Shown piece after piece: positions 1 through 64,000 of a stretch of 64,000 nucleotides of DNA. The stretch is taken from assembly GCA_034717495.1 (NCBI GenBank), contig JAYELL010000038.1, forward strand, positions 141,760 to 205,759. Direction: 5' to 3'. Position 1 is the first letter of the stretch, and each line of letters starts with the position of its first letter. A program made the translations under genes and the position numbers. The notes below the pieces were generated by a model. The model was not told where the DNA came from, ran no database searches, and was given only the letters and a program-made list of their open reading frames with translations. Source of the DNA: Chloroflexota bacterium. GTDB taxonomy: Bacteria > Chloroflexota > Anaerolineae > JAAEKA01.

Positions 1-28
1 CCAGAGGGCAATCGTTCTTGTGAATTTC

Positions 29-79
29 TGACATTCTGAGACTCCGACACCCTGAGACTCCGACACTCTGAAACCCTGC
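29..79. repeat. 8-base-period degenerate repeat
   Basis: Imperfect tandem units of about eight bases of the type GACTCCGA / CACCCTGA. They resemble tracts in other gaps of the C1 cluster (349-446, 5095-5130, 7170-7200). No coding potential or terminator is evident. Confidence 0.6.
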
Positions 80-95
80 CCCAAGGAGAACCCAC

Positions 96-344
96 GTGAC
101 CGAAGAAACCACCCCCCAACCGGAATACACTGTCGAACAGATCGTTGCTGCCATTAGCCAGCAGATCGAAGTGAGTCATGGTGGGTGGGTTGAGTTCGTC
201 GATTATGACGGCAAGGTATTAAGCGTACGCCTGCAAGGCAACTGCGTTGGATGTCCCATGTCCCAGTACACGCTGGCCATGGGCATCGGCGAGACCGTAA
301 AACAGTTCTTTCCGGAACTGGAGTCGGTGCAGGCGGTCCCGTAG
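96..344 (+). CDS. NifU C-terminal-domain-like Fe-S scaffold protein
   Basis: An 82-residue protein that is essentially one NifU C-terminal-type domain. The pair C50-x-x-C53 (CVGCPMS) is the usual iron-sulfur or metal-binding site, and it is followed by the family-typical helix ending in FFPEL. Its likely role is iron-sulfur cluster delivery in the cytoplasm. The start is GTG, chosen because AGGAGA lies seven bases upstream. The gene precedes acsC by about 120 bases of 8-base-period repeat, so it may serve the Fe-S proteins of this cluster; that link is inference from position only. Confidence 0.8.
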   Translation: MTEETTPQPEYTVEQIVAAISQQIEVSHGGWVEFVDYDGKVLSVRLQGNCVGCPMSQYTLAMGIGETVKQFFPELESVQAVP

Positions 345-348
345 ACAG

Positions 349-446
349 AGGATCAGAAGCCAGAAAGTCAGAGGGCCAGAAATGGGCTCGATTTGAGACT
401 CTGGGACTCTGGAACTCCGATACTCCGATACTCCGATACTCTGCAC
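349..446. repeat. 8-base-period degenerate repeat
   Basis: A tract between the NifU-like gene and acsC. Units include AGAGGGCC-like octamers, then CTCCGATA three times in a row around 418-441. It lies between a stop codon and the acsC ribosome binding site, so it is transcribed if the genes form an operon. Confidence 0.7.
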
Positions 447-466
447 AGATTGAGAGGAGACCACCC

Positions 467-1813
467 ATGGCCCTATCCGGCCTTCAGATTTACAAACTAC
501 TGCCCAGGACCAACTGCAAGGATTGTGGTTTTCCTACCTGTCTGGCCTTTTCTATGAAACTGGCCCAGAAGCAGGTGGAACTGGCTGCTTGCCCTCATGT
601 GAGCGATGACGCCAAGGCTGCCCTTTCCGAGGCGGCAGCACCGCCTATTCGCCTGATCACGGTAAGCAGTAATGGCCACAAGTTGGAAGTGGGCAACGAG
701 ACGGCGCTTTTCCGCCATGAGAAAAGATTCTTCCACCAACCAGGTCTCTTTGTCCGGGTGAAGGATGGCGATCCGCTGGATGAGGTGAAATCGACGGTTG
801 CCGAGGTGGATGATTACATGGTCGACTACGTTGGCATTGAGTTGAGATTCGACGGCATTGCTGTGGAATGCACTTCAGGGGATCCTGAAACCTACGGCAG
901 TGTGGTGGGTGCCATTTGCGATGCAACCGACAAACTGCTGATCCTGATGGCGGACGATCCAAAGGTCATCAAAGCCGGACTGGCGGCTGCTGGTGAGGAG
1001 CGGAAACCGCTGATCTACAGTGCTGATGGCGACAACTGGCGGCGGATTGCCCTTCAGGCCAAAAAGGTTGGCGCGCCCCTGGTCGTGCGGGTTGACGACG
1101 GCGATCTCGATGCGCTGGCAGAGCTCACCGAGCAGGTCGTCAATTTTGGAGTCGACGACATCGTATTGGATCCCGGTGTACGCGATTTCAATGAGTCGCT
1201 GGCGACCCTGACGGCTGTGCGTCGTCTGGCCCTGAAGGAAAACTTCCGGCCGCTGGGATACCCGGTTATCACCTTCCCTGGCGAGGGAGCCAACGATGCC
1301 TCGAGCGAAGTGGTTCTGGCAAGCCAGCAGATTGCCAAGTACAGCGGCTTCGTGGTTGTGGATCACTTCACACCCGCGTCTGCTTATGCGCTTCTGGTGC
1401 TGCGGGCCAACATCTTCACCGATCCCCAGAAGCCGATCCAGGTTGAACCGGGCATCTACGAGATCAATAATCCCGGCCCCGATGATCCGGTGATGGTTAC
1501 CACCAATTTCAGTATTACCTACTTCAGTGTGGCCAACGAGTTGGAGAGCAGCGGAAAGCCTGGCTGGCTGATGGTCGCCGACGCCGAGGGCATGAGCGTA
1601 CTCACCGCCTGGGCCGCCGGTAAATTTGATGCAGAACGCATCGCCAAGGGTGTCAAGGAATTCGGCATCGAGGACAAGATCAATCACAACAGTTTGATCT
1701 TGCCCGGGCATGTGGCCGTACTTATGGGTGAACTGGAAGAAGAACTGCCCGGCTGGAAGATCATGGTCGGCCCGCGCGAGGCGGTTGATCTGCCGGGCTT
1801 CCTGAAGATGTAG
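467..1813 (+). CDS. acsC: Corrinoid iron-sulfur protein large subunit (CODH/ACS gamma)
   Basis: A 448-residue protein, the usual length for AcsC. The N terminus has the [4Fe-4S] motif C17-C20-C25-C42 in the sequence TNCKDCGFPTC, followed by a TIM barrel that docks on AcsE and a C-terminal corrinoid-binding domain. It carries the methyl group on cobalamin between methyltetrahydrofolate and acetyl-CoA synthase. An open frame extends upstream to 251, but the ATG at 467 follows GAGGAG and matches the family N terminus. The partner small subunit acsD is not in the window. RACo (acsV) follows 58 bases later. Confidence 0.95.
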   Translation: MALSGLQIYKLLPRTNCKDCGFPTCLAFSMKLAQKQVELAACPHVSDDAKAALSEAAAPPIRLITVSSNGHKLEVGNETALFRHEKRFFHQPGLFVRVKDGDPLDEVKSTVAEVDDYMVDYVGIELRFDGIAVECTSGDPETYGSVVGAICDATDKLLILMADDPKVIKAGLAAAGEERKPLIYSADGDNWRRIALQAKKVGAPLVVRVDDGDLDALAELTEQVVNFGVDDIVLDPGVRDFNESLATLTAVRRLALKENFRPLGYPVITFPGEGANDASSEVVLASQQIAKYSGFVVVDHFTPASAYALLVLRANIFTDPQKPIQVEPGIYEINNPGPDDPVMVTTNFSITYFSVANELESSGKPGWLMVADAEGMSVLTAWAAGKFDAERIAKGVKEFGIEDKINHNSLILPGHVAVLMGELEEELPGWKIMVGPREAVDLPGFLKM

Positions 1814-1865
1814 CGACAGTAATCGGTGATCGGCTATCAGTAATCCGATTGCCGATCACCGGACC
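1814..1865. repeat. Degenerate short repeat with GATCGG/CCGATC units
   Basis: The gap between acsC and acsV is filled by alternating GTGATCGG, AGTAATCC and GCCGATCA units, the same 8-base rhythm as the other gaps in this cluster but a different sequence. Partial inverted complementarity could fold as a hairpin. Confidence 0.45.
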
Positions 1866-1871
1866 AACCAT

Positions 1872-3944
1872 ATGACACATACAATTCACACGGTTCAGTT
1901 CGAGCCGGCTGGAGCGACGATTGCTGTTCCGGCCGGTACGACGATCGTCGACGCGGCTCAAGCCGCCGGTATTGACCTGAACATCCCCTGCGGTGGGCAA
2001 GGTCGGTGCGGGCGATGCGCCGTTAACGTTCGCGCGAACAACGGTGGTGACCCGGTGCGACGCCGCTCTACCTTGCGGCTGTCGGCCGACGACATCGCGG
2101 CTGGCTACGCGCTGGCCTGCCAGACGGTGATCACCGGTGATGCGACGATCACGGTGCCTCCGCAAGAGCGCATCGCCCGCATTCTGACCACCGACAAGAC
2201 GGTTCGCAAGATCGAACTGCCCTTCGATTACAGCATCGAGCGGCAGCCGCTGCGAGCCTGTTTCCTACAGCTCGACCCGCCCAGCCTGGAGGATCAAACC
2301 GATGACTGGAGTCGGGTGCAGGCAGCACTGCATCGGCAGACAGGTGGGGATGGCACCGGATTCCTGATCGATCTGCCAACATTGCGAAAACTGGGATCGG
2401 TCCTGCGCCAGGCCGACTGGCAAGTAACGGCGATCCTTGAGAACACCACATGGGATCGCCCCACAGGACCGCCGCGTGTCGTCGATGTTCTGCCGGGTGA
2501 TCAGACCGGGCACCTTTGGGCAGCAGCGTTGGACATCGGCACAACAACCGTTTCCCTTTTTCTGGTGGACCTGGCGACCGGCCGGGTTGTGGCACAGGCT
2601 GCCGACTATAACGGACAGATCCGGCGGGGCGAGGATGTTATCAGCAGGATCATCTATGCCAACAAAAGAGGACGCGGCGACGAGGCGACACGGCGACACG
2701 GCGACACGGAAACGCGAAGGCGCGGGCAGGGCATGACGGGCGGGCAGGCTGAGTTGCAGCAGTTGGTATTGGAGACGATCAACGGCCTGATCGGGCAGGT
2801 GTGCGGCTTTCGGGGCATCGAGCCGGAACAGATCGTTAAAATGGTGGTCTCCGGAAATCCCACCATGCACCATCTGTTCCTGGGACTGCCTCCTGAACCC
2901 ATTCGACTGGATCCATACATCCCGGCGGCCAACCACTATCCCGCCATCTCGGCCAGCGAACTGGGGCTCGCCATCAATGGGCAGGCAACCGTCGACTGTC
3001 TGCCGGGCGTGGCAAGCTACGTGGGTGCCGATATCAGTGCCGGCATTCTGGGATCAGGGCTCTGTCGGATCATCGAAAAGACCGGCGATGGCCTGCCCAT
3101 TCTCTTTCTGGACATCGGTACCAACGGAGAGATGGTGCTGGGCGACTGCGACTGGCTTGTGACCTGTGCCTGCTCTGCTGGTCCTGCCTTCGAGGGGGCC
3201 GGCGTGCACAATGGCATGCGAGCCACCCTGGGTGCCATCGACGAGGTGTGGATTAACACCCAGACCTATGAGCCGACCATCAGCGTCATTGGTGAGGAGG
3301 AGGGGGAGAAGCCCAGAGGCCTCTGCGGCTCGGCGTTGATTTCGCTGGTTGCGGAGTTATTCATCACCGGCGTGATCGACAGAAGCGGCAACCTGAACTT
3401 TGATTTGTATGACCTGGACGCCGGGGACTCGGTCGGGGACCGTCCCCAGTTTCGTCCCAGGGTTCGTGAGGGAGAACACGGCGGCGAATATGTGGTGGTC
3501 TGGGCAGAAGAAAGTGGCACTGGCGAGGATATCGTCATCACCGCGGTCGATATCGACAACCTGTTGAGGGCCAAGGCCGCGATCTACGCCGGCTGTTCGG
3601 TTTTGGCGGGCAGCGTGGGACTCACGATGGATGTGGTGAGCCAGGTGCTGGTCGGCGGTTCCTTTGGCAAACATATCAATGTTGAGAAGGCGGTGCAGCT
3701 GGGCTTGTTACCCGATGTTCCCTGGGAGAAGTTCCGGTTCCTTGGCAACACGTCGATCCAGGGCGCCTACATGGCGCTGTTGGATAGCGACCTGCGCCAA
3801 CGGGTGGCTGAGATCGCCGGAAACATGACCTATCTCGAGTTGTCCTGCGACAACCAGTTCTACGATCAATTCATGTCTGCACTGTTTCTGCCCCATACCG
3901 ATATGAGCCAGTTTCCGTCGGTGGCGGCATTGCTGGCAGAATAG
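1872..3944 (+). CDS. acsV: Reductive activator of the corrinoid iron-sulfur protein (RACo, DUF4445)
   Basis: A 690-residue ATP-dependent activator that re-reduces inactive Co(II) in AcsC to Co(I). The N terminus is a plant-type [2Fe-2S] ferredoxin with ligands C40, C46, C49 and C83. A linker follows, then an ASKHA-type ATPase that begins around residue 218 with the phosphate-binding motif DIGTTTVSLF. The gene directly follows acsC, as in acetogens. Residues about 266-290 are low-complexity and Arg-rich; they are encoded by a tandem GGCGACAC repeat at about 2667-2742 that looks like intergenic repeat captured in frame. No strong Shine-Dalgarno sequence precedes the ATG. Confidence 0.93.
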   Translation: MTHTIHTVQFEPAGATIAVPAGTTIVDAAQAAGIDLNIPCGGQGRCGRCAVNVRANNGGDPVRRRSTLRLSADDIAAGYALACQTVITGDATITVPPQERIARILTTDKTVRKIELPFDYSIERQPLRACFLQLDPPSLEDQTDDWSRVQAALHRQTGGDGTGFLIDLPTLRKLGSVLRQADWQVTAILENTTWDRPTGPPRVVDVLPGDQTGHLWAAALDIGTTTVSLFLVDLATGRVVAQAADYNGQIRRGEDVISRIIYANKRGRGDEATRRHGDTETRRRGQGMTGGQAELQQLVLETINGLIGQVCGFRGIEPEQIVKMVVSGNPTMHHLFLGLPPEPIRLDPYIPAANHYPAISASELGLAINGQATVDCLPGVASYVGADISAGILGSGLCRIIEKTGDGLPILFLDIGTNGEMVLGDCDWLVTCACSAGPAFEGAGVHNGMRATLGAIDEVWINTQTYEPTISVIGEEEGEKPRGLCGSALISLVAELFITGVIDRSGNLNFDLYDLDAGDSVGDRPQFRPRVREGEHGGEYVVVWAEESGTGEDIVITAVDIDNLLRAKAAIYAGCSVLAGSVGLTMDVVSQVLVGGSFGKHINVEKAVQLGLLPDVPWEKFRFLGNTSIQGAYMALLDSDLRQRVAEIAGNMTYLELSCDNQFYDQFMSALFLPHTDMSQFPSVAALLAE
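2667..2742 (+). repeat. In-frame GGCGACAC tandem repeat inside acsV
   Basis: Three exact GGCGACAC copies plus decayed flanks sit inside the acsV reading frame. The translation (RRHGDTETRRRG region) has no counterpart expected in the ASKHA fold. The three-copy core is 24 bases, which keeps the frame. Confidence 0.7.
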
Positions 3945-4286
3945 CCACGAATTACACGAATTTGATCAGAAAACAAATTGATAATGACACAGTACATCTG
4001 TCATTGCGAGGAAGCCGAGTGTTACGCTATCGAGAGATGCGAAAGCTGTATCAGCGAGGCTGACGTGGCAATCTCAATATGACTTTACTTCACGATGAAC
4101 ATAATTGACTTGTAGGCTACTCTGAGATTGCTTCGGCCCGATGGAGTGGCTGAGATTACGGGATTTCGGGACCGGGCCTCGCAATGACAAACTGCAATAT
4201 CTGGAATAACTGAGCAGTAGTTCGGTGAGACACAGTTTCTGCCGAAAAACAATTTGTCAAATTCGTGGCAAAGATTGGAGCCTATA
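3945..4286. other. Gene-free stretch holding a 187-bp MITE-like element
   Basis: No credible ORF. It contains the inverted-repeat element at 4001-4187. The remainder ends in the TTG start and ribosome binding site of the CooC gene. Confidence 0.6.
4001..4187. mobile_element. MITE-like element, 187 bp, copy A
   Basis: The ends are perfect 11-bp inverted repeats, TCATTGCGAGG at 4001-4011 and CCTCGCAATGA at 4177-4187. A nested inverted pair, GCAATCTCA (4068-4076) and TGAGATTGC (4123-4131), sits inside. A second copy of identical length lies at 14423-14609 and a half copy at about 15565-15614. It has no coding capacity. Confidence 0.75.
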
Positions 4287-5069
4287 TTGACCACAACAAT
4301 CGCATTAGCCGGCAAGGGAGGTACGGGAAAAACCACCATTGCTGCTCTCTTGATCGATATACTGGCAGCTCGAGGCGCCGGGCCCATCATGGCGATCGAT
4401 GCTGATCCCAGCAGCAACCTTAACCTGGCGCTGGGTATTCCCCTCAATCGGACCATCGGCGACATCCGAGAGGACCTGCTGGAGGATGTTCAGCGCACAC
4501 AGATGGCTTTGGGAGTTTCCCAGCGGGAAGTACTCGACGTAGAAATTCGTATGGCCGTCGAGGAGGCAGAGGATTTCGACCTGTTGGTAATGGGTCGCCC
4601 CGAGGGGCCAGGCTGCTACTGCCCGGTCAACCATACGCTGCGTCAGGTAGTTGACCTGATGGAGGAAAGCTACAACTACGTGGTGATGGACAACGAGGCA
4701 GGAATGGAGCATCTGAGCCGCAGGACCACCCGGGACGTGGACTGGCTCCTTTTGGTCAGCGACCCCAGCGTGCGCGGCATGACTGCGATAGGTCACATGA
4801 TCAAGATGGCTGATGCGCTGAACATCAACGTAAAGAACAAGGCCATCGTCATCAACCGGGTGCCCACTTCAAGCAATGGAAACAACGAGATTCCACCGGC
4901 CGTCCAGGCCATGATCGACGAGTTTGACGCACCTCTGTTGGGGGTGATAGCGGCCGACCTGATGGTGAACCAGTACGACGCCGAGGGCAAACCGTTGGTA
5001 CAGTTGCCGCCAGATAGTCCAGCTCGCCAGGGAGTCGCGGCACTCGTGGATAGAATCGTGTTTGGATAG
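4287..5069 (+). CDS. cooC: CooC-type nickel/CODH maturation ATPase
   Basis: A 260-residue SIMIBI-class ATPase of the CooC/MinD type. It has a deviant Walker A (GKGGTGKTT, residues 9-17), the DADPSSN switch segment, and the CooC metal-binding C-x-C motif (C110-Y-C112). The family inserts nickel into CODH or ACS in an ATP-dependent way. The start is TTG at 4287, preceded by GGAG six bases away; an upstream in-frame TTG at 4254 has no binding site. A second CooC-like gene lies at 14755. Which one serves CODH and which ACS (AcsF) cannot be told from sequence alone. Confidence 0.88.
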   Translation: MTTTIALAGKGGTGKTTIAALLIDILAARGAGPIMAIDADPSSNLNLALGIPLNRTIGDIREDLLEDVQRTQMALGVSQREVLDVEIRMAVEEAEDFDLLVMGRPEGPGCYCPVNHTLRQVVDLMEESYNYVVMDNEAGMEHLSRRTTRDVDWLLLVSDPSVRGMTAIGHMIKMADALNINVKNKAIVINRVPTSSNGNNEIPPAVQAMIDEFDAPLLGVIAADLMVNQYDAEGKPLVQLPPDSPARQGVAALVDRIVFG

Positions 5070-5094
5070 GTGAAGAAGGCACAAAGGTTGCACT

Positions 5095-5130
5095 TCGGTA
5101 ACTCTGCGACTCTGCCCCTCTGTCACTCTT
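5095..5130. repeat. 8-base-period repeat (ACTCTGCG units)
   Basis: Short tract of ACTCTGCG, ACTCTGCC and CACTCTTG-like octamers between cooC and the DinB-like gene. Confidence 0.55.
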
Positions 5131-5144
5131 GAACTGGAACACTC

Positions 5145-5657
5145 ATGACTCACCCACTGGTCACCCAACTCCGTTTCGCCCGCAGTGAGTTCGTGCGCTG
5201 TCTGGATGGCGTGTCCGATGAGGATTCCCGCAAGCGATACCTACCCATGAACGGCATCAGCTGGATGATCGGCCATCTGGCCAACCAGGAGCAGTGGTAC
5301 TGGCTGATCCTGGCTGAAGGCAGGTCTGTTGTTCCAGGACTCAACGACCTGGTAGGCTATGGCAAGCCTGCCAGCACGCCACCCCTGGCAGAGATGTGGA
5401 CCGCGTGGCGTGAGGTGACTGCCGCGGCCGACGAGTATCTGGACACGGTGACCGGCGAGACTCTGTTGTCCCATTTCGACTGGGAAGGAGAGCCGGTCGG
5501 GGAGAGCGTCGGCACCTTGTTGCAGCGCAACCTCTATCACTACTGGTTCCATACTGGTGAGGCCCACGCCGTGCGCCAGATGCTGGGCCATCCCGATCTG
5601 CCCCAGTTCGTAGGCGGGTTTGGCGAGGCGGTGTATCGTCCCGAAAGGCCTGCCTGA
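5145..5657 (+). CDS. DinB-like (DUF664/DinB_2) four-helix protein
   Basis: A 170-residue protein with features of the DinB/YfiT superfamily. The first helix carries the segment HLANQEQW (about residues 44-51), and a late helix carries HYWFHTGEAHA, giving the histidine set that binds a metal in this fold. Family members are thiol-dependent S-transferases or hydrolases in the cytoplasm; the substrate is unknown. It sits between cooC and acsE in the same orientation, an unusual neighbour for C1 genes. A functional connection is not shown. Confidence 0.75.
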   Translation: MTHPLVTQLRFARSEFVRCLDGVSDEDSRKRYLPMNGISWMIGHLANQEQWYWLILAEGRSVVPGLNDLVGYGKPASTPPLAEMWTAWREVTAAADEYLDTVTGETLLSHFDWEGEPVGESVGTLLQRNLYHYWFHTGEAHAVRQMLGHPDLPQFVGGFGEAVYRPERPA

Positions 5658-5723
5658 TAAGGGTCTCTGCCGATCAATTGACACCACCCACCATACATTT
5701 GTTAGGAGAGGAGACACGCTCCA

Positions 5724-6650
5724 ATGCAATTCAACATCATCGGCGAGAACATTCACATTATCTCGCCCAAGGTCAAGGCAGCAGTACGGGATCGTAACGT
5801 CAAGTTCTTCCAGGACCTGGCCGTCGCTCAGGTGGAAGCTGGCGCGGTAGCGCTGGACCTGAATATCGGGCCGCAGAAGAAACATGGTCATGAGATCATG
5901 CCATGGCTTGTGGAGATCGTCCAGGAAGTGGTGGATGTCCCTCTCAGTTTCGACACCATGAACCTGGCTGCCATCGAGGCAGGCTGCAAGGTGGCCAGGG
6001 TGCAGCCTATCATCAACTCCACCTCGGCCGACCCTGAGCGTCTGGAAACAGTAACGCCCCTGGCAAAAAAGTACAACACCAAGCTCGTCGCCCTCACCAT
6101 GGGCACCGGCATGATCCCCGTTGGCGCCGACGAGCGGGTCAACATCGCGCTGGAGACCCTGATCCCCAAGGCGCTGGAACTTGAGATTCCCGTCGAGGAC
6201 CTGATCATCGACCCGCTCTCCCTGACCGTGGTGGGCTGCCAGGAATACGCGCCCGAGTGCGTCGAGGCGGTGCGCATGCTCAAATTTGCCTGGGACCCGC
6301 CGCCGGCGGTATCGGTGGGCCTGTCCAACACATCCAACCGGGTGCCCCACGCCTTGCGCCCGCTGATCAACCAGACCTACCTGATCATGCTCATGGGCGC
6401 AGGCCTGGACACCGCCATTGCTGACCCTCTGGACGAGGGCGTGGTCGAAACGATCCGCATCGTCGAGCAGCGGGACGAAAGCACAGCGCTAAACCAGCTC
6501 AAGCTGCGCCTCTTCGACGCCACCATGGAGATGGACACCCTTCAGCCCGAGGATGTGGACTTCGACGATCCCGACCAGGTGGCATTCTGGAAGACGGTGC
6601 AGATCCTGCGGAACGACGTGATCTACACCGACTCGTATCTGGATTTGTAG
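5724..6650 (+). CDS. acsE: Methyltetrahydrofolate:corrinoid iron-sulfur protein methyltransferase
   Basis: A 308-residue TIM-barrel methyltransferase (pterin-binding family) that moves the methyl group from CH3-THF to Co(I) of AcsC. Family hallmarks are visible: D77 in SFDTMN, N98 in PIINSTS, D163 in IIDPL and N202 in GLSNTSN, which correspond to folate-binding residues of the Moorella enzyme. The length is somewhat longer than the 262-residue Moorella protein because of a C-terminal extension of about 40 residues ending in DVIYTDSYLDL. An AGGAGAGGAG stretch precedes the ATG. Confidence 0.94.
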   Translation: MQFNIIGENIHIISPKVKAAVRDRNVKFFQDLAVAQVEAGAVALDLNIGPQKKHGHEIMPWLVEIVQEVVDVPLSFDTMNLAAIEAGCKVARVQPIINSTSADPERLETVTPLAKKYNTKLVALTMGTGMIPVGADERVNIALETLIPKALELEIPVEDLIIDPLSLTVVGCQEYAPECVEAVRMLKFAWDPPPAVSVGLSNTSNRVPHALRPLINQTYLIMLMGAGLDTAIADPLDEGVVETIRIVEQRDESTALNQLKLRLFDATMEMDTLQPEDVDFDDPDQVAFWKTVQILRNDVIYTDSYLDL

Positions 6651-6659
6651 CATGGTTGC

Positions 6660-6727
6660 TGAAGGCGCAGAGTCGCAGGGCTCCAAATGTCCCAATAGCA
6701 CATAGGACGCAGGGGCGCAAAGTCTCA
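6660..6727. repeat. Degenerate repeat (GGCGCAGAGTCGCAGG type)
   Basis: Short GCGCAGAG/TCGCAGGG/GACGCAGG units follow the acsE stop codon. They are similar in style to the tracts at 7170-7200 and to the one captured in the second hdrA gene at about 20403-20432. Confidence 0.45.
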
Positions 6728-6777
6728 GTGTGCCTGCAATGAAAGGATTACCGGCATTGCCGGATTCTTGGGGGAAC

Positions 6778-7140
6778 ATGAACGGAAAGGATGAAAGGCA
6801 AAGAAGACCTCGCGGATACGAGAACACGGAAATCTTCAGGCTGAGCAAACGCCTGGCGGTTGAGATCCACAGGATGACGTTGGCGGAATTGCCAAAGTTC
6901 GAGCTGTACGAACAGGGTTCGCAGATCAGACGCTCCAGCAAATCTGTTGTCGCCAACTTCGTTGAAGGCTATGGCATGCGTCGATACAAAGGCCAGCACA
7001 GCGTATACGTCAACCGGTCAATTGCGTCCAATGACGAGACCAAGGCGCACCTGGAAATGCTCCACGAGACCGGCTCTCTCAACGCCAACCGCTACAGGCA
7101 TTTCTACAACAACTACCGTCGCCTTGGTGCTATGCTCTAG
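6778..7140 (+). CDS. Four-helix-bundle protein (23S rRNA intervening-sequence protein family)
   Basis: A 120-residue protein of the S23/IVP four-helix-bundle family. The consensus stretch [20 protein letters not shown] is clear, followed by the family-typical [12 protein letters not shown]. The fold is known and the function is not; many members are stand-alone genes unrelated to rRNA. An upstream GTG at 6730 is possible, but the ATG at 6778 follows a GGGGGA box and gives the standard length. It lies between acsE and the hdrA-gltD fusion and may be a later insertion. Confidence 0.85.
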
Positions 7141-7164
7141 AACTGCTTGAAGTCACTCGACGCC

Positions 7165-7202
7165 TAACCCGCGACCTTGCGACCTTGCGACCCTGCGACA
7201 TC
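7165..7202. repeat. Octamer repeat TTGCGACC
   Basis: TTGCGACC occurs twice exactly, followed by CTGCGAC, just upstream of the ribosome binding site of the hdrA-gltD gene. Confidence 0.7.
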
Positions 7203-7217
7203 TGAAGGAGTTGTAAC

Positions 7218-10200
7218 ATGACCACAAACGGACAACGCAACGGACACAACGGCTCCGCCGCGCCCGTCGGTGCTGTCATGGTTGTCGGCGGCGGCATTGC
7301 CGGCATGCAATCGTCGCTGGACCTGGCCGATGCTGGCTACAAGGTCTACCTGGTGGAAACCCAGTCCGCCATTGGCGGGCACATGGCCCAGTTGGACAAA
7401 ACCTTCCCCACCAACGACTGTGCCATGTGTACCATCAGCCCCAAACTGGTGGAGGTGGGTCGCCATCCCAATATCCATGTCATGGTGGACAGCGAAGTCA
7501 CGGGCATCGACGGACAGGCCGGAAACTTTCATGTCGAGGTGAAACGCAAAGCACGCTACGTTGACGTGGACAAGTGCACCGGCTGTGGGGAGTGCCTGGA
7601 CGTCTGTCCCGTAGTCCTGCCGCCACTGTCCAACGTCTTCGACGAGGCGCTGCTTGATCGCCGGGCTGTCTACCGGCTCTATCCCCAGGCCGTGCCCAGT
7701 GCGGTTACCATCGATAAGCTGGGCGTTTCACCCTGCCGGGATGCCTGCCCCATCAGCCAGCGGGCCCAGGGCTATATCGCCTTGATCCGGGAGGGACGCT
7801 ACGCCGACGCTCTGCGGGTCATCCTGGAGGACAATCCCTTTCCGGGCATCTGTGGGCGCATATGCAACCACCGCTGCGAGGATGCCTGCAACCGCGGCCT
7901 GGTGGATGACCCCATCGCCATTGCCTCGCTAAAACGCTTCGTCACCGACATGGTTTATAAGGCGCCGCGGGAGCCGCTGCCGCGGCGCGAGCGCACGAAG
8001 CAGGAAGAGATCGCCATTATTGGCGCGGGGCCGTGCGGCCTCACCGCTGCCCGCGACCTGGTGCGCGATGGCTACGGCGTGACCGTGTTCGAGACGCTGC
8101 CCGTGGCCGGTGGCATGTTGCGCGTCGGCGTGCCCGAATACCGCCTGCCCTCCTGGATCATCGAGCGGGAGGTGCAGAACATCCTGGACGAGGGGGTGAC
8201 GCTCAAGCTCAACCATCGGGTCGAGGACATCGACTCGCTGTTCGATCAGGGCTTTGACTCCGTGATCATCGCCGTGGGCGCGCACGTGGGTAAGAAGCTG
8301 CCGATCCCCGGCTCGGATCTGGAGGGTGTACTGCTCAACACCGTTTTTTTGCGGGATGTGCGCCTGGGCAACCTGCCAAAGCTGGGAAAAAGAGTCGTAG
8401 TGCTCGGCGGCGGCAACGTGGCTATTGATGTGGCGCGCACGGTCGTCCGGCTGGGCGTGCCCGAGGTGCACCTGGCCTGTCTGGAAAGCCGGGAAAAGAT
8501 GCCCTCCCACCAGTGGGAGATCGAGGATGCCGAGGCGGAGGGGGTGATCATGCACCCCGCGCACGCCTTCAACCGCATCCTCGACGACGGCAGCGGGCAC
8601 GTGGCCGGCATCGACGTCAGCGATGTCAGTTTCATGGAGTTCGACGCCGAAGGCCGGTTGGTTCTGGAGACAGTGCCCGACTCAGAACACGTCATCGACG
8701 GCGATACCATCATATTCTCCATCGGTCAGGCAGCAGGTTTGGCCTTCATTCCCGAGGATAGCGGCGTTGGCACCACGCGGCAGGGCCTGGTGGCGGTCAA
8801 TCCCAATACGCTGGCGGCGACCCGACCGGGCGTCTTCGCCGCGGGCGATGCTGTGACCGGCACCGCATTCGTGGTGGACGGCATCGCAGCCGGCCACCAG
8901 GCCGCCGAGTCGGTGAAGAAGTTCCTGCAGGGTGAGGAGTTGGAGCCGAAGCCCAGGCCTGACCTGCCGGTGGTCACGTTGACGGAGGAGGAAGTTCAGG
9001 CCACGGTGGAGAGTGGCCTGGTGAGCCGCACGGGCCGCATCAAGATGCCCGAGCTGGACGTGGATGCCCGCCGCAACAGTTTCGCCGAGGTCGATCTGGG
9101 CTACAACGAGGCCCTTGCTCAGGAGGAGGCGGCCCGCTGCCTGGCCTGTGGCCATTGTTCCGAGTGTCTGAGCTGCTGGTACATCTGCGGTGTGGACGCC
9201 ATCGACCACGACATGGTCGAGACCCACGAGCAGGTCAACGTCGGTGCCGTGATCCTGGCGCCTGGCTACACGGCCTACAATCCCGCCTTTGACGAGGAAT
9301 ATGGCTTCGGTCGTTATCCCAATGTGGTTACTTCGCTTCAGTTGGAGCGGTTATTAAGTGCCAGCGGACCCACCTTCGGTCATGTCAATCGCCCTTCCGA
9401 TGGCAAACCGGCCCACAAGATTGCTTTTCTACAATGCATCGGTTCACGCGATCAGAATCACGACTACTGCTCTGCTGTATGTTGCATGTATGCTACCAAG
9501 GAAGCCATCATGTGCCGCGAGCACGATCCGGAGGTGGCGTGCCATGTGTTCATGATGGATATGCGGGCCTACAGCAAGGGCTATTACGAGTATTACAAAC
9601 GAGCCGAGGATCGTTACGACATTCAATATACTCGCTGTCGTGTGTCGGAACTCAAACATGACCTGGCAACGGACGACCTGATCCTGCGCTATCAGACCGA
9701 CGATGGCAAGCTGGTGGCTGAAGCATTCGACATGGTGGTGCTCTCGGTTGGCATGGAGATGTCGCAAGAAGTCAAAACGCTGGGACGCGACCTTGGCATT
9801 CAGCTTGACGATTACGGTTTTTGTACCACCGTGCCCTTCAAACCACTGGGAACCAGCAAGGCGGGCATTTTTGCCTGTGGACCCTTTGTGGAGCCCAAGG
9901 ATATTCCCGAGACGGTGGTGGAGGCCAGTGGGGCTGCCGCCATGGCCGAACGATTGTTGGCTCCTGCCCGCGGCACGCTGATCACGCCGGTGGAATACCC
10001 ACCCGAACGGGATATTGTCGAAGAAGAACCCCGGGTCGGCGTATTTGTTTGCCACTGCGGTTCCAATATTGGCGGCTTTCTGGACGTGCCTGATGTGGCT
10101 GAGTATGCAAAAGACCTGCCTGGTGTGGTCCACTCTGAGCACAACCTCTACACCTGCTCCCAGGACAGCATCGTTCACATCACCGAGCAGACCAAGGCGC

Positions 10201-11963
10201 TGGGGCTGAACCGAGTTGTGGTCGCCTCCTGCACGCCCCGTACCCACGAAGGGTTATTCCAGGACAGCATTCGCCAGGCCGGGCTCAACCCCTACCTGTT
10301 CGACATGGCCAACATCCGCAACCAGGTGTCGTGGGTGCACTCAGACAACTGGGGCGAGTCCACAGAGAAGGCCAAGGACCTGGTGCGCATGGCCGTGGCC
10401 CGGGCCACCCACCTGAACCCGCTGCACAAGGAAACGCTGCAGGTGCAGCAGAAAGCCCTGGTGGTCGGAGGCGGCGTGGCCGGCATGAGCGCTGCACTGA
10501 CCCTCAGCGAGCAGGGCTTTCCTGTTGATCTGGTGGAGCGGACGGGGGAGTTGGGGGGGAATCTGCGGCATTTGCATTTCATGCCGGATGAAATGGCCAA
10601 TGATCAACAATCAATGGTCAATGATCAATTGCCAATTGCTAATAGTCAACGGTCAGCGGTCAAGGATCAAACGTCGTCCGAAGCCTCGTTAACCATTGAC
10701 AATTATTCTCCTCAGGCTTTCCTCGCCGACCTGCTGGCAAGCGTCAAAGGCGACGACCGCATCACTGTGCACCTCAACACCGAGTTGGCCGACACGACCG
10801 GCTTTACGGGTAATTTCACCAGTAGGCTGCGGAGGAACCCCCCTTCAGTTCCATCCTCTCCGGAGGATGGCCGGAATGGCCAGGCGGTCGAGACAATCAC
10901 GATCCAGCATGGCGTCACCATCGTTGCCACCGGCGGTCAGGAGTACCGCGGCAATGAGTATGGCCTCGGCCAGGATTCCCGGGTGGTGACTGGCCTGGAG
11001 TTCGAGGTGCTGTTGGCCGAGTGGTCGGGGGAGCAGAGGATCAGAGGGGCAGAGGATCAGTGGGTCAGAGAATCGGGTGATCAGATTCCACATTCCGCCG
11101 CCTTCCTGCTCTGCGTCGGCCCGGCCGAGAACTACTGCGGTCGCACCTGCTGCACCTCGGCGTTGAAGCAGGCTATCAAGTTGAAGGAACTGAATCCGGC
11201 TGTGCGCATTACGGTGCTGTATAAGGATATCCGCACCTATGGATTCAAGGAGCGGCTGTACACGCGCGCGCGCGAGCTGGGCGTGGTGTTCATGCGCTAT
11301 GATGAGCAGCACAGGCCGGAGGTCGGAGGGCCGGGGGATCAGAGGAACGGAGGGACGGAAGGTCAGCGGATGGGCGTGCCGGTTGAGATTCGGGCCTGGG
11401 AGCCGGCGTTTGATGAGTGGATTACGTTGACGGCAGATCTGTTGGTGCTGAGTGTGCCGATGGTGCCGGCTGAGGGCACGCACGAGCTGGGCATGAAGCT
11501 GAAGCTGCCGATTGACCTGAACGGCTGGTTCCTGGAGGCCCACCCCAAGCTACGGCCGGTGGATTTCGCCTCCGATGGGTTTTATATGGCAGGCGCCGCG
11601 CATTTTCCCAAGTTCGTCGACGAGGCGATTGCCCAGGCGCAGGCGGCTGCGGCTCGCGCGGCCACGGTGCTCAGCCATGAGACCATGACGGTCGGTGGCG
11701 CTATCGCGCAGGTAGACCCGCAACTGTGCGTCGGCTGCCTGACCTGTGTACGTGTTTGTCCCTATGGCGTGCCGACGGTCGATGGCGCGCAGTCGGGCAT
11801 TGGCGGCATTTTGGGCGCGGCGTTGATCAATCCGGCCATGTGCCACGGTTGTGGCGTCTGTATGGCGGAGTGTCCGGCGCGGGCGATCCAGCTCATGCAC
11901 TATCGGGACGATCAGGTGGAGATTAAGATTGATGCGTTGTTTGGGTTGGAGAGGCTGGATTGA
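7218..11963 (+). CDS. hdrA: Double HdrA with inserted GltD-type NAD(P)H oxidoreductase module
   Basis: A 1581-residue flavo-iron-sulfur protein. Residues 20-165 hold the HdrA FAD fold (VVGGGIAGM) and the first ferredoxin motif (C120-C123-C126-C130). Residues about 166-640 are a GltD-like insert: a Cys-rich N-terminal helix domain, an FAD site (GAGPCGL, 269-275) and an NAD(P)H site (GGGNVAIDVART, 397-408). HdrA then resumes with C641-C657, the flavin-proximal motif C740/C751/C755-C756 and a Lys five residues on. A second HdrA unit follows from FVCHCGSN (943-950) with its own FAD site, C1299/C1307/C1311-C1312, and two C-terminal [4Fe-4S] motifs (1504-1552). AAGGAG precedes the ATG. The probable role is NAD(P)H-linked, possibly bifurcating, electron input to MetVF-HdrCB. 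Low-complexity repeat-derived inserts occur at residues about 1126-1160, 1269-1290 and 1363-1386. Confidence 0.93.
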   Translation: MTTNGQRNGHNGSAAPVGAVMVVGGGIAGMQSSLDLADAGYKVYLVETQSAIGGHMAQLDKTFPTNDCAMCTISPKLVEVGRHPNIHVMVDSEVTGIDGQAGNFHVEVKRKARYVDVDKCTGCGECLDVCPVVLPPLSNVFDEALLDRRAVYRLYPQAVPSAVTIDKLGVSPCRDACPISQRAQGYIALIREGRYADALRVILEDNPFPGICGRICNHRCEDACNRGLVDDPIAIASLKRFVTDMVYKAPREPLPRRERTKQEEIAIIGAGPCGLTAARDLVRDGYGVTVFETLPVAGGMLRVGVPEYRLPSWIIEREVQNILDEGVTLKLNHRVEDIDSLFDQGFDSVIIAVGAHVGKKLPIPGSDLEGVLLNTVFLRDVRLGNLPKLGKRVVVLGGGNVAIDVARTVVRLGVPEVHLACLESREKMPSHQWEIEDAEAEGVIMHPAHAFNRILDDGSGHVAGIDVSDVSFMEFDAEGRLVLETVPDSEHVIDGDTIIFSIGQAAGLAFIPEDSGVGTTRQGLVAVNPNTLAATRPGVFAAGDAVTGTAFVVDGIAAGHQAAESVKKFLQGEELEPKPRPDLPVVTLTEEEVQATVESGLVSRTGRIKMPELDVDARRNSFAEVDLGYNEALAQEEAARCLACGHCSECLSCWYICGVDAIDHDMVETHEQVNVGAVILAPGYTAYNPAFDEEYGFGRYPNVVTSLQLERLLSASGPTFGHVNRPSDGKPAHKIAFLQCIGSRDQNHDYCSAVCCMYATKEAIMCREHDPEVACHVFMMDMRAYSKGYYEYYKRAEDRYDIQYTRCRVSELKHDLATDDLILRYQTDDGKLVAEAFDMVVLSVGMEMSQEVKTLGRDLGIQLDDYGFCTTVPFKPLGTSKAGIFACGPFVEPKDIPETVVEASGAAAMAERLLAPARGTLITPVEYPPERDIVEEEPRVGVFVCHCGSNIGGFLDVPDVAEYAKDLPGVVHSEHNLYTCSQDSIVHITEQTKALGLNRVVVASCTPRTHEGLFQDSIRQAGLNPYLFDMANIRNQVSWVHSDNWGESTEKAKDLVRMAVARATHLNPLHKETLQVQQKALVVGGGVAGMSAALTLSEQGFPVDLVERTGELGGNLRHLHFMPDEMANDQQSMVNDQLPIANSQRSAVKDQTSSEASLTIDNYSPQAFLADLLASVKGDDRITVHLNTELADTTGFTGNFTSRLRRNPPSVPSSPEDGRNGQAVETITIQHGVTIVATGGQEYRGNEYGLGQDSRVVTGLEFEVLLAEWSGEQRIRGAEDQWVRESGDQIPHSAAFLLCVGPAENYCGRTCCTSALKQAIKLKELNPAVRITVLYKDIRTYGFKERLYTRARELGVVFMRYDEQHRPEVGGPGDQRNGGTEGQRMGVPVEIRAWEPAFDEWITLTADLLVLSVPMVPAEGTHELGMKLKLPIDLNGWFLEAHPKLRPVDFASDGFYMAGAAHFPKFVDEAIAQAQAAAARAATVLSHETMTVGGAIAQVDPQLCVGCLTCVRVCPYGVPTVDGAQSGIGGILGAALINPAMCHGCGVCMAECPARAIQLMHYRDDQVEIKIDALFGLERLD
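10593..10700 (+). repeat. In-frame TCAATGG-type repeat inside hdrA
   Basis: Degenerate units containing GATCAA, GGTCAATG and CCAATTGC encode about 35 residues rich in N, D, Q and S. They split the second FAD domain just after the GGNLRHLHF segment. The same unit type fills gaps at 11963-11995 and 15545-15668. The paralogue at 17874 lacks this segment. Confidence 0.75.
11022..11088 (+). repeat. In-frame AGAGGATC octamer repeat inside hdrA
   Basis: A clear 8-base rhythm (AGAGGATC, AGAGGGGC, AGAGGATC, AGTGGGTC, AGAGAATC) inside the reading frame. It encodes a polar segment of about 20 residues just before the LLCVGPAENYC motif. The paralogue has no matching segment. Confidence 0.75.
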
Positions 11964-11996
11964 TTGCCAATTGATCATTGACCATTTCCAATCCCG
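11963..11996. repeat. Short CAATTGATCATTGACC-type repeat
   Basis: The gap between the hdrA-gltD stop and mvhD is made of the same CAATTG/GATCATTG/ACCATTTC units that occur in frame at 10593-10700. Confidence 0.55.
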
Positions 11997-12005
11997 GAGC
12001 ACCCC

Positions 12006-12506
12006 ATGAGCACTGAAAACAGCTCAGAACTGAACGTCAACAGTGATTCCTTCCAGCCCCGGATCGTTTCCTTCTGCTGCAACTACTGCGCCTATGCGGC
12101 GGCGGATCTGGCCGGTTCGCTGCGTTTGAGCTACCCGCCCAACATTCGCGTCGTGTTGTTACCTTGCACCGGCCGGTTGGACTTGCTGGAGGTGTTGCAC
12201 ACTTTCGAGCGCGGTGCAGATGCGGTGATGGTGGCCGGATGCCTGGAGGGCGACTGCCATTTTCAGGAAGGCAACCTCAACGCCCGGCGTCGTGTCGAGT
12301 ACATGCAAAGCTTGTTGGCAGAGATCGGGCTGGAGCCGGAACGCATCCGAATGTTCAATATGTCCTCGGCCATGGCCGCCGCCTTCGCCGAGGCCAGCAC
12401 CGAATTCACGGTGGCTATTCAGAGCCTTGGTCCCAGTCCGCTGGGCAAACAGCCTGTCGCAGAAGCTGAGGCCAGCGAACCAGAGGTGGCTGCCGTGGCA
12501 ACGTGA
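12006..12506 (+). CDS. mvhD: MvhD-like [2Fe-2S] electron-transfer subunit, copy 1
   Basis: A 166-residue protein of the methyl-viologen-reducing hydrogenase delta-subunit family. The ligands are C24-C25-C28 (SFCCNYCAY), C54 (LLPCTG), and C79/C84 (GCLEGDCHF). MvhD shuttles electrons between an HdrA and its redox partner. It sits 42 bases after the hdrA-gltD gene, with GGAG upstream of the ATG, and is followed by metV and metF, the arrangement known from acetogen MetVF-HdrABC-MvhD complexes. A second mvhD follows the other hdrA at 21118. Confidence 0.92.
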   Translation: MSTENSSELNVNSDSFQPRIVSFCCNYCAYAAADLAGSLRLSYPPNIRVVLLPCTGRLDLLEVLHTFERGADAVMVAGCLEGDCHFQEGNLNARRRVEYMQSLLAEIGLEPERIRMFNMSSAMAAAFAEASTEFTVAIQSLGPSPLGKQPVAEAEASEPEVAAVAT

Positions 12507-12608
12507 TCTATATCCTACCCAAGTCCATCAATCCAAGCTACAATACCAGTAGCCGAGCCAAATTCACACCTTTTCTGATTTCTCATTCTCTCCTCCCGGA
12601 GGTGTTAG

Positions 12609-13304
12609 ATGATCGTAGCTGAACAGAAGCCGCTGGATGAAATCAAGGAGATGCTGTCACCCTACGACAAAGTGCTCGTAATGGGCTGCGGCACCTGCGT
12701 TACCGTCTGTTTTAGTGGCGGGACGAAGGAGGCAAGTGTGCTGGCGTCCATGTTGCGCATGTCTGCCAGGCTCGATGGCGCGCCCAAGCAGGTGGACGAA
12801 GTCACCGTGCAGCGCCAGTGCGAGTGGGAGTACCTGGACACCGTCAAGGACCAGGTCGCAGCCTACGATGCCGTGCTTTCATTAGGCTGCGGCATCGGCG
12901 TTCAGGCCATTGCCGAGCATTTCAAGGCCACCCACGTTCTGCCGGGCCAGAACACGGCCTTCCTGGGCCTGCCCACGGAGCAGGGGGTCTGGGAGGAGCG
13001 CTGCGCGGCCTGTGGCGACTGTATCCTGGATGTGACCGGCGGTATCTGTCCCATCGCTCGATGCGCCAAGCAGTTGCTGAACGGACCATGTGGCGGCTCG
13101 CAAGCAGGCGAGTGCGAGATCGACCCAGACGTGCCCTGTGTCTGGCAGCTTATTTGGGAACGAGCCACGGAACTGGGCCAGGTCGAGCGGTTGCTGGAGG
13201 TTCAGCCTGCCAAGGATTGGAAGACCAGCCGCGACGGCGGCCCTCGAAAGATCGTGCGCGAGGACCTGAGACAGGTCTCGCTTGACCTGGATGAGCATCT
13301 GTAG
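12609..13304 (+). CDS. metV: MetV, zinc/Fe-S partner subunit of methylenetetrahydrofolate reductase
   Basis: A 231-residue protein of the MTHFR C-terminal zinc-ribbon family. It is Cys-rich: C27/C30/C34, C71, C94, then a dense block C132/C135/C138/C147/C152/C161/C169/C177 that includes CAACGDCILDVTGGICPIA. MetV docks to MetF and links it to the Hdr/Mvh electron chain. A strong GGAGGTG binding site precedes the ATG. metF follows after 65 bases. Confidence 0.92.
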   Translation: MIVAEQKPLDEIKEMLSPYDKVLVMGCGTCVTVCFSGGTKEASVLASMLRMSARLDGAPKQVDEVTVQRQCEWEYLDTVKDQVAAYDAVLSLGCGIGVQAIAEHFKATHVLPGQNTAFLGLPTEQGVWEERCAACGDCILDVTGGICPIARCAKQLLNGPCGGSQAGECEIDPDVPCVWQLIWERATELGQVERLLEVQPAKDWKTSRDGGPRKIVREDLRQVSLDLDEHL

Positions 13305-13369
13305 CGGCACCTTTGTTTTCGACACTTGCCCACGAGCTCCCATAAGCTCCCATCTCTAGGAGAACCAAC

Positions 13370-14395
13370 ATGACCGAAACTGCCGTCATGGAAGAAACAA
13401 CCGATTTTGCCCTTAAATCGAACAGCAACCTGGAGCGCGTGCTGGATGCCGGCCATTTCGCCGTTACCGGTGAGCTGGGTCCGCCAAAGAATGCCAACGC
13501 CGATGTGATTCGGCGCAAAGTGGAACTGTTGCGCGGGCTGGTCGATGCAGTTAACATAACAGATAATCAAACTGCCATCGTAAGAATGTCCAGCATCGGC
13601 GCCGGCGCTATTCTGGTGCAGGAAGGATTGGAGCCGGTGATCCAGATGACCTGCCGCGATCGCAACCGGCTGGCCATTCAGGCTGACCTGCTGGGCGCGT
13701 ACGCGCTGGGTATGCGTAACTTGCTCTGCCTGACCGGCGATCACCAGACTTTTGGCAACGAGCCGGGTGCCAAAAACGTGCATGACGTCGACTCGATGCA
13801 GCTTGTGAATATGGTCAAAAACCTGCGCGATGAAAAGCATTTTCAGGGAGGAGAGGCCATCAAGGCCAACGAGCCCCGCTTTTTCATCGGTGCTGCGGCC
13901 AACCCTTTTGGTGATCCCTTTGAGTGGCGGCCCTATCGGCTGGCGAAAAAGGTTTCAGCAGGTGCAGACTTCATCCAGACTCAGCTCATCTATGACCTCC
14001 CGAAGTTCAAGGAATATATGCAACGGGTTCGGGATCTTGGCCTGCACGAGAAGGTCTATATTCTGGCCGGCGTGGGTCCTCTCAAATCGCCTGGCATGGC
14101 CCGTTACATGGCCAACAATGTGCCGGGCATGGACGTTGAGCCCTGGTATGGCGAGCGCATGCAGGCGGCCGGCAAGGGCATCGAGGACAAAAAAGAGCGT
14201 GGCAAGGCGTGGCGAGCTGAGGGTATTCAGATCTGTATCGAACAGATTCAGGAGTTGCGTGAGATGGAAGGGGTTGCCGGTGTTCATGTCATGGCTATCG
14301 AGTGGGAACGCGCCGTGCGGCCCATCGTCGAGGGCGCGGGGTTGTTGCCTCGCCCGACCTTCGAAGATGTTGGCAGCAACGGGACCGGTGACTAG
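13370..14395 (+). CDS. metF: Methylenetetrahydrofolate reductase
   Basis: A 341-residue MTHFR flavoprotein (TIM barrel, FAD). It reduces 5,10-methylene-THF to 5-methyl-THF, the substrate of AcsE. Visible family features are the GELGPPK segment that corresponds to the usual catalytic Glu region, LCLTGDHQ around residue 123, the AANPFGDPFEW stretch, and ADFIQTQLIYDLPKF. AGGAGA precedes the ATG. With metV immediately upstream it probably forms the heteromeric acetogen-type enzyme rather than the stand-alone NADH-dependent MetF. Confidence 0.95.
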   Translation: MTETAVMEETTDFALKSNSNLERVLDAGHFAVTGELGPPKNANADVIRRKVELLRGLVDAVNITDNQTAIVRMSSIGAGAILVQEGLEPVIQMTCRDRNRLAIQADLLGAYALGMRNLLCLTGDHQTFGNEPGAKNVHDVDSMQLVNMVKNLRDEKHFQGGEAIKANEPRFFIGAAANPFGDPFEWRPYRLAKKVSAGADFIQTQLIYDLPKFKEYMQRVRDLGLHEKVYILAGVGPLKSPGMARYMANNVPGMDVEPWYGERMQAAGKGIEDKKERGKAWRAEGIQICIEQIQELREMEGVAGVHVMAIEWERAVRPIVEGAGLLPRPTFEDVGSNGTGD

Positions 14396-14754
14396 CGCTG
14401 GGTTTTCAGAGCCCCTGTCGAGTCATTGCGAGGAGATCGAGCGTAGCGGCCGCGCGAACGAGTCCATGGCTCGCCACAAGCGAGATCGACGTGGCAATCT
14501 CTCATTGTGAGCGGCACAACCCAGTCTGACCTTCAGATCGGCATCGAGATTGCTTCGGCCCATTCGGAGATTCGGCGTTCGAACAATCTGACGCTGGGCC
14601 TCGCAACGACATGATCAATCCATTGTTTAGCAATACACTTGGTTTTTCGATCCGAATCTGTCACGAATTGTATGAATTAAGCGAATTAGGTTTCTATCAT
14701 TCGGTATTCGAGCAATTCGCCCAATTGGTGGCCAACTGATCATTTGGAGCAACA
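14396..14754. other. Gene-free stretch with second MITE-like element
   Basis: No credible ORF. It holds the 187-bp element at 14423-14609 followed by about 140 AT-rich bases that lead to the GGAG of the next gene. Confidence 0.6.
14423..14609. mobile_element. MITE-like element, 187 bp, copy B
   Basis: Same termini and exactly the same length as the element at 4001-4187: TCATTGCGAGG at 14423-14433 and CCTCGCAACGA (one mismatch) at 14599-14609. GTGGCAATCTC and GAGATTGCTTCGGCCC are shared inside, while the middle has diverged. Confidence 0.75.
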
Positions 14755-15543
14755 ATGAACAAAATCGCAATCACTGGCAAGGGCGGCGTTGGCAAGACCA
14801 CCCTTTCATCCGTGCTGGCCTACCTGTACGCGGAGCAGGGCATCGAGGTGTTGGCTGTAGACGCCGATCCTGCCTCCGGGTTGGCCGTGTCACTGGGATT
14901 CCCACCCGACATGGTCGAGTCCATCGAGCCGATTTCCGAGATGGGTGACCTGATCTACGAACGCACTGGCGCCAAACCGGGCACCCTCGGCGGTTTTTTC
15001 AGCCTGACGCCCAAGGTAGATGACATCCCGGAGCGTTTCAGCGCCACCTGTCGCGGCATACGCCTGCTGCGCCTGGGCACCATCAAGATCGGCGGCACCG
15101 GCTGCCTTTGTCCCGAGAACGCCCTGCTCAAAGCCCTGACGACCCACCTGTTGATGCGCCGCAATGAGGTGCTGATCCTGGACATGGAAGCGGGCGTGGA
15201 GCATCTGGGCCGGGGCACCTCGCAGGCCGTAGACGCCATGATCATCGTCATCGAGCCGGGCCGGCGTAGTGTGGGCGTTATGGAAGATATCAAACGTTTG
15301 GCCACCGACCTGGGAATGAAGAACCTCTACCTGGTGGCCAATCGCATCCGGGGCGAAGCCGACAAGGAATTCATCCGCAAGATGGCCGGTGATCTCCCTG
15401 TGCTGGGCTTTCTTCCCTACGATCCCCAGGTTATCGAGGCCGACTTGACCGGCCAGGCCGTTTACGACATCGCGCCTGAAACAGTGGTGGCAGCGCGGGA
15501 GATGTTACAGAACCTCAACTCGAGCGACGGCTCGACATCTTAA
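14755..15543 (+). CDS. CooC/AcsF-type maturation ATPase, second copy
   Basis: A 262-residue MinD/CooC ATPase with Walker A GKGGVGKTT (residues 8-16), the switch segment DADPASG, and the C117-L-C119 metal motif (GTGCLCPENALL). It differs from the gene at 4287 across most of its length, so the two are distinct paralogues rather than a recent duplication. Likely role: nickel insertion into CODH or acetyl-CoA synthase. GGAG lies seven bases before the ATG. Confidence 0.86.
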   Translation: MNKIAITGKGGVGKTTLSSVLAYLYAEQGIEVLAVDADPASGLAVSLGFPPDMVESIEPISEMGDLIYERTGAKPGTLGGFFSLTPKVDDIPERFSATCRGIRLLRLGTIKIGGTGCLCPENALLKALTTHLLMRRNEVLILDMEAGVEHLGRGTSQAVDAMIIVIEPGRRSVGVMEDIKRLATDLGMKNLYLVANRIRGEADKEFIRKMAGDLPVLGFLPYDPQVIEADLTGQAVYDIAPETVVAAREMLQNLNSSDGSTS

Positions 15544-15544
15544 G

Positions 15545-15668
15545 GAATGGTCAATTGTCAACGCGAGAGATTGCCACGTCAGCCTCCCCGAGCCTCGGCT
15601 TCCTCTCAATGACCAACCAGGAATCTAGGTCAGCCGGGCATAGGTTGACCATTAACCATTGACAATCA
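15545..15668. repeat. Repeat tract with half MITE-like copy
   Basis: TCAATTGTC and ACCATTGACAATC-type units flank a truncated, inverted half of the 187-bp element (about 15565-15614, GAGATTGCCACGTCAGCC through CTCTCAATGA). Confidence 0.55.
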
Positions 15669-15679
15669 GGGAGCAGCCC

Positions 15680-17095
15680 ATGAGCGGCACCACAACACGA
15701 GAAACATCATCCACCGGCATTCGCCTGATCGACATCGTGCAGGAAGCGACGGGCAGCAACGTCTTCCTCTGCTACCAGTGTGTCAAATGCACCAGCGGTT
15801 GCCCGTTGGCCGAGTATTTTGACCTTACGCCAAACCAGGTGATGCGGGCGGTGCAGCTGGGCATGGATGAACAGGCCTTGAGCAGCAAGGCCATCTGGCT
15901 GTGCGCTGCCTGCCAGACCTGCACGACCCGCTGTCCCCAGGGCCTGGATATCGCCGGCACCATGGACGTCCTGCGCATGGAGTCGCGGAAAAGAGGCTAT
16001 GAGCCGGCTGTGCCCGAGGTTGCCGCCTTCAATGACGTCTTTTTGCGCAACATCAAGTTGCTGGGGCGCTCCTACGAAGCCGGCCTGATGGCTGAACTGA
16101 ATCTGCGCAAGCACAAGCCAATGGATGATATGGACCTGGGTGTGGAGATGATCTTCAAGCGCAAGATCGCTCTGCTTCCCCATTTCGTACGGCCTCCCAA
16201 GAATCCAAAGAGGGAGGAACGGGCCGAGAACGAGGTAGCCTACTTCCCTGGCTGTTCATTGCACTCCACCGCGCCGGAGTTGAATCGCTCGACCCTGGGC
16301 GTGGCCGAAGCACTGGGAATCACGCTGACGGAGCCCAAGGGATGGCTATGCTGTGGCAGCAGCCCTGCCCATGCCGCCGACCCCTTGCTGGCCGACTCTC
16401 TGCCGATTACCAACCTGTCCTTGATCGAACGCAGTGGTTTCGATGAGATGGTAGCGCCCTGCGTGGCCTGCTATGGCCGTTTCAAGACCGCGGTGCACCA
16501 CACCAGCCACGATCCCCAGTGGAAGGCCGAGGTCGAAGAGGCCGTGGGCCAAAGCTACGAAGAGGAAAGCGTCAAGGTCTGGTCGTTGGTGGATCTGATC
16601 CTGGAAAAGGTGGGCATCGAAGCCATCCAGGAGCAGATGGTCAAGCCGTTGGAGGGGCTGAAAGTGGTCAACTACTACGGCTGCCTGATGACCCGGCCGC
16701 CGGAGATCATGCAGGCCCCCAATCCGGAGAACCCCCGCACCCTGGACCGGCTGATGGAGGCGCTGGGCGCGGAGAGCCTGGACTGGAGCTACAAGACCGA
16801 TTGCTGCGGCGCCAGCCTGAGCCTGAGCGATGCCGGCATCGTCCTGGAGCTATCCGAGAAGATCCTGCGGGCGGCGCAAGCACGCGGCGCCGACGCCGTG
16901 GTCGTGGCCTGCTCCCTGTGCCATGCCAACCTGGATGCCAGGCAAAAGCAGATGAGCCTGGAGCAGCCGATCCCCATCATCTACTTCACGCAGTTGATGG
17001 CCCTGGCCCTGGGCCTGGATGAGAAGGCCATGGCGCTGAACAAAAACCTGATCGATCCACGACCCTTATTGGCGGAGAAGGGATTGCTGAATTAA
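15680..17095 (+). CDS. hdrCB: HdrC-HdrB fusion (heterodisulfide-reductase-type Fe-S protein)
   Basis: A 471-residue fusion. The HdrC part has two [4Fe-4S] motifs, C31/C34/C37/C41 and C75/C78/C81/C85. The HdrB part has two CCG domains: C192, CC224-225, C261/C264, and C335, CC375-376, C411/C414, which in HdrB bind two non-cubane [4Fe-4S] clusters at the active site. The ATG at 15680 follows CAGGGAG; an in-frame TTG at 15659 would add seven residues. The next gene starts one base after the stop. In this context it probably links HdrA to MetVF rather than reducing CoM-S-S-CoB. Confidence 0.92.
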   Translation: MSGTTTRETSSTGIRLIDIVQEATGSNVFLCYQCVKCTSGCPLAEYFDLTPNQVMRAVQLGMDEQALSSKAIWLCAACQTCTTRCPQGLDIAGTMDVLRMESRKRGYEPAVPEVAAFNDVFLRNIKLLGRSYEAGLMAELNLRKHKPMDDMDLGVEMIFKRKIALLPHFVRPPKNPKREERAENEVAYFPGCSLHSTAPELNRSTLGVAEALGITLTEPKGWLCCGSSPAHAADPLLADSLPITNLSLIERSGFDEMVAPCVACYGRFKTAVHHTSHDPQWKAEVEEAVGQSYEEESVKVWSLVDLILEKVGIEAIQEQMVKPLEGLKVVNYYGCLMTRPPEIMQAPNPENPRTLDRLMEALGAESLDWSYKTDCCGASLSLSDAGIVLELSEKILRAAQARGADAVVVACSLCHANLDARQKQMSLEQPIPIIYFTQLMALALGLDEKAMALNKNLIDPRPLLAEKGLLN

Positions 17096-17096
17096 C

Positions 17097-17744
17097 ATGC
17101 TAGTCAAAGATCGAATGACGCCTGATCCTTTCTGCGGGACGCCGGAGATGCCCGTCACCGAGGCCCAGGCGCTAATGCGAGAGAAGCGGATCCGGCACCT
17201 GCCCATCGTGGATGACGCCGGCAAGCTGATCGGCCTGGTGACGCAGCGAGCCCTCATGAAGGCCCTGCCCTCGGATGTGAGCCACTTCAGCAAGTTCGAG
17301 ATCAGCTACGTGCTGGCCAAGATCACAGTCAAGGACGTGATGGTCACCGACGTCGTGACCATCGACGAGGACACAGCTATCGAGGAAGCAGCCCGCATCA
17401 TGGCCGACCGGCGGTTGGGCTGTCTGCCCGTCATGCGCGACGGTGAGCTTATCGGCATCATCACCGACAACGACCTTTTTACCCTGATGGTAGACGTGCT
17501 GGGTGCCCGCAACGAGGGGCTGAGAGTCACCGTGTCGCAGCCTGATCGGGCCGGCGAGGTGGCTCGCATCTCTTCAACCATCGCCAGCGCCGGCGGTTAT
17601 CTGTTGGCCTACATCACCTATCCCACCCGGGACCCGGCGGTCTGGTCGTCGGTGCTCAAGGTCACGAACCTTTCGCAGGACAAGTTGGTGGATGCCCTGG
17701 GGAGGTTGGAGGGGATAGTCGTTGAGGATGTCAGGGTGATGTAG
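17097..17744 (+). CDS. CBS-pair plus ACT domain protein
   Basis: A 215-residue protein with two CBS motifs (residues about 3-60 and 77-130; MTPDPFCGTPEMPVTEA and VMVTDVVTIDEDTAIEE), followed by an ACT-like regulatory domain (about 140-215). CBS pairs usually sense adenosyl ligands such as AMP, ATP or SAM. It starts one base after the hdrCB stop, so it is probably translationally coupled and may sense energy state for the MetVF-Hdr system. That role is inference. Confidence 0.85.
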   Translation: MLVKDRMTPDPFCGTPEMPVTEAQALMREKRIRHLPIVDDAGKLIGLVTQRALMKALPSDVSHFSKFEISYVLAKITVKDVMVTDVVTIDEDTAIEEAARIMADRRLGCLPVMRDGELIGIITDNDLFTLMVDVLGARNEGLRVTVSQPDRAGEVARISSTIASAGGYLLAYITYPTRDPAVWSSVLKVTNLSQDKLVDALGRLEGIVVEDVRVM

Positions 17745-17865
17745 GGTTGGAGAAGTGGGAAGTTGGAAAATGAGTAAGTGTATACAGTAAATGAGTATAC
17801 AAGTACATAAGTACATAAGTAAAAAAAAGTAGGCTATCCTACTTGTCTACTTGCTTGTAGTTTAG
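17745..17865. repeat. 8-base-period repeat, AAGTACAT and CTACTTGT units
   Basis: An AT-rich tract with AAGTACAT twice in tandem and CTACTTGT twice in near-tandem. GTAGGC/CCTAC complementarity could form a hairpin at about 17830-17845. It lies between the CBS gene and the second hdrA. Confidence 0.65.
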
Positions 17866-17873
17866 GAGAATTT

Positions 17874-20800
17874 ATGACGATCGGACGAAGTAAGCCTGAT
17901 GGCGCAGTGCTCGTCGTCGGTGGCGGTGTGGGAGGCATGCGCGCCGCCGTCGATCTGGCCGAGGCTGGGCTCAAAGTATTTCTGATCGAACGGGAAGCCA
18001 CTCTGGGCGGCCGGGTGGCACAATTGGGCTATATGTTTCCTACCCACGACTGCGTGCTCTGTCGTGGCACCTCAGACCATGGCTATGGTTGTACCAGGCC
18101 TGCCATCTCGCCCGCCTTCATGGACAACAATGTCCACCCCAATATCGAGATCATGACCCTGACCGAAATCCTGGCTGCCAGCGGATCTGCCGGCGATTTC
18201 GCTATCGACCTCCGGCACCATCCTCGCTACGTGGCGATTGACAAGTGTACCAACTGTGGCTTGTGTGCTGTTGTCTGCCCTGTGCATTTGCCCAGTGAGT
18301 TTGAGGAGTCCATCGTCACACAGATGGCCGTGCACAAAAGTGCGCCTCGCTCTCTGCCCGACGCCTACTTTATCGACAAGGGCGATTACTGCGAGGATTG
18401 CGGGCGGTGTGTCGAGGTCTGTCCCACCGATGCTATCGATCTGGATGAAACGATTCAAGATGAGACGATTCGGGTCTCTGCGATTATCCTGGCTCTGGGC
18501 TACAATCTGTCGGATGCCTCTGTGCTGGAGGAGTACGGCTACGGTCGTTATCCCAATGTTATCCATAGCATGCAGTACGAGCGCTATGTCAGCCGCTCCG
18601 GGCCCACCGAGGGCATGGTGATGCGGCCATCGGACAACCAGTCGCCGAAACGGATCGCCTGGCTTCAGTGCATCGGCTCGCGCGATCAGGAGCATCCCTA
18701 CTGCTCTTCGATCTGCTGCATGTACGCCACAAAGGAAGCAGTGCTGGCCAAGCAGCGCCTCGATGGCGTGGATTGCCGCGTGTTCATGATGGACGAGCGG
18801 GCCTTCAACAAGGAATTCAACGCCTATTTTCACCGTTCCAGGGATGAGTTTGGCGTTGATTACGTGCGCTGCCGCATCTCCGGGTTGAAGGAAGACCCGT
18901 TGACCAGCGACCTGATTCTGCGCTACCCATCCGATGGTAACGGCACCATGGTGGAAGAGCGCTTCGACATGGTGGTGCTGTCGGTGGGCGTTCAGCCACC
19001 TGGAAGCGCCGAGTCCCTGGCCGGCATGATGGGCTTCGATCTCAACGACTATGGTTTCTGCGCCACCGATAAGTTTGCACCCCTGGAGACCAGCCAGCCG
19101 GGCATTTACGTCTGCGGGGCCTTTGCCTCGCCCAAGGAGATCGCCGAGACGATCATCGATGCCTCAGGCGCGGCCGGTGACGTTATGCGTCTATTCCACG
19201 GTGAACTGGGCCAGAATCCTTCCAGCCGCGAGTTTCCCTTCCTGAGCAAAGGAGCGGCTGAGTTTCCGCCTGAGCGGGACGTTTCCGGCGAACCACCCAG
19301 GGTAGGTGTCTTCGTCTGTGAGTGTGGACCCTCCATCGGCGGCGTTGTCGACGTCAATCGCGTTGTGGATCAGGCCCAAAGATTTCCCAACGTGGTTCAT
19401 GCAGCCAACGTGGACTACGGTTGTTTTCCCGCCGGCATGGATGCCATCAAGGACGCGATTGCCGAGCATAGTTTGAACCGGGTTGTGATCGGCGCCTGCA
19501 GCCACCGCACTCATGAGCCCCTCTTTCAGAGAACGGTGCGTCAGGCAGGGCTTAACGCCTATCTGATGGAGATGGCCAACATCCGGGAGCAGTGTGCCTG
19601 GGTGCATCCTCATGAGCCTGAGAAGGCAACACGCAAGGCCCTGGAACTGATCCGCATGGCAACCGCACGGGCCAGCGTTCTGGAGCCAGTTCACAAAGCG
19701 GTGGTGGAACCGGCCCGGCGGGCGCTGGTGGTTGGTGGTGGTGTGTCCGGAATGACCGCGGCCCTGGCCATCGCCGACGGTGGGTTTGAAGTGGTCCTGG
19801 TGGAACGCAGCGAGACGCTGGGTGGCAATCTCCAAAACATTCACTTCGTGGTGGAGGGTTACAATCCCCGGCGGCTCAGGCGCGATCTGGTCAACCGCGT
19901 GCGCTCCCACGAGCGAATTTCCGTGCATAGCAGCACCGAATTGGCGATGCATGCCGGGCATGTGGGCAACTATCGGGCTATCCTGCGAAGCCGGGATGGC
20001 AGTGAACAGGTTGTGGCTCACGGTGTGACCATCGTGGCAACCGGCGGACAGGAGGCTCGTGGCAGGCGATATCTGCTGGCAGAACATGAAAAGGTCATCA
20101 CACAGCTTGAATTGGAAGAGGCTATTGCCTATCGCCTGGACGAGATCGCCAGGCTTAAACATGTGGTGATGATCCAGTGCGTAAAACCCGATAATGTTGA
20201 GCACGACTACTGTTCCCGGGTTTGCTGCACCAGCACCATTAAAAACGCCATGCGTATCAAGGTGGCCAACCCCGATTGCCAGGTGACGGTGCTCTACAAG
20301 GATATCATTACCTACGGTTTTCGCGAGCAATACTATACAGAAGCCCGACGGCGGGGTGTGGTCTTTGTGCGCTACGACGACGAGCATGAGCCGGTGGTCG
20401 AGGACGCAGGGACGCAGGGAGGTGGGGACGCTGAGATTAGTGTCCGCGTGTACGAACCTACATTCGATCAGTGGATGACGCTGAACCCCGATCTGCTGGT
20501 CCTCAGCATGGCTATCCAGCCCTCGGATGGCACCGATGCGCTGGCCGATCTGCTGGGCGTTCCTCTCTCGGTTGAGGGATTCTATCAGGAGGCCCATGTC
20601 AAGATGCGGCCCATGGACTTCACCGACGAAGGAATCTTTGTCGCCGGCATGGCCCACTATCCCAAGTTCATCGAGGAGAGCATCAGCCACGCCCTCGCGA
20701 CAGCCGGGCGGGCCATGACTATTCTCTCCAAACAACCGCTCTTTATGGGCGGGACCATTGCCATCGTCGATCAGGATAAATGTGTGGGCTGTCTGACCTG

Positions 20801-21023
20801 CGTGCGCACCTGTCCCTTCAATGTTCCGAAGATCGACTACGAGAAGGCGGGTGTTGGAGGGATCATCGGTGCCGCCTATATCGAGCCTGCCCTGTGTCAG
20901 GGGTGTGGAACCTGTACCGCGGATTGCCCGGCTTCGGCTATCCAGGTGTTGCCCTACGCCGACGACCTGATGCTGCAGTCGCTGAGCGGCGTTTTGGGCA
21001 GTTGGGTGCCGGTGGTGCCGTAA
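17874..21023 (+). CDS. hdrA: Double HdrA (two HdrA units in one chain), no GltD insert
   Basis: A 1049-residue paralogue of the protein at 7218. The order is: FAD site VVGGGVGGM (14-22), first ferredoxin C124-C134 region (CTNCGLCAVVCP), second ferredoxin directly after it (CEDCGRCVEVCP, 173-184), flavin-proximal C266/C277/C281-C282 with a conserved Lys, then a second HdrA unit from FVCECGPS (480-487) with its own FAD site and two C-terminal [4Fe-4S] motifs. Near residue 60-73 it has a 13-residue insert giving an extra Cys (DCVLC...YGC). GGAGAA precedes the ATG. It probably forms an alternative electron-entry unit with the downstream MvhD. Confidence 0.92.
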   Translation: MTIGRSKPDGAVLVVGGGVGGMRAAVDLAEAGLKVFLIEREATLGGRVAQLGYMFPTHDCVLCRGTSDHGYGCTRPAISPAFMDNNVHPNIEIMTLTEILAASGSAGDFAIDLRHHPRYVAIDKCTNCGLCAVVCPVHLPSEFEESIVTQMAVHKSAPRSLPDAYFIDKGDYCEDCGRCVEVCPTDAIDLDETIQDETIRVSAIILALGYNLSDASVLEEYGYGRYPNVIHSMQYERYVSRSGPTEGMVMRPSDNQSPKRIAWLQCIGSRDQEHPYCSSICCMYATKEAVLAKQRLDGVDCRVFMMDERAFNKEFNAYFHRSRDEFGVDYVRCRISGLKEDPLTSDLILRYPSDGNGTMVEERFDMVVLSVGVQPPGSAESLAGMMGFDLNDYGFCATDKFAPLETSQPGIYVCGAFASPKEIAETIIDASGAAGDVMRLFHGELGQNPSSREFPFLSKGAAEFPPERDVSGEPPRVGVFVCECGPSIGGVVDVNRVVDQAQRFPNVVHAANVDYGCFPAGMDAIKDAIAEHSLNRVVIGACSHRTHEPLFQRTVRQAGLNAYLMEMANIREQCAWVHPHEPEKATRKALELIRMATARASVLEPVHKAVVEPARRALVVGGGVSGMTAALAIADGGFEVVLVERSETLGGNLQNIHFVVEGYNPRRLRRDLVNRVRSHERISVHSSTELAMHAGHVGNYRAILRSRDGSEQVVAHGVTIVATGGQEARGRRYLLAEHEKVITQLELEEAIAYRLDEIARLKHVVMIQCVKPDNVEHDYCSRVCCTSTIKNAMRIKVANPDCQVTVLYKDIITYGFREQYYTEARRRGVVFVRYDDEHEPVVEDAGTQGGGDAEISVRVYEPTFDQWMTLNPDLLVLSMAIQPSDGTDALADLLGVPLSVEGFYQEAHVKMRPMDFTDEGIFVAGMAHYPKFIEESISHALATAGRAMTILSKQPLFMGGTIAIVDQDKCVGCLTCVRTCPFNVPKIDYEKAGVGGIIGAAYIEPALCQGCGTCTADCPASAIQVLPYADDLMLQSLSGVLGSWVPVVP
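20403..20432 (+). repeat. In-frame GACGCAGG repeat inside hdrA paralogue
   Basis: GGACGCAG and GGACGCAGGG units encode a Gly-rich linker at the same fold position where the other hdrA (about 11304-11376) carries its own repeat-derived segment. Confidence 0.5.
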
Positions 21024-21095
21024 CCAGTAATCAGTATGCGGTAAGCCTAAGGCCCTTTTCCAAAAACTGATCACCGATCAGCAATTGCGGATCGG
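21024..21095. repeat. Degenerate repeat, GTAATCAG/GATCAGCA units
   Basis: The gap before the second mvhD contains GTAATCAG, TGATCACC and GATCAGCA units of the same style as 1814-1865. Confidence 0.4.
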
Positions 21096-21117
21096 AACTT
21101 GCAGGAAGAGTGAATAA

Positions 21118-21552
21118 ATGACGGACAACGGCTTCGAACCGGAAATCACAGCATTCATGTGCAACTACTGCGCCTATATGGCAGCGGATACGGCTGGGTC
21201 GCTCCGCATCCTCTATCCTGCCAACGTAAAACTGGTCAAGCTGCCCTGCACCGGCAAGACTGACCCGCGCTTTATTCTTCGTGCTTTTGAGGAAGGTGCC
21301 GATGGCGTTTATGTAGTGGCCTGTCCCATCGGAAACTGCCATCACGTGCGAGGCAACGAGCGGGGCCTGGCCCGGGTGAAATATACGCGACAGCTCCTGG
21401 AGCAGGTGGGCCTCGAGCCAGAGCGACTGGAAATGTATTTTCTGTCGGGCGGACAAGGCGGCGCCTTTGCCGATGCAGCCAAGGAGATGACGGAACGAAT
21501 CAGGACATTAGGACCGAATCCGTTGAAGGGGGTCGTTTCGGAGAAGGATTGA
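21118..21552 (+). CDS. mvhD: MvhD-like [2Fe-2S] electron-transfer subunit, copy 2
   Basis: A 144-residue MvhD-family protein. The ligands are C15 and C18 (FMCNYCAY), C44 (KLPCTG), and C69/C74 (ACPIGNCHH). The first motif lacks the doubled Cys seen in copy 1 at 12006. It follows the second hdrA by 94 bases, which gives the cluster two hdrA-mvhD pairs that could deliver electrons from different donors to the same HdrCB-MetVF core. It is the last gene of the C1 block. Confidence 0.92.
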   Translation: MTDNGFEPEITAFMCNYCAYMAADTAGSLRILYPANVKLVKLPCTGKTDPRFILRAFEEGADGVYVVACPIGNCHHVRGNERGLARVKYTRQLLEQVGLEPERLEMYFLSGGQGGAFADAAKEMTERIRTLGPNPLKGVVSEKD

Positions 21553-21635
21553 TCCCTTGAAGATCCATTTAACCGCTGCTCCTTAAGCGGTGCCGAAGAT
21601 GCCTATGAAACAGGGTCCCTTGGCGGTGCTGACAG

Positions 21636-22094
21636 CTATCTATCTTCGCTAATCGCCTCGCGGGAAAAGTCGCCAATCCAATTTACCCACGTGAGGTCGT
21701 GGCGTACAGCGTTGTACAACCGCTGATCTGTAGTCCAGAACTCACAGCCACGTAGTTGCGCCAGGGCAAGGTAGGCGGTATCGTAGGCCCGGGGGCGATT
21801 GTACTGTTTGGCAAGTTGCCAGGCCAGAGGAAAGATGGCGCGCCGGTGGGAGAGACGCACGTTGATCTTGAGGAACTGTTCAAAGGCCGTCTCGCCTTGT
21901 TCGGGCGTAATCTCCCGCAAGTGCACGAGACGCCGCAACGTCGAAGTTACTTCGAAAGCAAACAGCGCCGGCGCAATGAGGGTCTTCTCCTCTCGGCGCC
22001 AGCGTGCCAGCAATGCCTCGGCCTGATCGCTTAAGGGGAAGGGCAGAAGCGCCCAAATGATGATATCTGCATCAACGCAGACCAAGGAGTTCAT
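21636..22094 (-). CDS. PIN-domain ribonuclease toxin (VapC-like)
   Basis: A 152-residue PIN domain. The acidic residues are in place: VDADIIIWAL at the N terminus, E48-type residue in FEVTSTL, D in YDTAYLALA and D in WTTDQRL. These proteins are Mg-dependent RNases, typically toxins. The start overlaps the end of the upstream antitoxin gene by 23 bases, a common arrangement for toxin-antitoxin operons. It is convergent with the mvhD gene. Confidence 0.88.
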   Translation of the reverse strand: MNSLVCVDADIIIWALLPFPLSDQAEALLARWRREEKTLIAPALFAFEVTSTLRRLVHLREITPEQGETAFEQFLKINVRLSHRRAIFPLAWQLAKQYNRPRAYDTAYLALAQLRGCEFWTTDQRLYNAVRHDLTWVNWIGDFSREAISEDR

Positions 22095-22389
22095 CGTCCC
22101 TTTCTTCGCTCACCAGTGCCACAATATCTAGTTCGATCGGCTTTCCGCCTCTGCTGAGCAGGATCTCTTCTCGCAGCGCGCGCAGATCGCGCATGAGATG
22201 ATTATCCTGTTTTCTCTGCACAACCGGTATCTCGATCTGTTCTATCTCCAGCATATCATCTTCAGCCAACTGCTGCATAATCGCTTCAAGGCAGTATTGG
22301 GTTACAGCGACGTCACGTCTAACCGCAGCCAGTACAATCCGCCGCTTGAGTCCTTCATCGGTATAGACTTGGATTCGTTTGTTGGCCAT
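22072..22389 (-). CDS. Antitoxin-like protein paired with PIN toxin
   Basis: A 105-residue protein. The N terminus (MANKRIQVYTDEGLKRRIV) resembles a ribbon-helix-helix DNA-binding strand and helix, and the C terminus is acidic, as in toxin-binding tails. The frame is open further upstream, but the ATG at 22389 is preceded by GGAGGTGA and an ideal promoter (22408-22436). It probably represses its own operon through the palindrome at 22422-22433. Confidence 0.8.
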   Translation of the reverse strand: MANKRIQVYTDEGLKRRIVLAAVRRDVAVTQYCLEAIMQQLAEDDMLEIEQIEIPVVQRKQDNHLMRDLRALREEILLSRGGKPIELDIVALVSEERDDELLGLR

Positions 22390-22407
22390 TGACTCACCTC
22401 CGCACCT

Positions 22408-22436
22408 ATCATACCATTTTAACACCATGGTGTCAA
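22408..22436 (-). promoter_or_regulatory. Promoter of the first PIN toxin-antitoxin operon
   Basis: On the minus strand TTGACA (22431-22436), a 17-base spacer, then TATGAT (22408-22413). The predicted transcript starts about 12 bases before the antitoxin ATG, right at its GGAGGTGA site. Confidence 0.8.
22422..22433. promoter_or_regulatory. Operator palindrome ACACCATGGTGT
   Basis: A perfect 12-bp palindrome that overlaps the -35 box and spacer of the toxin-antitoxin promoter, where a bound dimeric antitoxin would block RNA polymerase. Confidence 0.6.
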
Positions 22437-22734
22437 TATCGGTACACAATTTCCATGCCCTATGGCTTACCAGTTCTTTCCTTTTTACGCCTCTTTTCGC
22501 CCTCCTCGTAATTGCTTTCACTATCCATTTTTCAGTACGGAATGTGGGATGGAAGGTCCAACCACGCACAATTACGTGTCTGTCCAGGCGGTGCTATAAT
22601 CCTCCCATCACGTTGGCAACGATTGCTTTCTTTGTCTATGCGGCTGTGAGCCAGTATCACCGGGGAGAACGACGAGAGGCGTTGCTCATTGGGCTGGCAA
22701 CAGGATCCGACAACAATAAGGAGTATGAAACCCG
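22437..22734. other. Gene-free divergent intergenic region
   Basis: Between the toxin-antitoxin promoter and the hypothetical gene at 22735. Apart from the plus-strand promoter at 22572-22600 nothing recognisable is seen. Confidence 0.5.
22572..22600 (+). promoter_or_regulatory. Promoter for the hypothetical gene at 22735
   Basis: TTACGT (22572-22577), a 17-base spacer, then TATAAT (22595-22600) preceded by TGC, an extended -10. The leader to the ATG would be about 127 bases. Confidence 0.6.
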
Positions 22735-23226
22735 ATGACTGAAACAGGAAAGACCAGGCCCGATTATGTGATCGAACTGGAAGAAGCCTATGGTGCTCCG
22801 AGCCAGGAAGGCTTTGGCAGCGCTGTGTTCTTTGAACGGTTGAAGGAAAACGACGAACTGGCGGAGGCTGCGCTGAAAGAATATCAGTTTTTCGTCGGCG
22901 ACCTCTGGCAGCGCTATGGAGAGGATGCCTGGATGGGGCCCTGGAAAGAGGTCTATTCGCGGCAACCTGACACCATCCACGATATCCTGGCTGAACTGCG
23001 CGGCATGGCGGACCCGGACGCGGCGATGGCGGTGGAGATGATCCTGGAAAACGTGGATAATCCCGAGCAGGCGCGCCTGGCGCTGGTGGACGCCTTTGAT
23101 GACCCGGCCGTGACCGAGCTGAAAGCCTTCAATCTGGGCGACGGGGAAGCGATGGCGGGCATCCTCGTCGCCGGACGGCGCCCGGCACAGGGTGAGGGAA
23201 CCTTTCTGGTGTTTCTGATGGACTAA
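22735..23226 (+). CDS. Conserved-looking hypothetical protein
   Basis: A 163-residue acidic, mostly helical protein that I do not recognise. It has no signal peptide, membrane segment or Cys motif. The middle (about residues 75-125) looks like a helical repeat: DILAELRGMADPDAAMAVEM, then ILENVDNPEQARLALVDAFD. The end (AMAGILVAGRRP...FLVFLMD) looks like a beta strand. AAGGAG stands eleven bases before the ATG and a good promoter lies upstream, so it is very probably expressed. Confidence 0.75.
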   Translation: MTETGKTRPDYVIELEEAYGAPSQEGFGSAVFFERLKENDELAEAALKEYQFFVGDLWQRYGEDAWMGPWKEVYSRQPDTIHDILAELRGMADPDAAMAVEMILENVDNPEQARLALVDAFDDPAVTELKAFNLGDGEAMAGILVAGRRPAQGEGTFLVFLMD

Positions 23227-23325
23227 CGCGCCATCTTCCGAATCCTCTGAATTCGAATAGGTACCTTCATTTCAGGGAACATTTCCAGGTCATTGTGGAG
23301 ATGTGCGGCGGCATCGGTGTCCCGA

Positions 23326-24321
23326 CTATTCGGCCAGTATGGTATCGATAGCCGCCAACTCTTCAGCCTCGAAGTGAAGATTGTCGAGGGCCGCTACTGC
23401 TTCCTCTACGTGACCGACCCGGCTGGCACCGATAAGCGCCGATGTCATGGTCTCGTGTCGCAGCACCCAGGCGATGGCCATCTGGGCCATGGATTGGCCT
23501 CGCTCGCGTGCCAGGTCATTGAGCCTGTCCACTTTGGCGATGCGAACCTGGCTGATGCTGTCACCCCAGTGCAGGTCCCCGGCCCACTTGCCCGCTCGGG
23601 AATCGGACGGAATACCCTTCAGGTATTTGTCGGTCAGGATGCCCTGGCACAAGGGCGAGAAGCCGATACAACCGATTCCCTCCTCCTGCAACACATCCAG
23701 AAGACCGTTTTCGATCCAGCGGTCAAACATGTTGTAACGGGGTTGATGGATTAAACAGGGCGTGCCCAGGTCGCGCAATATGGCGGCAGCCTGGCGAGTC
23801 TGATCTGGATCGTAGGTGGAGATACCCGCATACAGGGCCCGACCGCTGCGCACGATGAAATCCAACGCGCTCATGGTCTCTTCCAGAGGGGTATCGGGAT
23901 CGGGACGATGGCTGTAGAAGATGTCCACGTAGTCCAGCCCCATCCGTTTCAGGCTTTGATCCAGGCTGGCAACCAGGTATTTGCGCGAGCCCCATTCGCC
24001 ATAGGGCCCCGGCCACATGTAGTACCCAGCCTTGGAGGAGATGACCAACTCATCGCGATACCGCCTCAGATCTTCGGCCAGAATCCGGCCGAAATTCTCC
24101 TCAGCCGAACCAGGCGGCGGACCATAGTTGTTGGCCAGGTCAAAGTGGGTGATCCCCAGGTCGAACGCTCGATGGATCGTCTGACGGCCTGTCTCAAGCG
24201 GGTCAACACCGCCAAAATTGTACCAGAGGCCCAGGGTGATGGCTGGTAGCTTGAGCCCGCTGCGGCCGGAGCGGCGGTATTGCATATTGTCATAACGTGA
24301 CGGATTGGGTAGGTAAGCCAT
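23326..24321 (-). CDS. Aldo/keto reductase (YghZ/MgrA-like)
   Basis: A 331-residue NADPH-dependent aldo/keto reductase with the catalytic tetrad D61, Y66 (FDLANNYGPP), K97 (ISSKAGYY) and H138 (FYSHRPD). The opening sequence MQYRRSGRSGLKLPAITLG and the YMWPGPYGEWGSRKYL segment are typical of the E. coli YghZ group, which reduces L-glyceraldehyde 3-phosphate and methylglyoxal. AGAGGG lies just upstream of the ATG. A possible promoter is TGGACT-16-TAGAAT at about 24358-24385. Confidence 0.9.
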   Translation of the reverse strand: MAYLPNPSRYDNMQYRRSGRSGLKLPAITLGLWYNFGGVDPLETGRQTIHRAFDLGITHFDLANNYGPPPGSAEENFGRILAEDLRRYRDELVISSKAGYYMWPGPYGEWGSRKYLVASLDQSLKRMGLDYVDIFYSHRPDPDTPLEETMSALDFIVRSGRALYAGISTYDPDQTRQAAAILRDLGTPCLIHQPRYNMFDRWIENGLLDVLQEEGIGCIGFSPLCQGILTDKYLKGIPSDSRAGKWAGDLHWGDSISQVRIAKVDRLNDLARERGQSMAQMAIAWVLRHETMTSALIGASRVGHVEEAVAALDNLHFEAEELAAIDTILAE

Positions 24322-24381
24322 GATGTCCCTCTTGTTCTCGCGCTCTTGCGCGGCTTGCGATATTCTAAACGTGATCGGCAG

Positions 24382-24618
24382 TTAGTCCAGTAATGGTAGC
24401 TCTTCAGGCAACACCAGTACTTGAATACTGCGTGCCTGACCAGGTACACGTGTTATCAGACCCTTATCGTCTAATTTAAGGATCATTTGGTGAACAGTTG
24501 GGGGAGTCACACGAAAGTAGTGCTGAATATCAGCTTCTGCTGGGGAGCGTCCATTTATTTTTGTGTAGTAGTAGATAAAGGCCAGGTATTGGCCTTGCTT
24601 CGGCGTGAATTTCATCAT
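24382..24618 (-). CDS. Small winged-helix DNA-binding protein (LexA-like N-terminal domain)
   Basis: A 78-residue protein that matches only the LexA DNA-binding fold. Helix segment FTPKQGQYLAFIYYY, then SPAEADIQHYFRVTPPTVHQ as helix-turn-helix, and a wing with LDDKGLITRVPGQARSI. There is no LexA peptidase domain. It is probably a transcription regulator with an unknown target, perhaps the divergent or adjacent aldo/keto reductase gene. Its low-GC composition differs from its neighbours, which suggests acquisition. Confidence 0.72.
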   Translation of the reverse strand: MMKFTPKQGQYLAFIYYYTKINGRSPAEADIQHYFRVTPPTVHQMILKLDDKGLITRVPGQARSIQVLVLPEELPLLD

Positions 24619-24879
24619 AAGCTAGACCTTCGTTGGTATCTAAGCTAATCCAACTATGTCGCCCAACGAGTACATCAGCAGCCGGGCGTTGTCATTCTTG
24701 ACATGTCTTTGCGTGAAACGAATTGCAAAAAGTCGCGCTGCTTACCTTCCGTATGTAGTACGGTCGGCAGCACTCGTGGATTATGCTGCCGGGCATGCCA
24801 AACCAGTCCGTAGATATTCGGGAAAACGGACAATCATGCTCTCATTATACCACATACCACATCAGTGCCTAGCGAATTG

Positions 24880-26724
24880 TCAATTGTCAGTGGTCAATCC
24901 CACCAGCGCCATCAGCTTAAGCGCGTTGGTGGAGGTAGCGATGCCTGGCCGTAGCGTGTAATCGAAGGTCATGGTTGGCCCATCGGCGCCGTCGATGAAC
25001 GACTCGGTAAAGTGCACAGGTACGCTGGCAACCGTCAGCTCCGGAGAATCGGCCAGGGTCAAATCATGGGTGGAAACCACACCGATAGCGCCCGTTGCCA
25101 GTAGATGGTTGATCACTTGTCGGGCAGCCACCCGGCGCTCGCTGGTGTTGGTGCCTTGCAGTATCTCGTCCAGAAGGTAGAGTAACGGGCGCCCTTGCCG
25201 TTCTTCCTGGCGGTCGGCCATATCGACGATGGCCTTGAGACGGCGCAGTTCGGCCATGAAATAGGAGACACCCTGCTCCAGCGAGTCCTGCACCCTCATG
25301 CTGGTGGCGATGGCAAGTGGCGGTAGACGCAGCTGGCTGGCGCTGACGGGCCCGCCCATCTGCGCCAGGACCATGTTGACGCCAATGGCTCTCAGCAAGG
25401 TGCTCTTGCCAGACATATTGGAGCCGGTGACCAGTAAAAAGCTGCCAGGCGGACCCACGACTACGTCATTGGGCACGGCCTCAGCCGGGGGTAACAACGG
25501 GTGGGCCAGGGCTTTTACCGTCAGACGAGCAGCACCATGTTCGACGATTTCAGGGAATACCCAATCAGGGTGGTCGTGGCGCAGGGTTGCCAGGGCGATC
25601 AAGGCCTCGACCTCACCCAGAACCGCCAACCAGCTGCTCACCTGATGGCCCGCACTGCGCTGCCAACGCTCCAGCAACCAGAGCAGGTGAAAACTCCAGA
25701 GGGTAAAAATCTCGACGATAAAAAAGAACATCCAGCGACGTATGTCGGCCAGGGGCATCAACCTGCCCAGGCGCCGCATCTGGTCGGCCGCGCTGAGATC
25801 GCCCGCGGCGAGCTGTTGTTGCAGATCGCGTAGTGCTGGTGATTTGAACGGCTGATCGCTGATGAGTTCGAACATCCCGGCATACGCCCGAAAGACGTTC
25901 TGGCGAGCCGCCACCCGTTCCACATCGCTCTTTGCGCGCACACCCAGCGTGAAGGTTAGCAGCATGTTCACCAGCAACACGGCCAGCAGCGCCGGCACGG
26001 TGGGGACTCCCAAGAGCAGGGCGATGCCAAGGCCGATCACAAGCAGCGTCAACAGGCGGACCATCCAGATCAACCAGGGCCGCTGGTCCAGCCAGTTCGA
26101 GCCACCGGCCCAGTCCATAAACTGCTCGTAGTCTCCCTGGCTTGGACCCAGTAGTCTGCCATGCAGGCCTACCTCATCGCGGAATTCGATCAAAGGGGCC
26201 AGTTCTGTTACAGCGGCCTGGCGCTGCCTGACCGTTTCAGGCCCGGCAGGGGTCAGTATCCACTGGCGCAGGGTTGCTTTTCCCACCGGGGTATTGGGCG
26301 TGGCAAGCAGGTGTTCCAGGGACGCGTAGCCCAGCAGGTCCAGATCGTCGGCGGTGCCAGAATCGAGTAGTGCTGGCTGCTGCGCGGTTGGGAAAGGCCC
26401 CGGGCGTCGCATCTTGTTCCATGTGCGCTGAAGCCGGAATATACCCTGTTCGTTGATGTCAGCCAGGATGCGGTAGCGCGAAACAAGACGATTGACCCGG
26501 GCATGAAACGAGAAGGAGACCACAAACCCGACGGCGAGCGCGCCGGTTGCCAGGTAAAGGCCAGGGTTGCCACGCCATATCGCCAGTCCCAGGCAGATCA
26601 TGGTGGCGATCGCCAGGATCAAGTTTAAATTGCCGTTGCGCCGGCTGCGTTGTTCGTAGAGCGAACGTTGCTGGTCGAACTTGTCGCAGCGCTGCTGGTA
26701 AACCTGTTCAGGTGGAAATATCAT
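24880..26724 (-). CDS. Membrane-associated MutS-like ATPase
   Basis: A 614-residue protein. Residues about 400-600 are a MutS-type ABC ATPase: Walker A GSNMSGKST (435-443), Walker B LLYLLDEILQGTN (514-526), and STHD (551-554). The mismatch-recognition domain I is absent. Instead there are hydrophobic segments at about 33-73, 217-262 and 331-351 that look like membrane spans. Related proteins are common in Bacteroidetes and Chloroflexota and have no known function. An extended -10 box (TGGTATACT) ends six bases before the ATG, with no Shine-Dalgarno sequence. Confidence 0.85.
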   Translation of the reverse strand: MIFPPEQVYQQRCDKFDQQRSLYEQRSRRNGNLNLILAIATMICLGLAIWRGNPGLYLATGALAVGFVVSFSFHARVNRLVSRYRILADINEQGIFRLQRTWNKMRRPGPFPTAQQPALLDSGTADDLDLLGYASLEHLLATPNTPVGKATLRQWILTPAGPETVRQRQAAVTELAPLIEFRDEVGLHGRLLGPSQGDYEQFMDWAGGSNWLDQRPWLIWMVRLLTLLVIGLGIALLLGVPTVPALLAVLLVNMLLTFTLGVRAKSDVERVAARQNVFRAYAGMFELISDQPFKSPALRDLQQQLAAGDLSAADQMRRLGRLMPLADIRRWMFFFIVEIFTLWSFHLLWLLERWQRSAGHQVSSWLAVLGEVEALIALATLRHDHPDWVFPEIVEHGAARLTVKALAHPLLPPAEAVPNDVVVGPPGSFLLVTGSNMSGKSTLLRAIGVNMVLAQMGGPVSASQLRLPPLAIATSMRVQDSLEQGVSYFMAELRRLKAIVDMADRQEERQGRPLLYLLDEILQGTNTSERRVAARQVINHLLATGAIGVVSTHDLTLADSPELTVASVPVHFTESFIDGADGPTMTFDYTLRPGIATSTNALKLMALVGLTTDN

Positions 26725-26730
26725 ACCGGC

Positions 26731-26736
26731 AGTATA
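26731..26736 (-). promoter_or_regulatory. -10 box of the MutS-like gene (leaderless)
   Basis: TATACT on the minus strand preceded by TGG (extended -10), with only six bases to the ATG. The -35 region is poor. The transcript should start at or next to the initiation codon. Confidence 0.5.
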
Positions 26737-26842
26737 CCATTACTTCGGCAATAGGGCAGGGCTATATCGGGAATGGCAGTGTCCTCTCCACGGACATGGG
26801 CATCTGGGTTGGAAGTCGGAGCAGATATTCCTTGCTGTTTGC

Positions 26843-26871
26843 TTGCGTTGCACGTGTTTTCGTGCTACACT
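26843..26871 (+). promoter_or_regulatory. Promoter of the second PIN toxin-antitoxin operon with GCACG/CGTGC operator
   Basis: TTGCGT (26843-26848), a 17-base spacer, then TACACT (26866-26871). The spacer contains the inverted repeat GCACG (26850-26854) and CGTGC (26861-26865), which probably serves as the antitoxin operator. Confidence 0.65.
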
Positions 26872-26889
26872 GATTTTGTGGAGGTATTA

Positions 26890-27135
26890 ATGGATACGCA
26901 GAACATAACCTTATCGCTTCCCAAAGCGATCCTGATGAAGGTAAAAGTCATCGCGGTACAACAACAAATATCTGTATCCGGTCTATTGACCAGGGAGTTG
27001 CAACGATTGGTTCGGCAAGAGGAAGCCTATGGGCATGCCCATAGGCGTCACATGCAATTGCTTGACCGCGCCAGTGATTTAGGCACCAATGGCGAGATCA
27101 AAACGAGTCGGGATGAACTACATGAGCGACGCTGA
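26890..27135 (+). CDS. Ribbon-helix-helix antitoxin (VapB-like)
   Basis: An 81-residue protein. The N terminus NITLSLPKAILMKVKVIAV fits a ribbon-helix-helix strand and first helix, and QQISVSGLLTRELQRLV fits the second. The tail is charged. An in-frame GTG lies upstream, but GGAGG four bases before the ATG at 26890 and the promoter at 26843-26871 fix this start. A 22-bp perfect palindrome (27025-27046) lies within the coding sequence. The toxin gene overlaps its 3' end. Confidence 0.85.
   Translation: MDTQNITLSLPKAILMKVKVIAVQQQISVSGLLTRELQRLVRQEEAYGHAHRRHMQLLDRASDLGTNGEIKTSRDELHERR
27025..27046. repeat. 22-bp perfect palindrome within the antitoxin gene
   Basis: The two arms GCCTATGGG and CCCATAGGC surround CATG. 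In RNA this is a nine-base-pair stem with a four-base loop, in the middle of the antitoxin reading frame. Confidence 0.8.
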
Positions 27136-27547
27136 CCGATACCAGTTGGTTGACACGAACATTCTCATTTTTGCTCACGATAGTTCGGCCGGGGAAAAAA
27201 ACAGACGGGCAAACGCCCTTCTTCGCCGGTTGTGGCAGGAACGCAACGGATGTCTGAGTGTTCAAGTGCTTCAGGAGTTCTACGTAAACGTCACGCAGAA
27301 GGTTGCTCAACCATTGAATCCCGCGTTGGCTGCCCAGATCATTGCCGATCTTTCAGTCTGGCGAGTACACCAGCCTGGTGTGGAGGATGTACTCGATGCC
27401 ATTCAGATTCAGAGCCGATACCAACTCTCCTTTTGGGACGCGATGATTGTTAACAGTGCCCTCCAGCTCGGTTGCCAAACCATCTGGACTGAGGATATGA
27501 ACACCGGACAGAGCTACGATGGCGTCATTGCGGAAAACCCGTTTTAG
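27122..27547 (+). CDS. PIN-domain ribonuclease toxin (VapC-like), second
   Basis: A 141-residue PIN domain. The acidic set is LVDTNILIFAHD, E in QVLQEFYVNV, D in SFWDAMIV and D in WTEDMNTG. It overlaps the antitoxin gene by 14 bases. The ATG at 27113 (three residues longer) is also possible; neither has a clear ribosome binding site, consistent with translational coupling. It is not closely similar to the PIN protein at 21636. Confidence 0.88.
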   Translation: MSDADRYQLVDTNILIFAHDSSAGEKNRRANALLRRLWQERNGCLSVQVLQEFYVNVTQKVAQPLNPALAAQIIADLSVWRVHQPGVEDVLDAIQIQSRYQLSFWDAMIVNSALQLGCQTIWTEDMNTGQSYDGVIAENPF

Positions 27548-27565
27548 CGGCTGGTCAACCCCGAT

Positions 27566-28492
27566 ATGCGATTCGCCCGCGACCTGACCGAACTGATCGG
27601 CAACACCCCCTTGTTGCGCCTGGCCCGGCTGGCGCCGGACTCCCTTATCTACGGCAAGTGCGAACACCTCAACCCCCTTAGCCTGAAGGATCGACCCGTT
27701 CTTCAGATCATCCAGGATGCGGAGGAAAAGGGCTTGCTGAGGCCAGGGGACACTTTGATCGAGGCCACCAGCGGCAATACCGGCATGGCTGTCGCAGCTA
27801 TCGCGGCTGTCAGGGGTTATCGTTCGCTGCTGGTCATGTCGGAGATTCAGAGCCTCGAGCGGCGGCAGGTGTTGCAGGCCCTGGGCGCCGAACTGGTTCT
27901 AACGCCAGCGTCGGATGGCACCAAGGGCGCGCGGGAGAGGTTGAAAAAAATCCTGGCGCAACATCCTGAATACTTCTACGTCGGCCAACATGTCAATCCT
28001 TCCAATCCCAGGGCTCACTATCTGACCACCGGGCCGGAAATCTGGCGAGACTCCGCCGGCCAGGTGGCGGTTTTGGTCGCGGCCCTGGGTACAGGAGGCA
28101 CGATCTGTGGCGCGGGCCGTTATCTGAAGGAAGAAAACCCCGCCGTGCAACTGATTGCCGTCGAGCCGCAGGAGGCCCCATTTATCTCGCAGGGCAAGTT
28201 TCAGCCCCACCGGATGATGGGCACCGCTCCTGGTTTTGTGCCCGATACCCTGGACCGCGGGATCATCGACGAGATCTTTCTGGTGAGCGAGGCGCAGGCC
28301 TTTGAGACCTGTCGCCGGATCGCCCGTCGCGAGGGGCTGCTGGTCGGTATTTCGTCCGGCGCAGCTGCATTTGCGGCGACCCAGGTGGCTATCCGGCCGG
28401 AATATCAGGGCAAGGTAATCGTCTGTGTTTTGGCCGATACCGGCCAGCGCTATCTGAGCGTGGAAGGGCTTTTTGTGCCCCAAAGGACTTGA
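27566..28492 (+). CDS. Cysteine synthase-like PLP enzyme (CysM/CysK family)
   Basis: A 308-residue fold-type II PLP enzyme. K41 in NPLSLKDRP is the Schiff-base lysine, TSGNTG (69-74) the substrate loop, GTGGTICG the phosphate-binding loop and GISSGAA a C-terminal cofactor contact. It should form cysteine from O-acetylserine or O-phosphoserine and sulfide or thiosulfate. The lysine motif NPLSLKDR replaces the usual NPGGSVKDR, which is nearer to CysM. It starts 18 bases after the PIN toxin and is followed by a second PLP enzyme. Confidence 0.88.
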   Translation: MRFARDLTELIGNTPLLRLARLAPDSLIYGKCEHLNPLSLKDRPVLQIIQDAEEKGLLRPGDTLIEATSGNTGMAVAAIAAVRGYRSLLVMSEIQSLERRQVLQALGAELVLTPASDGTKGARERLKKILAQHPEYFYVGQHVNPSNPRAHYLTTGPEIWRDSAGQVAVLVAALGTGGTICGAGRYLKEENPAVQLIAVEPQEAPFISQGKFQPHRMMGTAPGFVPDTLDRGIIDEIFLVSEAQAFETCRRIARREGLLVGISSGAAAFAATQVAIRPEYQGKVIVCVLADTGQRYLSVEGLFVPQRT

Positions 28493-28499
28493 TGGAATC

Positions 28500-29468
28500 A
28501 TGACGGAACACCTGCTGCCAACACTTCAGGATGTGCTAAAAGCCCGGACTCACGTCTATCGCTATCTCAAGCCCACGCCCCTGACCCACTACGCAGGCCT
28601 GAGCCAGCTTGTCGGCGCCCAGGTCTGGGTCAAACATGAGAACCACCAGCCGGTCGGTGCCTTCAAAGTGCGCGGCGGGCTGAACCTGGTTGCCAACCTC
28701 AGCTCGGAAGAGCGCAAAGGGGGCCTCTTCACTGCGTCGACAGGCAATCACGGCCAGAGTATCGCCTTTGCTGCCCGGGCCAACGGGGTACAGGCAACCA
28801 TAGCCATGCCGGAGCAGTCCAATCCTGGCAAGGTGGCTGCCATGCAGGGGCTGGGGGCCACGGTAGTCTTTCACGGCAAGGACTTCGACACGGCCCGCGA
28901 GTGGATCGCCAGGGTGGCGGAGGAGCGGGGCGGTCGTTTCCTTGGCCCCACCGATGAGCCACTGATCCACGGCGTTGGCACCTATGCCCTGGAGATTCTC
29001 GAAGACCTGCCCGATGCAGATGCGATCATCGTGCCGGTAGGAGCGGGTAGCGGCGTGTCTGCCACCAGCATCGTTGCCAGGAGTATCAATGCAGCTATCC
29101 AGGTCATTGGCGCCCAATCGGCCCAGGCGCCTGCCATGCAGTTGAGCTGGGCGGCTGCTGAACCTGTCACGGCGCCCACTACGACCTTTGCCGAAGGGGT
29201 GGCGACCCGGGTGCCCTTCGAGAACACGCGGCGTATCATGCGCGCCTTCCTGGATGATTTTGTGCTGGTGGAGGACCGCGATATCGAAGACGCCATTGTC
29301 CTGCTCCTGGAGCACACCCATAATCTGGCCGAAGGAGCGGGTGCGATTCCGCTGGCCGCTGCATTGAACCTGAAGGATCGACTGGCTGGCAAAAAGGTCG
29401 TCCTGGTACAGAGTGGTGGCAACCTGTCCATCGAGAATCTTCGACGGATCCTGGACGCCAGAAAGTGA
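28500..29468 (+). CDS. Serine/threonine dehydratase-like PLP enzyme
   Basis: A 322-residue fold-type II PLP enzyme. K56 in GAFKVRGG binds PLP, STGNHGQS is the substrate loop and VPVGAGSGVS the phosphate loop. These fit the IlvA/serine racemase group without the C-terminal regulatory domain. Likely reactions are dehydration of threonine or serine to the keto acid. ATG at 28500 is eight bases after the cysteine synthase stop. The next gene begins within its stop codon, so the three genes form one operon. Confidence 0.87.
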   Translation: MTEHLLPTLQDVLKARTHVYRYLKPTPLTHYAGLSQLVGAQVWVKHENHQPVGAFKVRGGLNLVANLSSEERKGGLFTASTGNHGQSIAFAARANGVQATIAMPEQSNPGKVAAMQGLGATVVFHGKDFDTAREWIARVAEERGGRFLGPTDEPLIHGVGTYALEILEDLPDADAIIVPVGAGSGVSATSIVARSINAAIQVIGAQSAQAPAMQLSWAAAEPVTAPTTTFAEGVATRVPFENTRRIMRAFLDDFVLVEDRDIEDAIVLLLEHTHNLAEGAGAIPLAAALNLKDRLAGKKVVLVQSGGNLSIENLRRILDARK

Positions 29469-30250
29469 AGCGAGTGGAGACTGCATCGGAATCGAGCAAC
29501 AGGTCGTTCGACGAATTAATTGCTGAGGCGCTGGAGGCCGACTTCTCCGGCTGGGACTTTTCCTGGTTGGATGGTCGCTGGATCGACGGTCCTCTGCCCT
29601 GGAATTTCCGGGAACGGATCGAACGCTATCTGCCAGATGTCAATTCGTTGTACGACATGGGAACGGGCGGCGGGGAGTTCCTGGCATCGCTGGCCCCCCT
29701 GCCTCCCGACACCTGGGCCTCGGAGAACTGGTCGCGCAATCTGCCCATCGCCAGGGCCAGGCTGGAACCCCTGGGTGTGACGATGGTCAGTTTTGACTCC
29801 ATTGACCAGTTGCCCTTTCCAGATGACGCCTTCGACCTGGTCATCAACCGCCACGAGGGCTATGCTCCGGCAGAGGTCTTGCGGATTCTCAAACCGGGTG
29901 GTCGCTTCATCACCCAGCAGGTGGGTGGGCGCAACGAATTCAGGCTCAACGAACTGCTGCAGGAGGATCCCTATTTCAAGTATGAGGACTGGGTGCTGGC
30001 CAACGCGGTAGCCGACCTGGAGGAGGGGAGTTTCCAGGTCACCAAGAAGCAGGAGGCCTTTCCGGAAGCCCGGGTGACCGATATCGGGGCCGTAGTCTAC
30101 TACCTGCGGGCCATTCCCTGGCAGATCGAGGATTTCTCCGTGGAACGCTACCGGGAGCGGCTTCTCGCGGTGCATAACATGATCCAGGAAGAGGGATATT
30201 TGTCGGTTCACAGCCACCGTTTCTATGTGGAGGCGGTCAAGCCGGTCTGA
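29465..30250 (+). CDS. SAM-dependent methyltransferase (class I)
   Basis: A 261-residue class I methyltransferase. Motif I is LYDMGTGGGEFLASL (about residues 62-76), the acidic end of strand 2 is ENWSRN, and motif IV is PFPDDAFDLVINRHEGY, followed by ILKPGGRFITQQV. The substrate is not evident. The GTG start overlaps the TGA of the upstream dehydratase gene by four bases, indicating coupling. Confidence 0.85.
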   Translation: MKRVETASESSNRSFDELIAEALEADFSGWDFSWLDGRWIDGPLPWNFRERIERYLPDVNSLYDMGTGGGEFLASLAPLPPDTWASENWSRNLPIARARLEPLGVTMVSFDSIDQLPFPDDAFDLVINRHEGYAPAEVLRILKPGGRFITQQVGGRNEFRLNELLQEDPYFKYEDWVLANAVADLEEGSFQVTKKQEAFPEARVTDIGAVVYYLRAIPWQIEDFSVERYRERLLAVHNMIQEEGYLSVHSHRFYVEAVKPV

Positions 30251-30723
30251 GAACTCGTGCGCCCGTGCCGGAACTTGTCAGGAGTTCATTGGCAGGCGAT
30301 CGGGTGTGAGGAGTGACAGGCTATTTGGCCACGTCACTCCCGCTGTCATCCCCGCGAAGGCGGGGAACCAGAGCGTGAATTCCTGGGCACTCGCTCGAAC
30401 TCACGCCAGGACGACCAATTTTGGCACGCGATGTCGATGGACTCCCGCGTGCGCGGGAGTGACGCAAGCGCGAGTTTCTCGCATGGGCGCATCCCGCGAC
30501 CACCGTGGGATGGATCACTTGCTCCCTCATCGCTCGCTACCTCACGGATCGGCTGCTGCCGTAGCGTCGCAATGATAATCTGCAAAATCCAGCCTAACAG
30601 AGCACTGGTACAGCTGGGTGGAAATCCGTGAGCAGTAATTGTAGTGCGATTTGGAAAATCGTTCTACGGAACCACCAAAGAATTTCTGCCGCGCAGTACC
30701 AGAGCGACCTCGAGGAGAATCTT
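30251..30723. other. Gene-free stretch with repeat elements
   Basis: No credible ORF. It holds a 131-bp inverted-repeat element (30333-30463) and, at about 30520-30575, a fragment ending in GTCGCAATGAT that resembles the end of the 187-bp elements. The phosphoesterase ribosome binding site is at 30713-30717. Confidence 0.55.
30333..30463. mobile_element. MITE-like element, 131 bp
   Basis: The termini are 11-bp perfect inverted repeats, GTCACTCCCGC (30333-30343) and GCGGGAGTGAC (30453-30463). Internal hairpins are CCCGC-GAAG-GCGGG (30351-30364) and ACTCCCGCGTGCGCGGGAGT (30441-30460). This type is widespread in bacterial intergenic DNA. Confidence 0.7.
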
Positions 30724-31431
30724 TTGAAGATCATTATCTTTTCAGACCTGCATGCCAATTGGCAAGCCCTGTCAGCCCTGCAGCAAGCCGAGAGTCGGCC
30801 TGACGCTATCCTCTTTACCGGGGATATCGTCAACTTCGGCCCTGAGCCGCAACGATGTCTGGATTGGGTCCGGTCAAACGCAACTGCCATCGTGCGGGGA
30901 AACCATGACCATGGTGTGGCGTTCGGCGGAGAGCTGGGTGTCAATCCTGGACTCCTTACCGAATACCAGGCGATGCGCGACTATACCCAGTCGATCCTGC
31001 CGCCAACGGAGCGGGCCTGGTTGGGCGATTTGCCCCTCAGCCAGACCGTTGCGCTGGACGGGAAACGATTCCACCTGGTGCATGCCATGCCCAGCGATCC
31101 GCTGGCGAAGCGATTGTCCCTGGTCACGGCGCGCGAGGAGGTTCTGGAGGCGGAACTGGATGGCCTGGATGTGGATGTGCTGCTTGTCGGCCATACCCAT
31201 TTGCCGGGTATTCGCAAGGTCGGCGATACCTTCATCGTCAATCCAGGCAGCCTCGGTCAGCCGCGCAACGGCACGCCCGATGCTACCTATGCCGTCTGGC
31301 GCGATGGCGAGCTGCAGATCCATCACCTGCATTACGACTATCCAACGACCATGCGCAAGCTGATGATGCTGCCAGTGGATCCTGATATCATCGACCGTTT
31401 GCAGGGTATTCTGGAGACGGGTACGGCCTAG
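30724..31431 (+). CDS. Calcineurin-like phosphoesterase (YfcE/MJ0936 type)
   Basis: A 235-residue metallophosphoesterase with all metal motifs: SDLHAN, GDIVNFGP, GNHDHG, and GHTHLPG. The C-terminal INPGSLGQPRN-like segment (VNPGSLGQPRNG) is typical of small YfcE-family enzymes, which hydrolyse phosphodiesters with Mn or Ni. The start is TTG at 30724, after AGGAG with a six-base gap; an upstream start at 30628 would add 32 residues with no homology. Confidence 0.88.
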   Translation: MKIIIFSDLHANWQALSALQQAESRPDAILFTGDIVNFGPEPQRCLDWVRSNATAIVRGNHDHGVAFGGELGVNPGLLTEYQAMRDYTQSILPPTERAWLGDLPLSQTVALDGKRFHLVHAMPSDPLAKRLSLVTAREEVLEAELDGLDVDVLLVGHTHLPGIRKVGDTFIVNPGSLGQPRNGTPDATYAVWRDGELQIHHLHYDYPTTMRKLMMLPVDPDIIDRLQGILETGTA

Positions 31432-31610
31432 TACAGGGGTTCGATCAATCGTCATGCTGAGCGGGTCTGACACGAGACCTGAACAGGAGACGAACAGTGG
31501 TTGGCAATCCGATGTCGGTTCGAGCGGGCATCACCAGCCGAAGCATCTCGCGGTGCTGTCTGGGTCTTCACTGCACCGGAATGAGAGGTTTGTTCGGTGG
31601 ATGAGGTTGC

Positions 31611-32261
31611 TCACTGGAAATCGCCCCCTGAAAAGAAATCGACAGTGGCTTGACCTCCGGCGATCTTCAGGTCCCGCAGCAGATATTCCAACTCGACACT
31701 GGTGTGCTTGGTGGCTGCGGCCACGGCAAAATCGAATAAAGGGCCCTGCCCCGGGCCGTCGAGATTCATGATTTCGTGGGAGTCGGCCGGGATCAGATGG
31801 CGTCGTATCAGGGAACCAAAGAGGGGAATCCGCACGCCGATAAAGTGCCAGGGACTGCCAGTGCCGGAGATGAGACCGGGCACGTTCAGGGGATCAGCAC
31901 ATATCTCAATGTCCTCGGGGGAGCAGTTTTCCCAGCCACCGTGTTGGTCTGTCCAAAGCATGACCCAATTGGAGTGCGCGTAAAAATCCTGCCTGCCATG
32001 CAGCAAGCGTCCGAAGGCCTGCAGGGCCGCTCTCCGGTCCTTGAGTCGCACCACGGCATCCGCTGCTTCCTGGCGTTGCAGGTCGATATACCGTTGGCCT
32101 GCCTCGAAGGCGCTATCGTCGAAGTGAATCTCCGGATGGCCGATCAGATTGGATAACCGATCCTGGTTCTGGTTGGCCTGGACTATCGTCTCCAGATCCT
32201 GGGGGCTGAAGCGATCTGCCAGACCATCAGCAGTCATCTTCCGGTGGGCTTCGCTGTTCAT
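31611..32261 (-). CDS. HET-C / zinc-dependent phospholipase-C-like protein
   Basis: A 216-residue protein. The segment LHGRQDFYAHSNWV is the best clue: the HxxxDFYxHSNW pattern is typical of HET-C domain proteins and related zinc-dependent phospholipase-C folds. Further His and Asp residues (AHRK near the start; HPEIHFDD) could complete a metal site. The ATG at 32261 lies two bases after the stop of the glycerol-3-phosphate dehydrogenase gene, so it is the last gene of the fadR operon. No signal peptide is visible. A lipid-linked hydrolase role is inference. Confidence 0.65.
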   Translation of the reverse strand: MNSEAHRKMTADGLADRFSPQDLETIVQANQNQDRLSNLIGHPEIHFDDSAFEAGQRYIDLQRQEAADAVVRLKDRRAALQAFGRLLHGRQDFYAHSNWVMLWTDQHGGWENCSPEDIEICADPLNVPGLISGTGSPWHFIGVRIPLFGSLIRRHLIPADSHEIMNLDGPGQGPLFDFAVAAATKHTSVELEYLLRDLKIAGGQATVDFFSGGDFQ

Positions 32262-32263
32262 GT

Positions 32264-34075
32264 TCAGACTGTCTGATCGCCCGGTCTTCCAAGGCCAAGC
32301 AGGGACCACGCCCTGGACTGGAGCTTCCACAAGGTCAGCAGAATAAGGGTTAAAACGCCGGCCATCAGCGGCGCACGAAGCGTCTGGCGCCGGCCGCGGG
32401 GACGAGTTGCCTGGCGCAAAAAGCGGGCTTTGGCCAGCAGGACGTGCCAATCAGGGATTTCATGGGCTTCGGGCAGGCTATAAGATTCCCGCCAGCCAGT
32501 CAGATATCTGGATTCTTCCTCCTGCCAACGAGAATCGCTCCAGTTCAGTTCCTCCTGGCAAATGGCCCGAATGCCGGGCAGATGATCGCGTCCGCCGTTG
32601 GGCAGCAACAGACCCAAACGGACGCGCCGCAACAGGAGATCGTCGAGGTGAATGACGGACTCGATTCTGGCTGCCCAGCGCAGTTCTGCCCAGAGGATAT
32701 CGGTGCCCGAGATTCGCTGTAATTCCTCGGGGTTGGCAGTCTCCACCAACTCATAGGCCCGGAGGCCGTAGTGGCCCAGCAGGCGCCTCCGGGCGCGTTC
32801 ATCCAGGGAGTGTCCAGGCCACAGGTCCACATCGACCGAATCCAGGACCGGCCGGTCACGATCGGGCTCCGATGTCTGCGGCAAACGATCCCGCACCGCC
32901 TTGAGCGCATCCAGGGCAATCAAACGAAAGGTGGTGAGCTTGCCCCCGGTGACGGTCAGCATACCCCTCTCGTCCCACACCACATGGTCACGGGATTCCC
33001 TGGAAGGATCGGCCTGGCCGGTGGCGACTACTGGGCGCACGCCGGAGAAGGTGGAGATGACATCCTTCAGGCCTATGTTGAGCGACGGAAACTGTCCCTC
33101 TACGGCGGCCATCAGGTAGGCGACCTCATTGGGACTGATGCGAGGTTCGTCATCCATTGACTGATCGTGGTCCAGATCGGTGGTGCCCACCAGCGTGATT
33201 CCCTCCCACGGGAAGATAAACACCGGGCGCCGGTCAATGGGGTGCAGAAAGCTGATGGCCTGGGCTACTGGAAGACGCCAGGTCGGAAAAATCAGATGAC
33301 TGCCCCGCAGTGCGCGGATCTTCGGCTCCTGGCCGATCTCCCTGCGCAGCCTGTCGGCCCAGGCGCCTGTGGCGTTGATGACAATCGTTGCTGTGACCAT
33401 GGCAGTTCGGCCACCACTGTCGAGAGGCAATTCATCCGATCCATCGCCGGCAAGGTCCCGAACAATCACACCGGTGACCTGTCCATCATCATCCTGGAGC
33501 AGCGACTCGACTCGTGCGTAGTTGATCGCCCTGCCGCCATCGGCCATCGCTTCCTGTATCACACGAAGTACCAGCCGGGCGTCGTCGGTCTGAGCATCGC
33601 CATATTGGAGCCCTCCCTGGAGTTTATCCTGGGTGATGTGAGGCGCCAGCATCTGCATCTCCTGGGGCTCGTAACGTCTGTGGCTCCACTGGAGGGCCAG
33701 CAGATCGTAGATTGAAAGCCCGGCGCGAAAGGTCCATGATCCCGGATTGTCGCCCTCGTAGGAGGTCAACAGGAAGCCCAGCGGATCGATCAATCCCGGG
33801 CCCTCACTGAGAAGCCGCTGGCGCTCGCGCACCGATGCTCGAGTGAGCCTGATTTTGCCCTGCTTCAGATAGCGAAGCCCACCGTGCACCAATTTGGATG
33901 ATCGGCTTGATGTGCCCCAGGCGAAGTCTCGCTGTTCCAATAAGAGCGCTTTCAGGCCCAGCCGGCTGGCCTCGCGCAGAATACCGGCGCCGGTGATCCC
34001 GCCTCCCACGATGATGATGTCCCATGCCTGATCCAGCCGGGACCAGGTAGTGTCCCGATTTTCCTGAGTACCCAT
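32264..34075 (-). CDS. glpD: FAD-dependent glycerol-3-phosphate dehydrogenase
   Basis: A 603-residue flavoprotein of the GlpA/GlpD family. The FAD motif is IIIVGGGITGAGILREASRLG (residues about 20-40), followed by the signature SSRSSKLVHGGLRYLK. The oxidase C-terminal helical domain (about 400-520) follows. It converts sn-glycerol 3-phosphate to dihydroxyacetone phosphate and passes electrons to quinone. Unusually, the C terminus ends in a predicted membrane helix (LMAGVLTLILLTLWKL). It lies in the FadR-controlled operon just after the alkyl-DHAP-synthase-like gene. Confidence 0.9.
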   Translation of the reverse strand: MGTQENRDTTWSRLDQAWDIIIVGGGITGAGILREASRLGLKALLLEQRDFAWGTSSRSSKLVHGGLRYLKQGKIRLTRASVRERQRLLSEGPGLIDPLGFLLTSYEGDNPGSWTFRAGLSIYDLLALQWSHRRYEPQEMQMLAPHITQDKLQGGLQYGDAQTDDARLVLRVIQEAMADGGRAINYARVESLLQDDDGQVTGVIVRDLAGDGSDELPLDSGGRTAMVTATIVINATGAWADRLRREIGQEPKIRALRGSHLIFPTWRLPVAQAISFLHPIDRRPVFIFPWEGITLVGTTDLDHDQSMDDEPRISPNEVAYLMAAVEGQFPSLNIGLKDVISTFSGVRPVVATGQADPSRESRDHVVWDERGMLTVTGGKLTTFRLIALDALKAVRDRLPQTSEPDRDRPVLDSVDVDLWPGHSLDERARRRLLGHYGLRAYELVETANPEELQRISGTDILWAELRWAARIESVIHLDDLLLRRVRLGLLLPNGGRDHLPGIRAICQEELNWSDSRWQEEESRYLTGWRESYSLPEAHEIPDWHVLLAKARFLRQATRPRGRRQTLRAPLMAGVLTLILLTLWKLQSRAWSLLGLGRPGDQTV

Positions 34076-34085
34076 GCCCTTCTCC

Positions 34086-35705
34086 TCAGCCGGCTTCGCT
34101 TGCCCGGTGGCCTTCTGCTGGCAACAATGTGCCAGGATTCAAAATACCGGCGGGATCGAATTGATGATAGAGCTCGCGTATGGTTCTCATGCCCAGTGCA
34201 CCCTTCTCAGCTGCCAGGTAGGGAGCGTGATCTTTTCCCACACCGTGCTGGTGGCTGATGGTGCCACCTCGTACGACGATAGCCTCGCTCGCGGCGGCCT
34301 TGAGACAACGCCAACGCTCCAGATTTTCATCAGGATCGGGCGACAACCTGAACAGGTAGGTCACGTAGATGCTGGATCCAGTGGGGTAAAGGTGGGACAG
34401 GTGGGTGAAGACATGCACGCGCTCGCCTGTTTCCTCCAGGGCCGCGTGCAAAGCGTTTTCGATGCCAGTCACCATGTCAGGGACAGCGGTCCAGGCGGTG
34501 GCGGTTTCCAGGGTGTCCACAGCATAACCTCGCTGCCACAGTGTATTGCGTAAGTAAGGAGTGCGGAACCTGCCCTTGTGCCACTGGTCCCCGAAACGGC
34601 GCCCGATGTGCACGCCACCGAACCGCCCCGAAATGGCTACGGCCTGCTGGCGGGAAATCTTGACGACATTGCTGTTGCCGGTGAAACCCATCAGCAGCAT
34701 GCATTTCTCTTTTCCAATCCGTCGCACCGAGAGAAGGCGCTCGAGCGCCGCAATCAATCGTTCATGTCCGGCCAGCGCCAACATCGTTTCTGTTTCAACG
34801 GGTGTACTGAGTCTCAGCATGGAAAGGGGAAGACGGGCCTGGATGACCGCCCGGGCTGCTGCCACTGCCCGTTCCCAATCGGGCAAAAAGATCGCGTGAA
34901 ACTCCTCTCGCTCAGCCAGTGGCGTCGTTCGAACCGTTGCCTCGGTGAGGATGCCCATGCGACCTTCCGAACCCAAAAACAGCTCGCGAAGATCGGGGCC
35001 GGCAGCTGATGCGGGAAACGGTGGCAGGGTCATTGTTCCAGCCGGGCTTTCCACCACGCCCCCGGCAAAGAGTGCCTCGATGCGGCCGTAGCCCAGCGAC
35101 TGTTGTCCACTTGAGCGAGTTGCAATCCAGCCGCCCAGCGTGGAGTATTCAAAGGATTGTGGAAAATGGCCCAGCGTGACTCCCTGTGCCCGCAGCAGTG
35201 CCTCAAGATCAGGTCCGGCGACACCGGCTCCAAAGGTGGCAAGCTGGCTGGTGCTGTCATACTGGAGCAATCGATTCAGGCGGCTCAAATCGATCGTGAG
35301 GGTGGGCTGGTCCATCTGCGGGTTGATATGCCCGACAACTGACGTGCCACCGCCGTAGGGGATGATCCTGGCACCAACTTGCCCTGCAAAATCCATCAAC
35401 TCCCGGACATCCTGGTTGGAAAGCGGATAAGCAACCCCATCAGGAAAGGTGGCGATTCGGCCACTGCGCAGGGCAATCCAGTCTGGCAGGCTCTGGCCGC
35501 GTGCATGGCGCAACCGGTCTTCTGCATCCAGGGAGACCAGTGCATGATAGGGAAGTCGGCCTGGCGGCACGGCACTGAGGACACTTGCCAGAGAAGCATC
35601 GGCCGGTCGCGTGCCCGGCCCGACAAACTCCTCCAGGAAACCGGCCGCCCGCGCTGGCAATGGGTAGATTATCGAGTTATCACCCCAGCCGTTCCACCGC
35701 TGCAT
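34086..35705 (-). CDS. Alkyldihydroxyacetonephosphate synthase-like FAD enzyme
   Basis: A 539-residue VAO-family flavoprotein (FAD_binding_4 plus FAD-oxidase C). The N terminus MQRWNGWGD, the PP loop YGGGTSVVGH (about 116-125), the STLGGWIATRSSGQQSLGYG segment and the C-terminal ISHQHGVGKDH are characteristic of alkylglycerone-phosphate synthase rather than of lactate or glycolate oxidases. The family swaps the acyl chain of acyl-DHAP for a fatty alcohol, which makes the ether bond. The gene overlaps the fadR 3' end by 37 bases and precedes glpD by ten. Confidence 0.83.
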   Translation of the reverse strand: MQRWNGWGDNSIIYPLPARAAGFLEEFVGPGTRPADASLASVLSAVPPGRLPYHALVSLDAEDRLRHARGQSLPDWIALRSGRIATFPDGVAYPLSNQDVRELMDFAGQVGARIIPYGGGTSVVGHINPQMDQPTLTIDLSRLNRLLQYDSTSQLATFGAGVAGPDLEALLRAQGVTLGHFPQSFEYSTLGGWIATRSSGQQSLGYGRIEALFAGGVVESPAGTMTLPPFPASAAGPDLRELFLGSEGRMGILTEATVRTTPLAEREEFHAIFLPDWERAVAAARAVIQARLPLSMLRLSTPVETETMLALAGHERLIAALERLLSVRRIGKEKCMLLMGFTGNSNVVKISRQQAVAISGRFGGVHIGRRFGDQWHKGRFRTPYLRNTLWQRGYAVDTLETATAWTAVPDMVTGIENALHAALEETGERVHVFTHLSHLYPTGSSIYVTYLFRLSPDPDENLERWRCLKAAASEAIVVRGGTISHQHGVGKDHAPYLAAEKGALGMRTIRELYHQFDPAGILNPGTLLPAEGHRASEAG

Positions 35706-36415
35706 GGTACTACCTCAAGTTGTTCAGGCGTCGCCTGTTGCCAGAGCAGAATAGTCTGTTGCATGACCTGCCGGGAGATCTCTTCAGCGGAATCGGCATC
35801 CTGGTTTATGGCTATCGCCTGAAACGATTCGTAGAACGATCGTGATATGGCTCGCGCCTCGGGCAAGGCAAAGTACTGGCATGCCATCTGCTCGTAGAAG
35901 CCGGCGAAACCGTTTAGAATCAGCGTGTAAATGGGATTGCCGGACTCGATTGTCAGGAGATGGTGGAGTTCCCAATCGAAGCGCGCGAAGGCGACAGGGT
36001 TGTCGTCCAGCTGGATGCCTTCGCTGAGTTTTCTGGTTATCGTGCCGGGCGCTCGGGAGACAGCCGCTCGCGAGTAGGCTGGCGCCAGATGTAGCCGTAC
36101 CTTCAATAAGTTGGGTACGAAATCGGGTGGCAGCTCTCTACCGTATCTCACCATGGCGCCGAGCACATTGAGACCACCTTCGCGCCAGAAGTCATTGACA
36201 GTGGTAGGTTTGCCTTGTTGAATGGTGAGCCAGCCATCCCGGGCCAGCCGCTGCAATGCCTCACGAAGGGTGGGGCGAGTGACTCCCAGGCTCGCAGCCA
36301 GGTCGCGTTCGCCAGGAAGTGCCGTGCCGGGCGCATAGGTGTCGTCGAGAATTGCGTTTACCAGCGCCTGTTCGGCGTACTGTGCCGGGCGTTGGGGAGG
36401 TTTCCAGGATCTCAA
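35669..36415 (-). CDS. fadR: FadR-family fatty-acid-responsive regulator
   Basis: A 248-residue GntR/FadR protein. The N-terminal winged helix includes LGVTRPTLREALQRLARDGW, followed by LTIQQGKPTTVNDFW, almost the E. coli FadR wording. The C-terminal half has the acyl-CoA-binding FadR_C signature SGNPIYTLILNGFAGFYEQM and YFALPEARAISRSFYESF. It should bind DNA and release it with long-chain acyl-CoA. The start is TTG with GAGG six bases upstream. A FadR-box-like operator lies at 36446-36462, directly downstream of its own -10, which implies autoregulation of the operon. Confidence 0.9.
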   Translation of the reverse strand: MRSWKPPQRPAQYAEQALVNAILDDTYAPGTALPGERDLAASLGVTRPTLREALQRLARDGWLTIQQGKPTTVNDFWREGGLNVLGAMVRYGRELPPDFVPNLLKVRLHLAPAYSRAAVSRAPGTITRKLSEGIQLDDNPVAFARFDWELHHLLTIESGNPIYTLILNGFAGFYEQMACQYFALPEARAISRSFYESFQAIAINQDADSAEEISRQVMQQTILLWQQATPEQLEVVPCSGGTAGVITR

Positions 36416-36445
36416 AGCGTGCCTCGCAAAACTTGATTAACTGGT

Positions 36446-36462
36446 AAGTGGTCTGACCAGTT
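36446..36462 (-). promoter_or_regulatory. FadR operator
   Basis: The 17-mer AAGTGGTCTGACCAGTT fits the known FadR core TGGTNNGACCA exactly (36449-36459). It lies about 7 bases past the -10 box, covering the expected transcription start, 31 bases before the fadR start codon. Confidence 0.75.
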
Positions 36463-36468
36463 GTTATC

Positions 36469-36497
36469 AATATAGCATGGGGACAACGGAATGTCAA
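36469..36497 (-). promoter_or_regulatory. Promoter of the fadR operon
   Basis: TTGACA (36492-36497), a 17-base spacer, then TATATT (36469-36474) preceded by TGC on the minus strand. It lies just past the MFS gene stop, so the operon has its own promoter. Confidence 0.8.
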
Positions 36498-36513
36498 GGG
36501 AGTGGTGGCATTC

Positions 36514-37785
36514 TCAGGCCGCAGACTGAGCGGATGCCTCTTGGCCTTCAGTGGTCGAGTAGGTGATCTGGCTGTTGCGTATGGTGGAGCTGGACAGTGC
36601 GAAGAGCGCCGTTCCAAAGTACAACATGCCACCGATCAGGTAGACCCAGCGAACGTTAGTTTGATCGGCCATCCACGCGAAGCTCAAACCTGCCAGCATG
36701 AAAGCCAGGTTGGAAAACATATTTCGAGTTGCGTAAACCCTGCCCATCACCATCGGGTCGACCTGAGATTGCAGCAGGGAATCTTGTGAAACATCCCGGA
36801 TGGCAGAGGTCGGGCCGAAAAAGAAACAGAGGAACAGGGTGAAGGTCAGCGAGGGGCTGAGTGCGTAGCCGATCGTTAAGCCACTGAAGAGAAAGGCATT
36901 GCCAATGATGGCCCAGCCAGGCCGCCGGGAGAGTCGAGTCGACATGGCTGCCGCCAGGAGCGCGCCTACAAACATGCCTCCGAAATAGATGGAACTCTGG
37001 AATCCCCAAAACTCCGGACCGGCATTCAGCGCTTCGGTGGTGAATACCAGCATCAAGGCAGATGACCAGATTGCGTGGGGAAAGTGCTCCAGAATCTCCA
37101 TCGTGACCAACGGCCGGGCAAGCTTGTGATTCCGCAGGTAGCTGAGACCATCGGCAACGGCGCGGTGCATCGGCAGTCGCTGGGTCTGCTTCTGTTTTTC
37201 CCTCTCACGCTCGGGAACAGCAATGAAGGCGACAGCCAGGGCGGCCAGCAGGAAACTGACAAAATCGACCGCTATCATGGTTTGAAATTCGATGGCGAGA
37301 ACCATCACACCGCCAAGCGCATAGCCCAGTGCATAAGTGGCCTGGTTGGTGCTCATTACCAAACCATTGGCCCGCACCAGGTCATCTTTCGAAACAAGCG
37401 AGGGCAAGATCGCCAGGCGCGCCGGCTCAAAGAAGGTGCTGGCAATCGAGAGCCCCGCCACGATCAGATAGATGATCCAGATGTTCAGGTCACCCCGGGT
37501 GGAGGTGATCAAGAGGATGCCCACCAGCGCTGCGCGCACCATATCCATGGTAATCATTACCTGTTTGCGCGGGTAACGATCGACCAACACGCCGGCGACG
37601 GGCCCCAGGAAGAAGGCCGGCAGAGCCGCTGCCACCATGACCCCAACCGTCTGCAGGGCAGAGCCGGTCCGCGCGAAGATGGTGACCATGATGGCGACGC
37701 TCCAGAAGATGTCGCCCAGCTTTGAGATGATCTGGGACAACCACAGAAGAGCGAAATTGCGGTTGTGAAGCAGCAGGTCGGTCAT
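36514..37785 (-). CDS. MFS transporter (EntS/MFS_3 type exporter)
   Basis: A 423-residue major facilitator with about 12 membrane helices. The loop 2-3 signature appears as GPVAGVLVDRYPRKQV, typical of the MFS_3 drug/siderophore exporters. The start ATG has no clear Shine-Dalgarno sequence and follows the mutS2 stop by 22 bases, so it may be co-transcribed with mutS2. The substrate is unknown. The fadR promoter starts right after its stop codon. Confidence 0.87.
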   Translation of the reverse strand: MTDLLLHNRNFALLWLSQIISKLGDIFWSVAIMVTIFARTGSALQTVGVMVAAALPAFFLGPVAGVLVDRYPRKQVMITMDMVRAALVGILLITSTRGDLNIWIIYLIVAGLSIASTFFEPARLAILPSLVSKDDLVRANGLVMSTNQATYALGYALGGVMVLAIEFQTMIAVDFVSFLLAALAVAFIAVPEREREKQKQTQRLPMHRAVADGLSYLRNHKLARPLVTMEILEHFPHAIWSSALMLVFTTEALNAGPEFWGFQSSIYFGGMFVGALLAAAMSTRLSRRPGWAIIGNAFLFSGLTIGYALSPSLTFTLFLCFFFGPTSAIRDVSQDSLLQSQVDPMVMGRVYATRNMFSNLAFMLAGLSFAWMADQTNVRWVYLIGGMLYFGTALFALSSSTIRNSQITYSTTEGQEASAQSAA

Positions 37786-37807
37786 GGGAACTATCGGGAA
37801 ATGGGGC

Positions 37808-40273
37808 TTATTGGCCGACCAGGTAGGCCACGGTTACGCCATCCCCGCCCTCGCCCGATTCGCCTTCGCGGAAGCGAGTCACCAGGGGATGTTTGCTCAG
37901 TTCCCTGCGCACAGCGGTTCGCAGCACGCCGGTGCCCTTGCCGTGGATGACCCGCACCCAGGGTTTCATGGCCAGGTAGGCGTCGTCCAGGTATTTCTCC
38001 AGCCGGGGCAGCATCTCTGCTACACTGGCACCACGGATATCCAGCTCTATGCCGACGGAGGGTGATGGGCCGCTGCTGCCCACACTGCTGCCGGGAAGCA
38101 TTTGTGGCATAGAAATGCCCGCCGCGGCGGCCTTGCTGACGTCTCGTCGTTCAAGGCGATCCAGGGGTAAGCGCAGACGGAACGAGCCGATCTGCAACTC
38201 CGCTTCGTTTTCATCCTCCGCCAGAGTCACGATCTGTCCGCTGGCCTGCAGGCTGGGAATCCAGACGGTGTCGCCGACTGAAAGAGGCAATTCCGAGATT
38301 GCAGTCGGTATGGCCTCTTCGACCTCTTCAGGCACTTGCTCTGCCGCCCTTTGTCGTTCTGCCAGGACCCGCTTTGCCTCTTCAAGCAACTGTTGATGGG
38401 TGCTGGCACTGCCTCCCGCCGATGCACCGGTCAACTGACGCCGCAAATTTCCGATCTCGCCAGATAGTTCAGCCAATTCCTCTTGCGCCTGCTCGCGGGC
38501 TTCGTTCAGGACCTGCCTGCGCGCCTCCTCGATCTGGCTCAAGCGGTAGCGTAGTTCCTTTTCCTGGGATTCGGTCTGGCGTCGTACGGCTTCCGCTTGG
38601 GCACGTTCAGCCTCCAGGGACAGACGCGTTTCCTTGATTTCCTGTAACAGGCTATCGGCTTCCAGCGATTCGGGACGGACCAGGGTTTCGGCGGCGCTGG
38701 TGATCGCACGGTCAAGCCCGAGCCGGGTTGCGATGGCCAGCGCATTGGAACGACCTGGCAGGCCTATGCTCAGTTCAAAGGTCGGTGCCAGGCTTTTCAG
38801 GTCGAATTCAACGTTGGCATTGCGGACGCCTGGCGTGCTGTGGGCGTAGACCTTGAGTTCGGAATAATGGGTAGTGGCAAGAGTCGTAATCCGTTGCTGC
38901 ACCAGGTGATCCAGCAGGGCTCGCGCCAGCGCTGACCCTTCCTCCGGATCGGTGCCGGCACCCAATTCGTCCAACAATACCAGACTCTGCTCATCGGCTT
39001 TCGCCAGGATGGCGATGATATTGGTCATGTGACTGGAGAAGGTCGACAGGCTCTGCTCGATGCTTTGCTCGTCGCCAATATCTGCAAAGATGGTGTGGAA
39101 ACAGGAAATGCTTGATCCTTCGTCGGCCGGGATGTGAAGGCCTGATTGGGCCATCAAAGCCAGGAGGCCAACCGTCTTGAGCGTAACGGTCTTGCCGCCC
39201 GTATTGGGCCCCGTGATGAGCAGGACAAAAAAGTCGTCGTCGATATAGACGTCGATCGGTACGACTGTCTCCGGATCCAGCAACGGGTGCCGCGCTCGTT
39301 TGAGGTCGATGACGGAACCAGGGTGTCTGGCCGGCGAAGATGTCTGGTCCGTCGGGTTCTTGGCGGTCTGTCGCAGCTTGTCCGAGAAGGGCACCAGTTC
39401 TGGCAAGGTGGCGTTCAGGTCGTTGGAATAGCGGGCTCTGGCAAAAATCAGATCGAGCAAGGCCAGGGCTTCAACCGTCTGTCGGATATAGGGTGACTCC
39501 TCGGCCACCAGATCGGTAAGCTCGGCCAGCAGGCGACGAACCTCATCCTGTTCGTCCAACTGCAGCTTGCGCCACTCGTTGTTCAGCTCGACCACAGCAA
39601 ATGGTTCGATGAACAGGGTAGCGCCGCTGGATGACTGGTCATGGATGAGGCCGCGGATCCGACCCTTGAACTCTGCCTTCACCGGAACGACGTAGCGTCC
39701 CTGCCGTTGCGTTACGATCGCTTCCTGCAGGTACTTGACGGTATCGGAAGAGCTAACCATGCGGTTCAGGCGTTCCGTCAGGCGTCCCTGCACCACCTTG
39801 ATCTGACTCCGCAAACGAGCCAACGTCGGGCTGGCACTGTCCAGCAGGTCACCCCGCTCGTCGACTACCTGCCCAATCTGTTTGATTACGTGAGGCACCG
39901 GTTCCATGCGGAAACTGATGTCTGCCAGGTTGGGAAAACGCTGTTCCTGGCGCGTCAGGATGTCCTGCAACGACCGGGCTCGCATGAGCGTACTGCGGAT
40001 TTCCAGCAGATCAGGAGGCAGCAACAGACTGCCACGCTCTGCCTGGGGCAGAAGAGGTCGCACGTCGAATACGCCGCCCAAGTGTACCCTGGTGTTTTCA
40101 TCGAGCAGACGGCGAGCCTCGGAAGTTTCCGCGAGCCACTGCCGGGCGAGACGAAGGTCATTGCTAGGCTCGCTTTCCAGAGCCAGCTTGTGACCAGCGG
40201 AAAAACTGGTGTGTTCGGCGACCTTTTTCAGTATTTTCGGGTATTCCAGAACCTGACGCGTCTTCTTGTTCAT
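37808..40273 (-). CDS. mutS2: MutS2 ATPase/endonuclease with Smr domain
   Basis: An 821-residue MutS2. The Walker A is GPNTGGKTVTLKT, Walker B LVLLDELGAGTDPEEG, followed by a long coiled coil (about residues 520-650, rich in E, R, Q) and a C-terminal Smr nuclease domain (LDIRGASVAEM, HGKGTGVLR). MutS2 acts on recombination intermediates and, in Firmicutes, on collided ribosomes. The frame is open for 61 further codons upstream, but ATG at 40273 gives the standard N terminus. The -10 box TATACT lies nine bases before the ATG and there is no Shine-Dalgarno sequence. Confidence 0.94.
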   Translation of the reverse strand: MNKKTRQVLEYPKILKKVAEHTSFSAGHKLALESEPSNDLRLARQWLAETSEARRLLDENTRVHLGGVFDVRPLLPQAERGSLLLPPDLLEIRSTLMRARSLQDILTRQEQRFPNLADISFRMEPVPHVIKQIGQVVDERGDLLDSASPTLARLRSQIKVVQGRLTERLNRMVSSSDTVKYLQEAIVTQRQGRYVVPVKAEFKGRIRGLIHDQSSSGATLFIEPFAVVELNNEWRKLQLDEQDEVRRLLAELTDLVAEESPYIRQTVEALALLDLIFARARYSNDLNATLPELVPFSDKLRQTAKNPTDQTSSPARHPGSVIDLKRARHPLLDPETVVPIDVYIDDDFFVLLITGPNTGGKTVTLKTVGLLALMAQSGLHIPADEGSSISCFHTIFADIGDEQSIEQSLSTFSSHMTNIIAILAKADEQSLVLLDELGAGTDPEEGSALARALLDHLVQQRITTLATTHYSELKVYAHSTPGVRNANVEFDLKSLAPTFELSIGLPGRSNALAIATRLGLDRAITSAAETLVRPESLEADSLLQEIKETRLSLEAERAQAEAVRRQTESQEKELRYRLSQIEEARRQVLNEAREQAQEELAELSGEIGNLRRQLTGASAGGSASTHQQLLEEAKRVLAERQRAAEQVPEEVEEAIPTAISELPLSVGDTVWIPSLQASGQIVTLAEDENEAELQIGSFRLRLPLDRLERRDVSKAAAAGISMPQMLPGSSVGSSGPSPSVGIELDIRGASVAEMLPRLEKYLDDAYLAMKPWVRVIHGKGTGVLRTAVRRELSKHPLVTRFREGESGEGGDGVTVAYLVGQ

Positions 40274-40282
40274 ACGGTGGGA

Positions 40283-40288
40283 AGTATA
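40283..40288 (-). promoter_or_regulatory. -10 box of mutS2
   Basis: TATACT on the minus strand with TGT in front (extended -10), nine bases before the mutS2 ATG. No purine-rich binding site separates them. Confidence 0.55.
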
Positions 40289-40677
40289 ACACAGGCCCCT
40301 GGTTAGCCGAAAATGGGTTCTTCCGCACTTTCCGTGATTGAGGCTACGGGCAGGGTGGAAATGAATGAGAAGAAATCTCACGGCGGTGCGCAGCAACACG
40401 CACTGGAATGTGGAGTTTGAGCGGCTGGAGCGGCGCATCGGCCGCAGGAAGGCCATCGTTGCTGTGTACGTATTCCTGCAACCTCCCAGATCCTACCACA
40501 GATCGCCGGCGGTGACCATGATCTGGATCATACAGGGGATCCCTGGCGCTGTTGCTGAATTGTCCCTGGCGGCAATGGCCATACCGTCTCGGCTGCATCC
40601 TCATCCGGTTCCGCTCCCCAGTCGCCAGCTTGATGGCGGACCAACAACTCTTGTGAACGGCGCAAATTGGGACCAGC

Positions 40678-40706
40678 TTGCCTGGCCGGTCCCTTGGCGG
40701 TACAAT
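40678..40706 (+). promoter_or_regulatory. proB promoter
   Basis: TTGCCT (40678-40683), a 17-base spacer, then TACAAT (40701-40706), about 75 bases before the proB ATG. Confidence 0.6.
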
Positions 40707-40780
40707 GCACAGATCCTTGGTCGTTTGATCCCACAGCAACCTGTGTAACCCATGTCCTGAAGTCAACGAGGTATTTCTCC

Positions 40781-41905
40781 ATGGCCCACGTCGCCGACCA
40801 GCACGCCTATCGCCGGATTGTTCTCAAACTGGGTACCAGCGTGCTTACCGCCGGCTCGCCCCGGTTGAATCGACCGCGCCTGGTGGAACTGGCCCGCCAA
40901 TGCGCCCGACTACACGAGTCGAGTGTGGAAATCATCATCGTCAGTTCCGGTGCCATTGGAGTTGGGCGGGAGAGCCTCGGTTTCCGAAAATTGCAGCAGG
41001 CGGTTCCTGTCAAGCAGATGTTGGCAGCCGTTGGCCAGAGTCGACTGATGCACCACTACGAGCAGCTTTTTTCCATCTACGACATCGTTGTGGGGCAGGT
41101 TCTGCTGACCCGGGCGGACCTGGACAATCGCAGCCGTTATCTCAACGCCCGTGACACGTTTCAGGCGCTTCTCCAGGAAGGGATCGTGCCTATCACCAAT
41201 GAAAATGACGCAGTGGCGACGGAGGAGATCAAACTGGGTGACAACGACACGCTGTCGGCGCTGGTTGCCAACCTGGTAGAGGCGGACCTGTTGTTGATCC
41301 TGACCGATCAGCCCGGGCTGTTAACAGCGGATCCCCGGATCGATCCTGGCGCCCAGTTGATTCACGAGGTGATGACCGTTGACGATGATCTGCGGGCGCG
41401 GGCCGGTGGCACCGGCACCGATCTGGGTGTGGGCGGCATGTCCACCAAGCTGGCGGCGGCGGAGCTGGCCCGACGCGGCGGAGTCGATGTTGTGGTGGCA
41501 TCAGGAAATGTCGAAGATGTGGTGCTGCGGGTGTGCAAGGGGGAACGAATCGGTACCCGATTTCCCGCGCTGGCCGGTAAGTTGGAGAGCCGAAAGCGCT
41601 GGCTGTTGGGAGGCCTGATCCCCAGTGGGCGTATCTTTGTCGACGCCGGGGCGGTCGCTGCATTGCTTGATCACGACCGAAGTCTCCTGCCGGTTGGAGT
41701 GATTTCCGTCGAAGGTCAGTTCAGCCGCGGCGACACTGTCAGAATCTGCCATGCCGATGGTTCAGAAATTGCTCGTGGCCTGTCTCGCTACGGCGCCCAT
41801 TCGCTGGACCGCATCAAGGGCCGTAAATCGGAGGAAATCGAAGCGATTCTGGGCTATGAGTATGGTGCCGAGGTTGTCCACCGGGACGATCTGGTGGTGT
41901 TATAG
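40781..41905 (+). CDS. proB: Glutamate 5-kinase
   Basis: A 374-residue glutamate kinase, first step of proline synthesis. The amino-acid-kinase domain (1-260) has VLKLGTSVL, IIVSSGAIGVG, PITNENDAVATEEI and GTGTDLGVGGMSTKL. A C-terminal PUA domain (about 280-374) is present, the site of proline feedback in some enzymes. The ATG at 40781 follows GAGG nine bases earlier; the frame is open upstream but lacks homology. proA follows after 172 bases, which include a hairpin and a separate promoter. Confidence 0.95.
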   Translation: MAHVADQHAYRRIVLKLGTSVLTAGSPRLNRPRLVELARQCARLHESSVEIIIVSSGAIGVGRESLGFRKLQQAVPVKQMLAAVGQSRLMHHYEQLFSIYDIVVGQVLLTRADLDNRSRYLNARDTFQALLQEGIVPITNENDAVATEEIKLGDNDTLSALVANLVEADLLLILTDQPGLLTADPRIDPGAQLIHEVMTVDDDLRARAGGTGTDLGVGGMSTKLAAAELARRGGVDVVVASGNVEDVVLRVCKGERIGTRFPALAGKLESRKRWLLGGLIPSGRIFVDAGAVAALLDHDRSLLPVGVISVEGQFSRGDTVRICHADGSEIARGLSRYGAHSLDRIKGRKSEEIEAILGYEYGAEVVHRDDLVVL

Positions 41906-41923
41906 TCATGCTAATATGTCAAT

Positions 41924-41993
41924 ATATCACCATGTCAAGATCCAATGCGCGCCAAAACAATATTGACATAATGACATCCTGGCATGGTGATAT
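41924..41993. repeat. 70-bp inverted-repeat element between proB and proA
   Basis: The ends are 11-bp perfect inverted repeats, ATATCACCATG (41924-41934) and CATGGTGATAT (41983-41993). A nested pair ATGTCAA/TTGACAT lies inside. It may act as a proB terminator or be a small REP-like element. A T-rich stretch begins about ten bases after it. Confidence 0.65.
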
Positions 41994-42005
41994 CCCCCCC
42001 TATTT

Positions 42006-42033
42006 TTGACGCGATCGACCGATCGGCTATAAT
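42006..42033 (+). promoter_or_regulatory. proA promoter
   Basis: TTGACG (42006-42011), a 16-base spacer, then TATAAT (42028-42033). The spacer includes CGATCG and CCGATCGG palindromes. The leader before the proA ATG is about 38 bases. Confidence 0.7.
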
Positions 42034-42077
42034 GGCCTGAAGGTTTGATAACCATGGCTTTTTCACTGGAGTAGCTT

Positions 42078-43355
42078 ATGACTGAATCTCAACTCCTGTC
42101 CCTGGGACAGCGAGCCAAAGACGCCAGCCGGGTTCTTGGCAGCGTCTCCACCGATCACAAGAACGCGGCTCTTCTGGCAGTTGCCGATGGCCTTGACGGG
42201 AACCAGAAACAGATCCTGGCGGCTAATGCCCAGGACATCGCCGATGGCCGCCAGGCCGGCTTGACTGATGCTCTGATAGATCGCCTGACATTGACGCAAG
42301 AACGATTGGCGGGCATGGCCGCCGACACCCGCTCGGTGGCTGCTCTTCCCGATCCGGTAGGCCAGGAGTTTGCCGGCAGGGTATTACCCAATGGCTTGCG
42401 GGTTGCCAAACGGCGAACGCCCCTGGGCGTCCTCGGTGTCATCTACGAGGCCCGACCCAATGTGACAATCGATATCACGGCACTGAGTCTCAAGACCGGC
42501 AACGCAGCCATCCTTCGCGGCGGCAAGGAGACCTTGCGCAGCAACCTGGCACTGATCGAGGTGATCCACGGCGCTCTGGAGAAAGCGGGCTTGCCCAAAG
42601 ACTCGATCCAATACATCGATAACACTGACCGGGCCCTGGTAACCGAGTTGTTACGCATGGACCAGTACGTGGATATGATCATCCCCCGCGGTGGCAACGC
42701 CCTGCACAAACTGTGCAGGGAACGAGCTACCATTCCTGTAATGACCGGTGGGATCGGCATTTGTCATCTGTTTGTGGATGATACTGCCGATCTTTCCGTG
42801 GCGGCAGAGATCATTCACAATGCAAAAACCCAACGGCCGACGGTTTGCAACGCCCTGGATACCGTTCTGGTCCATCGCTCCCTCATCGATGATTTCCTAT
42901 TACCGATGGCTGAGCGGCTGGCGAGCAGTGGTGTAGAACTGCTCGCAGATCCCACCGCCAAGCTGGTGCTTGATCGGGCAACGAGCAGTCAGGCATGGTC
43001 GGTCGTTGCTGCGGGACCCGAGGACTTCGATCAGGAGTGGTTGAGTCTGGTCCTTGGGATCAAGGTGGTGAATGGCATCGACGACGCCATCGATCATATT
43101 CAGCAGCACAGCACCGGGCATTCCGATGGTATCCTGACCAACAGCTATGATCACGCCATGCGTTTTGTCAACGAGGTCGATTCCGCGGCAGTTTATGTTA
43201 ACGCCAGCACACGGTTTACCGATGGTGCTCAGTTTGGGCTTGGCGCGGAGGTTGCCATCAGCACACAGAAACTGCATGCCCGGGGTCCAATGGGTCTGGA
43301 AGAATTGACTACTTACAAATGGGTCATTTTCGGCGACGGTCACGTGCGCCCCTGA
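42078..43355 (+). CDS. proA: Gamma-glutamyl phosphate reductase
   Basis: A 425-residue NADPH-dependent reductase of the aldehyde dehydrogenase superfamily, second step of proline synthesis. Family segments include [36 protein letters not shown], the catalytic-cysteine region [10 protein letters not shown] and the C-terminal [24 protein letters not shown] lies upstream of the ATG. It has its own promoter despite following proB, so the pair may be regulated separately. Confidence 0.96.
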
Positions 43356-43392
43356 GCGGGGTTATCATGGCCCTGTTTGAACCGGTGATCTG

Positions 43393-44382
43393 ATGACTTC
43401 AACCTGGAAAGATGGATTGCTCACGGCAGGGGCGGCTGTTGGTATGGCCGGACTTGGTACCCTGGCCTACTCCCGCTGGATTGAAAGACTGCGTATCGAA
43501 GTGAAACGGATGCGGGTCGTGGTCGACTCGCCCGCGGTACCATCTCAAGGGCTGCGTATTTTGCATCTATCCGACCTGCACTTCACCGATCATGGTCTGA
43601 TCGAACGTTTGAAGATCAGGCGTACGCAAGAACTCCTGGCAGACGAAACGTATGACCTGCTGCTGATCACCGGCGACCTGATCCACGATGACGAGGGTTT
43701 GCCGGCGACGTTGAGTTTTATCGACGGCCTGCCGGAGCCACGGCTGGGTGCTTTCGCCTGCCTTGGCAATCATGATTATGCCGGATACAGTTGGTTTGGG
43801 CCTGCTCACGTGGCGTGGCGGGAGGCTGAACCGGGCCAGGAGCTTCAAGCCGCTATCGAGCGCACCGTCGAAATGTGCGTTAGGATCGTGAAGAATGACC
43901 GTCTCTATCTCGGCCACGTTCGCAATGATGTTCCCCTGTTGAAGCAGAAACTCGAGATGCACGGTGTGCATGTATTGGACAATGACAGCCTGACCATTCA
44001 AAGCGATGGCGTTGAACTCTGGTTGGCAGGCCTGGACGATCTCATGGAAGGGCAACCGGATGTGGAGCAGATCACGAAAGCGATGCCGGGAAATGGCACC
44101 CTTCGCATCCTTCTGGCTCACAACCCGGACTATATGCTGGACCCGGCCCTGCAGGCTTTTGATCTCGCCTTTAGCGGACATGTACACGGCGGCCAGGTAC
44201 GGTTGCCGTTCATCGGGTCACCGCACACCCAGGGAACACATCTGTCGCGACGCCTCTCTTCCGGCTGGTTTCGTTATGGCAAAACCAAGACCTACATCAG
44301 CCGCGGCCTTGGCGAGGGTGTGCGACTGCGCTTCAACTGCCGTCCCGAAGTAGCCTTGATAGAAGTGGTGCCAGCCAGGTAG
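43393..44382 (+). CDS. Membrane-anchored calcineurin-like phosphoesterase (YaeI/YkuE type)
   Basis: A 329-residue metallophosphoesterase. A short N-terminal hydrophobic helix (LLTAGAAVGMAGLGTLAYS) would anchor it. Metal motifs are LSDLHFTDHG, ITGDLIHDD, LGNHDYAG, LLAHNPD and GHVHGGQVRLP. The last motif is typical of the YaeI/YkuE group, which acts on lipid-linked or UDP-sugar-lipid pyrophosphates. It starts 37 bases after proA and may be co-transcribed with it. Confidence 0.88.
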   Translation: MTSTWKDGLLTAGAAVGMAGLGTLAYSRWIERLRIEVKRMRVVVDSPAVPSQGLRILHLSDLHFTDHGLIERLKIRRTQELLADETYDLLLITGDLIHDDEGLPATLSFIDGLPEPRLGAFACLGNHDYAGYSWFGPAHVAWREAEPGQELQAAIERTVEMCVRIVKNDRLYLGHVRNDVPLLKQKLEMHGVHVLDNDSLTIQSDGVELWLAGLDDLMEGQPDVEQITKAMPGNGTLRILLAHNPDYMLDPALQAFDLAFSGHVHGGQVRLPFIGSPHTQGTHLSRRLSSGWFRYGKTKTYISRGLGEGVRLRFNCRPEVALIEVVPAR

Positions 44383-44957
44383 ATTGTCATTGAGCTGAGG
44401 CTGACCAGTCCACGGAGGTGCTGCGATGGTCAATCGTCCATTGCTATCAGCAATTGACCATTCCAGTTCACGCGGTCAGGGTAGGATCGCCGACATCGGG
44501 TGGCGGCAGTGACGAATCCCCCCGTTGCCAGCGGGAGCAGAGGCGCTCTGACGGCGCGGGCCGGTCAAAATGAGAAGAGTGGGGCGCTCTGCAGAAGGTG
44601 TGAAGCCGGGCGACCTGTCCATCGCCGTTGCTTCGAAAGAGGTCCGCATAGCGGCAGGAATCGCACGAGCGGCCCCTGAGTTTTAGCCAGAATAGCCGTG
44701 TGTTTGACATAAGAATTGCTTAATGCCTATCCGAAAATCGCCACATCTCCCGGGTCGCGGAGTGAGTATCCTGTGCGAAGCCTCCCGCAGGGGCAGATGC
44801 GACCGGTGGTAGCAAGAAGCCTGGAGGCTTATTGGAGATTGTTTGGACAGGTTATTGCCATGATCTTTTCGGCGCCATTATAACGTCCCAAGTCTGGATT
44901 GTCCAGCTTTTTTGCCAGAGATGGCGGAACCAGTATCCGTTTCCCCAGGAGAGTGTC
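44383..44957. other. 575-base intergenic region with a candidate structured RNA
   Basis: No convincing protein. It contains a short CAATCG/CAATTGACC repeat (about 44428-44462), a TTGACA box at 44704-44709 and the folded element at 44750-44832. A minus-strand ORF at 44468-44710 with scattered Cys residues is probably spurious. Confidence 0.5.
44750..44832 (+). ncRNA. Candidate structured RNA or leader element with pseudoknot
   Basis: GGTCGC (44753-44758) pairs with GCGACC (44799-44804). Inside, CCT..GCG (44770-44777) pairs with CGCAGG (44786-44791), leaving an eight-base loop AAGCCTCC (44778-44785). That whole loop is complementary to GGAGGCTT (44823-44830), forming a pseudoknot. A competing local hairpin AAGCC-TGGA-GGCTT (44817-44830) would release it. 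The two exclusive folds suggest a switch, but I recognise no known riboswitch class. It lies about 125 bases before the GNAT-like gene. Confidence 0.4.
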
Positions 44958-46130
44958 ATGCCCTATATCAATCTTCGGGTGCATCAGGTGGACTCAGATT
45001 CCGACCGGAAAAAGCTGGTCAAGTTCCCCTTTCGGCTTTACAAAGACGATCCTTGCTGGGTGGCGCCTTTGATCGCCGACCGTGAGAAGGAACTCGACCC
45101 TGCCCATAACCCCTCTTTTGAATACCTGGAAGTAGCCTATTTTGTTGCGGAAGCTGTGCCAGTGTCGGAACCTAAATCTGGTGGCACGGAGCAGATCGTT
45201 GGCACCATTGCGGCAATCTACAATCCAAACCACATGGAAACCCACAATGATCGAACTGGATTCTTTGGGCTGTTTGAGGTGGTCAACGACTATGAGATTG
45301 CCGAGGCACTTCTGGATGCAGCATCTGATTGGCTGCGCCAGAAGGACTGTAACGCTATCCGGGGCCCCATAACATTCACCATGAACGATGTCGTCGGTAT
45401 GCTTGTGGATGGCTTCGACGACTCTCCTCGTATTCTGATGCCCTACAACATGCCCTATTATCCTGAATTCGTCGAGGCTTATGGCTTTGAGCGCGAAATG
45501 GATCTCCTGGCCTACAAGTTTGATCTGGTGGAAGAGTTTAGCTCGGTTGAGAAGTTTCCTCCAAAGTTGCTCCGGGTCGTGGAGAAACTCAAGGCAAAGA
45601 GTAACATGACACTGCGCACGGCCGACATGGACGACCTCGACAACGAGGTCCTGTTGCTCAAGGATATCTACAACCAGGCCTGGGAACTCAACTGGGGAGC
45701 AGTGCCGATCACCGATGCCGAGCTAATGCATACGGCCGCGGCGTTGAAACCGATTCTCGATCCCGATCTTCTTATGTTCGTCGAGGTTGACGGCAAACAG
45801 GTAGGCGTGGCCCTGACGCTGCCCGACTTCAATTTCGTTCTGCAAAAGATGGGCGGGCACCTGTTCCCCTTCGGGGTCTTCAAGGCGCTCTGGTATCAGA
45901 ACAAGATTCCCTGGGCCAGGGTGTGGGCACTGGGCGTCATTCCCGAATACCGCAAGCGCGGGGTCGATGCCGTCCTGTTCTTCGAGACGGCTAAAGAGAC
46001 TGTTCGCAAGGGCTACCATAATGTCGAGGCCAGCTGGATTCTGGAAACCAACGATCCCATGAATCTTCTGTTGCGCAATTTCGGCGGCGTGGTCTACAAA
46101 CGTTATCGGGCCTACCAGAAGGATATTTAG
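44958..46130 (+). CDS. GNAT-fold acetyltransferase-like protein (YghO-like)
   Basis: A 390-residue protein. The start of the family pattern is the segment FRLYKDDPCWVAPLIADREK, followed by GRIAAIYN-like VGTIAAIYNPNH and GFFGLFEVVNDYEIAEALL, then a C-terminal GNAT domain with GVIPEYRKRGVDAVLFFET (acetyl-CoA-binding loop). Similar proteins are annotated as N-acetyltransferases near sphingolipid or lipid genes, but the substrate is unknown. ATG at 44958 follows AGGAGA; the longer open frame upstream covers the candidate RNA. Confidence 0.83.
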   Translation: MPYINLRVHQVDSDSDRKKLVKFPFRLYKDDPCWVAPLIADREKELDPAHNPSFEYLEVAYFVAEAVPVSEPKSGGTEQIVGTIAAIYNPNHMETHNDRTGFFGLFEVVNDYEIAEALLDAASDWLRQKDCNAIRGPITFTMNDVVGMLVDGFDDSPRILMPYNMPYYPEFVEAYGFEREMDLLAYKFDLVEEFSSVEKFPPKLLRVVEKLKAKSNMTLRTADMDDLDNEVLLLKDIYNQAWELNWGAVPITDAELMHTAAALKPILDPDLLMFVEVDGKQVGVALTLPDFNFVLQKMGGHLFPFGVFKALWYQNKIPWARVWALGVIPEYRKRGVDAVLFFETAKETVRKGYHNVEASWILETNDPMNLLLRNFGGVVYKRYRAYQKDI

Positions 46131-46150
46131 CTAATCGTCAATTATTCTCC

Positions 46151-46750
46151 TCAACCACGGGAAGCGAAGATAGGGGCGCGAGCCAACACAGTGTAAACAG
46201 CGCCACCTGGCTGCAACTGGCTACGAAAGAGCACCAGCTCCCCGACTGGAATGTTGCCCAGTTGCCCGGCGCTTGTCCTCGAAAGCACCTTTTCCAGCAC
46301 ACGAAGGTCCTGACTGGAAACCCGTTTATTGACGCGGCCCAGCGTGAGATGGGGAGTGAATGCCCGGCGCTCGCGGCTCCAACCCAGCTTCGCCATCTGC
46401 AGATCGGTCGTCCTGTGCAGGCCCGTTAGTCCTTTTGGTACCTGGGGCACACCAGCCCACAATACCCGTGCCCTTCTTGGATTGGGAAAGCAACCGAATC
46501 CGGCAACGGCAAGGCTGAATGGAGTGAACCCGCGGGTCGCCGATTTCATACCGTCGATAACGGCGTCGACCCGCTCGCTCGGCGTGTCCCCCAGGAATCT
46601 CAACGAAAGATGCATGGCCCCGGGTCTGACCCAACGTACGACCTTGGGAGGAAGGTCGCGTTGCAGGCGATTCTGCAATTCGGCCAGAGCCTGTTTGACT
46701 TCCCCTGGTAATTCGATGGCGATGAAAAGGCGTAGCAATTGGGAGGTCAT
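46151..46750 (-). CDS. thpR: RNA 2',3'-cyclic phosphodiesterase
   Basis: A 199-residue 2H phosphoesterase of the LigT/ThpR family. The two catalytic HxTx-type motifs are H47-L-S-L (MHLSLRFLGD) and H134-L-T-L (PHLTLGRV); in the first, Ser stands for Thr. The opening RLFIAIELP is typical. It hydrolyses 2',3'-cyclic phosphates on RNA. It follows the UbiD-family gene by 36 bases on the same strand and is probably the last gene of the mevalonate kinase operon. Confidence 0.9.
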   Translation of the reverse strand: MTSQLLRLFIAIELPGEVKQALAELQNRLQRDLPPKVVRWVRPGAMHLSLRFLGDTPSERVDAVIDGMKSATRGFTPFSLAVAGFGCFPNPRRARVLWAGVPQVPKGLTGLHRTTDLQMAKLGWSRERRAFTPHLTLGRVNKRVSSQDLRVLEKVLSRTSAGQLGNIPVGELVLFRSQLQPGGAVYTVLARAPIFASRG

Positions 46751-46786
46751 GGCCGATTCATCCGAGGGTCATCGCCACTGCACCGA

Positions 46787-48121
46787 TCAGTCGAGATAGC
46801 GGTTGAGATCGGTTTTTGGAAATGGCACTCGCACGAAATCCTCCAGTTTGCCGGGACCGTCCTCCGAATCCCAGGGAATGGTGGCATCCAGGGCCATCTT
46901 GGCAGTGCGACTTTTTTCCCCTGGGTTGTGGGCTGCCGACGGGTCCAGGGAGGAGGAGGGTTGATCGTGCCAGACCATCAGGTCCCGGTCGGCCTGGAAA
47001 CGGGTAGCGATGGCCCACTCGACATCGTTGGTGTCGTGCAGGTCGATATCATCATCGACGACGACCACATGTTTCAGCGACCCATGACCCTGGAAGGCAG
47101 CGCTGGCGGCCTTGCGACCGTCGTCGGGATGCCGTTTTTTTATCTGGACGACAGCGTGCAGCCAGGATGCGCCGCCCGGTGTGATGCTGACACTGAGGCA
47201 ACGACAGACCTGGTTGACCGCGGTGAAGATGCCTGGTTCACGCGGCATTCCCATCAACATCTTGTGTTCCAATTGTCCCGGAAGCAGCGCGTGATAGATC
47301 GCGTCTGGCCGGTGGGTGATACGATCTATCTCGATAACCGGCTGCTGGCGAACGATATCCCACGTTTCCGTCAGATCAACGAAGGGGCCTTCCTCGACAG
47401 TCCGGTGGCTGATCCTGCCCTCCAGCACAAACTCTGCTTCGACAGGTACCAGGAGATCACTGGACAGGCAGCGGACCACCGGCGTCGGCGCGAGGGCGTG
47501 GGCGATGGCAAGTTCGTTCACCCCGGGTGCTGGTGCCATGCTTGCGGCCAGCAGCACGTGCAAGGGAAGGCCGATGCAGATGGCGACGGGCAGATCGCCA
47601 GAGGTTTTTTTGAGGGCTGTGTCCAAACCCCGCCGCTCCACGACGCGGGCAGTCAGGTGAGTGGCGTCGAGCCGGAGCAACCTGTGAAAACTGACGTTGG
47701 GGCCGGTATCTGGATCGTCGACAATGACGATAGCAGCTGTTGCGTAAGGGCCGGCATCGCCGGCATAGTGGGTCAGAAAGGGAAGGCGTTGCAGATCCAC
47801 CTGCTCCATTTCCACCTCCTGACAGGGCGCCCCTCCCTTTTGCACAACCGGCGGCTTGCGGGGGGACTCGAACGCATCGATGAGCCTCGGGATCAGTTGG
47901 TTCACCGGGCAATCCTGGGCCATGGCAAAATAGCGCCGGTCGGAGCATTGTCCGGACATGATGCGGAAGTCGCTGCCAACAACTTGGTGAAACAAAACGG
48001 GACGCCCGTCCAGGGCAGCGATGATGGGCGCCATTTCCAGGTATGGATCGACCGGTTTTTCAATCTGGATCAATAGATCGGCCTGTTCGGCCTGTTGAAT
48101 GAAACTGCGTAATGTCGACAT
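46787..48121 (-). CDS. UbiD-family prenyl-FMN decarboxylase
   Basis: A 444-residue UbiD-family protein. Conserved segments are PNVSFHRLL (142-150), AEFVLEG (229-235) and TVEEGPFVDLTETWD (241-255), which form the prenylated-FMN and catalytic site. The enzyme needs a UbiX-type partner, which is not in the window. The gene starts 12 bases after mevalonate kinase. In archaea a UbiD homologue decarboxylates anhydromevalonate 5-phosphate in the modified mevalonate pathway; the pairing here suggests the same job, though menaquinone or aromatic-acid decarboxylation is possible. Confidence 0.85.
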   Translation of the reverse strand: MSTLRSFIQQAEQADLLIQIEKPVDPYLEMAPIIAALDGRPVLFHQVVGSDFRIMSGQCSDRRYFAMAQDCPVNQLIPRLIDAFESPRKPPVVQKGGAPCQEVEMEQVDLQRLPFLTHYAGDAGPYATAAIVIVDDPDTGPNVSFHRLLRLDATHLTARVVERRGLDTALKKTSGDLPVAICIGLPLHVLLAASMAPAPGVNELAIAHALAPTPVVRCLSSDLLVPVEAEFVLEGRISHRTVEEGPFVDLTETWDIVRQQPVIEIDRITHRPDAIYHALLPGQLEHKMLMGMPREPGIFTAVNQVCRCLSVSITPGGASWLHAVVQIKKRHPDDGRKAASAAFQGHGSLKHVVVVDDDIDLHDTNDVEWAIATRFQADRDLMVWHDQPSSSLDPSAAHNPGEKSRTAKMALDATIPWDSEDGPGKLEDFVRVPFPKTDLNRYLD

Positions 48122-48133
48122 AATGACCTGATC

Positions 48134-49096
48134 CTAAAGAGAAGGCCGGGTGACTGGCTCCGGGACAGATTCAACCACGGTGGTGATGGTTCGCACTGCG
48201 CCAGCTTTTCTCAGGGCACGGACTACAGAATCCTCCTGCCCGGATTGCACGAGAGCGATCATATTGCCGCCGCGACCACCTCCGCTGAGTTTTGCACCAA
48301 GGGCGCCTGCCGCGCGGGCTGCATCGCAGAGGATGTTCAGCTCGGGACTGGAAACCTTCAAACGCTGCAGAAGGCGGTGGTTCAGGTCCATCAAGTTTCC
48401 CAGGGTCGCCATGTCACCGTTCTCCATGGCGGTGCGGGCAGCGTGGACGATGTCGCTAATGGCATCAAAGATCGTATCATGGAACTCCTGGTCGTTCTGC
48501 CAGGCTTGCCGGACATCACCCACAGCAACGCTGGTTGGGCTTGCGATTCCACTATCGCCAATGACAATAGAAAGGCTGGCGGCAATGGGGAAGGGCTGCG
48601 CCGATTCAGTCCGTATGAACCACACCGGTTGTTCGAAGGCAACTACCGTATTGTCGATTCCACTTGGCGTGCCATGAAACAGCTTCTCTCCCTCGAAGAC
48701 TATCGCCGACACCTGGTCTGGTGATAGCTTCCGGTCGGCTGCTGCCGCCATGGCGCGCACAATAGCGGTGGCTACGGCGGCACCGCTTCCGAGGCCACTG
48801 GCAACCGGAATATCGGAGTGAACCGTGATGGTCCAGTCGGGAGTGGGAGAGAGTTCCAGCGCTTTTACCGTGTGCTGGATTACCTGGGCCAGGGGTCTTT
48901 CGGTGGCCAGTCCGGTCACCGGCACATGATCGCCAATATCGGGCAGATGCAAAGCGATGCCATAACCCGGAGACGCTGGTGTGACAGTCGCGGTTGCCTG
49001 CAATTGGGCTACGGGTACGGCAATAGCAGGCCGGCCATAAACCACCGCGTGTTCGCCGAAAAGTATTACTTTGCCTGAGGCACTTCCTGTAACCAT
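48134..49096 (-). CDS. mvk: Mevalonate kinase
   Basis: A 320-residue GHMP kinase. Motif 1 is GKVILFGEHAVVYGRPAIAV, motif 2 (ATP loop) PVASGLGSGAAVATA, the catalytic Asp lies in HGTPSGIDNTV, and motif 3 is KLSGGGRGGNMIAL. It phosphorylates mevalonate with ATP in isoprenoid synthesis. ATG at 49096 is preceded by TGT-TATACT with only six bases between, so the mRNA is probably leaderless. The next gene is a UbiD-family decarboxylase. Confidence 0.92.
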   Translation of the reverse strand: MVTGSASGKVILFGEHAVVYGRPAIAVPVAQLQATATVTPASPGYGIALHLPDIGDHVPVTGLATERPLAQVIQHTVKALELSPTPDWTITVHSDIPVASGLGSGAAVATAIVRAMAAAADRKLSPDQVSAIVFEGEKLFHGTPSGIDNTVVAFEQPVWFIRTESAQPFPIAASLSIVIGDSGIASPTSVAVGDVRQAWQNDQEFHDTIFDAISDIVHAARTAMENGDMATLGNLMDLNHRLLQRLKVSSPELNILCDAARAAGALGAKLSGGGRGGNMIALVQSGQEDSVVRALRKAGAVRTITTVVESVPEPVTRPSL

Positions 49097-49102
49097 AGAC
49101 CG

Positions 49103-49131
49103 AGTATAACACAAGGAAATTGGGGTAGCAA
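49103..49131 (-). promoter_or_regulatory. Mevalonate kinase promoter (leaderless)
   Basis: TTGCTA (49126-49131), a 17-base spacer, then TATACT (49103-49108), preceded by TGT. The start codon is six bases further on, so transcription should begin at or beside the A of the ATG. Confidence 0.7.
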
Positions 49132-49173
49132 GGCCCCATCCGGCGGTTGAAGTGCCAGCGGGTGAACACCTTG

Positions 49174-50010
49174 CTATTCGTCGAATAGGAAGGTGCTTTC
49201 GGCGTAGAAGCGAATGGCGTTACGATCGAGCTGGTCTCGCCACCACTGCTGCATCCAGGCCTGCTTTTCCTCAAGGTTCCCCTCTGCTTCCAGGATACTC
49301 AGGGGGACGTTGATCCGTAAGGCCCGTTCGGGGATGATGTGACGGGTGATTCCGCTGGGCACCACCTCGCCTCGCCGGACAAGGCCAATCAAGTCAGCAG
49401 GGCGATAGGCGGGAAACACTACCAGGGCATTGATATCGGGATAGGTCGGCGCCTGCTTCTGGAAGTCGTCGTTGCTTGCCCGGTAGATATTGGCCTTGCC
49501 TTTGTAGGCGCCAACCAGATCATTGAGCAATCGGATCTCGCTTCCTGTCTCGGGATCATGATTTCGTACCAGATACACAGCATCGGCACAGATGATATAG
49601 GCGATTGCATCGCCAAGCGCGACTGTCTGCCGGGCCCCTTCAATGGTACATGTCTCGAGTTGTAGATTGGGAACTGCATCGAGCGCTGCAGAAAATGTCC
49701 TCTGTGGCATGCCGGCCACGACATGATACCAGGTGTTGAGTTCGATACCTGGGTCGTCGTAGGAGACCACCTGTACCACGATGTGGGGGATTTTCAGCCT
49801 GGCAAAGGTCGATACCCGGTTGGCGCCGTCGAGCACCATGAAATCATTGCTGTCGGGCAGAGGGGTTACGACAGGAGGATTCTTCAGTCTCTTTTCCTCC
49901 AGCAGTCGTTTTGCCAGCGCATCTACGCGCCGCTCATCGCAGCTCTCGTGCAGGCGCAACCGGTTCACCGGCAGAATGCTGAGATTGGGAAGATGGGTAG
50001 AACCTCGCAT
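49174..50010 (-). CDS. ParB/Srx-fold protein, possibly free serine kinase-like
   Basis: A 278-residue protein. The N-terminal half has a ParB/sulfiredoxin-type fold, with LSILPVNRLRLHESCDERRV and the ATP-site segment FMVLDGANRVSTFARL (about 57-72). No helix-turn-helix typical of partition ParB follows, and the C-terminal half is unlike ParB. Stand-alone proteins of this layout include SerK and SbnI, which phosphorylate free L-serine. The next residues needed for kinase activity cannot be verified by eye, so this is a suggestion. It is 18 bases after the amylase gene. Confidence 0.65.
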   Translation of the reverse strand: MRGSTHLPNLSILPVNRLRLHESCDERRVDALAKRLLEEKRLKNPPVVTPLPDSNDFMVLDGANRVSTFARLKIPHIVVQVVSYDDPGIELNTWYHVVAGMPQRTFSAALDAVPNLQLETCTIEGARQTVALGDAIAYIICADAVYLVRNHDPETGSEIRLLNDLVGAYKGKANIYRASNDDFQKQAPTYPDINALVVFPAYRPADLIGLVRRGEVVPSGITRHIIPERALRINVPLSILEAEGNLEEKQAWMQQWWRDQLDRNAIRFYAESTFLFDE

Positions 50011-50028
50011 CGGTGATTTCTTTCTAGC

Positions 50029-51504
50029 TCATTTTGCCAAAAGAACCAGCCCACTGCGGGCCGGCACCTGAATGCCATCCAGATACCCGCCATCAACTCT
50101 GGCGCGGCCGTTTCCCCAGACCGCTTCCAGAACAGTGCCATCGGCGATCAGCGATGAGACGGGTACATGCAACGAGGCGCTGCTCCGTGCGGCGTTCAGG
50201 GCCACGATCAGGCATTCGGTGTCAGAGCAACGGGCGTAAACGTAGTGATCTTTTTCCGCCTGCAGCCTCGTGTAGCTACCACAGCACAGAGCGGAATATG
50301 CATTTCGCAGTCTGATGGCGTTACGTGTGAATTCAAGTAGATCGGTGTTCCACGTAACCTGTGAGTCAGCGTGGAACGGGTCCTGCCAGGGGAACCCGCC
50401 GCGGCATCCGGGATCTCGTCCACCGGTCATGCCGATTTCATCCCCGTAGTAGATGCAGGGAGCGCCAGGATAGGTCATCAGAAAGAGCAACGCGAGGCGA
50501 TAGGCACTCTCGTCACCACCGGCAACTGAGAGAAAGCGGGGGGTGTCGTGGCTGCCAAGTAGATTGAGTTGTGCCTGGGTAATCTCCGCGGGGTAAAGGC
50601 CGAGAATGCCATCGATGCGTTCGGCGAAGCTCGCAGCATCCAGTGCCTGGATATGACCATATCCGGTGCCGGATACCAGGTCGTGTTGCACCGAATCGCG
50701 GGCAAAAAAGCCAATGCAGACTTTGGTGACCTGGTAGTTCATCACTGCGTCAAACTGGTCTCCGCGCAACCACCGGTTGGCGTCGTGCCATATCTCTCCC
50801 ACGATATAGGCATCGGGGTTGGCTGACTTCACCTGTTGTCGGAATTCCTGCCAGAAAGCATCGTCGTCGATCTCGCCTGGCACGTCGAGCCGCCAGCCGT
50901 CGATCCCCTGTTCAATCCAATAGCGTCCCACATCCAACAGAAACTCGCGCACTGTCCTTGTATCAGTATTGAACTTGGGCAGCGCATGGAGGTTCCACCA
51001 GGCTGCGTAATTTGGCGGCTGGCTTCCCTCGTAGGCATGTAAGGGCCACCCATTGACGATGAACCAATCCAGGTAGGGCGAGGAAGGGCCATTTTCCAGC
51101 AGGTGGTTAAACTGAAAGAAACCGCGGCTTGCATGGTTGAATACACCATCGAGGACAATGCGGATTCCCCTGCGATGAGCCTGGTTGATCAAAGAAAAAA
51201 GTGCGTCATTTCCGCCCAGTATGGGATCGACCTGGTAGTAGTCGTAGGTGTGATAACGGTGGTTGGCGGTTGACTGGAAAACGGGGCAGAAGTAGATGGC
51301 GGATATTCCCAAATCCTGCAGGTAGTCCAGGTGTTCTACAACGCCCATCAAATCGCCCCCTTTGAAACCCCCGTGGGTTGGGGCAGCAAGCCAGGGTTCC
51401 AGGTTGTGGGGCTTCAGTACCGATTGGCTGCGGGCAAAACGGTCGGGAAAGATCTGGTAGAAGATTGCTTCTTTCACCCAGGCGGGAGTGTGTGCTGAAG
51501 TCAT
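50029..51504 (-). CDS. GH13 alpha-amylase family hydrolase (neopullulanase/cyclomaltodextrinase type)
   Basis: A 491-residue intracellular glycosidase without signal peptide. The four GH13 regions are DGVFNH (119-124), GWRLDVPGE with nucleophile D207, acid/base E237 (VGEIWHD), and D320 (LLGSHDTPRF). The opening WVKEAIFYQIFPDRFA and the WWNLHALPKFN segment match the neopullulanase-maltogenic amylase group (without its N-terminal domain). It cleaves alpha-1,4 and probably alpha-1,6 bonds in maltodextrins. It lies between an esterase and a ParB-fold gene in one operon. Confidence 0.9.
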   Translation of the reverse strand: MTSAHTPAWVKEAIFYQIFPDRFARSQSVLKPHNLEPWLAAPTHGGFKGGDLMGVVEHLDYLQDLGISAIYFCPVFQSTANHRYHTYDYYQVDPILGGNDALFSLINQAHRRGIRIVLDGVFNHASRGFFQFNHLLENGPSSPYLDWFIVNGWPLHAYEGSQPPNYAAWWNLHALPKFNTDTRTVREFLLDVGRYWIEQGIDGWRLDVPGEIDDDAFWQEFRQQVKSANPDAYIVGEIWHDANRWLRGDQFDAVMNYQVTKVCIGFFARDSVQHDLVSGTGYGHIQALDAASFAERIDGILGLYPAEITQAQLNLLGSHDTPRFLSVAGGDESAYRLALLFLMTYPGAPCIYYGDEIGMTGGRDPGCRGGFPWQDPFHADSQVTWNTDLLEFTRNAIRLRNAYSALCCGSYTRLQAEKDHYVYARCSDTECLIVALNAARSSASLHVPVSSLIADGTVLEAVWGNGRARVDGGYLDGIQVPARSGLVLLAK

Positions 51505-51521
51505 AAATCAATAACGAATCC

Positions 51522-52292
51522 TTATTCGGGGTCGCCGTGTTGCCGGATCCACCTTAGACACTGTTCAAAAACCATCTGCCGTTCCACGTCCACCAGCAGG
51601 TTATGCCCGGAGTTCTCCAACCAAACTATCCTGGTGTCCAGGGAACTTACACCCTCTACGATCTTCGACGGGTTGTCCGAACGGATCGTCGTGTCTTCTT
51701 TTCCCTGGAACAGGATGAGCGGTTGCGTGACCCGGCGTAACTCGGGGCGAACCGTTCGCTGTAATCGCCAGACCTCATTGGCGCCCGCAACTGGAATGAC
51801 ATCATAACACCAATAGAGGTTGGATCCCTCCTCATCCTGCGCGGCGACAGGTAATGGATCTTCTTGGGGAAGAAAGGCTAAGAAATAGCGCCCGATTGAA
51901 GTTAATGGCAATTTCCGGTCGCTGATGCGAAGACCGGGTGCAAAGAGCAGCAAGCCCTGAATGTCCGGTTGGTTAGCAGCCAGGTGAAGAGTCAGCAAGC
52001 CTCCAAGGGAAAGGCCGGCCACGAAGACCCGGTCAACCTGCGAGGCTAATTCCTCGAAGGACCGGGTCACTACAGCGAACCAATCCTGCCATCGCACCTG
52101 GTTCAGGTCGGCCGGCTCCGTGCCATGACCCGGAAGAAGTGGACATAATACGGTGTACCCATCTTCTGCAAGATTCTCGCCCAATTGACGCATTTCTGTG
52201 GGGGCACCGGTGAAACCGTGGATTAGCAAGACGCCGGTGGGGCCTCCGGAAAAGTGAAAGGGAGATGGATCAAGATATGCGCGTTGTGCCAT
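51522..52292 (-). CDS. Alpha/beta hydrolase (carboxylesterase/monoacylglycerol lipase type)
   Basis: A 256-residue alpha/beta hydrolase. The oxyanion segment is LIHGFTGAP (23-31), the nucleophile S95 is in GLSLGG, and the likely Asp and His are in GKEDTTI and NSGHNLL. The pattern matches EstD and Est30-like carboxylesterases and monoglyceride lipases. The frame continues 41 codons upstream, but ATG at 52292 gives the family start. It is followed by the amylase gene after 17 bases. Confidence 0.87.
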   Translation of the reverse strand: MAQRAYLDPSPFHFSGGPTGVLLIHGFTGAPTEMRQLGENLAEDGYTVLCPLLPGHGTEPADLNQVRWQDWFAVVTRSFEELASQVDRVFVAGLSLGGLLTLHLAANQPDIQGLLLFAPGLRISDRKLPLTSIGRYFLAFLPQEDPLPVAAQDEEGSNLYWCYDVIPVAGANEVWRLQRTVRPELRRVTQPLILFQGKEDTTIRSDNPSKIVEGVSSLDTRIVWLENSGHNLLVDVERQMVFEQCLRWIRQHGDPE

Positions 52293-52449
52293 AATTTCTG
52301 TTCTCGTGCGAGGCGACAAGTCCTGTGAAAGAGTACCAGCCGATGGTACCTCAACCCCGGCAAAACAGCAAAGAAACCGGCCTCTGATTCGGGCACCATT
52401 CATTTGCCGATTCATGGTCGTGCAGGTATCATTTCTGGTGGTTGGTACG

Positions 52450-52478
52450 TTGCAATGCCTTGCGTTGTATGTTATAAT
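52450..52478 (+). promoter_or_regulatory. Promoter of the lipoprotein gene
   Basis: TTGCAA (52450-52455), a 17-base spacer, then TATAAT (52473-52478), about 60 bases before the GTG start. Confidence 0.75.
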
Positions 52479-52541
52479 TGTCGATGTAATCTTTTATTCA
52501 CCCCCAACTTCTTTTCGGTTCGCAACGAAGCGAGGTAACAA

Positions 52542-53546
52542 GTGAGTTTTTCCAGATCCAAATCCCGCTGGTTTTATGTTGTTCTCGTTGCCATCATGCT
52601 TGCATCGCTGCTCGCCGCCTGTGGATCCACCAAGAAAGAGGAGGTTGTCGAAGACAAGGCACCGCCCCTTCTGCCCAGGCTCACGGTGCAGCTTGCCGAA
52701 GATGGTTCACCAACTGTCGCTGGCATTCCGGTAGCGACATTGGCTGGTATGTTCGGTCAACAGGTCGCTGTCTCTCCTGATACCGTGCAGCAATTTACCA
52801 GTGCAGATATCCAAAACTTGGAGGCAGTCATCACCAAGGAGGGGATTTTCCTCTTCGAAAACGGCGAGCCGCTGCCCTACCTCGCCCTGGATGACGAGTC
52901 GCGCGGCAATCTCGGCGGTCTCGTCGAGAAATTTGGCCTGGTGGATGCCACCAACGCCAAGCGCCTTCAGTGGGCCGTCGACAACATCGTCTCCCGCCTG
53001 GGCGTGCCCGTTGTCGTGAAATTCCCTGTTGCAGCAGGTGAGGAGGAGGCACCTCTTCGCGAGGAGGGTGTCTTACCCAGGGTTCATCCGGAGGATGCCG
53101 CAGCTGAGGCCGGCGAACGCTCCATGGTAATGTACGCAGACGTGGAGGCGGCTTCCGATGGGAGTTTGACCGTTGGTGGGTTAAGCCTTAAGAATCTGGA
53201 GGACAGTTTGAAGACGGCTGGTTTTGCAGCGGATCTCAGTGGAGCAAGCCTGGATCCTGCATTGCTGGCAACTTTGGCTGCGGCAGACGTGCAACATCTT
53301 CAGATCGAGACTGAGCCCGATGGCTTGTACCTTTATATGGACGGTAAGTCGCTGCCCCGGGTCGCCTGGGATAAGCTCCGATTGGACAATGCCGTCGAAA
53401 TGTACGGTCGCCTGGATCCATCCAGCCCCTATCTGCCGATTGCCGACCTGATGTTGCCTGGTGTTCAGCCAGCCGACATAGAACTATTGCTCTTGCTGCC
53501 CAAGTTGGCCGACTTGGAGGAGATCACCCCCCGTTCTTTCCAATAG
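52542..53546 (+). CDS. Lipoprotein with duplicated domain, unknown function
   Basis: A 334-residue protein with a type II signal peptide (hydrophobic 11-23, lipobox LLAAC, C27). The mature part holds two related units: residues about 48-145 (LTVQLAEDGSPTVAGIPVAT, then DIQNLEAVITKEGIFLFENG, LPYLALD) and about 188-300 (MYADVEAASDGSLTVGGLSL, then DVQHLQIETEPDGLYLYMDG, LPRVAWD). I do not recognise the fold. The start is GTG with GAGG upstream. It has its own promoter and a strong terminator, so it is monocistronic. Confidence 0.82.
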   Translation: MSFSRSKSRWFYVVLVAIMLASLLAACGSTKKEEVVEDKAPPLLPRLTVQLAEDGSPTVAGIPVATLAGMFGQQVAVSPDTVQQFTSADIQNLEAVITKEGIFLFENGEPLPYLALDDESRGNLGGLVEKFGLVDATNAKRLQWAVDNIVSRLGVPVVVKFPVAAGEEEAPLREEGVLPRVHPEDAAAEAGERSMVMYADVEAASDGSLTVGGLSLKNLEDSLKTAGFAADLSGASLDPALLATLAAADVQHLQIETEPDGLYLYMDGKSLPRVAWDKLRLDNAVEMYGRLDPSSPYLPIADLMLPGVQPADIELLLLLPKLADLEEITPRSFQ

Positions 53547-53592
53547 GGGGATGACGTTGCAGTTCTCATAGACAACGAGGTTTGAAATAACG

Positions 53593-53627
53593 AAGCCGGA
53601 GGCTGACCACAGCCCCCGGCTTTTTTT
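53593..53627 (+). terminator. Rho-independent terminator after the lipoprotein gene
   Basis: The stem AAGCCGG-A-GGCT pairs with AGCC-C-CCGGCTT around the loop GACCAC, followed by a run of seven T (53621-53627). Confidence 0.9.
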
Positions 53628-53644
53628 GTTCACGGCCCCGCTTT

Positions 53645-54160
53645 TCAGTGTAAGTGTTCGTTCTGCCCCGCATGCTGGTATTTCACGGGGCCTTCGCCCT
53701 GTTGCAGCAACTCCACCGCATGGGGAATGGCCGGCAGGATGACTTCAAGATTCTCCTGAACGGCTTTTGGGCTTCCCGGCAGGTTGATGATCAGGGTTTT
53801 TCCTCGGATGCCGGCAACCGAGCGGCTTAGCATGGCATGGGGGGTGATCTGCAGGCTGGCAGCTCGCATCGCCTCTGTAAAACCGGGCGCCAGTCGATGA
53901 ACCACGGCACTTGTGGCCTCAGGGGTAACGTCTCGCGGCGAAAAGCCGGTGCCACCCGTGGTTAGCACCAGATCCAATTCCAGGTCGTCGCTCCATGCTC
54001 GTAGAAGACGCTCGATCTGATCCTGTTCATCGGGCACGATCGAACCTCGTACATCCGACCCCAGACGATCCTTGATCAACTCGGCGATGAGTGGGCCGCT
54101 TCGATCTTCCGTTTCACCTCTGGAGGAGCGGTCGCTCACCGTCAAAACGCCAATGCGCAT
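53645..54160 (-). CDS. MoaB/Mog molybdopterin-biosynthesis protein
   Basis: A 171-residue MoaB/MogA-family protein that adenylylates molybdopterin before metal insertion. Visible family motifs are GVLTVSDRSSRGETEDRSG, LTTGGTGFSPRDVTPEAT and INLPGSPKAVQENL. GGAG lies nine bases before the ATG at 54160. It is downstream of the ribosomal cluster on the same strand but separated by 186 bases with a hairpin, so it may have its own promoter. The choice between MoaB and Mog cannot be made here. Confidence 0.9.
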   Translation of the reverse strand: MRIGVLTVSDRSSRGETEDRSGPLIAELIKDRLGSDVRGSIVPDEQDQIERLLRAWSDDLELDLVLTTGGTGFSPRDVTPEATSAVVHRLAPGFTEAMRAASLQITPHAMLSRSVAGIRGKTLIINLPGSPKAVQENLEVILPAIPHAVELLQQGEGPVKYQHAGQNEHLH

Positions 54161-54191
54161 TATGATAGTCTCCTTGCATGCCACGCGAACA

Positions 54192-54214
54192 AGGGATGGC
54201 ATTACACCATCCCT
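54192..54214. other. Perfect hairpin between rpsI and the moaB/mog gene
   Basis: AGGGATGG and CCATCCCT pair around the loop CATTACA. There is no T run on either side, so it may be a weak terminator or attenuator of the ribosomal operon, or an element in the moaB/mog leader. Confidence 0.5.
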
Positions 54215-54346
54215 GATGATCTTTCCACAGCCTGCTGTTGACAAAACTGCTGCTTGTGAACAGCCCGATCTTTTTTTCCCGGATCCGCAACCGCCAGGCA
54301 TTTCGTTTGTCGGCCAATAGCCTGGATGGGTCGGGTCGAAATCGAT

Positions 54347-54775
54347 CTAACGCTTCGTGTACTGGGGAGCCTTTCGGGCACGCTTGAGACCGGGCTTTTT
54401 GCGTTCCTTCTCTCTGGCGTCCCTTGTAAGGAAACCAGCCTTGCGCAGAACCGGGCGCAATCGTTGGTCGGGTACGCCCGGGGTCGCTTCAGGTAGTTCT
54501 TCGTCCCGGTGGCAGAGCGCTCGGGCGATACCAAGTCTCACTGCCCCTGCCTGTCCACTCACACCACCGCCCCGTACCTTGACAGATATGTTGAAAGCAG
54601 CTTGCATGTCGGTGATCTCCAGGGGCTGAAGTACCGCGCGTTGATCCGCAAGCCGGGGGAAGAATTCCTCATACGGCTTGTCATTGACGATGATCTTGCC
54701 TTCGCCAGCATAGAGCCGAACTCGAGCTGATGCCCGTTTTCGCCTGCCTGTTCCCTGATAATACTCAAGTGCCAT
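54347..54775 (-). CDS. rpsI: Ribosomal protein S9
   Basis: A 142-residue S9 with the family start [17 protein letters not shown] and the conserved C terminus ending in the basic [17 protein letters not shown], whose tail reaches the P-site tRNA. It follows rplM by 14 bases and is the last gene of the ribosomal cluster. Confidence 0.97.
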
Positions 54776-54789
54776 TGCCTGTTTTTCTC

Positions 54790-55218
54790 CTACAGTTCCA
54801 GCGGCTTCGGTTGCTGAGCCTGATGAGGATGGTTGGGAGCTGCGTATACCTTCAGCTTTTTGACCATCTTACGGCCCAGGCGGTTCTTCGGCAACATGCC
54901 GCGCACCGCAGACTGGATCACCCGCTCCGGGTGCTTTTCCAGCTGATCACGCAGAGATATGCGTTTCAGGCCACCGACGTAGCCTGAATGTCGATAGTAG
55001 AATTTCTGATCGAGTTTCCGACCTGTGACGCGAATCTTGTCCGCGTTGATGACCACCACATAGTCACCGCAGTCCAAATGGGGAGTATAAATGGGCTTAT
55101 GTTTGCCCTTTAGGACCGTGGCTATTCGTGTGGCCAGACGGCCCAGCGTCATGCCGGTGGCGTCGACCACGTACCAATCACGTTCGATCTCGTGAGGTTT
55201 GGCGCTATAGGTTCTCAC
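54790..55218 (-). CDS. rplM: Ribosomal protein L13
   Basis: A 142-residue L13, exactly the E. coli length. Signature [17 protein letters not shown] at the N terminus and [19 protein letters not shown] follow, ending with the [18 protein letters not shown] region. The start is GTG at 55218, after AGGAG with a seven-base gap; the frame is open upstream in truA sequence but lacks homology. Confidence 0.96.
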
Positions 55219-55252
55219 GTTGTTTCTCCTGCTGCTTGTTATCCAAGTCTGT

Positions 55253-56029
55253 TCAATATCTGACAAATGCCAGTCGTAGGCCTTGCGGTGGCGCTGGCTG
55301 AGCCGCCATTGTTCTGTCGCGAGCCGCCAACACACGGACGATGTCATCTTCAGGGCGCATGCCCTTGCCGATTTCCAGAAGAGTTCCGACCACGGTTCGC
55401 ACCATTCGTTTGAGAAAAGCGTTGGCCTCGATCTCAAACTGCAGCATCTGCTCTTCCTGCGTCCACGTTGCTGTCACTACCTTGCGAATCGTTATATCTC
55501 CATGGGTCGGCTGTCCGAAACTGGCAAAGTCGTGCGAGCCCAACAAGGCGCAGCCTGCTCGATTCATGGCTTCCACATCTGGCGCTTTCGGCTCGTGATG
55601 CGCGAAGCGCATTTGGAGCGGTGAGCGCCAGGCAGCGGTCCAAACCCTATAGCGGTAGATCCGGCTACGGGCGGCGAATCGCGGATGGAAGCTCGGGTCG
55701 ATCACCCTCTCCAATGACCGGACTGCGACAGCATTCGGCAAGAGAGCGTTCCAGGCTCGCTCCAGGTCAGAGATGCTGTGACGCCAGTTGACCATGGCAG
55801 ATATCACCTGCCCAGAGGCGTGAACTCCGGTGTCGGTGCGGCCGGCATAGCGAAGGCGAGTTTTCTCACCCGACAGCTTTGCCAGAACACTTTCCAGGCA
55901 ACCTTGAATCGTGGGCCTGTCAGGTTGAATCTGGAAACCGAAGTAATCGGTTCCGTCATACTCGACCAGGGCACGGACATGAAGCCGTTGGACAGCGTTC
56001 TCTGTGCTGAACTCAGCGTTCTCGGTCGT
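55253..56029 (-). CDS. truA: tRNA pseudouridine38-40 synthase, apparent ACG start
   Basis: A 258-residue TruA. The N-terminal strand reads [16 protein letters not shown] and the catalytic Asp lies in [15 protein letters not shown]. The first in-frame ATG (55807) is past the catalytic Asp and would give an inactive fragment. Upstream there is no ATG, GTG or TTG before the stop at 56062. An ACG at 56029-56027 sits seven bases after GGAGGAG (56043-56037) and four bases after the rplQ stop, so it is the likely initiation codon, or an ATG altered by one base. Confidence 0.85.
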
Positions 56030-56033
56030 TGGC

Positions 56034-56402
56034 CTACTCCTCCACCAACTCGAACTGAACTATCTCGGCACCATCGCCTTTGCGGGGTCCCAGCTTGGTA
56101 ATGCGGGTATAGCCGCCGGCGCGGTCCTCAAAACGGGGTGCCAGGTCATCGAACAGTTTCCTGACGATCTCTTTGTTATTGAGCCGGGCCATGGCAATAC
56201 GCTGCGCATGAACCCGATTGCCCTGGCGGCCGCGTTTGGCCAGTGTAATCAGTTTTTCAGCCTGGGGTCGAACCGATTTGGCCTTGGCTTCAGTGGTATG
56301 AATGACCTCATGTTCAAATAGTTGTAAGGTCAAGTTTCGGTACAACGCTCGCCGATGTCCAGTGCTGCGACCCAGGCGGCGTCCAGCTTTTTTGTGTCTC
56401 AT
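56034..56402 (-). CDS. rplQ: Ribosomal protein L17
   Basis: A 122-residue L17. The start MRHKKAGRRLGRSTGHRRAL and the segment NLTLQLFEHEVIHTTEAKAK are the family signature. It follows rpoA, the usual position, and carries a strong GGAGGAG near its 3' end that probably serves truA. Confidence 0.97.
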   Translation of the reverse strand: MRHKKAGRRLGRSTGHRRALYRNLTLQLFEHEVIHTTEAKAKSVRPQAEKLITLAKRGRQGNRVHAQRIAMARLNNKEIVRKLFDDLAPRFEDRAGGYTRITKLGPRKGDGAEIVQFELVEE

Positions 56403-56430
56403 TCAACTACTCCGTGGTGAGGACCTTTGA

Positions 56431-57507
56431 TTAGCTACTTTCCGTTCCTGTTGTCATGGCTGCCAGCAAGGCGTCGACGTCGATGTTGATGCTGCTATCG
56501 TCGCCCAGGTCCTCGTCGTAGTCCTCGTCCTCTTCCAATTCGGGCTCTTCCGGCTCATCGCCGGGCATCTTGATCTGATCGAGATAACCCTTGGTTTCCA
56601 GTTTCTCCATGAGCTCATCCAACGACTTCTGGCCAAAATTGCGGATGCTGAGCAGTTCCTCTGGCCCACGTTCCAGACGTTCGATGATCTCACCCACCTT
56701 GACGATACCGGCTCGCTTAAGGCAATTATACGCCCGGACCGATAGCTCCAGGCTCTCGATGGGAACATCGTAGATCTGGGAGGGAATACCTTCCTCGATT
56801 TCCTCTTCAGGTTCCAGGGAAATGGCTTCGACGCCGGCAATGAGCGACAGATGCTGCACCAGTAGCTTGGCAGCCTCGCCGAGTGCTTCCTCTGGAGTAA
56901 TCGTGCCGTCGGTCCAGATGTCCAGCACCAAACGATCGTAGTCAGTCTGTTGACCGATACGGGCTCGTTCGATGCGAAAGGAAGCCTTGCGAACCGGGCT
57001 AAAGATCGCGTCGACCGGGATTTCGCCCAGAGTCAGTTTGCTGCGCTCTTCGGCCGGCGAGTAACCGCGTCCACGTCGGATGACCATCTCAATCGATAGG
57101 TCGACGTCATTGCTGTCGGCGGTCATCAACAGAAGATCGGGTGTAATGACCTCGATTTCCGGTGGGTATTGCAGGTCACCGGCAGTTACCGGGCCCTCGG
57201 CATTGACCTCGAGATAGGCCCGAACCGGATCGTCGGTCATGCTTTTCATCCGGAGTTGCTTTACATTCAAGATGAATGCGGTTGTATCCTCACGCACATG
57301 AGGGATCGGCGAGAACTCGTGATGAACATCGCTGAGCCGCACGGAGGTGACTGCAGCGCCCGCGAGCGAAGAAAGCAGCACGCGGCGCAGGGCATTGCCC
57401 AAGGTTACGCCGTAGCCGCTCTCCAGCGGCCCGATGACAAAACGGCCATATTGCTGTGAGTTGGCCTCGCGCTCAATTTTCGGTAGTACAATGCTAAGGT
57501 TTAGCAA
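56431..57507 (-). CDS. rpoA: RNA polymerase alpha subunit
   Basis: A 358-residue alpha subunit. The N-terminal dimer domain has PKIEREANSQQYGRFVIGPL and GVTLGNALRRVLLSSL. The C-terminal domain (about residues 265-325) has LELSVRAYNCLKRAGI and LLSIRNFGQKSLDEL, which bind UP elements and activators. A long acidic tail (EEPELEEDEDYDEDLGDD) follows. The start is TTG at 57507, eight bases after GAGGAGGG; the frame is open 29 codons upstream without homology. Confidence 0.95.
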   Translation of the reverse strand: MLNLSIVLPKIEREANSQQYGRFVIGPLESGYGVTLGNALRRVLLSSLAGAAVTSVRLSDVHHEFSPIPHVREDTTAFILNVKQLRMKSMTDDPVRAYLEVNAEGPVTAGDLQYPPEIEVITPDLLLMTADSNDVDLSIEMVIRRGRGYSPAEERSKLTLGEIPVDAIFSPVRKASFRIERARIGQQTDYDRLVLDIWTDGTITPEEALGEAAKLLVQHLSLIAGVEAISLEPEEEIEEGIPSQIYDVPIESLELSVRAYNCLKRAGIVKVGEIIERLERGPEELLSIRNFGQKSLDELMEKLETKGYLDQIKMPGDEPEEPELEEDEDYDEDLGDDSSINIDVDALLAAMTTGTESS

Positions 57508-57643
57508 GAGAATATCCCTCCTCAATCTGGTGCCCGTCTCCGCACGCTCGATTGCGCGCCGGAGATCCTGGTCCGCAAGCCCCAGTCGTGCCATCAGAGA
57601 TGGATTCGGGGCAGGGAAGGCGGATAAGAGTCACCCTTCCAGC

Positions 57644-58279
57644 TTAGCGGCTGTAGAACTCGACCACCAATTGTTCGTTGATCGGGATGTCAATGTCTTC
57701 CCGGCTTGGCCTGGAAATGACATGCCCAACGAGGGCATCGCTGTCCAGACTAAGCCATTCAGGCACAGGCCGTTCGCCCATGATTTCCGGCAGGGCGCGG
57801 AAGTACTGCTTTTTCCGGCTCTCATCCCGAACGGCGATAACATCGTCAGGCTTGACCAGGTAAGAGGGAATGTTGGTCTTGCGACCGTTGACGATGATGT
57901 GCCCGTGGCGGACGAGCTGTCTGGCCTGAGCCCGGGAACTGGCGAGACCGAGCCGAAACACTACATTGTCCAGGCGGGACTCGAGCGTTATCAGCAGGGT
58001 TGCGCCGGTAAGGCCTTTGGTGCGCAGGGCATTCTTGAAGTAGCGTCGGAACTGACGTTCCATGACTCCATAAATACGCTTTACTTTTTGTTTCTCGCGC
58101 AACTGCAGAGAGAAATCACTCTGGTTGCGTCGGAACTGTGCTCTTCTTGAGTGCTGTCCAGGTGCGTAGCTTCGTCGCTCAAAAGCACACTTAGGTGACA
58201 GGCAACGGTCACCCTTGAGGTATAGCTTCTGACCTTCTCGGCGGCACAGTCGACATACTGCTTCTGTATAACGTGCCAA
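57644..58279 (-). CDS. rpsD: Ribosomal protein S4 (zinc-binding form)
   Basis: A 211-residue S4. Four cysteines in CRLCRREG and DRCLSPKC near the N terminus mark the C+ zinc-binding form. The S4 RNA-binding domain includes [20 protein letters not shown] and HGHIIVNG. It may bind its own mRNA as in other bacteria. The next gene is rpoA. Confidence 0.96.
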
Positions 58280-58414
58280 TTTACTCCTCCTGTAAAGTGT
58301 TTACCTGAGAGGTTTACGGCTTGGCAACCTTCGTCCCTCTCGAAATTGTCTTGAAGAATATCCTTGGAATGATGGGCATCCATGTCCTGAAGACCCGCCA
58401 CGCCGTCTTTTGGT

Positions 58415-58813
58415 CTATACGCGCCGTTTCTTGGGCGGGCGGCAGCCATTGTGTGGCAGGGAGGTCACATCGGTGATGCTGACGACCTTGAGTCCCGCGG
58501 CCTGCATTGACCGGATGGCTGCTTCACGGCCAGGTCCGGGACCCTTGACGAATACGTCCACCTCCCTCATTCCCATATCCATGGCCAGCTTGCCAACGCT
58601 GCTGCCGGCCAGCTGAGCGGCATAGGGTGTACTCTTGCGGGAGCCCTTGAATCCGACGGTGCCAGCGCTGCCCCAGGTAACGGTATTGCCTTGCTGGTCC
58701 GTCACGGTAATGATCGTATTGTTGAAGGTGGCCTGGATGTGTGCTTGGCCGTGCGGCACCGTCCTCTTCTCACGACGTGGCCCGCGACGCGCTGTACGTC
58801 TTGGTCTAGCCAT
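58415..58813 (-). CDS. rpsK: Ribosomal protein S11
   Basis: A 132-residue S11. [19 protein letters not shown], the segment [14 protein letters not shown], and the C-terminal signature [18 protein letters not shown] are typical. ATG at 58813 follows AGGAGA with a spacing of about 11 bases. The frame is open upstream without homology. Confidence 0.96.
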
Positions 58814-58921
58814 AAAGTTTTTTATCTCCTTCTGCCCGGCGAATTCGCCTAAAGTGAATGACAGATTTCCTACCGTCATGCTCGATGACCAGTAAGGCCA
58901 CGGCAGGCAACTGGAATCGGG

Positions 58922-59299
58922 TTACTTGCGTGCTCGCTTCTTGCCGGGCACGGTCCTGCGTGCACCACGTTTGGTACGCGCGTTTGTCCGGGTTCGCTGG
59001 CCGTGCACCGGCAGGTTGAGTCGGTGGCGGAGGCCCCGGTAACAATTAATCTCCTGCAGCCGCTTGATGTTCATATTCACCTCGCGGCGGAGATCTCCTT
59101 CTACCAGATACTCGCGATCGATCGTCTCGCGCAAGCGGGCGACTTCACTCTCACTCAGGTCTCGGACTCGGGTATCCTCGTTGATGTCCAGCTTACCCAG
59201 GATATCTCCGCTGCTCGTGCGGCCGATTCCATAGATGTAGGTCAATCCGACCAGAACTCGCTTATCACGGGGCAGGTCAACACCGGCAATGCGTGCCAT
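58922..59299 (-). CDS. rpsM: Ribosomal protein S13
   Basis: A 125-residue S13: [20 protein letters not shown] at the start, a helix-two-turn-helix RNA-binding motif in [14 protein letters not shown], and the C-terminal [13 protein letters not shown]. It follows rpmJ in the standard order. Confidence 0.97.
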
Positions 59300-59357
59300 A
59301 TGTTAGCTCCTCAACAATCTGCTGCTAATCAGAATTCTTTCCGCTCGAAGGCCAGGA

Positions 59358-59471
59358 CTATCCCTGGCGCTGCTTGTGCCTGGGGTTCGTGCAAATCACA
59401 CGCACAACACCATGCCGCTTGATGATCTTGCAGTTTTCACATCGGCGCTTAACTGAGGGTTTTACTTTCAT
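59358..59471 (-). CDS. rpmJ: Ribosomal protein L36
   Basis: A 37-residue protein that reads [20 protein letters not shown], then [17 protein letters not shown]. The zinc ligands C11, C14, C27 and H32 are present, which is the C+ form. It is easy to miss because of its size. It follows map by 47 bases; infA, often found between the two, is absent. Confidence 0.96.
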
Positions 59472-59518
59472 CTTTACTTTCCTCCAGACCGGCAACTGCC
59501 CGCGGCCGTCTGTACCTG

Positions 59519-60343
59519 TTATAGACGGGTCAGGATTTCAGCTTCCCCGTTTGTGATGGCGATCGTATGCTCAAAATGAGCTGAAAGATTGCCATCGGCT
59601 GTGGAGACAGTCCACAAGTCATCATGTTGGCGCGTGCGCCAGGAACCTACATTTACCATCGGTTCCAGGGCGAAGGTCATGCCCTTGCTCAGCCGCCGAT
59701 TCATGGCCGGGTAGGTGCGAGCCACGTCTCGGTTTTTCGGCACATAGTTCAGTATCTGTGGCTCTTCATGCATTTTTCGGCCAACGCCGTGGCTGGTATA
59801 TTCACGCACCACGGAAAAGCCGCTGGATTCCACATAATCCTGGACGGCTCTGGAGATATCGACAAAGCGGTTCTCCGGTCTGGCCTGGGCTATCCCAGCC
59901 CAAAGACTGCCTTCGGTAACCTCGAGCAGCTGTTGTGCTTCCTGGCCGACGTTACCGACTCCATAGGTCCAGCCTGAATCGCCGACGTAGCCCTTGTAAA
60001 TGGCTCCCACGTCGATGCTGATAATATCGCCATCCTCCAGCACTCTGTTGACACTGGGTATCCCGTGTACCAATTCGTCGTTGATTGACGTGCACAGCGT
60101 GGCTGGAAACTCAGGACCACCTTGGGAATTGGGATAGCCTACGAAGGCCGGGATTGCATTTTGACTGCGGATTATCTCCTCTGCCGCGGCATCAAGCTCG
60201 GCTGTGCTCACACCGGGTGTTACCATCTCGCGCATGCGAGCATGAACCTCCGCAACAATGCGGCCGGCGATTCGCATCAATTCCAGTTCACTTTTGGCCT
60301 TCAGGCGAATGCCGGAAGGCCGTCGCGTCAGTGGCAATATCAT
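59519..60343 (-). CDS. map: Methionine aminopeptidase
   Basis: A 274-residue type I methionine aminopeptidase. The metal ligands can be placed in [10 protein letters not shown] (Asp), [10 protein letters not shown] (Asp), [13 protein letters not shown] (His), FALEPMVN (Glu) and FEHTIAIT (Glu). The N-terminal helix is [17 protein letters not shown]. It lies seven bases after the adk stop. It removes the initiator Met from nascent proteins. Confidence 0.95.
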
Positions 60344-60349
60344 CGTCTC

Positions 60350-61015
60350 TTACAGAACCGTCCTGACCGTGAAAAGCAGATCCTGTTTGATCTCGTCCAG
60401 CGGGCGGTCGCCATCCATCCTGACCAAAAGGTCCCGGGCGAAGTAGTATCCAATCAGTGGCGACGTTTGCTTGTAGTAAACATACAGGCGGATCTTCACC
60501 GTTTCCAACTCATCGTCAGGCCTCTGGTAGAGTTCGCCGCCACACACGTCGCAAATGCCTTCCGTTGTCGGCGGTTTGAAACGCCTGTGGTAGGTGGCAC
60601 CGCAGTTACGGCAGACCAGCCGTCCCGTGAGGCGGTCGATGAGTTCTTCATCGGCCACGTCCAACATGGGGACCATGCGGATGTGGTTGCCCTGTTCGGC
60701 GAGCATTTTATCAAGCGCCCGGGCCTGTTCGAGGGTCCGGGGAAAGCCATCCAGGATGGCGCCTCGATCGCAGTCTGGTCGACTAATTCGCTCTCGCACC
60801 ATGGCGATGGTCAAATCGTCCGGAACCAGTTCGCCCCGATCCATGAAGCCTTTGACCTGAACACCTAACTCTGTTTCGTTTTTTAAGTTCTCGCGAAACA
60901 GATCGCCTGAGGATATCTGTTTCAAACCAAGCTCTTGCTCCAAAAAGACCGCTTGCGTACCTTTGCCGGCGCCAGGCGGTCCCAGAAGAACCAGATAGGT
61001 AGGATCTTCCGACAT
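60350..61015 (-). CDS. adk: Adenylate kinase
   Basis: A 221-residue adenylate kinase. The P-loop is GPPGAGKGTQ, the AMP site ISSGDLFREN, and DGFPRTLEQA follows. The LID domain carries a zinc site of four Cys (CRNCG and CDVCG), as in Gram-positive and Chloroflexota enzymes. It interconverts ATP, AMP and ADP. The start is uncertain: MSEDPTY at 61015 is the most natural; in-frame ATGs at 61024, 61045 and 61066 would lengthen it by up to 17 residues. Confidence 0.93.
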   Translation of the reverse strand: MSEDPTYLVLLGPPGAGKGTQAVFLEQELGLKQISSGDLFRENLKNETELGVQVKGFMDRGELVPDDLTIAMVRERISRPDCDRGAILDGFPRTLEQARALDKMLAEQGNHIRMVPMLDVADEELIDRLTGRLVCRNCGATYHRRFKPPTTEGICDVCGGELYQRPDDELETVKIRLYVYYKQTSPLIGYYFARDLLVRMDGDRPLDEIKQDLLFTVRTVL

Positions 61016-61081
61016 CTTCGTCATCTCTCCAGATGGGTCAGCCATATCATCCTGGCGAAAGAGCATCTTGTTACCAGAGTG

Positions 61082-62392
61082 TTATCGGATGAAACCCTCG
61101 TAATGGCGCATGAGCAACTGAGCCTCGAGCTGCTTCATGGTGTCGAGTACCACGCCGACGACGATCAGCAGACCGGCGCTGGAAATCAGCAGGGTCGTGT
61201 TGGTTGCCACGTTCTGGCCGGTGAACAGACTCACGATCCAGGGCATGATGGCAACGATACCCAGGAAGAGTGCACCCACAAGGGTGATTCGGCTCATGAT
61301 GCCATTCAGGTATTCTTCGGTGCGTTTGCCAGGGCGAATACCGGGCACAAAACCACCTTGTCGCTGCAGAGTCTCCGCCAGGTTCTGTTGGCGGAAGATC
61401 ACATCAGTGTAGAAGTAGGTGAAGGCGATAACCAGCAGGAAATACAGTATCCAGTAGACGCTATTGGCTGGATCGAAGATTGTTCCCACGGTTCCCGCAA
61501 CACTACCGATTAACCCTTCAGTACCTGCAAAATAGCTGGCGATGGTACCCGGGAAGAGCAGCAAGCTCTGGGCGAAGATCAGCGGGATCATGCCTGCCGA
61601 GTTCACGCGAAGCGGCACAAAGGTGCTTTGTCCACCCTGGACCACCAGTCGATTGCCGCGCATTGCTCGCACTCTTTTTCCGTACTGTACCGGAATGCGG
61701 CGCTGTCCCTCATTTACCATGACGATCACAAAGACGGTGATGATGGTAATCAGGACGAACACCAGCAGCGTCATCCATTGCTGAGCCTGGACCAGCTGAA
61801 TCATGTTAGTGGGCAGCGTGGCCACGATACCGCCGAAGATGATCAACGACAGACCGTTGCCGATTCCTTGCTCAGTGATCAACTCACCCAACCAGATGGC
61901 GAAGAAGGTGCCTGCTACCAGCGATATTACGATTGTCAATGATGTCAGCCATGTGTCTTGAGCGAAGCCAAACCCGGGCAGCGCACCAGCTCGTTGCAGG
62001 ATGGTCGCCTGGCCGAACGCCTGAAGCGCAGCCAACGGAATCGTCATAAAGATGGTATAGCGGTCAAGCTTTCGACGCCCCTGATCCCCTTCCCGGCTTA
62101 ATGCTTCCAGGGAAGGAATAATCGGGGTTAGCAACTGCATGATAATTGATGCCGTGATATAGGGATAGACACCCGCCGCCATGATCGAAAAATTCCGCAT
62201 AGCGCCACCTGACAGGATGTTGAGAAAGCCCAGAAGGGCGTTATCCTGGAACAACTGGTTAAGCACTTGTGGATTGACGCCGGGCAGCGGTATGGCAGCG
62301 GCTGCACGGTATATTGCCAGGATTCCCAGGGTGACTAAGATCCTGGTGCGCAGGTCTGGCAAGCGCATGGCGTTGCGCATAGCAACTAGCAT
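61082..62392 (-). CDS. secY: Preprotein translocase subunit SecY
   Basis: A 436-residue SecY with ten predicted membrane helices. Signature segments are GGAMRNFSIMAAGVYPYITASI, GNGLSLIIFGGI, RRIPVQYGKRV and the RQGGFVPGIRPGKRTEEYL loop. It forms the protein-conducting channel with SecE and SecG. It lies between rplO and adk, the usual order. Confidence 0.96.
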   Translation of the reverse strand: MLVAMRNAMRLPDLRTRILVTLGILAIYRAAAAIPLPGVNPQVLNQLFQDNALLGFLNILSGGAMRNFSIMAAGVYPYITASIIMQLLTPIIPSLEALSREGDQGRRKLDRYTIFMTIPLAALQAFGQATILQRAGALPGFGFAQDTWLTSLTIVISLVAGTFFAIWLGELITEQGIGNGLSLIIFGGIVATLPTNMIQLVQAQQWMTLLVFVLITIITVFVIVMVNEGQRRIPVQYGKRVRAMRGNRLVVQGGQSTFVPLRVNSAGMIPLIFAQSLLLFPGTIASYFAGTEGLIGSVAGTVGTIFDPANSVYWILYFLLVIAFTYFYTDVIFRQQNLAETLQRQGGFVPGIRPGKRTEEYLNGIMSRITLVGALFLGIVAIMPWIVSLFTGQNVATNTTLLISSAGLLIVVGVVLDTMKQLEAQLLMRHYEGFIR

Positions 62393-62432
62393 GGTGGAAA
62401 ACCTCCTGGGCAGGCCCTAAAGGCGTTCGAGA

Positions 62433-62882
62433 CTAAACTTCGATGATTTCAACGGTGCCGCCAGCAGCCTCGATCTTGGCCTGAGCTTTCTTGGATACCC
62501 GATGAGCCCGGATGGTCAGAGGACGATCGATCTCGCCCTCCGCGAGAATGGCAATCCGTTCCGTAGCCTTTTTCGTGATTCCGGCTGCCGCCAGCGTCTC
62601 AGGAGAGACCTCGCTATTGGCCTTGAAACCTTCCAGTCGGGTCAGGTTGACCGGCTTGAACTCAACGCGCCAGATATTGGTGAAGCCCCGCAGGTGCGGC
62701 AGTCGTCGCACCAGAGGCAACTGACCACCCTCGAAGTAGGGGCGCACACCACCGCCAGAACGGCTATTCTGGCCTTTGGTGCCGCGACCGGCAGTCTTGC
62801 CCTGGCCAGCTGAGATACCGCGGCCAACGCGCTTGCGTTTCTTTTTTGCCCCGCTGTCGGGAGCGAGATCATGCAATTGCAT
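62433..62882 (-). CDS. rplO: Ribosomal protein L15
   Basis: A 149-residue L15. Start MQLHDLAPDSGAKKKRKRVG, the Gly-rich GRGTKGQNSRSGGGVRPYFE, then EGGQLPLVRRLPHLRGF, ending in KAQAKIEAAGGTVEIIEV. The ATG at 62882 is six bases after AAGGAG; an ATG at 62888 abuts that site and is less likely. Confidence 0.96.
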   Translation of the reverse strand: MQLHDLAPDSGAKKKRKRVGRGISAGQGKTAGRGTKGQNSRSGGGVRPYFEGGQLPLVRRLPHLRGFTNIWRVEFKPVNLTRLEGFKANSEVSPETLAAAGITKKATERIAILAEGEIDRPLTIRAHRVSKKAQAKIEAAGGTVEIIEV

Positions 62883-62895
62883 GGTCATCTCCTTG

Positions 62896-63105
62896 TTATT
62901 TCACCACCTCAACCGACACCAGGTGACCAACCTTGTTGATCATGCCCTGAATCACGGGAGTGTTGGCTTGCTCGACCGTATCGCCCAAACGGCGCAGGCC
63001 AAGCGCCCTGACTGTCGCCTTCTGTTTTTCAGAGTAACCAATGGTGCTCTTGATATAAGTTACACGAACCACTTTGGCTTTGGGATCTATTCTCTTAGTT
63101 TGCAT
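62896..63105 (-). CDS. rpmD: Ribosomal protein L30
   Basis: A 69-residue L30 with [20 protein letters not shown] and [17 protein letters not shown], the family pattern. Its start overlaps the rpsE stop by 11 bases, so translation is likely coupled. Confidence 0.95.
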
Positions 63106-63643
63106 TTCGGCTCCAGAACGGCATCAACTTCTCGACGGGCACGCCTCGGCGCCGCGCCTCGTTCGCTGGATCCTTCATTTCGGTCAAGCCTAAATAGGTA
63201 GCCTTGACTACATTGAGAATGTTGGCACTGCCCATGGACTTGGTCAGGATATCCTTAATACCCGCAGCCTCGACGACAGCTCGCACGCCACCACCAGCAA
63301 TCACACCGGTACCCGGGGATGCCGGCTTCAGCAATACCTTGGCGGCACTATAGCGAGCCGTAACTTCGTGAGGAACGGTTGTTCCTGCGAGTGCAATCTT
63401 TCGCATATTGCGGCGTGCCCGCTCGCTACCCTTGCGAATAGCCTCGGGAACCTCGCGGGCCTTGCCCACACCTATGCCTACGCTGCCGTTGTTGTCACCG
63501 ACAACTACGACGGCGCGGAAGGCAAAACGTCGACCACCCTTGACTACCTTGGCGGTACGAGCCAGGTGAACCACACGCTCATCGAGTTCTTCTCTTTCTT
63601 CGAAGTCCTTTTTTCGTCCTTGACGCCTGCGCTGTGCTGACAT
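63095..63643 (-). CDS. rpsE: Ribosomal protein S5
   Basis: A 182-residue S5. The double-stranded RNA-binding part reads [20 protein letters not shown] and [20 protein letters not shown], followed by the C-terminal domain with [20 protein letters not shown]. It follows rplR and overlaps rpmD. Confidence 0.97.
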
Positions 63644-63689
63644 TATTCCTCCTGCGGCATGGTCCCATTAAAACCGGCCACGGACTGGT

Positions 63690-64000
63690 CTAGAAGTCCA
63701 ACCCACCCTCTCGAGAAGCCTCGGCAAGGGCCCGTACGCGACCGTGATAGGGGTAGCCGCCTCGATCAAAAACCACCTGTTTGATGCCTTGTTGAAGAGC
63801 TCGTTCTGCTACGAGAGTACCTACCAGTTTGGCCTGGTCTGTCTTATTAATGCCAGTCGCTTTTCCCTTGAACTCGCGATCCACTGAGGATGCCGCAACC
63901 AGGGTCCGGCCATTGTCATCATCGATTACTTGTGCGTAGATATGAGTCAGGCTGCGAAACACGTTCAAGCGCGGGCGGGCGGCAGTTCCATGAATTTTCC
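63690..64000 (-). CDS. rplR: Ribosomal protein L18, 5' end outside window
   Basis: L18 is cut by the window edge. The frame is open from 64000 with residues [20 protein letters not shown], so the gene extends beyond the last base. The end [20 protein letters not shown] and REGGLDF is the family C terminus. It binds 5S rRNA. Confidence 0.94.

Follow-up and report, generated by a model that had tools for sequence, protein, structure and literature searches.

A candidate acyl-CoA-responsive control region of a probable ether-lipid and glycerol-3-phosphate operon in Chloroflexota, built on a FadR operator with three half-sites

The window, a 64-kb stretch of DNA from a bacterium of the Chloroflexota, carries on its minus strand a gene for the transcriptional regulator FadR, which is preceded by a promoter and an operator and followed by a run of genes read in the same direction. 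FadR is a textbook regulator that, to our knowledge, has been studied almost only in gammaproteobacteria. The features of the locus are listed below.

36469 to 36497, minus strand: sigma-70-type promoter of fadR (TTGACA at 36497–36492, 17-nt spacer, TATATT at 36474–36469)
36439 to 36462, minus strand: whole 24-bp operator, AACTGGTCAGACCACTTACCAGTT, with three half-sites
36446 to 36462, minus strand: AACTGGTCAGACCACTT, the canonical box of FadR type, made up of half-sites 1 and 2 and overlapping the expected start of transcription
36442 to 36445, minus strand: third half-site, ACCA (TGGT on the plus strand), its centre lying 10.5 nt away from that of the box
35669 to 36415, minus strand: fadR, 248 aa, TTG start; the first residues, MRSWKPPQRP, align with the starts of orthologs
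34086 to 35705, minus strand: agpS-like gene of the alkyl-DHAP synthase family, 539 aa, with a 37-nt overlap with the 3' end of fadR
32264 to 34075, minus strand: glpD-like gene for an FAD-dependent glycerol-3-phosphate dehydrogenase, 603 aa, the conserved third gene
31611 to 32450, minus strand: ORF with a VWA7_N match, last of the run, overlapping glpD and not conserved in other operons

The preliminary description of this DNA had spoken of a fadR operon. An operon with fadR as its first gene does lie here, but its further members are agpS and glpD and not fad genes; the VWA7_N ORF (31611–32450) probably stands outside the unit.

The FadR protein and its distribution

Judged by its sequence, the product of the first gene is a true FadR, as had been proposed, and the domain matches, the NCBIfam equivalog cut-off, and the nearest solved structure all agree on this identity. 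The FadR_C domain (PF07840) is matched with 132 bits against a cut-off of 23.6 (E 2.4e-38) and the GntR domain with 72.8 bits against 27 (E 1.8e-20). The NCBIfam FadR equivalog model NF003444 gives 224.4 bits, above its cut-off of 189, while the gammaproteobacterial model TIGR02812 (fadR_gamma) gives 222.4 bits, below its cut-off of 249.2. The nearest solved structure is that of E. coli FadR (E 7e-54), and no other FadR_C protein is found in the genome.

In E. coli FadR, DNA is contacted by R35, T44, R45, T46, T47, R49, and H65, and acyl-CoA by G216, S219, and W223 (PMC4537474). Five of the seven DNA contacts (R35, T44, R45, T47, and R49) are invariant in 93 Chloroflexota orthologs, as are R105 and Y193; S219 is kept in 91 of the 93, with Ser or Thr in all, and W223 in 90. 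At H65 the orthologs have Gln (51) or His (42), the window copy having Gln, whereas Pro stands in place of T46 and Met in place of G216, each in 92 of 93. Because these two substitutions, T46P and G216M, are present in nearly all Chloroflexota FadRs, the contacts with the operator and the pocket for CoA may not be those of E. coli.

Of 298 genomes sampled from the class, 38 contain one ortholog each, at 43–66% identity, and the gene also occurs in one family of a second Chloroflexota class; most of the named ortholog records belong to Anaerolineae and related Chloroflexota. FadR is old and widespread in this phylum. It had been suggested that regulator and site may have been acquired jointly by horizontal transfer, which we consider here as a recent event with gammaproteobacteria as the source. 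FadR with a FadR_C domain is best known from that group, and PF07840 was found in E. coli alone among 14 control genomes. Yet in a midpoint-rooted tree, thinly sampled outside Chloroflexota, the 93 Chloroflexota FadRs and six gammaproteobacterial sequences fall on opposite sides of a branch with 100/100 support and a length of 1.29 changes per site. This long and fully supported split, together with the broad spread in Chloroflexota, argues against a recent joint transfer, as does the absence of the longer operator element described below from the five gammaproteobacterial fadR genes checked, and we regard such a transfer as very improbable. An older transfer of FadR, in either direction, is possible. 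Separately, one record named as an Actinomycetota MAG (L144) and one named as a Bacillota MAG (L123) carry a full Chloroflexota-type fadR-agpS-glpD operon with its operator; these are either mislabelled bins or transfers.

Promoter and three-part operator

The promoter, described beforehand as an ideal TTGACA-17-TATATT, is present exactly on the minus strand, matches 11 of 12 consensus bases, and has a TG before its -10 hexamer. The operator box begins 6 nt past the -10, so transcription is expected to start right at the beginning of the box. The near-perfect FadR box itself was also placed correctly: on the plus strand it reads AAGTGGTCTGACCAGTT at 36446–36462, and it contains the core TGGTCTGACCA (36449–36459), which is the sole exact instance of TGGTNNGACCA within the 64-kb window. 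This core had been presented as the exact core of enteric FadR sites. It is present, but TGGTNNGACCA is a general FadR-subfamily pattern and not diagnostic for a fatty-acid FadR. As evidence on its own the 11-bp core TGGTNNGACCA was rejected, being at or below chance in both the window and the genome: with at most one mismatch it occurs 15 times in the window against 15.2 expected, and genome-wide it gives 54 strand-hits, fewer than the 99 of the reversed pattern.

Although the box is real, it is not the full site. A third half-site, a full-strength ACCA missed in the preliminary description, directly adjoins the 17-bp box, and the two form a 21-bp element, AACTGGTNNGACCWCTTACCA, on the minus strand at 36442–36462 with the half-site layout TGGT-N3-ACCW-N3-ACCA. 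The outer arms of the operator, AACTGGT and ACCAGTT, are a perfect inverted repeat. This longer three-part element is far beyond chance. The exact 21-mer has a single copy in the window genome, and nearly every genome that carries FadR has one such site, exact or nearly so, at fadR. In 76 genomes that lack FadR, most of which have agpS, there are zero exact copies, and the scattered matches with one or two mismatches are fewer than those of the reversed control. A phage match to the fadR control region was sought and none was found.

The box also stands before orthologous fadR genes. In 89 of 93 distinct Chloroflexota orthologs, AACTGGTNNGACCWCTTACCA with at most three departures lies shortly before the fadR start codon, and three of the four orthologs that lack it are near contig starts. 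The fourth, L156, is also without the usual neighbours; L156/L098 (genome G280) is a fast-evolving FadR with no operator and no adjoining agpS or glpD, possibly a decaying or re-purposed copy.

Across the 89 sites, TGGT, GACC, CT, and the ACC of the third half-site carry 1.8–2.0 bits per position, the W position carries about 1.0 bit, and the downstream flank beyond position 23 carries less than 0.15 bit; upstream, the -10 alone shows. The third half-site is as strong as half-site 1, with 83–89 of the 89 sequences agreeing at each of its positions (1.6–2.0 bits). Half-sites 1 and 3 share the wider word AACTGGT, the middle half-site reading AAGWGGT, and in variants with TGGTAAG the whole operator becomes a palindrome with 10-bp arms around ACCA.

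The position of the element bears on whether the third half-site belongs to the operator at all. FadR could use an ordinary operator of two half-sites, and the third could mark a need of the promoter or of the initial transcribed sequence, a reading consistent with the constant distance between the -10 and the element in many orthologs (as in the window, this gap is 6 nt in 44 of the 80 orthologs whose element has the same orientation). The third half-site is nevertheless kept where the gap to the -10 is 1–2 nt instead of 6, and where the element is inverted relative to fadR, which is the case in nine loci from at least four separate lineages; in these the outer arm still adjoins the -10. It is kept as well 396 nt upstream of an unlinked agpS, as described below, it is conserved like half-site 1, and it matches AACTGGT better than the middle half-site does. 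We therefore consider the two-half-site reading unlikely. The alternative of an RNA element that folds at the start of the fadR transcript, where the outer arms could form a hairpin, was rejected as scarcely credible: an element that occurs in both orientations points to a DNA operator, the loop bases are conserved like the arms, and the outer right flank varies without compensation.

Elsewhere in the window, the intergenic region at 41905–41995, after a gene resembling that for glutamate 5-kinase, contains repeated and inverted words, ATATCACCATG and CATGGTGATAT.

The agpS-glpD operon and the reach of the regulon

In all 30 of the first loci, the agpS-like gene adjoins fadR directly downstream. 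The genes are arranged in two ways, either as fadR-agpS-glpD or as fadR-glpD with a more distant agpS homologue (27–36% identity) after them, and in several operons an FGGY kinase is the fourth gene. Two loci, L167 and L181, have the FGGY kinase directly after fadR, glycine-cleavage genes next, and neither agpS nor glpD in the vicinity. In counts tallied by hand from genome tables, AgpS is present in 34 of the 38 FadR genomes against 60 of 260 others (Fisher p 1.9e-15), and the FGGY kinase in 20 of 38 against 33 of 260 (p 1.1e-7). The window genome has no FGGY kinase of the operon type at the threshold used. In genomes lacking FadR, agpS and glpD can also be paired, in some cases together with the kinase, and no obvious local regulator accompanies them. 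FadR is therefore not essential to the pathway and looks like a control that was added onto an existing module.

Among solved structures, the AgpS-like protein is closest to the ADHAPS enzymes of Dictyostelium (E 1e-73) and of mammals (E 9e-60). It shares key residues with alkyl-DHAP synthase (AGPS/AgpS): the equivalents of the catalytic R419, Y578, H615, and H617 are invariant and H616 is Gln, so that the Chloroflexota family reads HQH where the solved enzymes read HHH. The GlpD-like protein scores 284.8, below the GlpD equivalog cut-off of 360. The FGGY kinase is below the NCBIfam cut-offs of both GlpK (159 against 590) and XylB (258 against 380); it retains R83, W103, and D245 of GlpK and loses E84, Y135, and F270.

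In genome G180 the operon is split. There fadR-glpD has its site, and agpS lies on another contig (L099, contig C157, 3978–5588) with a near-perfect three-part operator of its own at 3562–3582, 396 nt upstream. The site is thus tied to the regulon and is not merely a part of the fadR promoter. No second intergenic operator site was found in the window genome, and a wider regulon there was rejected, as the five best 16-mer sites and the one secondary long site that were checked all lie within coding sequence. Among relatives, genome G233 has a second site at the start of a peptidase-like ORF, within its first codons, G253 has a similar one, and G070 has an extra site between other genes; these sites have no lipid gene in common as a shared further target.

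Proposed regulation and comparison with known systems

We propose that the locus is an autoregulated control region in which FadR acts as a repressor, released by acyl-CoA, of an ether-lipid and glycerol-3-phosphate operon, and to this reading, in which binding, repression, effector, and pathway direction are inferred from sequence, we assign a probability of about 0.7. FadR dimers would bind the three half-sites over the transcription start and block RNA polymerase; the operator covers the expected start, where a repressor would be placed. A rise in long-chain acyl-CoA would lead FadR to bind this ligand and leave the operator, and the fadR-agpS-glpD operon, with the FGGY kinase in many relatives, would then be made. 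Since the enzymes connect glycerol-3-phosphate and DHAP with the alkyl-DHAP step, the operon most likely serves ether-lipid metabolism, running either in the direction of synthesis or in reverse as salvage of alkylglycerols.

A tentative variant of this proposal is that FadR induces the salvage of alkylglycerols or lipid glycerol, with the FGGY kinase and the GlpD-like enzyme acting before a reverse AgpS reaction that frees the chain. A repressor position at +1 and the logic of FadR predict induction by acyl-CoA, which fits catabolism, and the kinase that forms the fourth gene falls below the GlpK and XylB cut-offs with some GlpK residues kept and is enriched with FadR, as counted above. Set against this are the window genome, which lacks such a kinase at the threshold used, and the known biosynthetic role of AgpS (PMC9131029). 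The Myxococcus AgpS is partnered by FAR/acyltransferase, whereas the partners in Chloroflexota are FadR, the GlpD-like protein, and the FGGY kinase.

For the architecture of the operator, the GntR family offers a precedent. Its sites can have an extra half-site 7–12 nt from the palindrome centre, with a weaker box of about half the score of a true half-site and with its function left open, and six Chloroflexi factors of the FadR subfamily were included in that analysis (Suvorova et al. 2015, PMC4494728). The Chloroflexota third half-site, at 10.5 nt, fits this rule and is conserved, but it is conserved like half-site 1 (n = 89) and is not weak. NanR of E. coli, another member of the FadR subfamily with three half-sites, binds (GGTATA)3 as asymmetrically seated dimers that pack side by side, one domain lying on a consensus repeat, and its cooperativity needs a 32-residue N-terminal extension (PMC8012715). 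NanR is thus a precedent for several dimers on one operator; its repeats are direct, however, whereas the half-sites here are in mixed orientation, and the N-terminal extension is absent from the window FadR. By analogy, half-site 3 may hold a second FadR dimer. The fuller combination, in which two dimers occupy the three half-sites and acyl-CoA switches on ether-lipid salvage through an alkylglycerol kinase, the dehydrogenase, and reverse AgpS, is a more doubtful proposition than salvage by itself. If true, both the architecture of the operator and the regulon would be new for this classic fatty-acid sensor.

In the literature searched, we found no paper on FadR in Anaerolineae, none on FadR with alkyl-DHAP synthase genes as its regulon, and none on what AgpS-type ether-lipid genes do in Chloroflexota or how they are regulated. 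A third half-site of lesser strength has precedent in GntR operators, but one so strong and conserved, together with such a regulon, was not found described there. An old and widespread FadR branch with another operon and a near-invariant third half-site constitutes a natural test of the role of the extra half-site in GntR sites, and the association suggests a testable role and regulation for the AgpS-type ether-lipid genes of Chloroflexota.

E. coli FadR belongs to the same family and shares five of the seven DNA-contact residues, and its 17-bp sites at fadBA, fadL, fadE, and fabA resemble the box AACTGGTCNGACCWNTT. Its targets are fatty-acid genes, whereas the Chloroflexota FadR is linked to agpS-glpD, and the promoter region of E. 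coli fadR, unlike that of its Chloroflexota counterpart, has no good box. The E. coli FadR sites checked are without a full third half-site, the nearest to one being fadE, AAGTGGTCAGACCTCCTACAAG. This fadE site with its right flank (L255, around 326) and the Chloroflexota operator agree at 19 of 22 positions, which may be chance.
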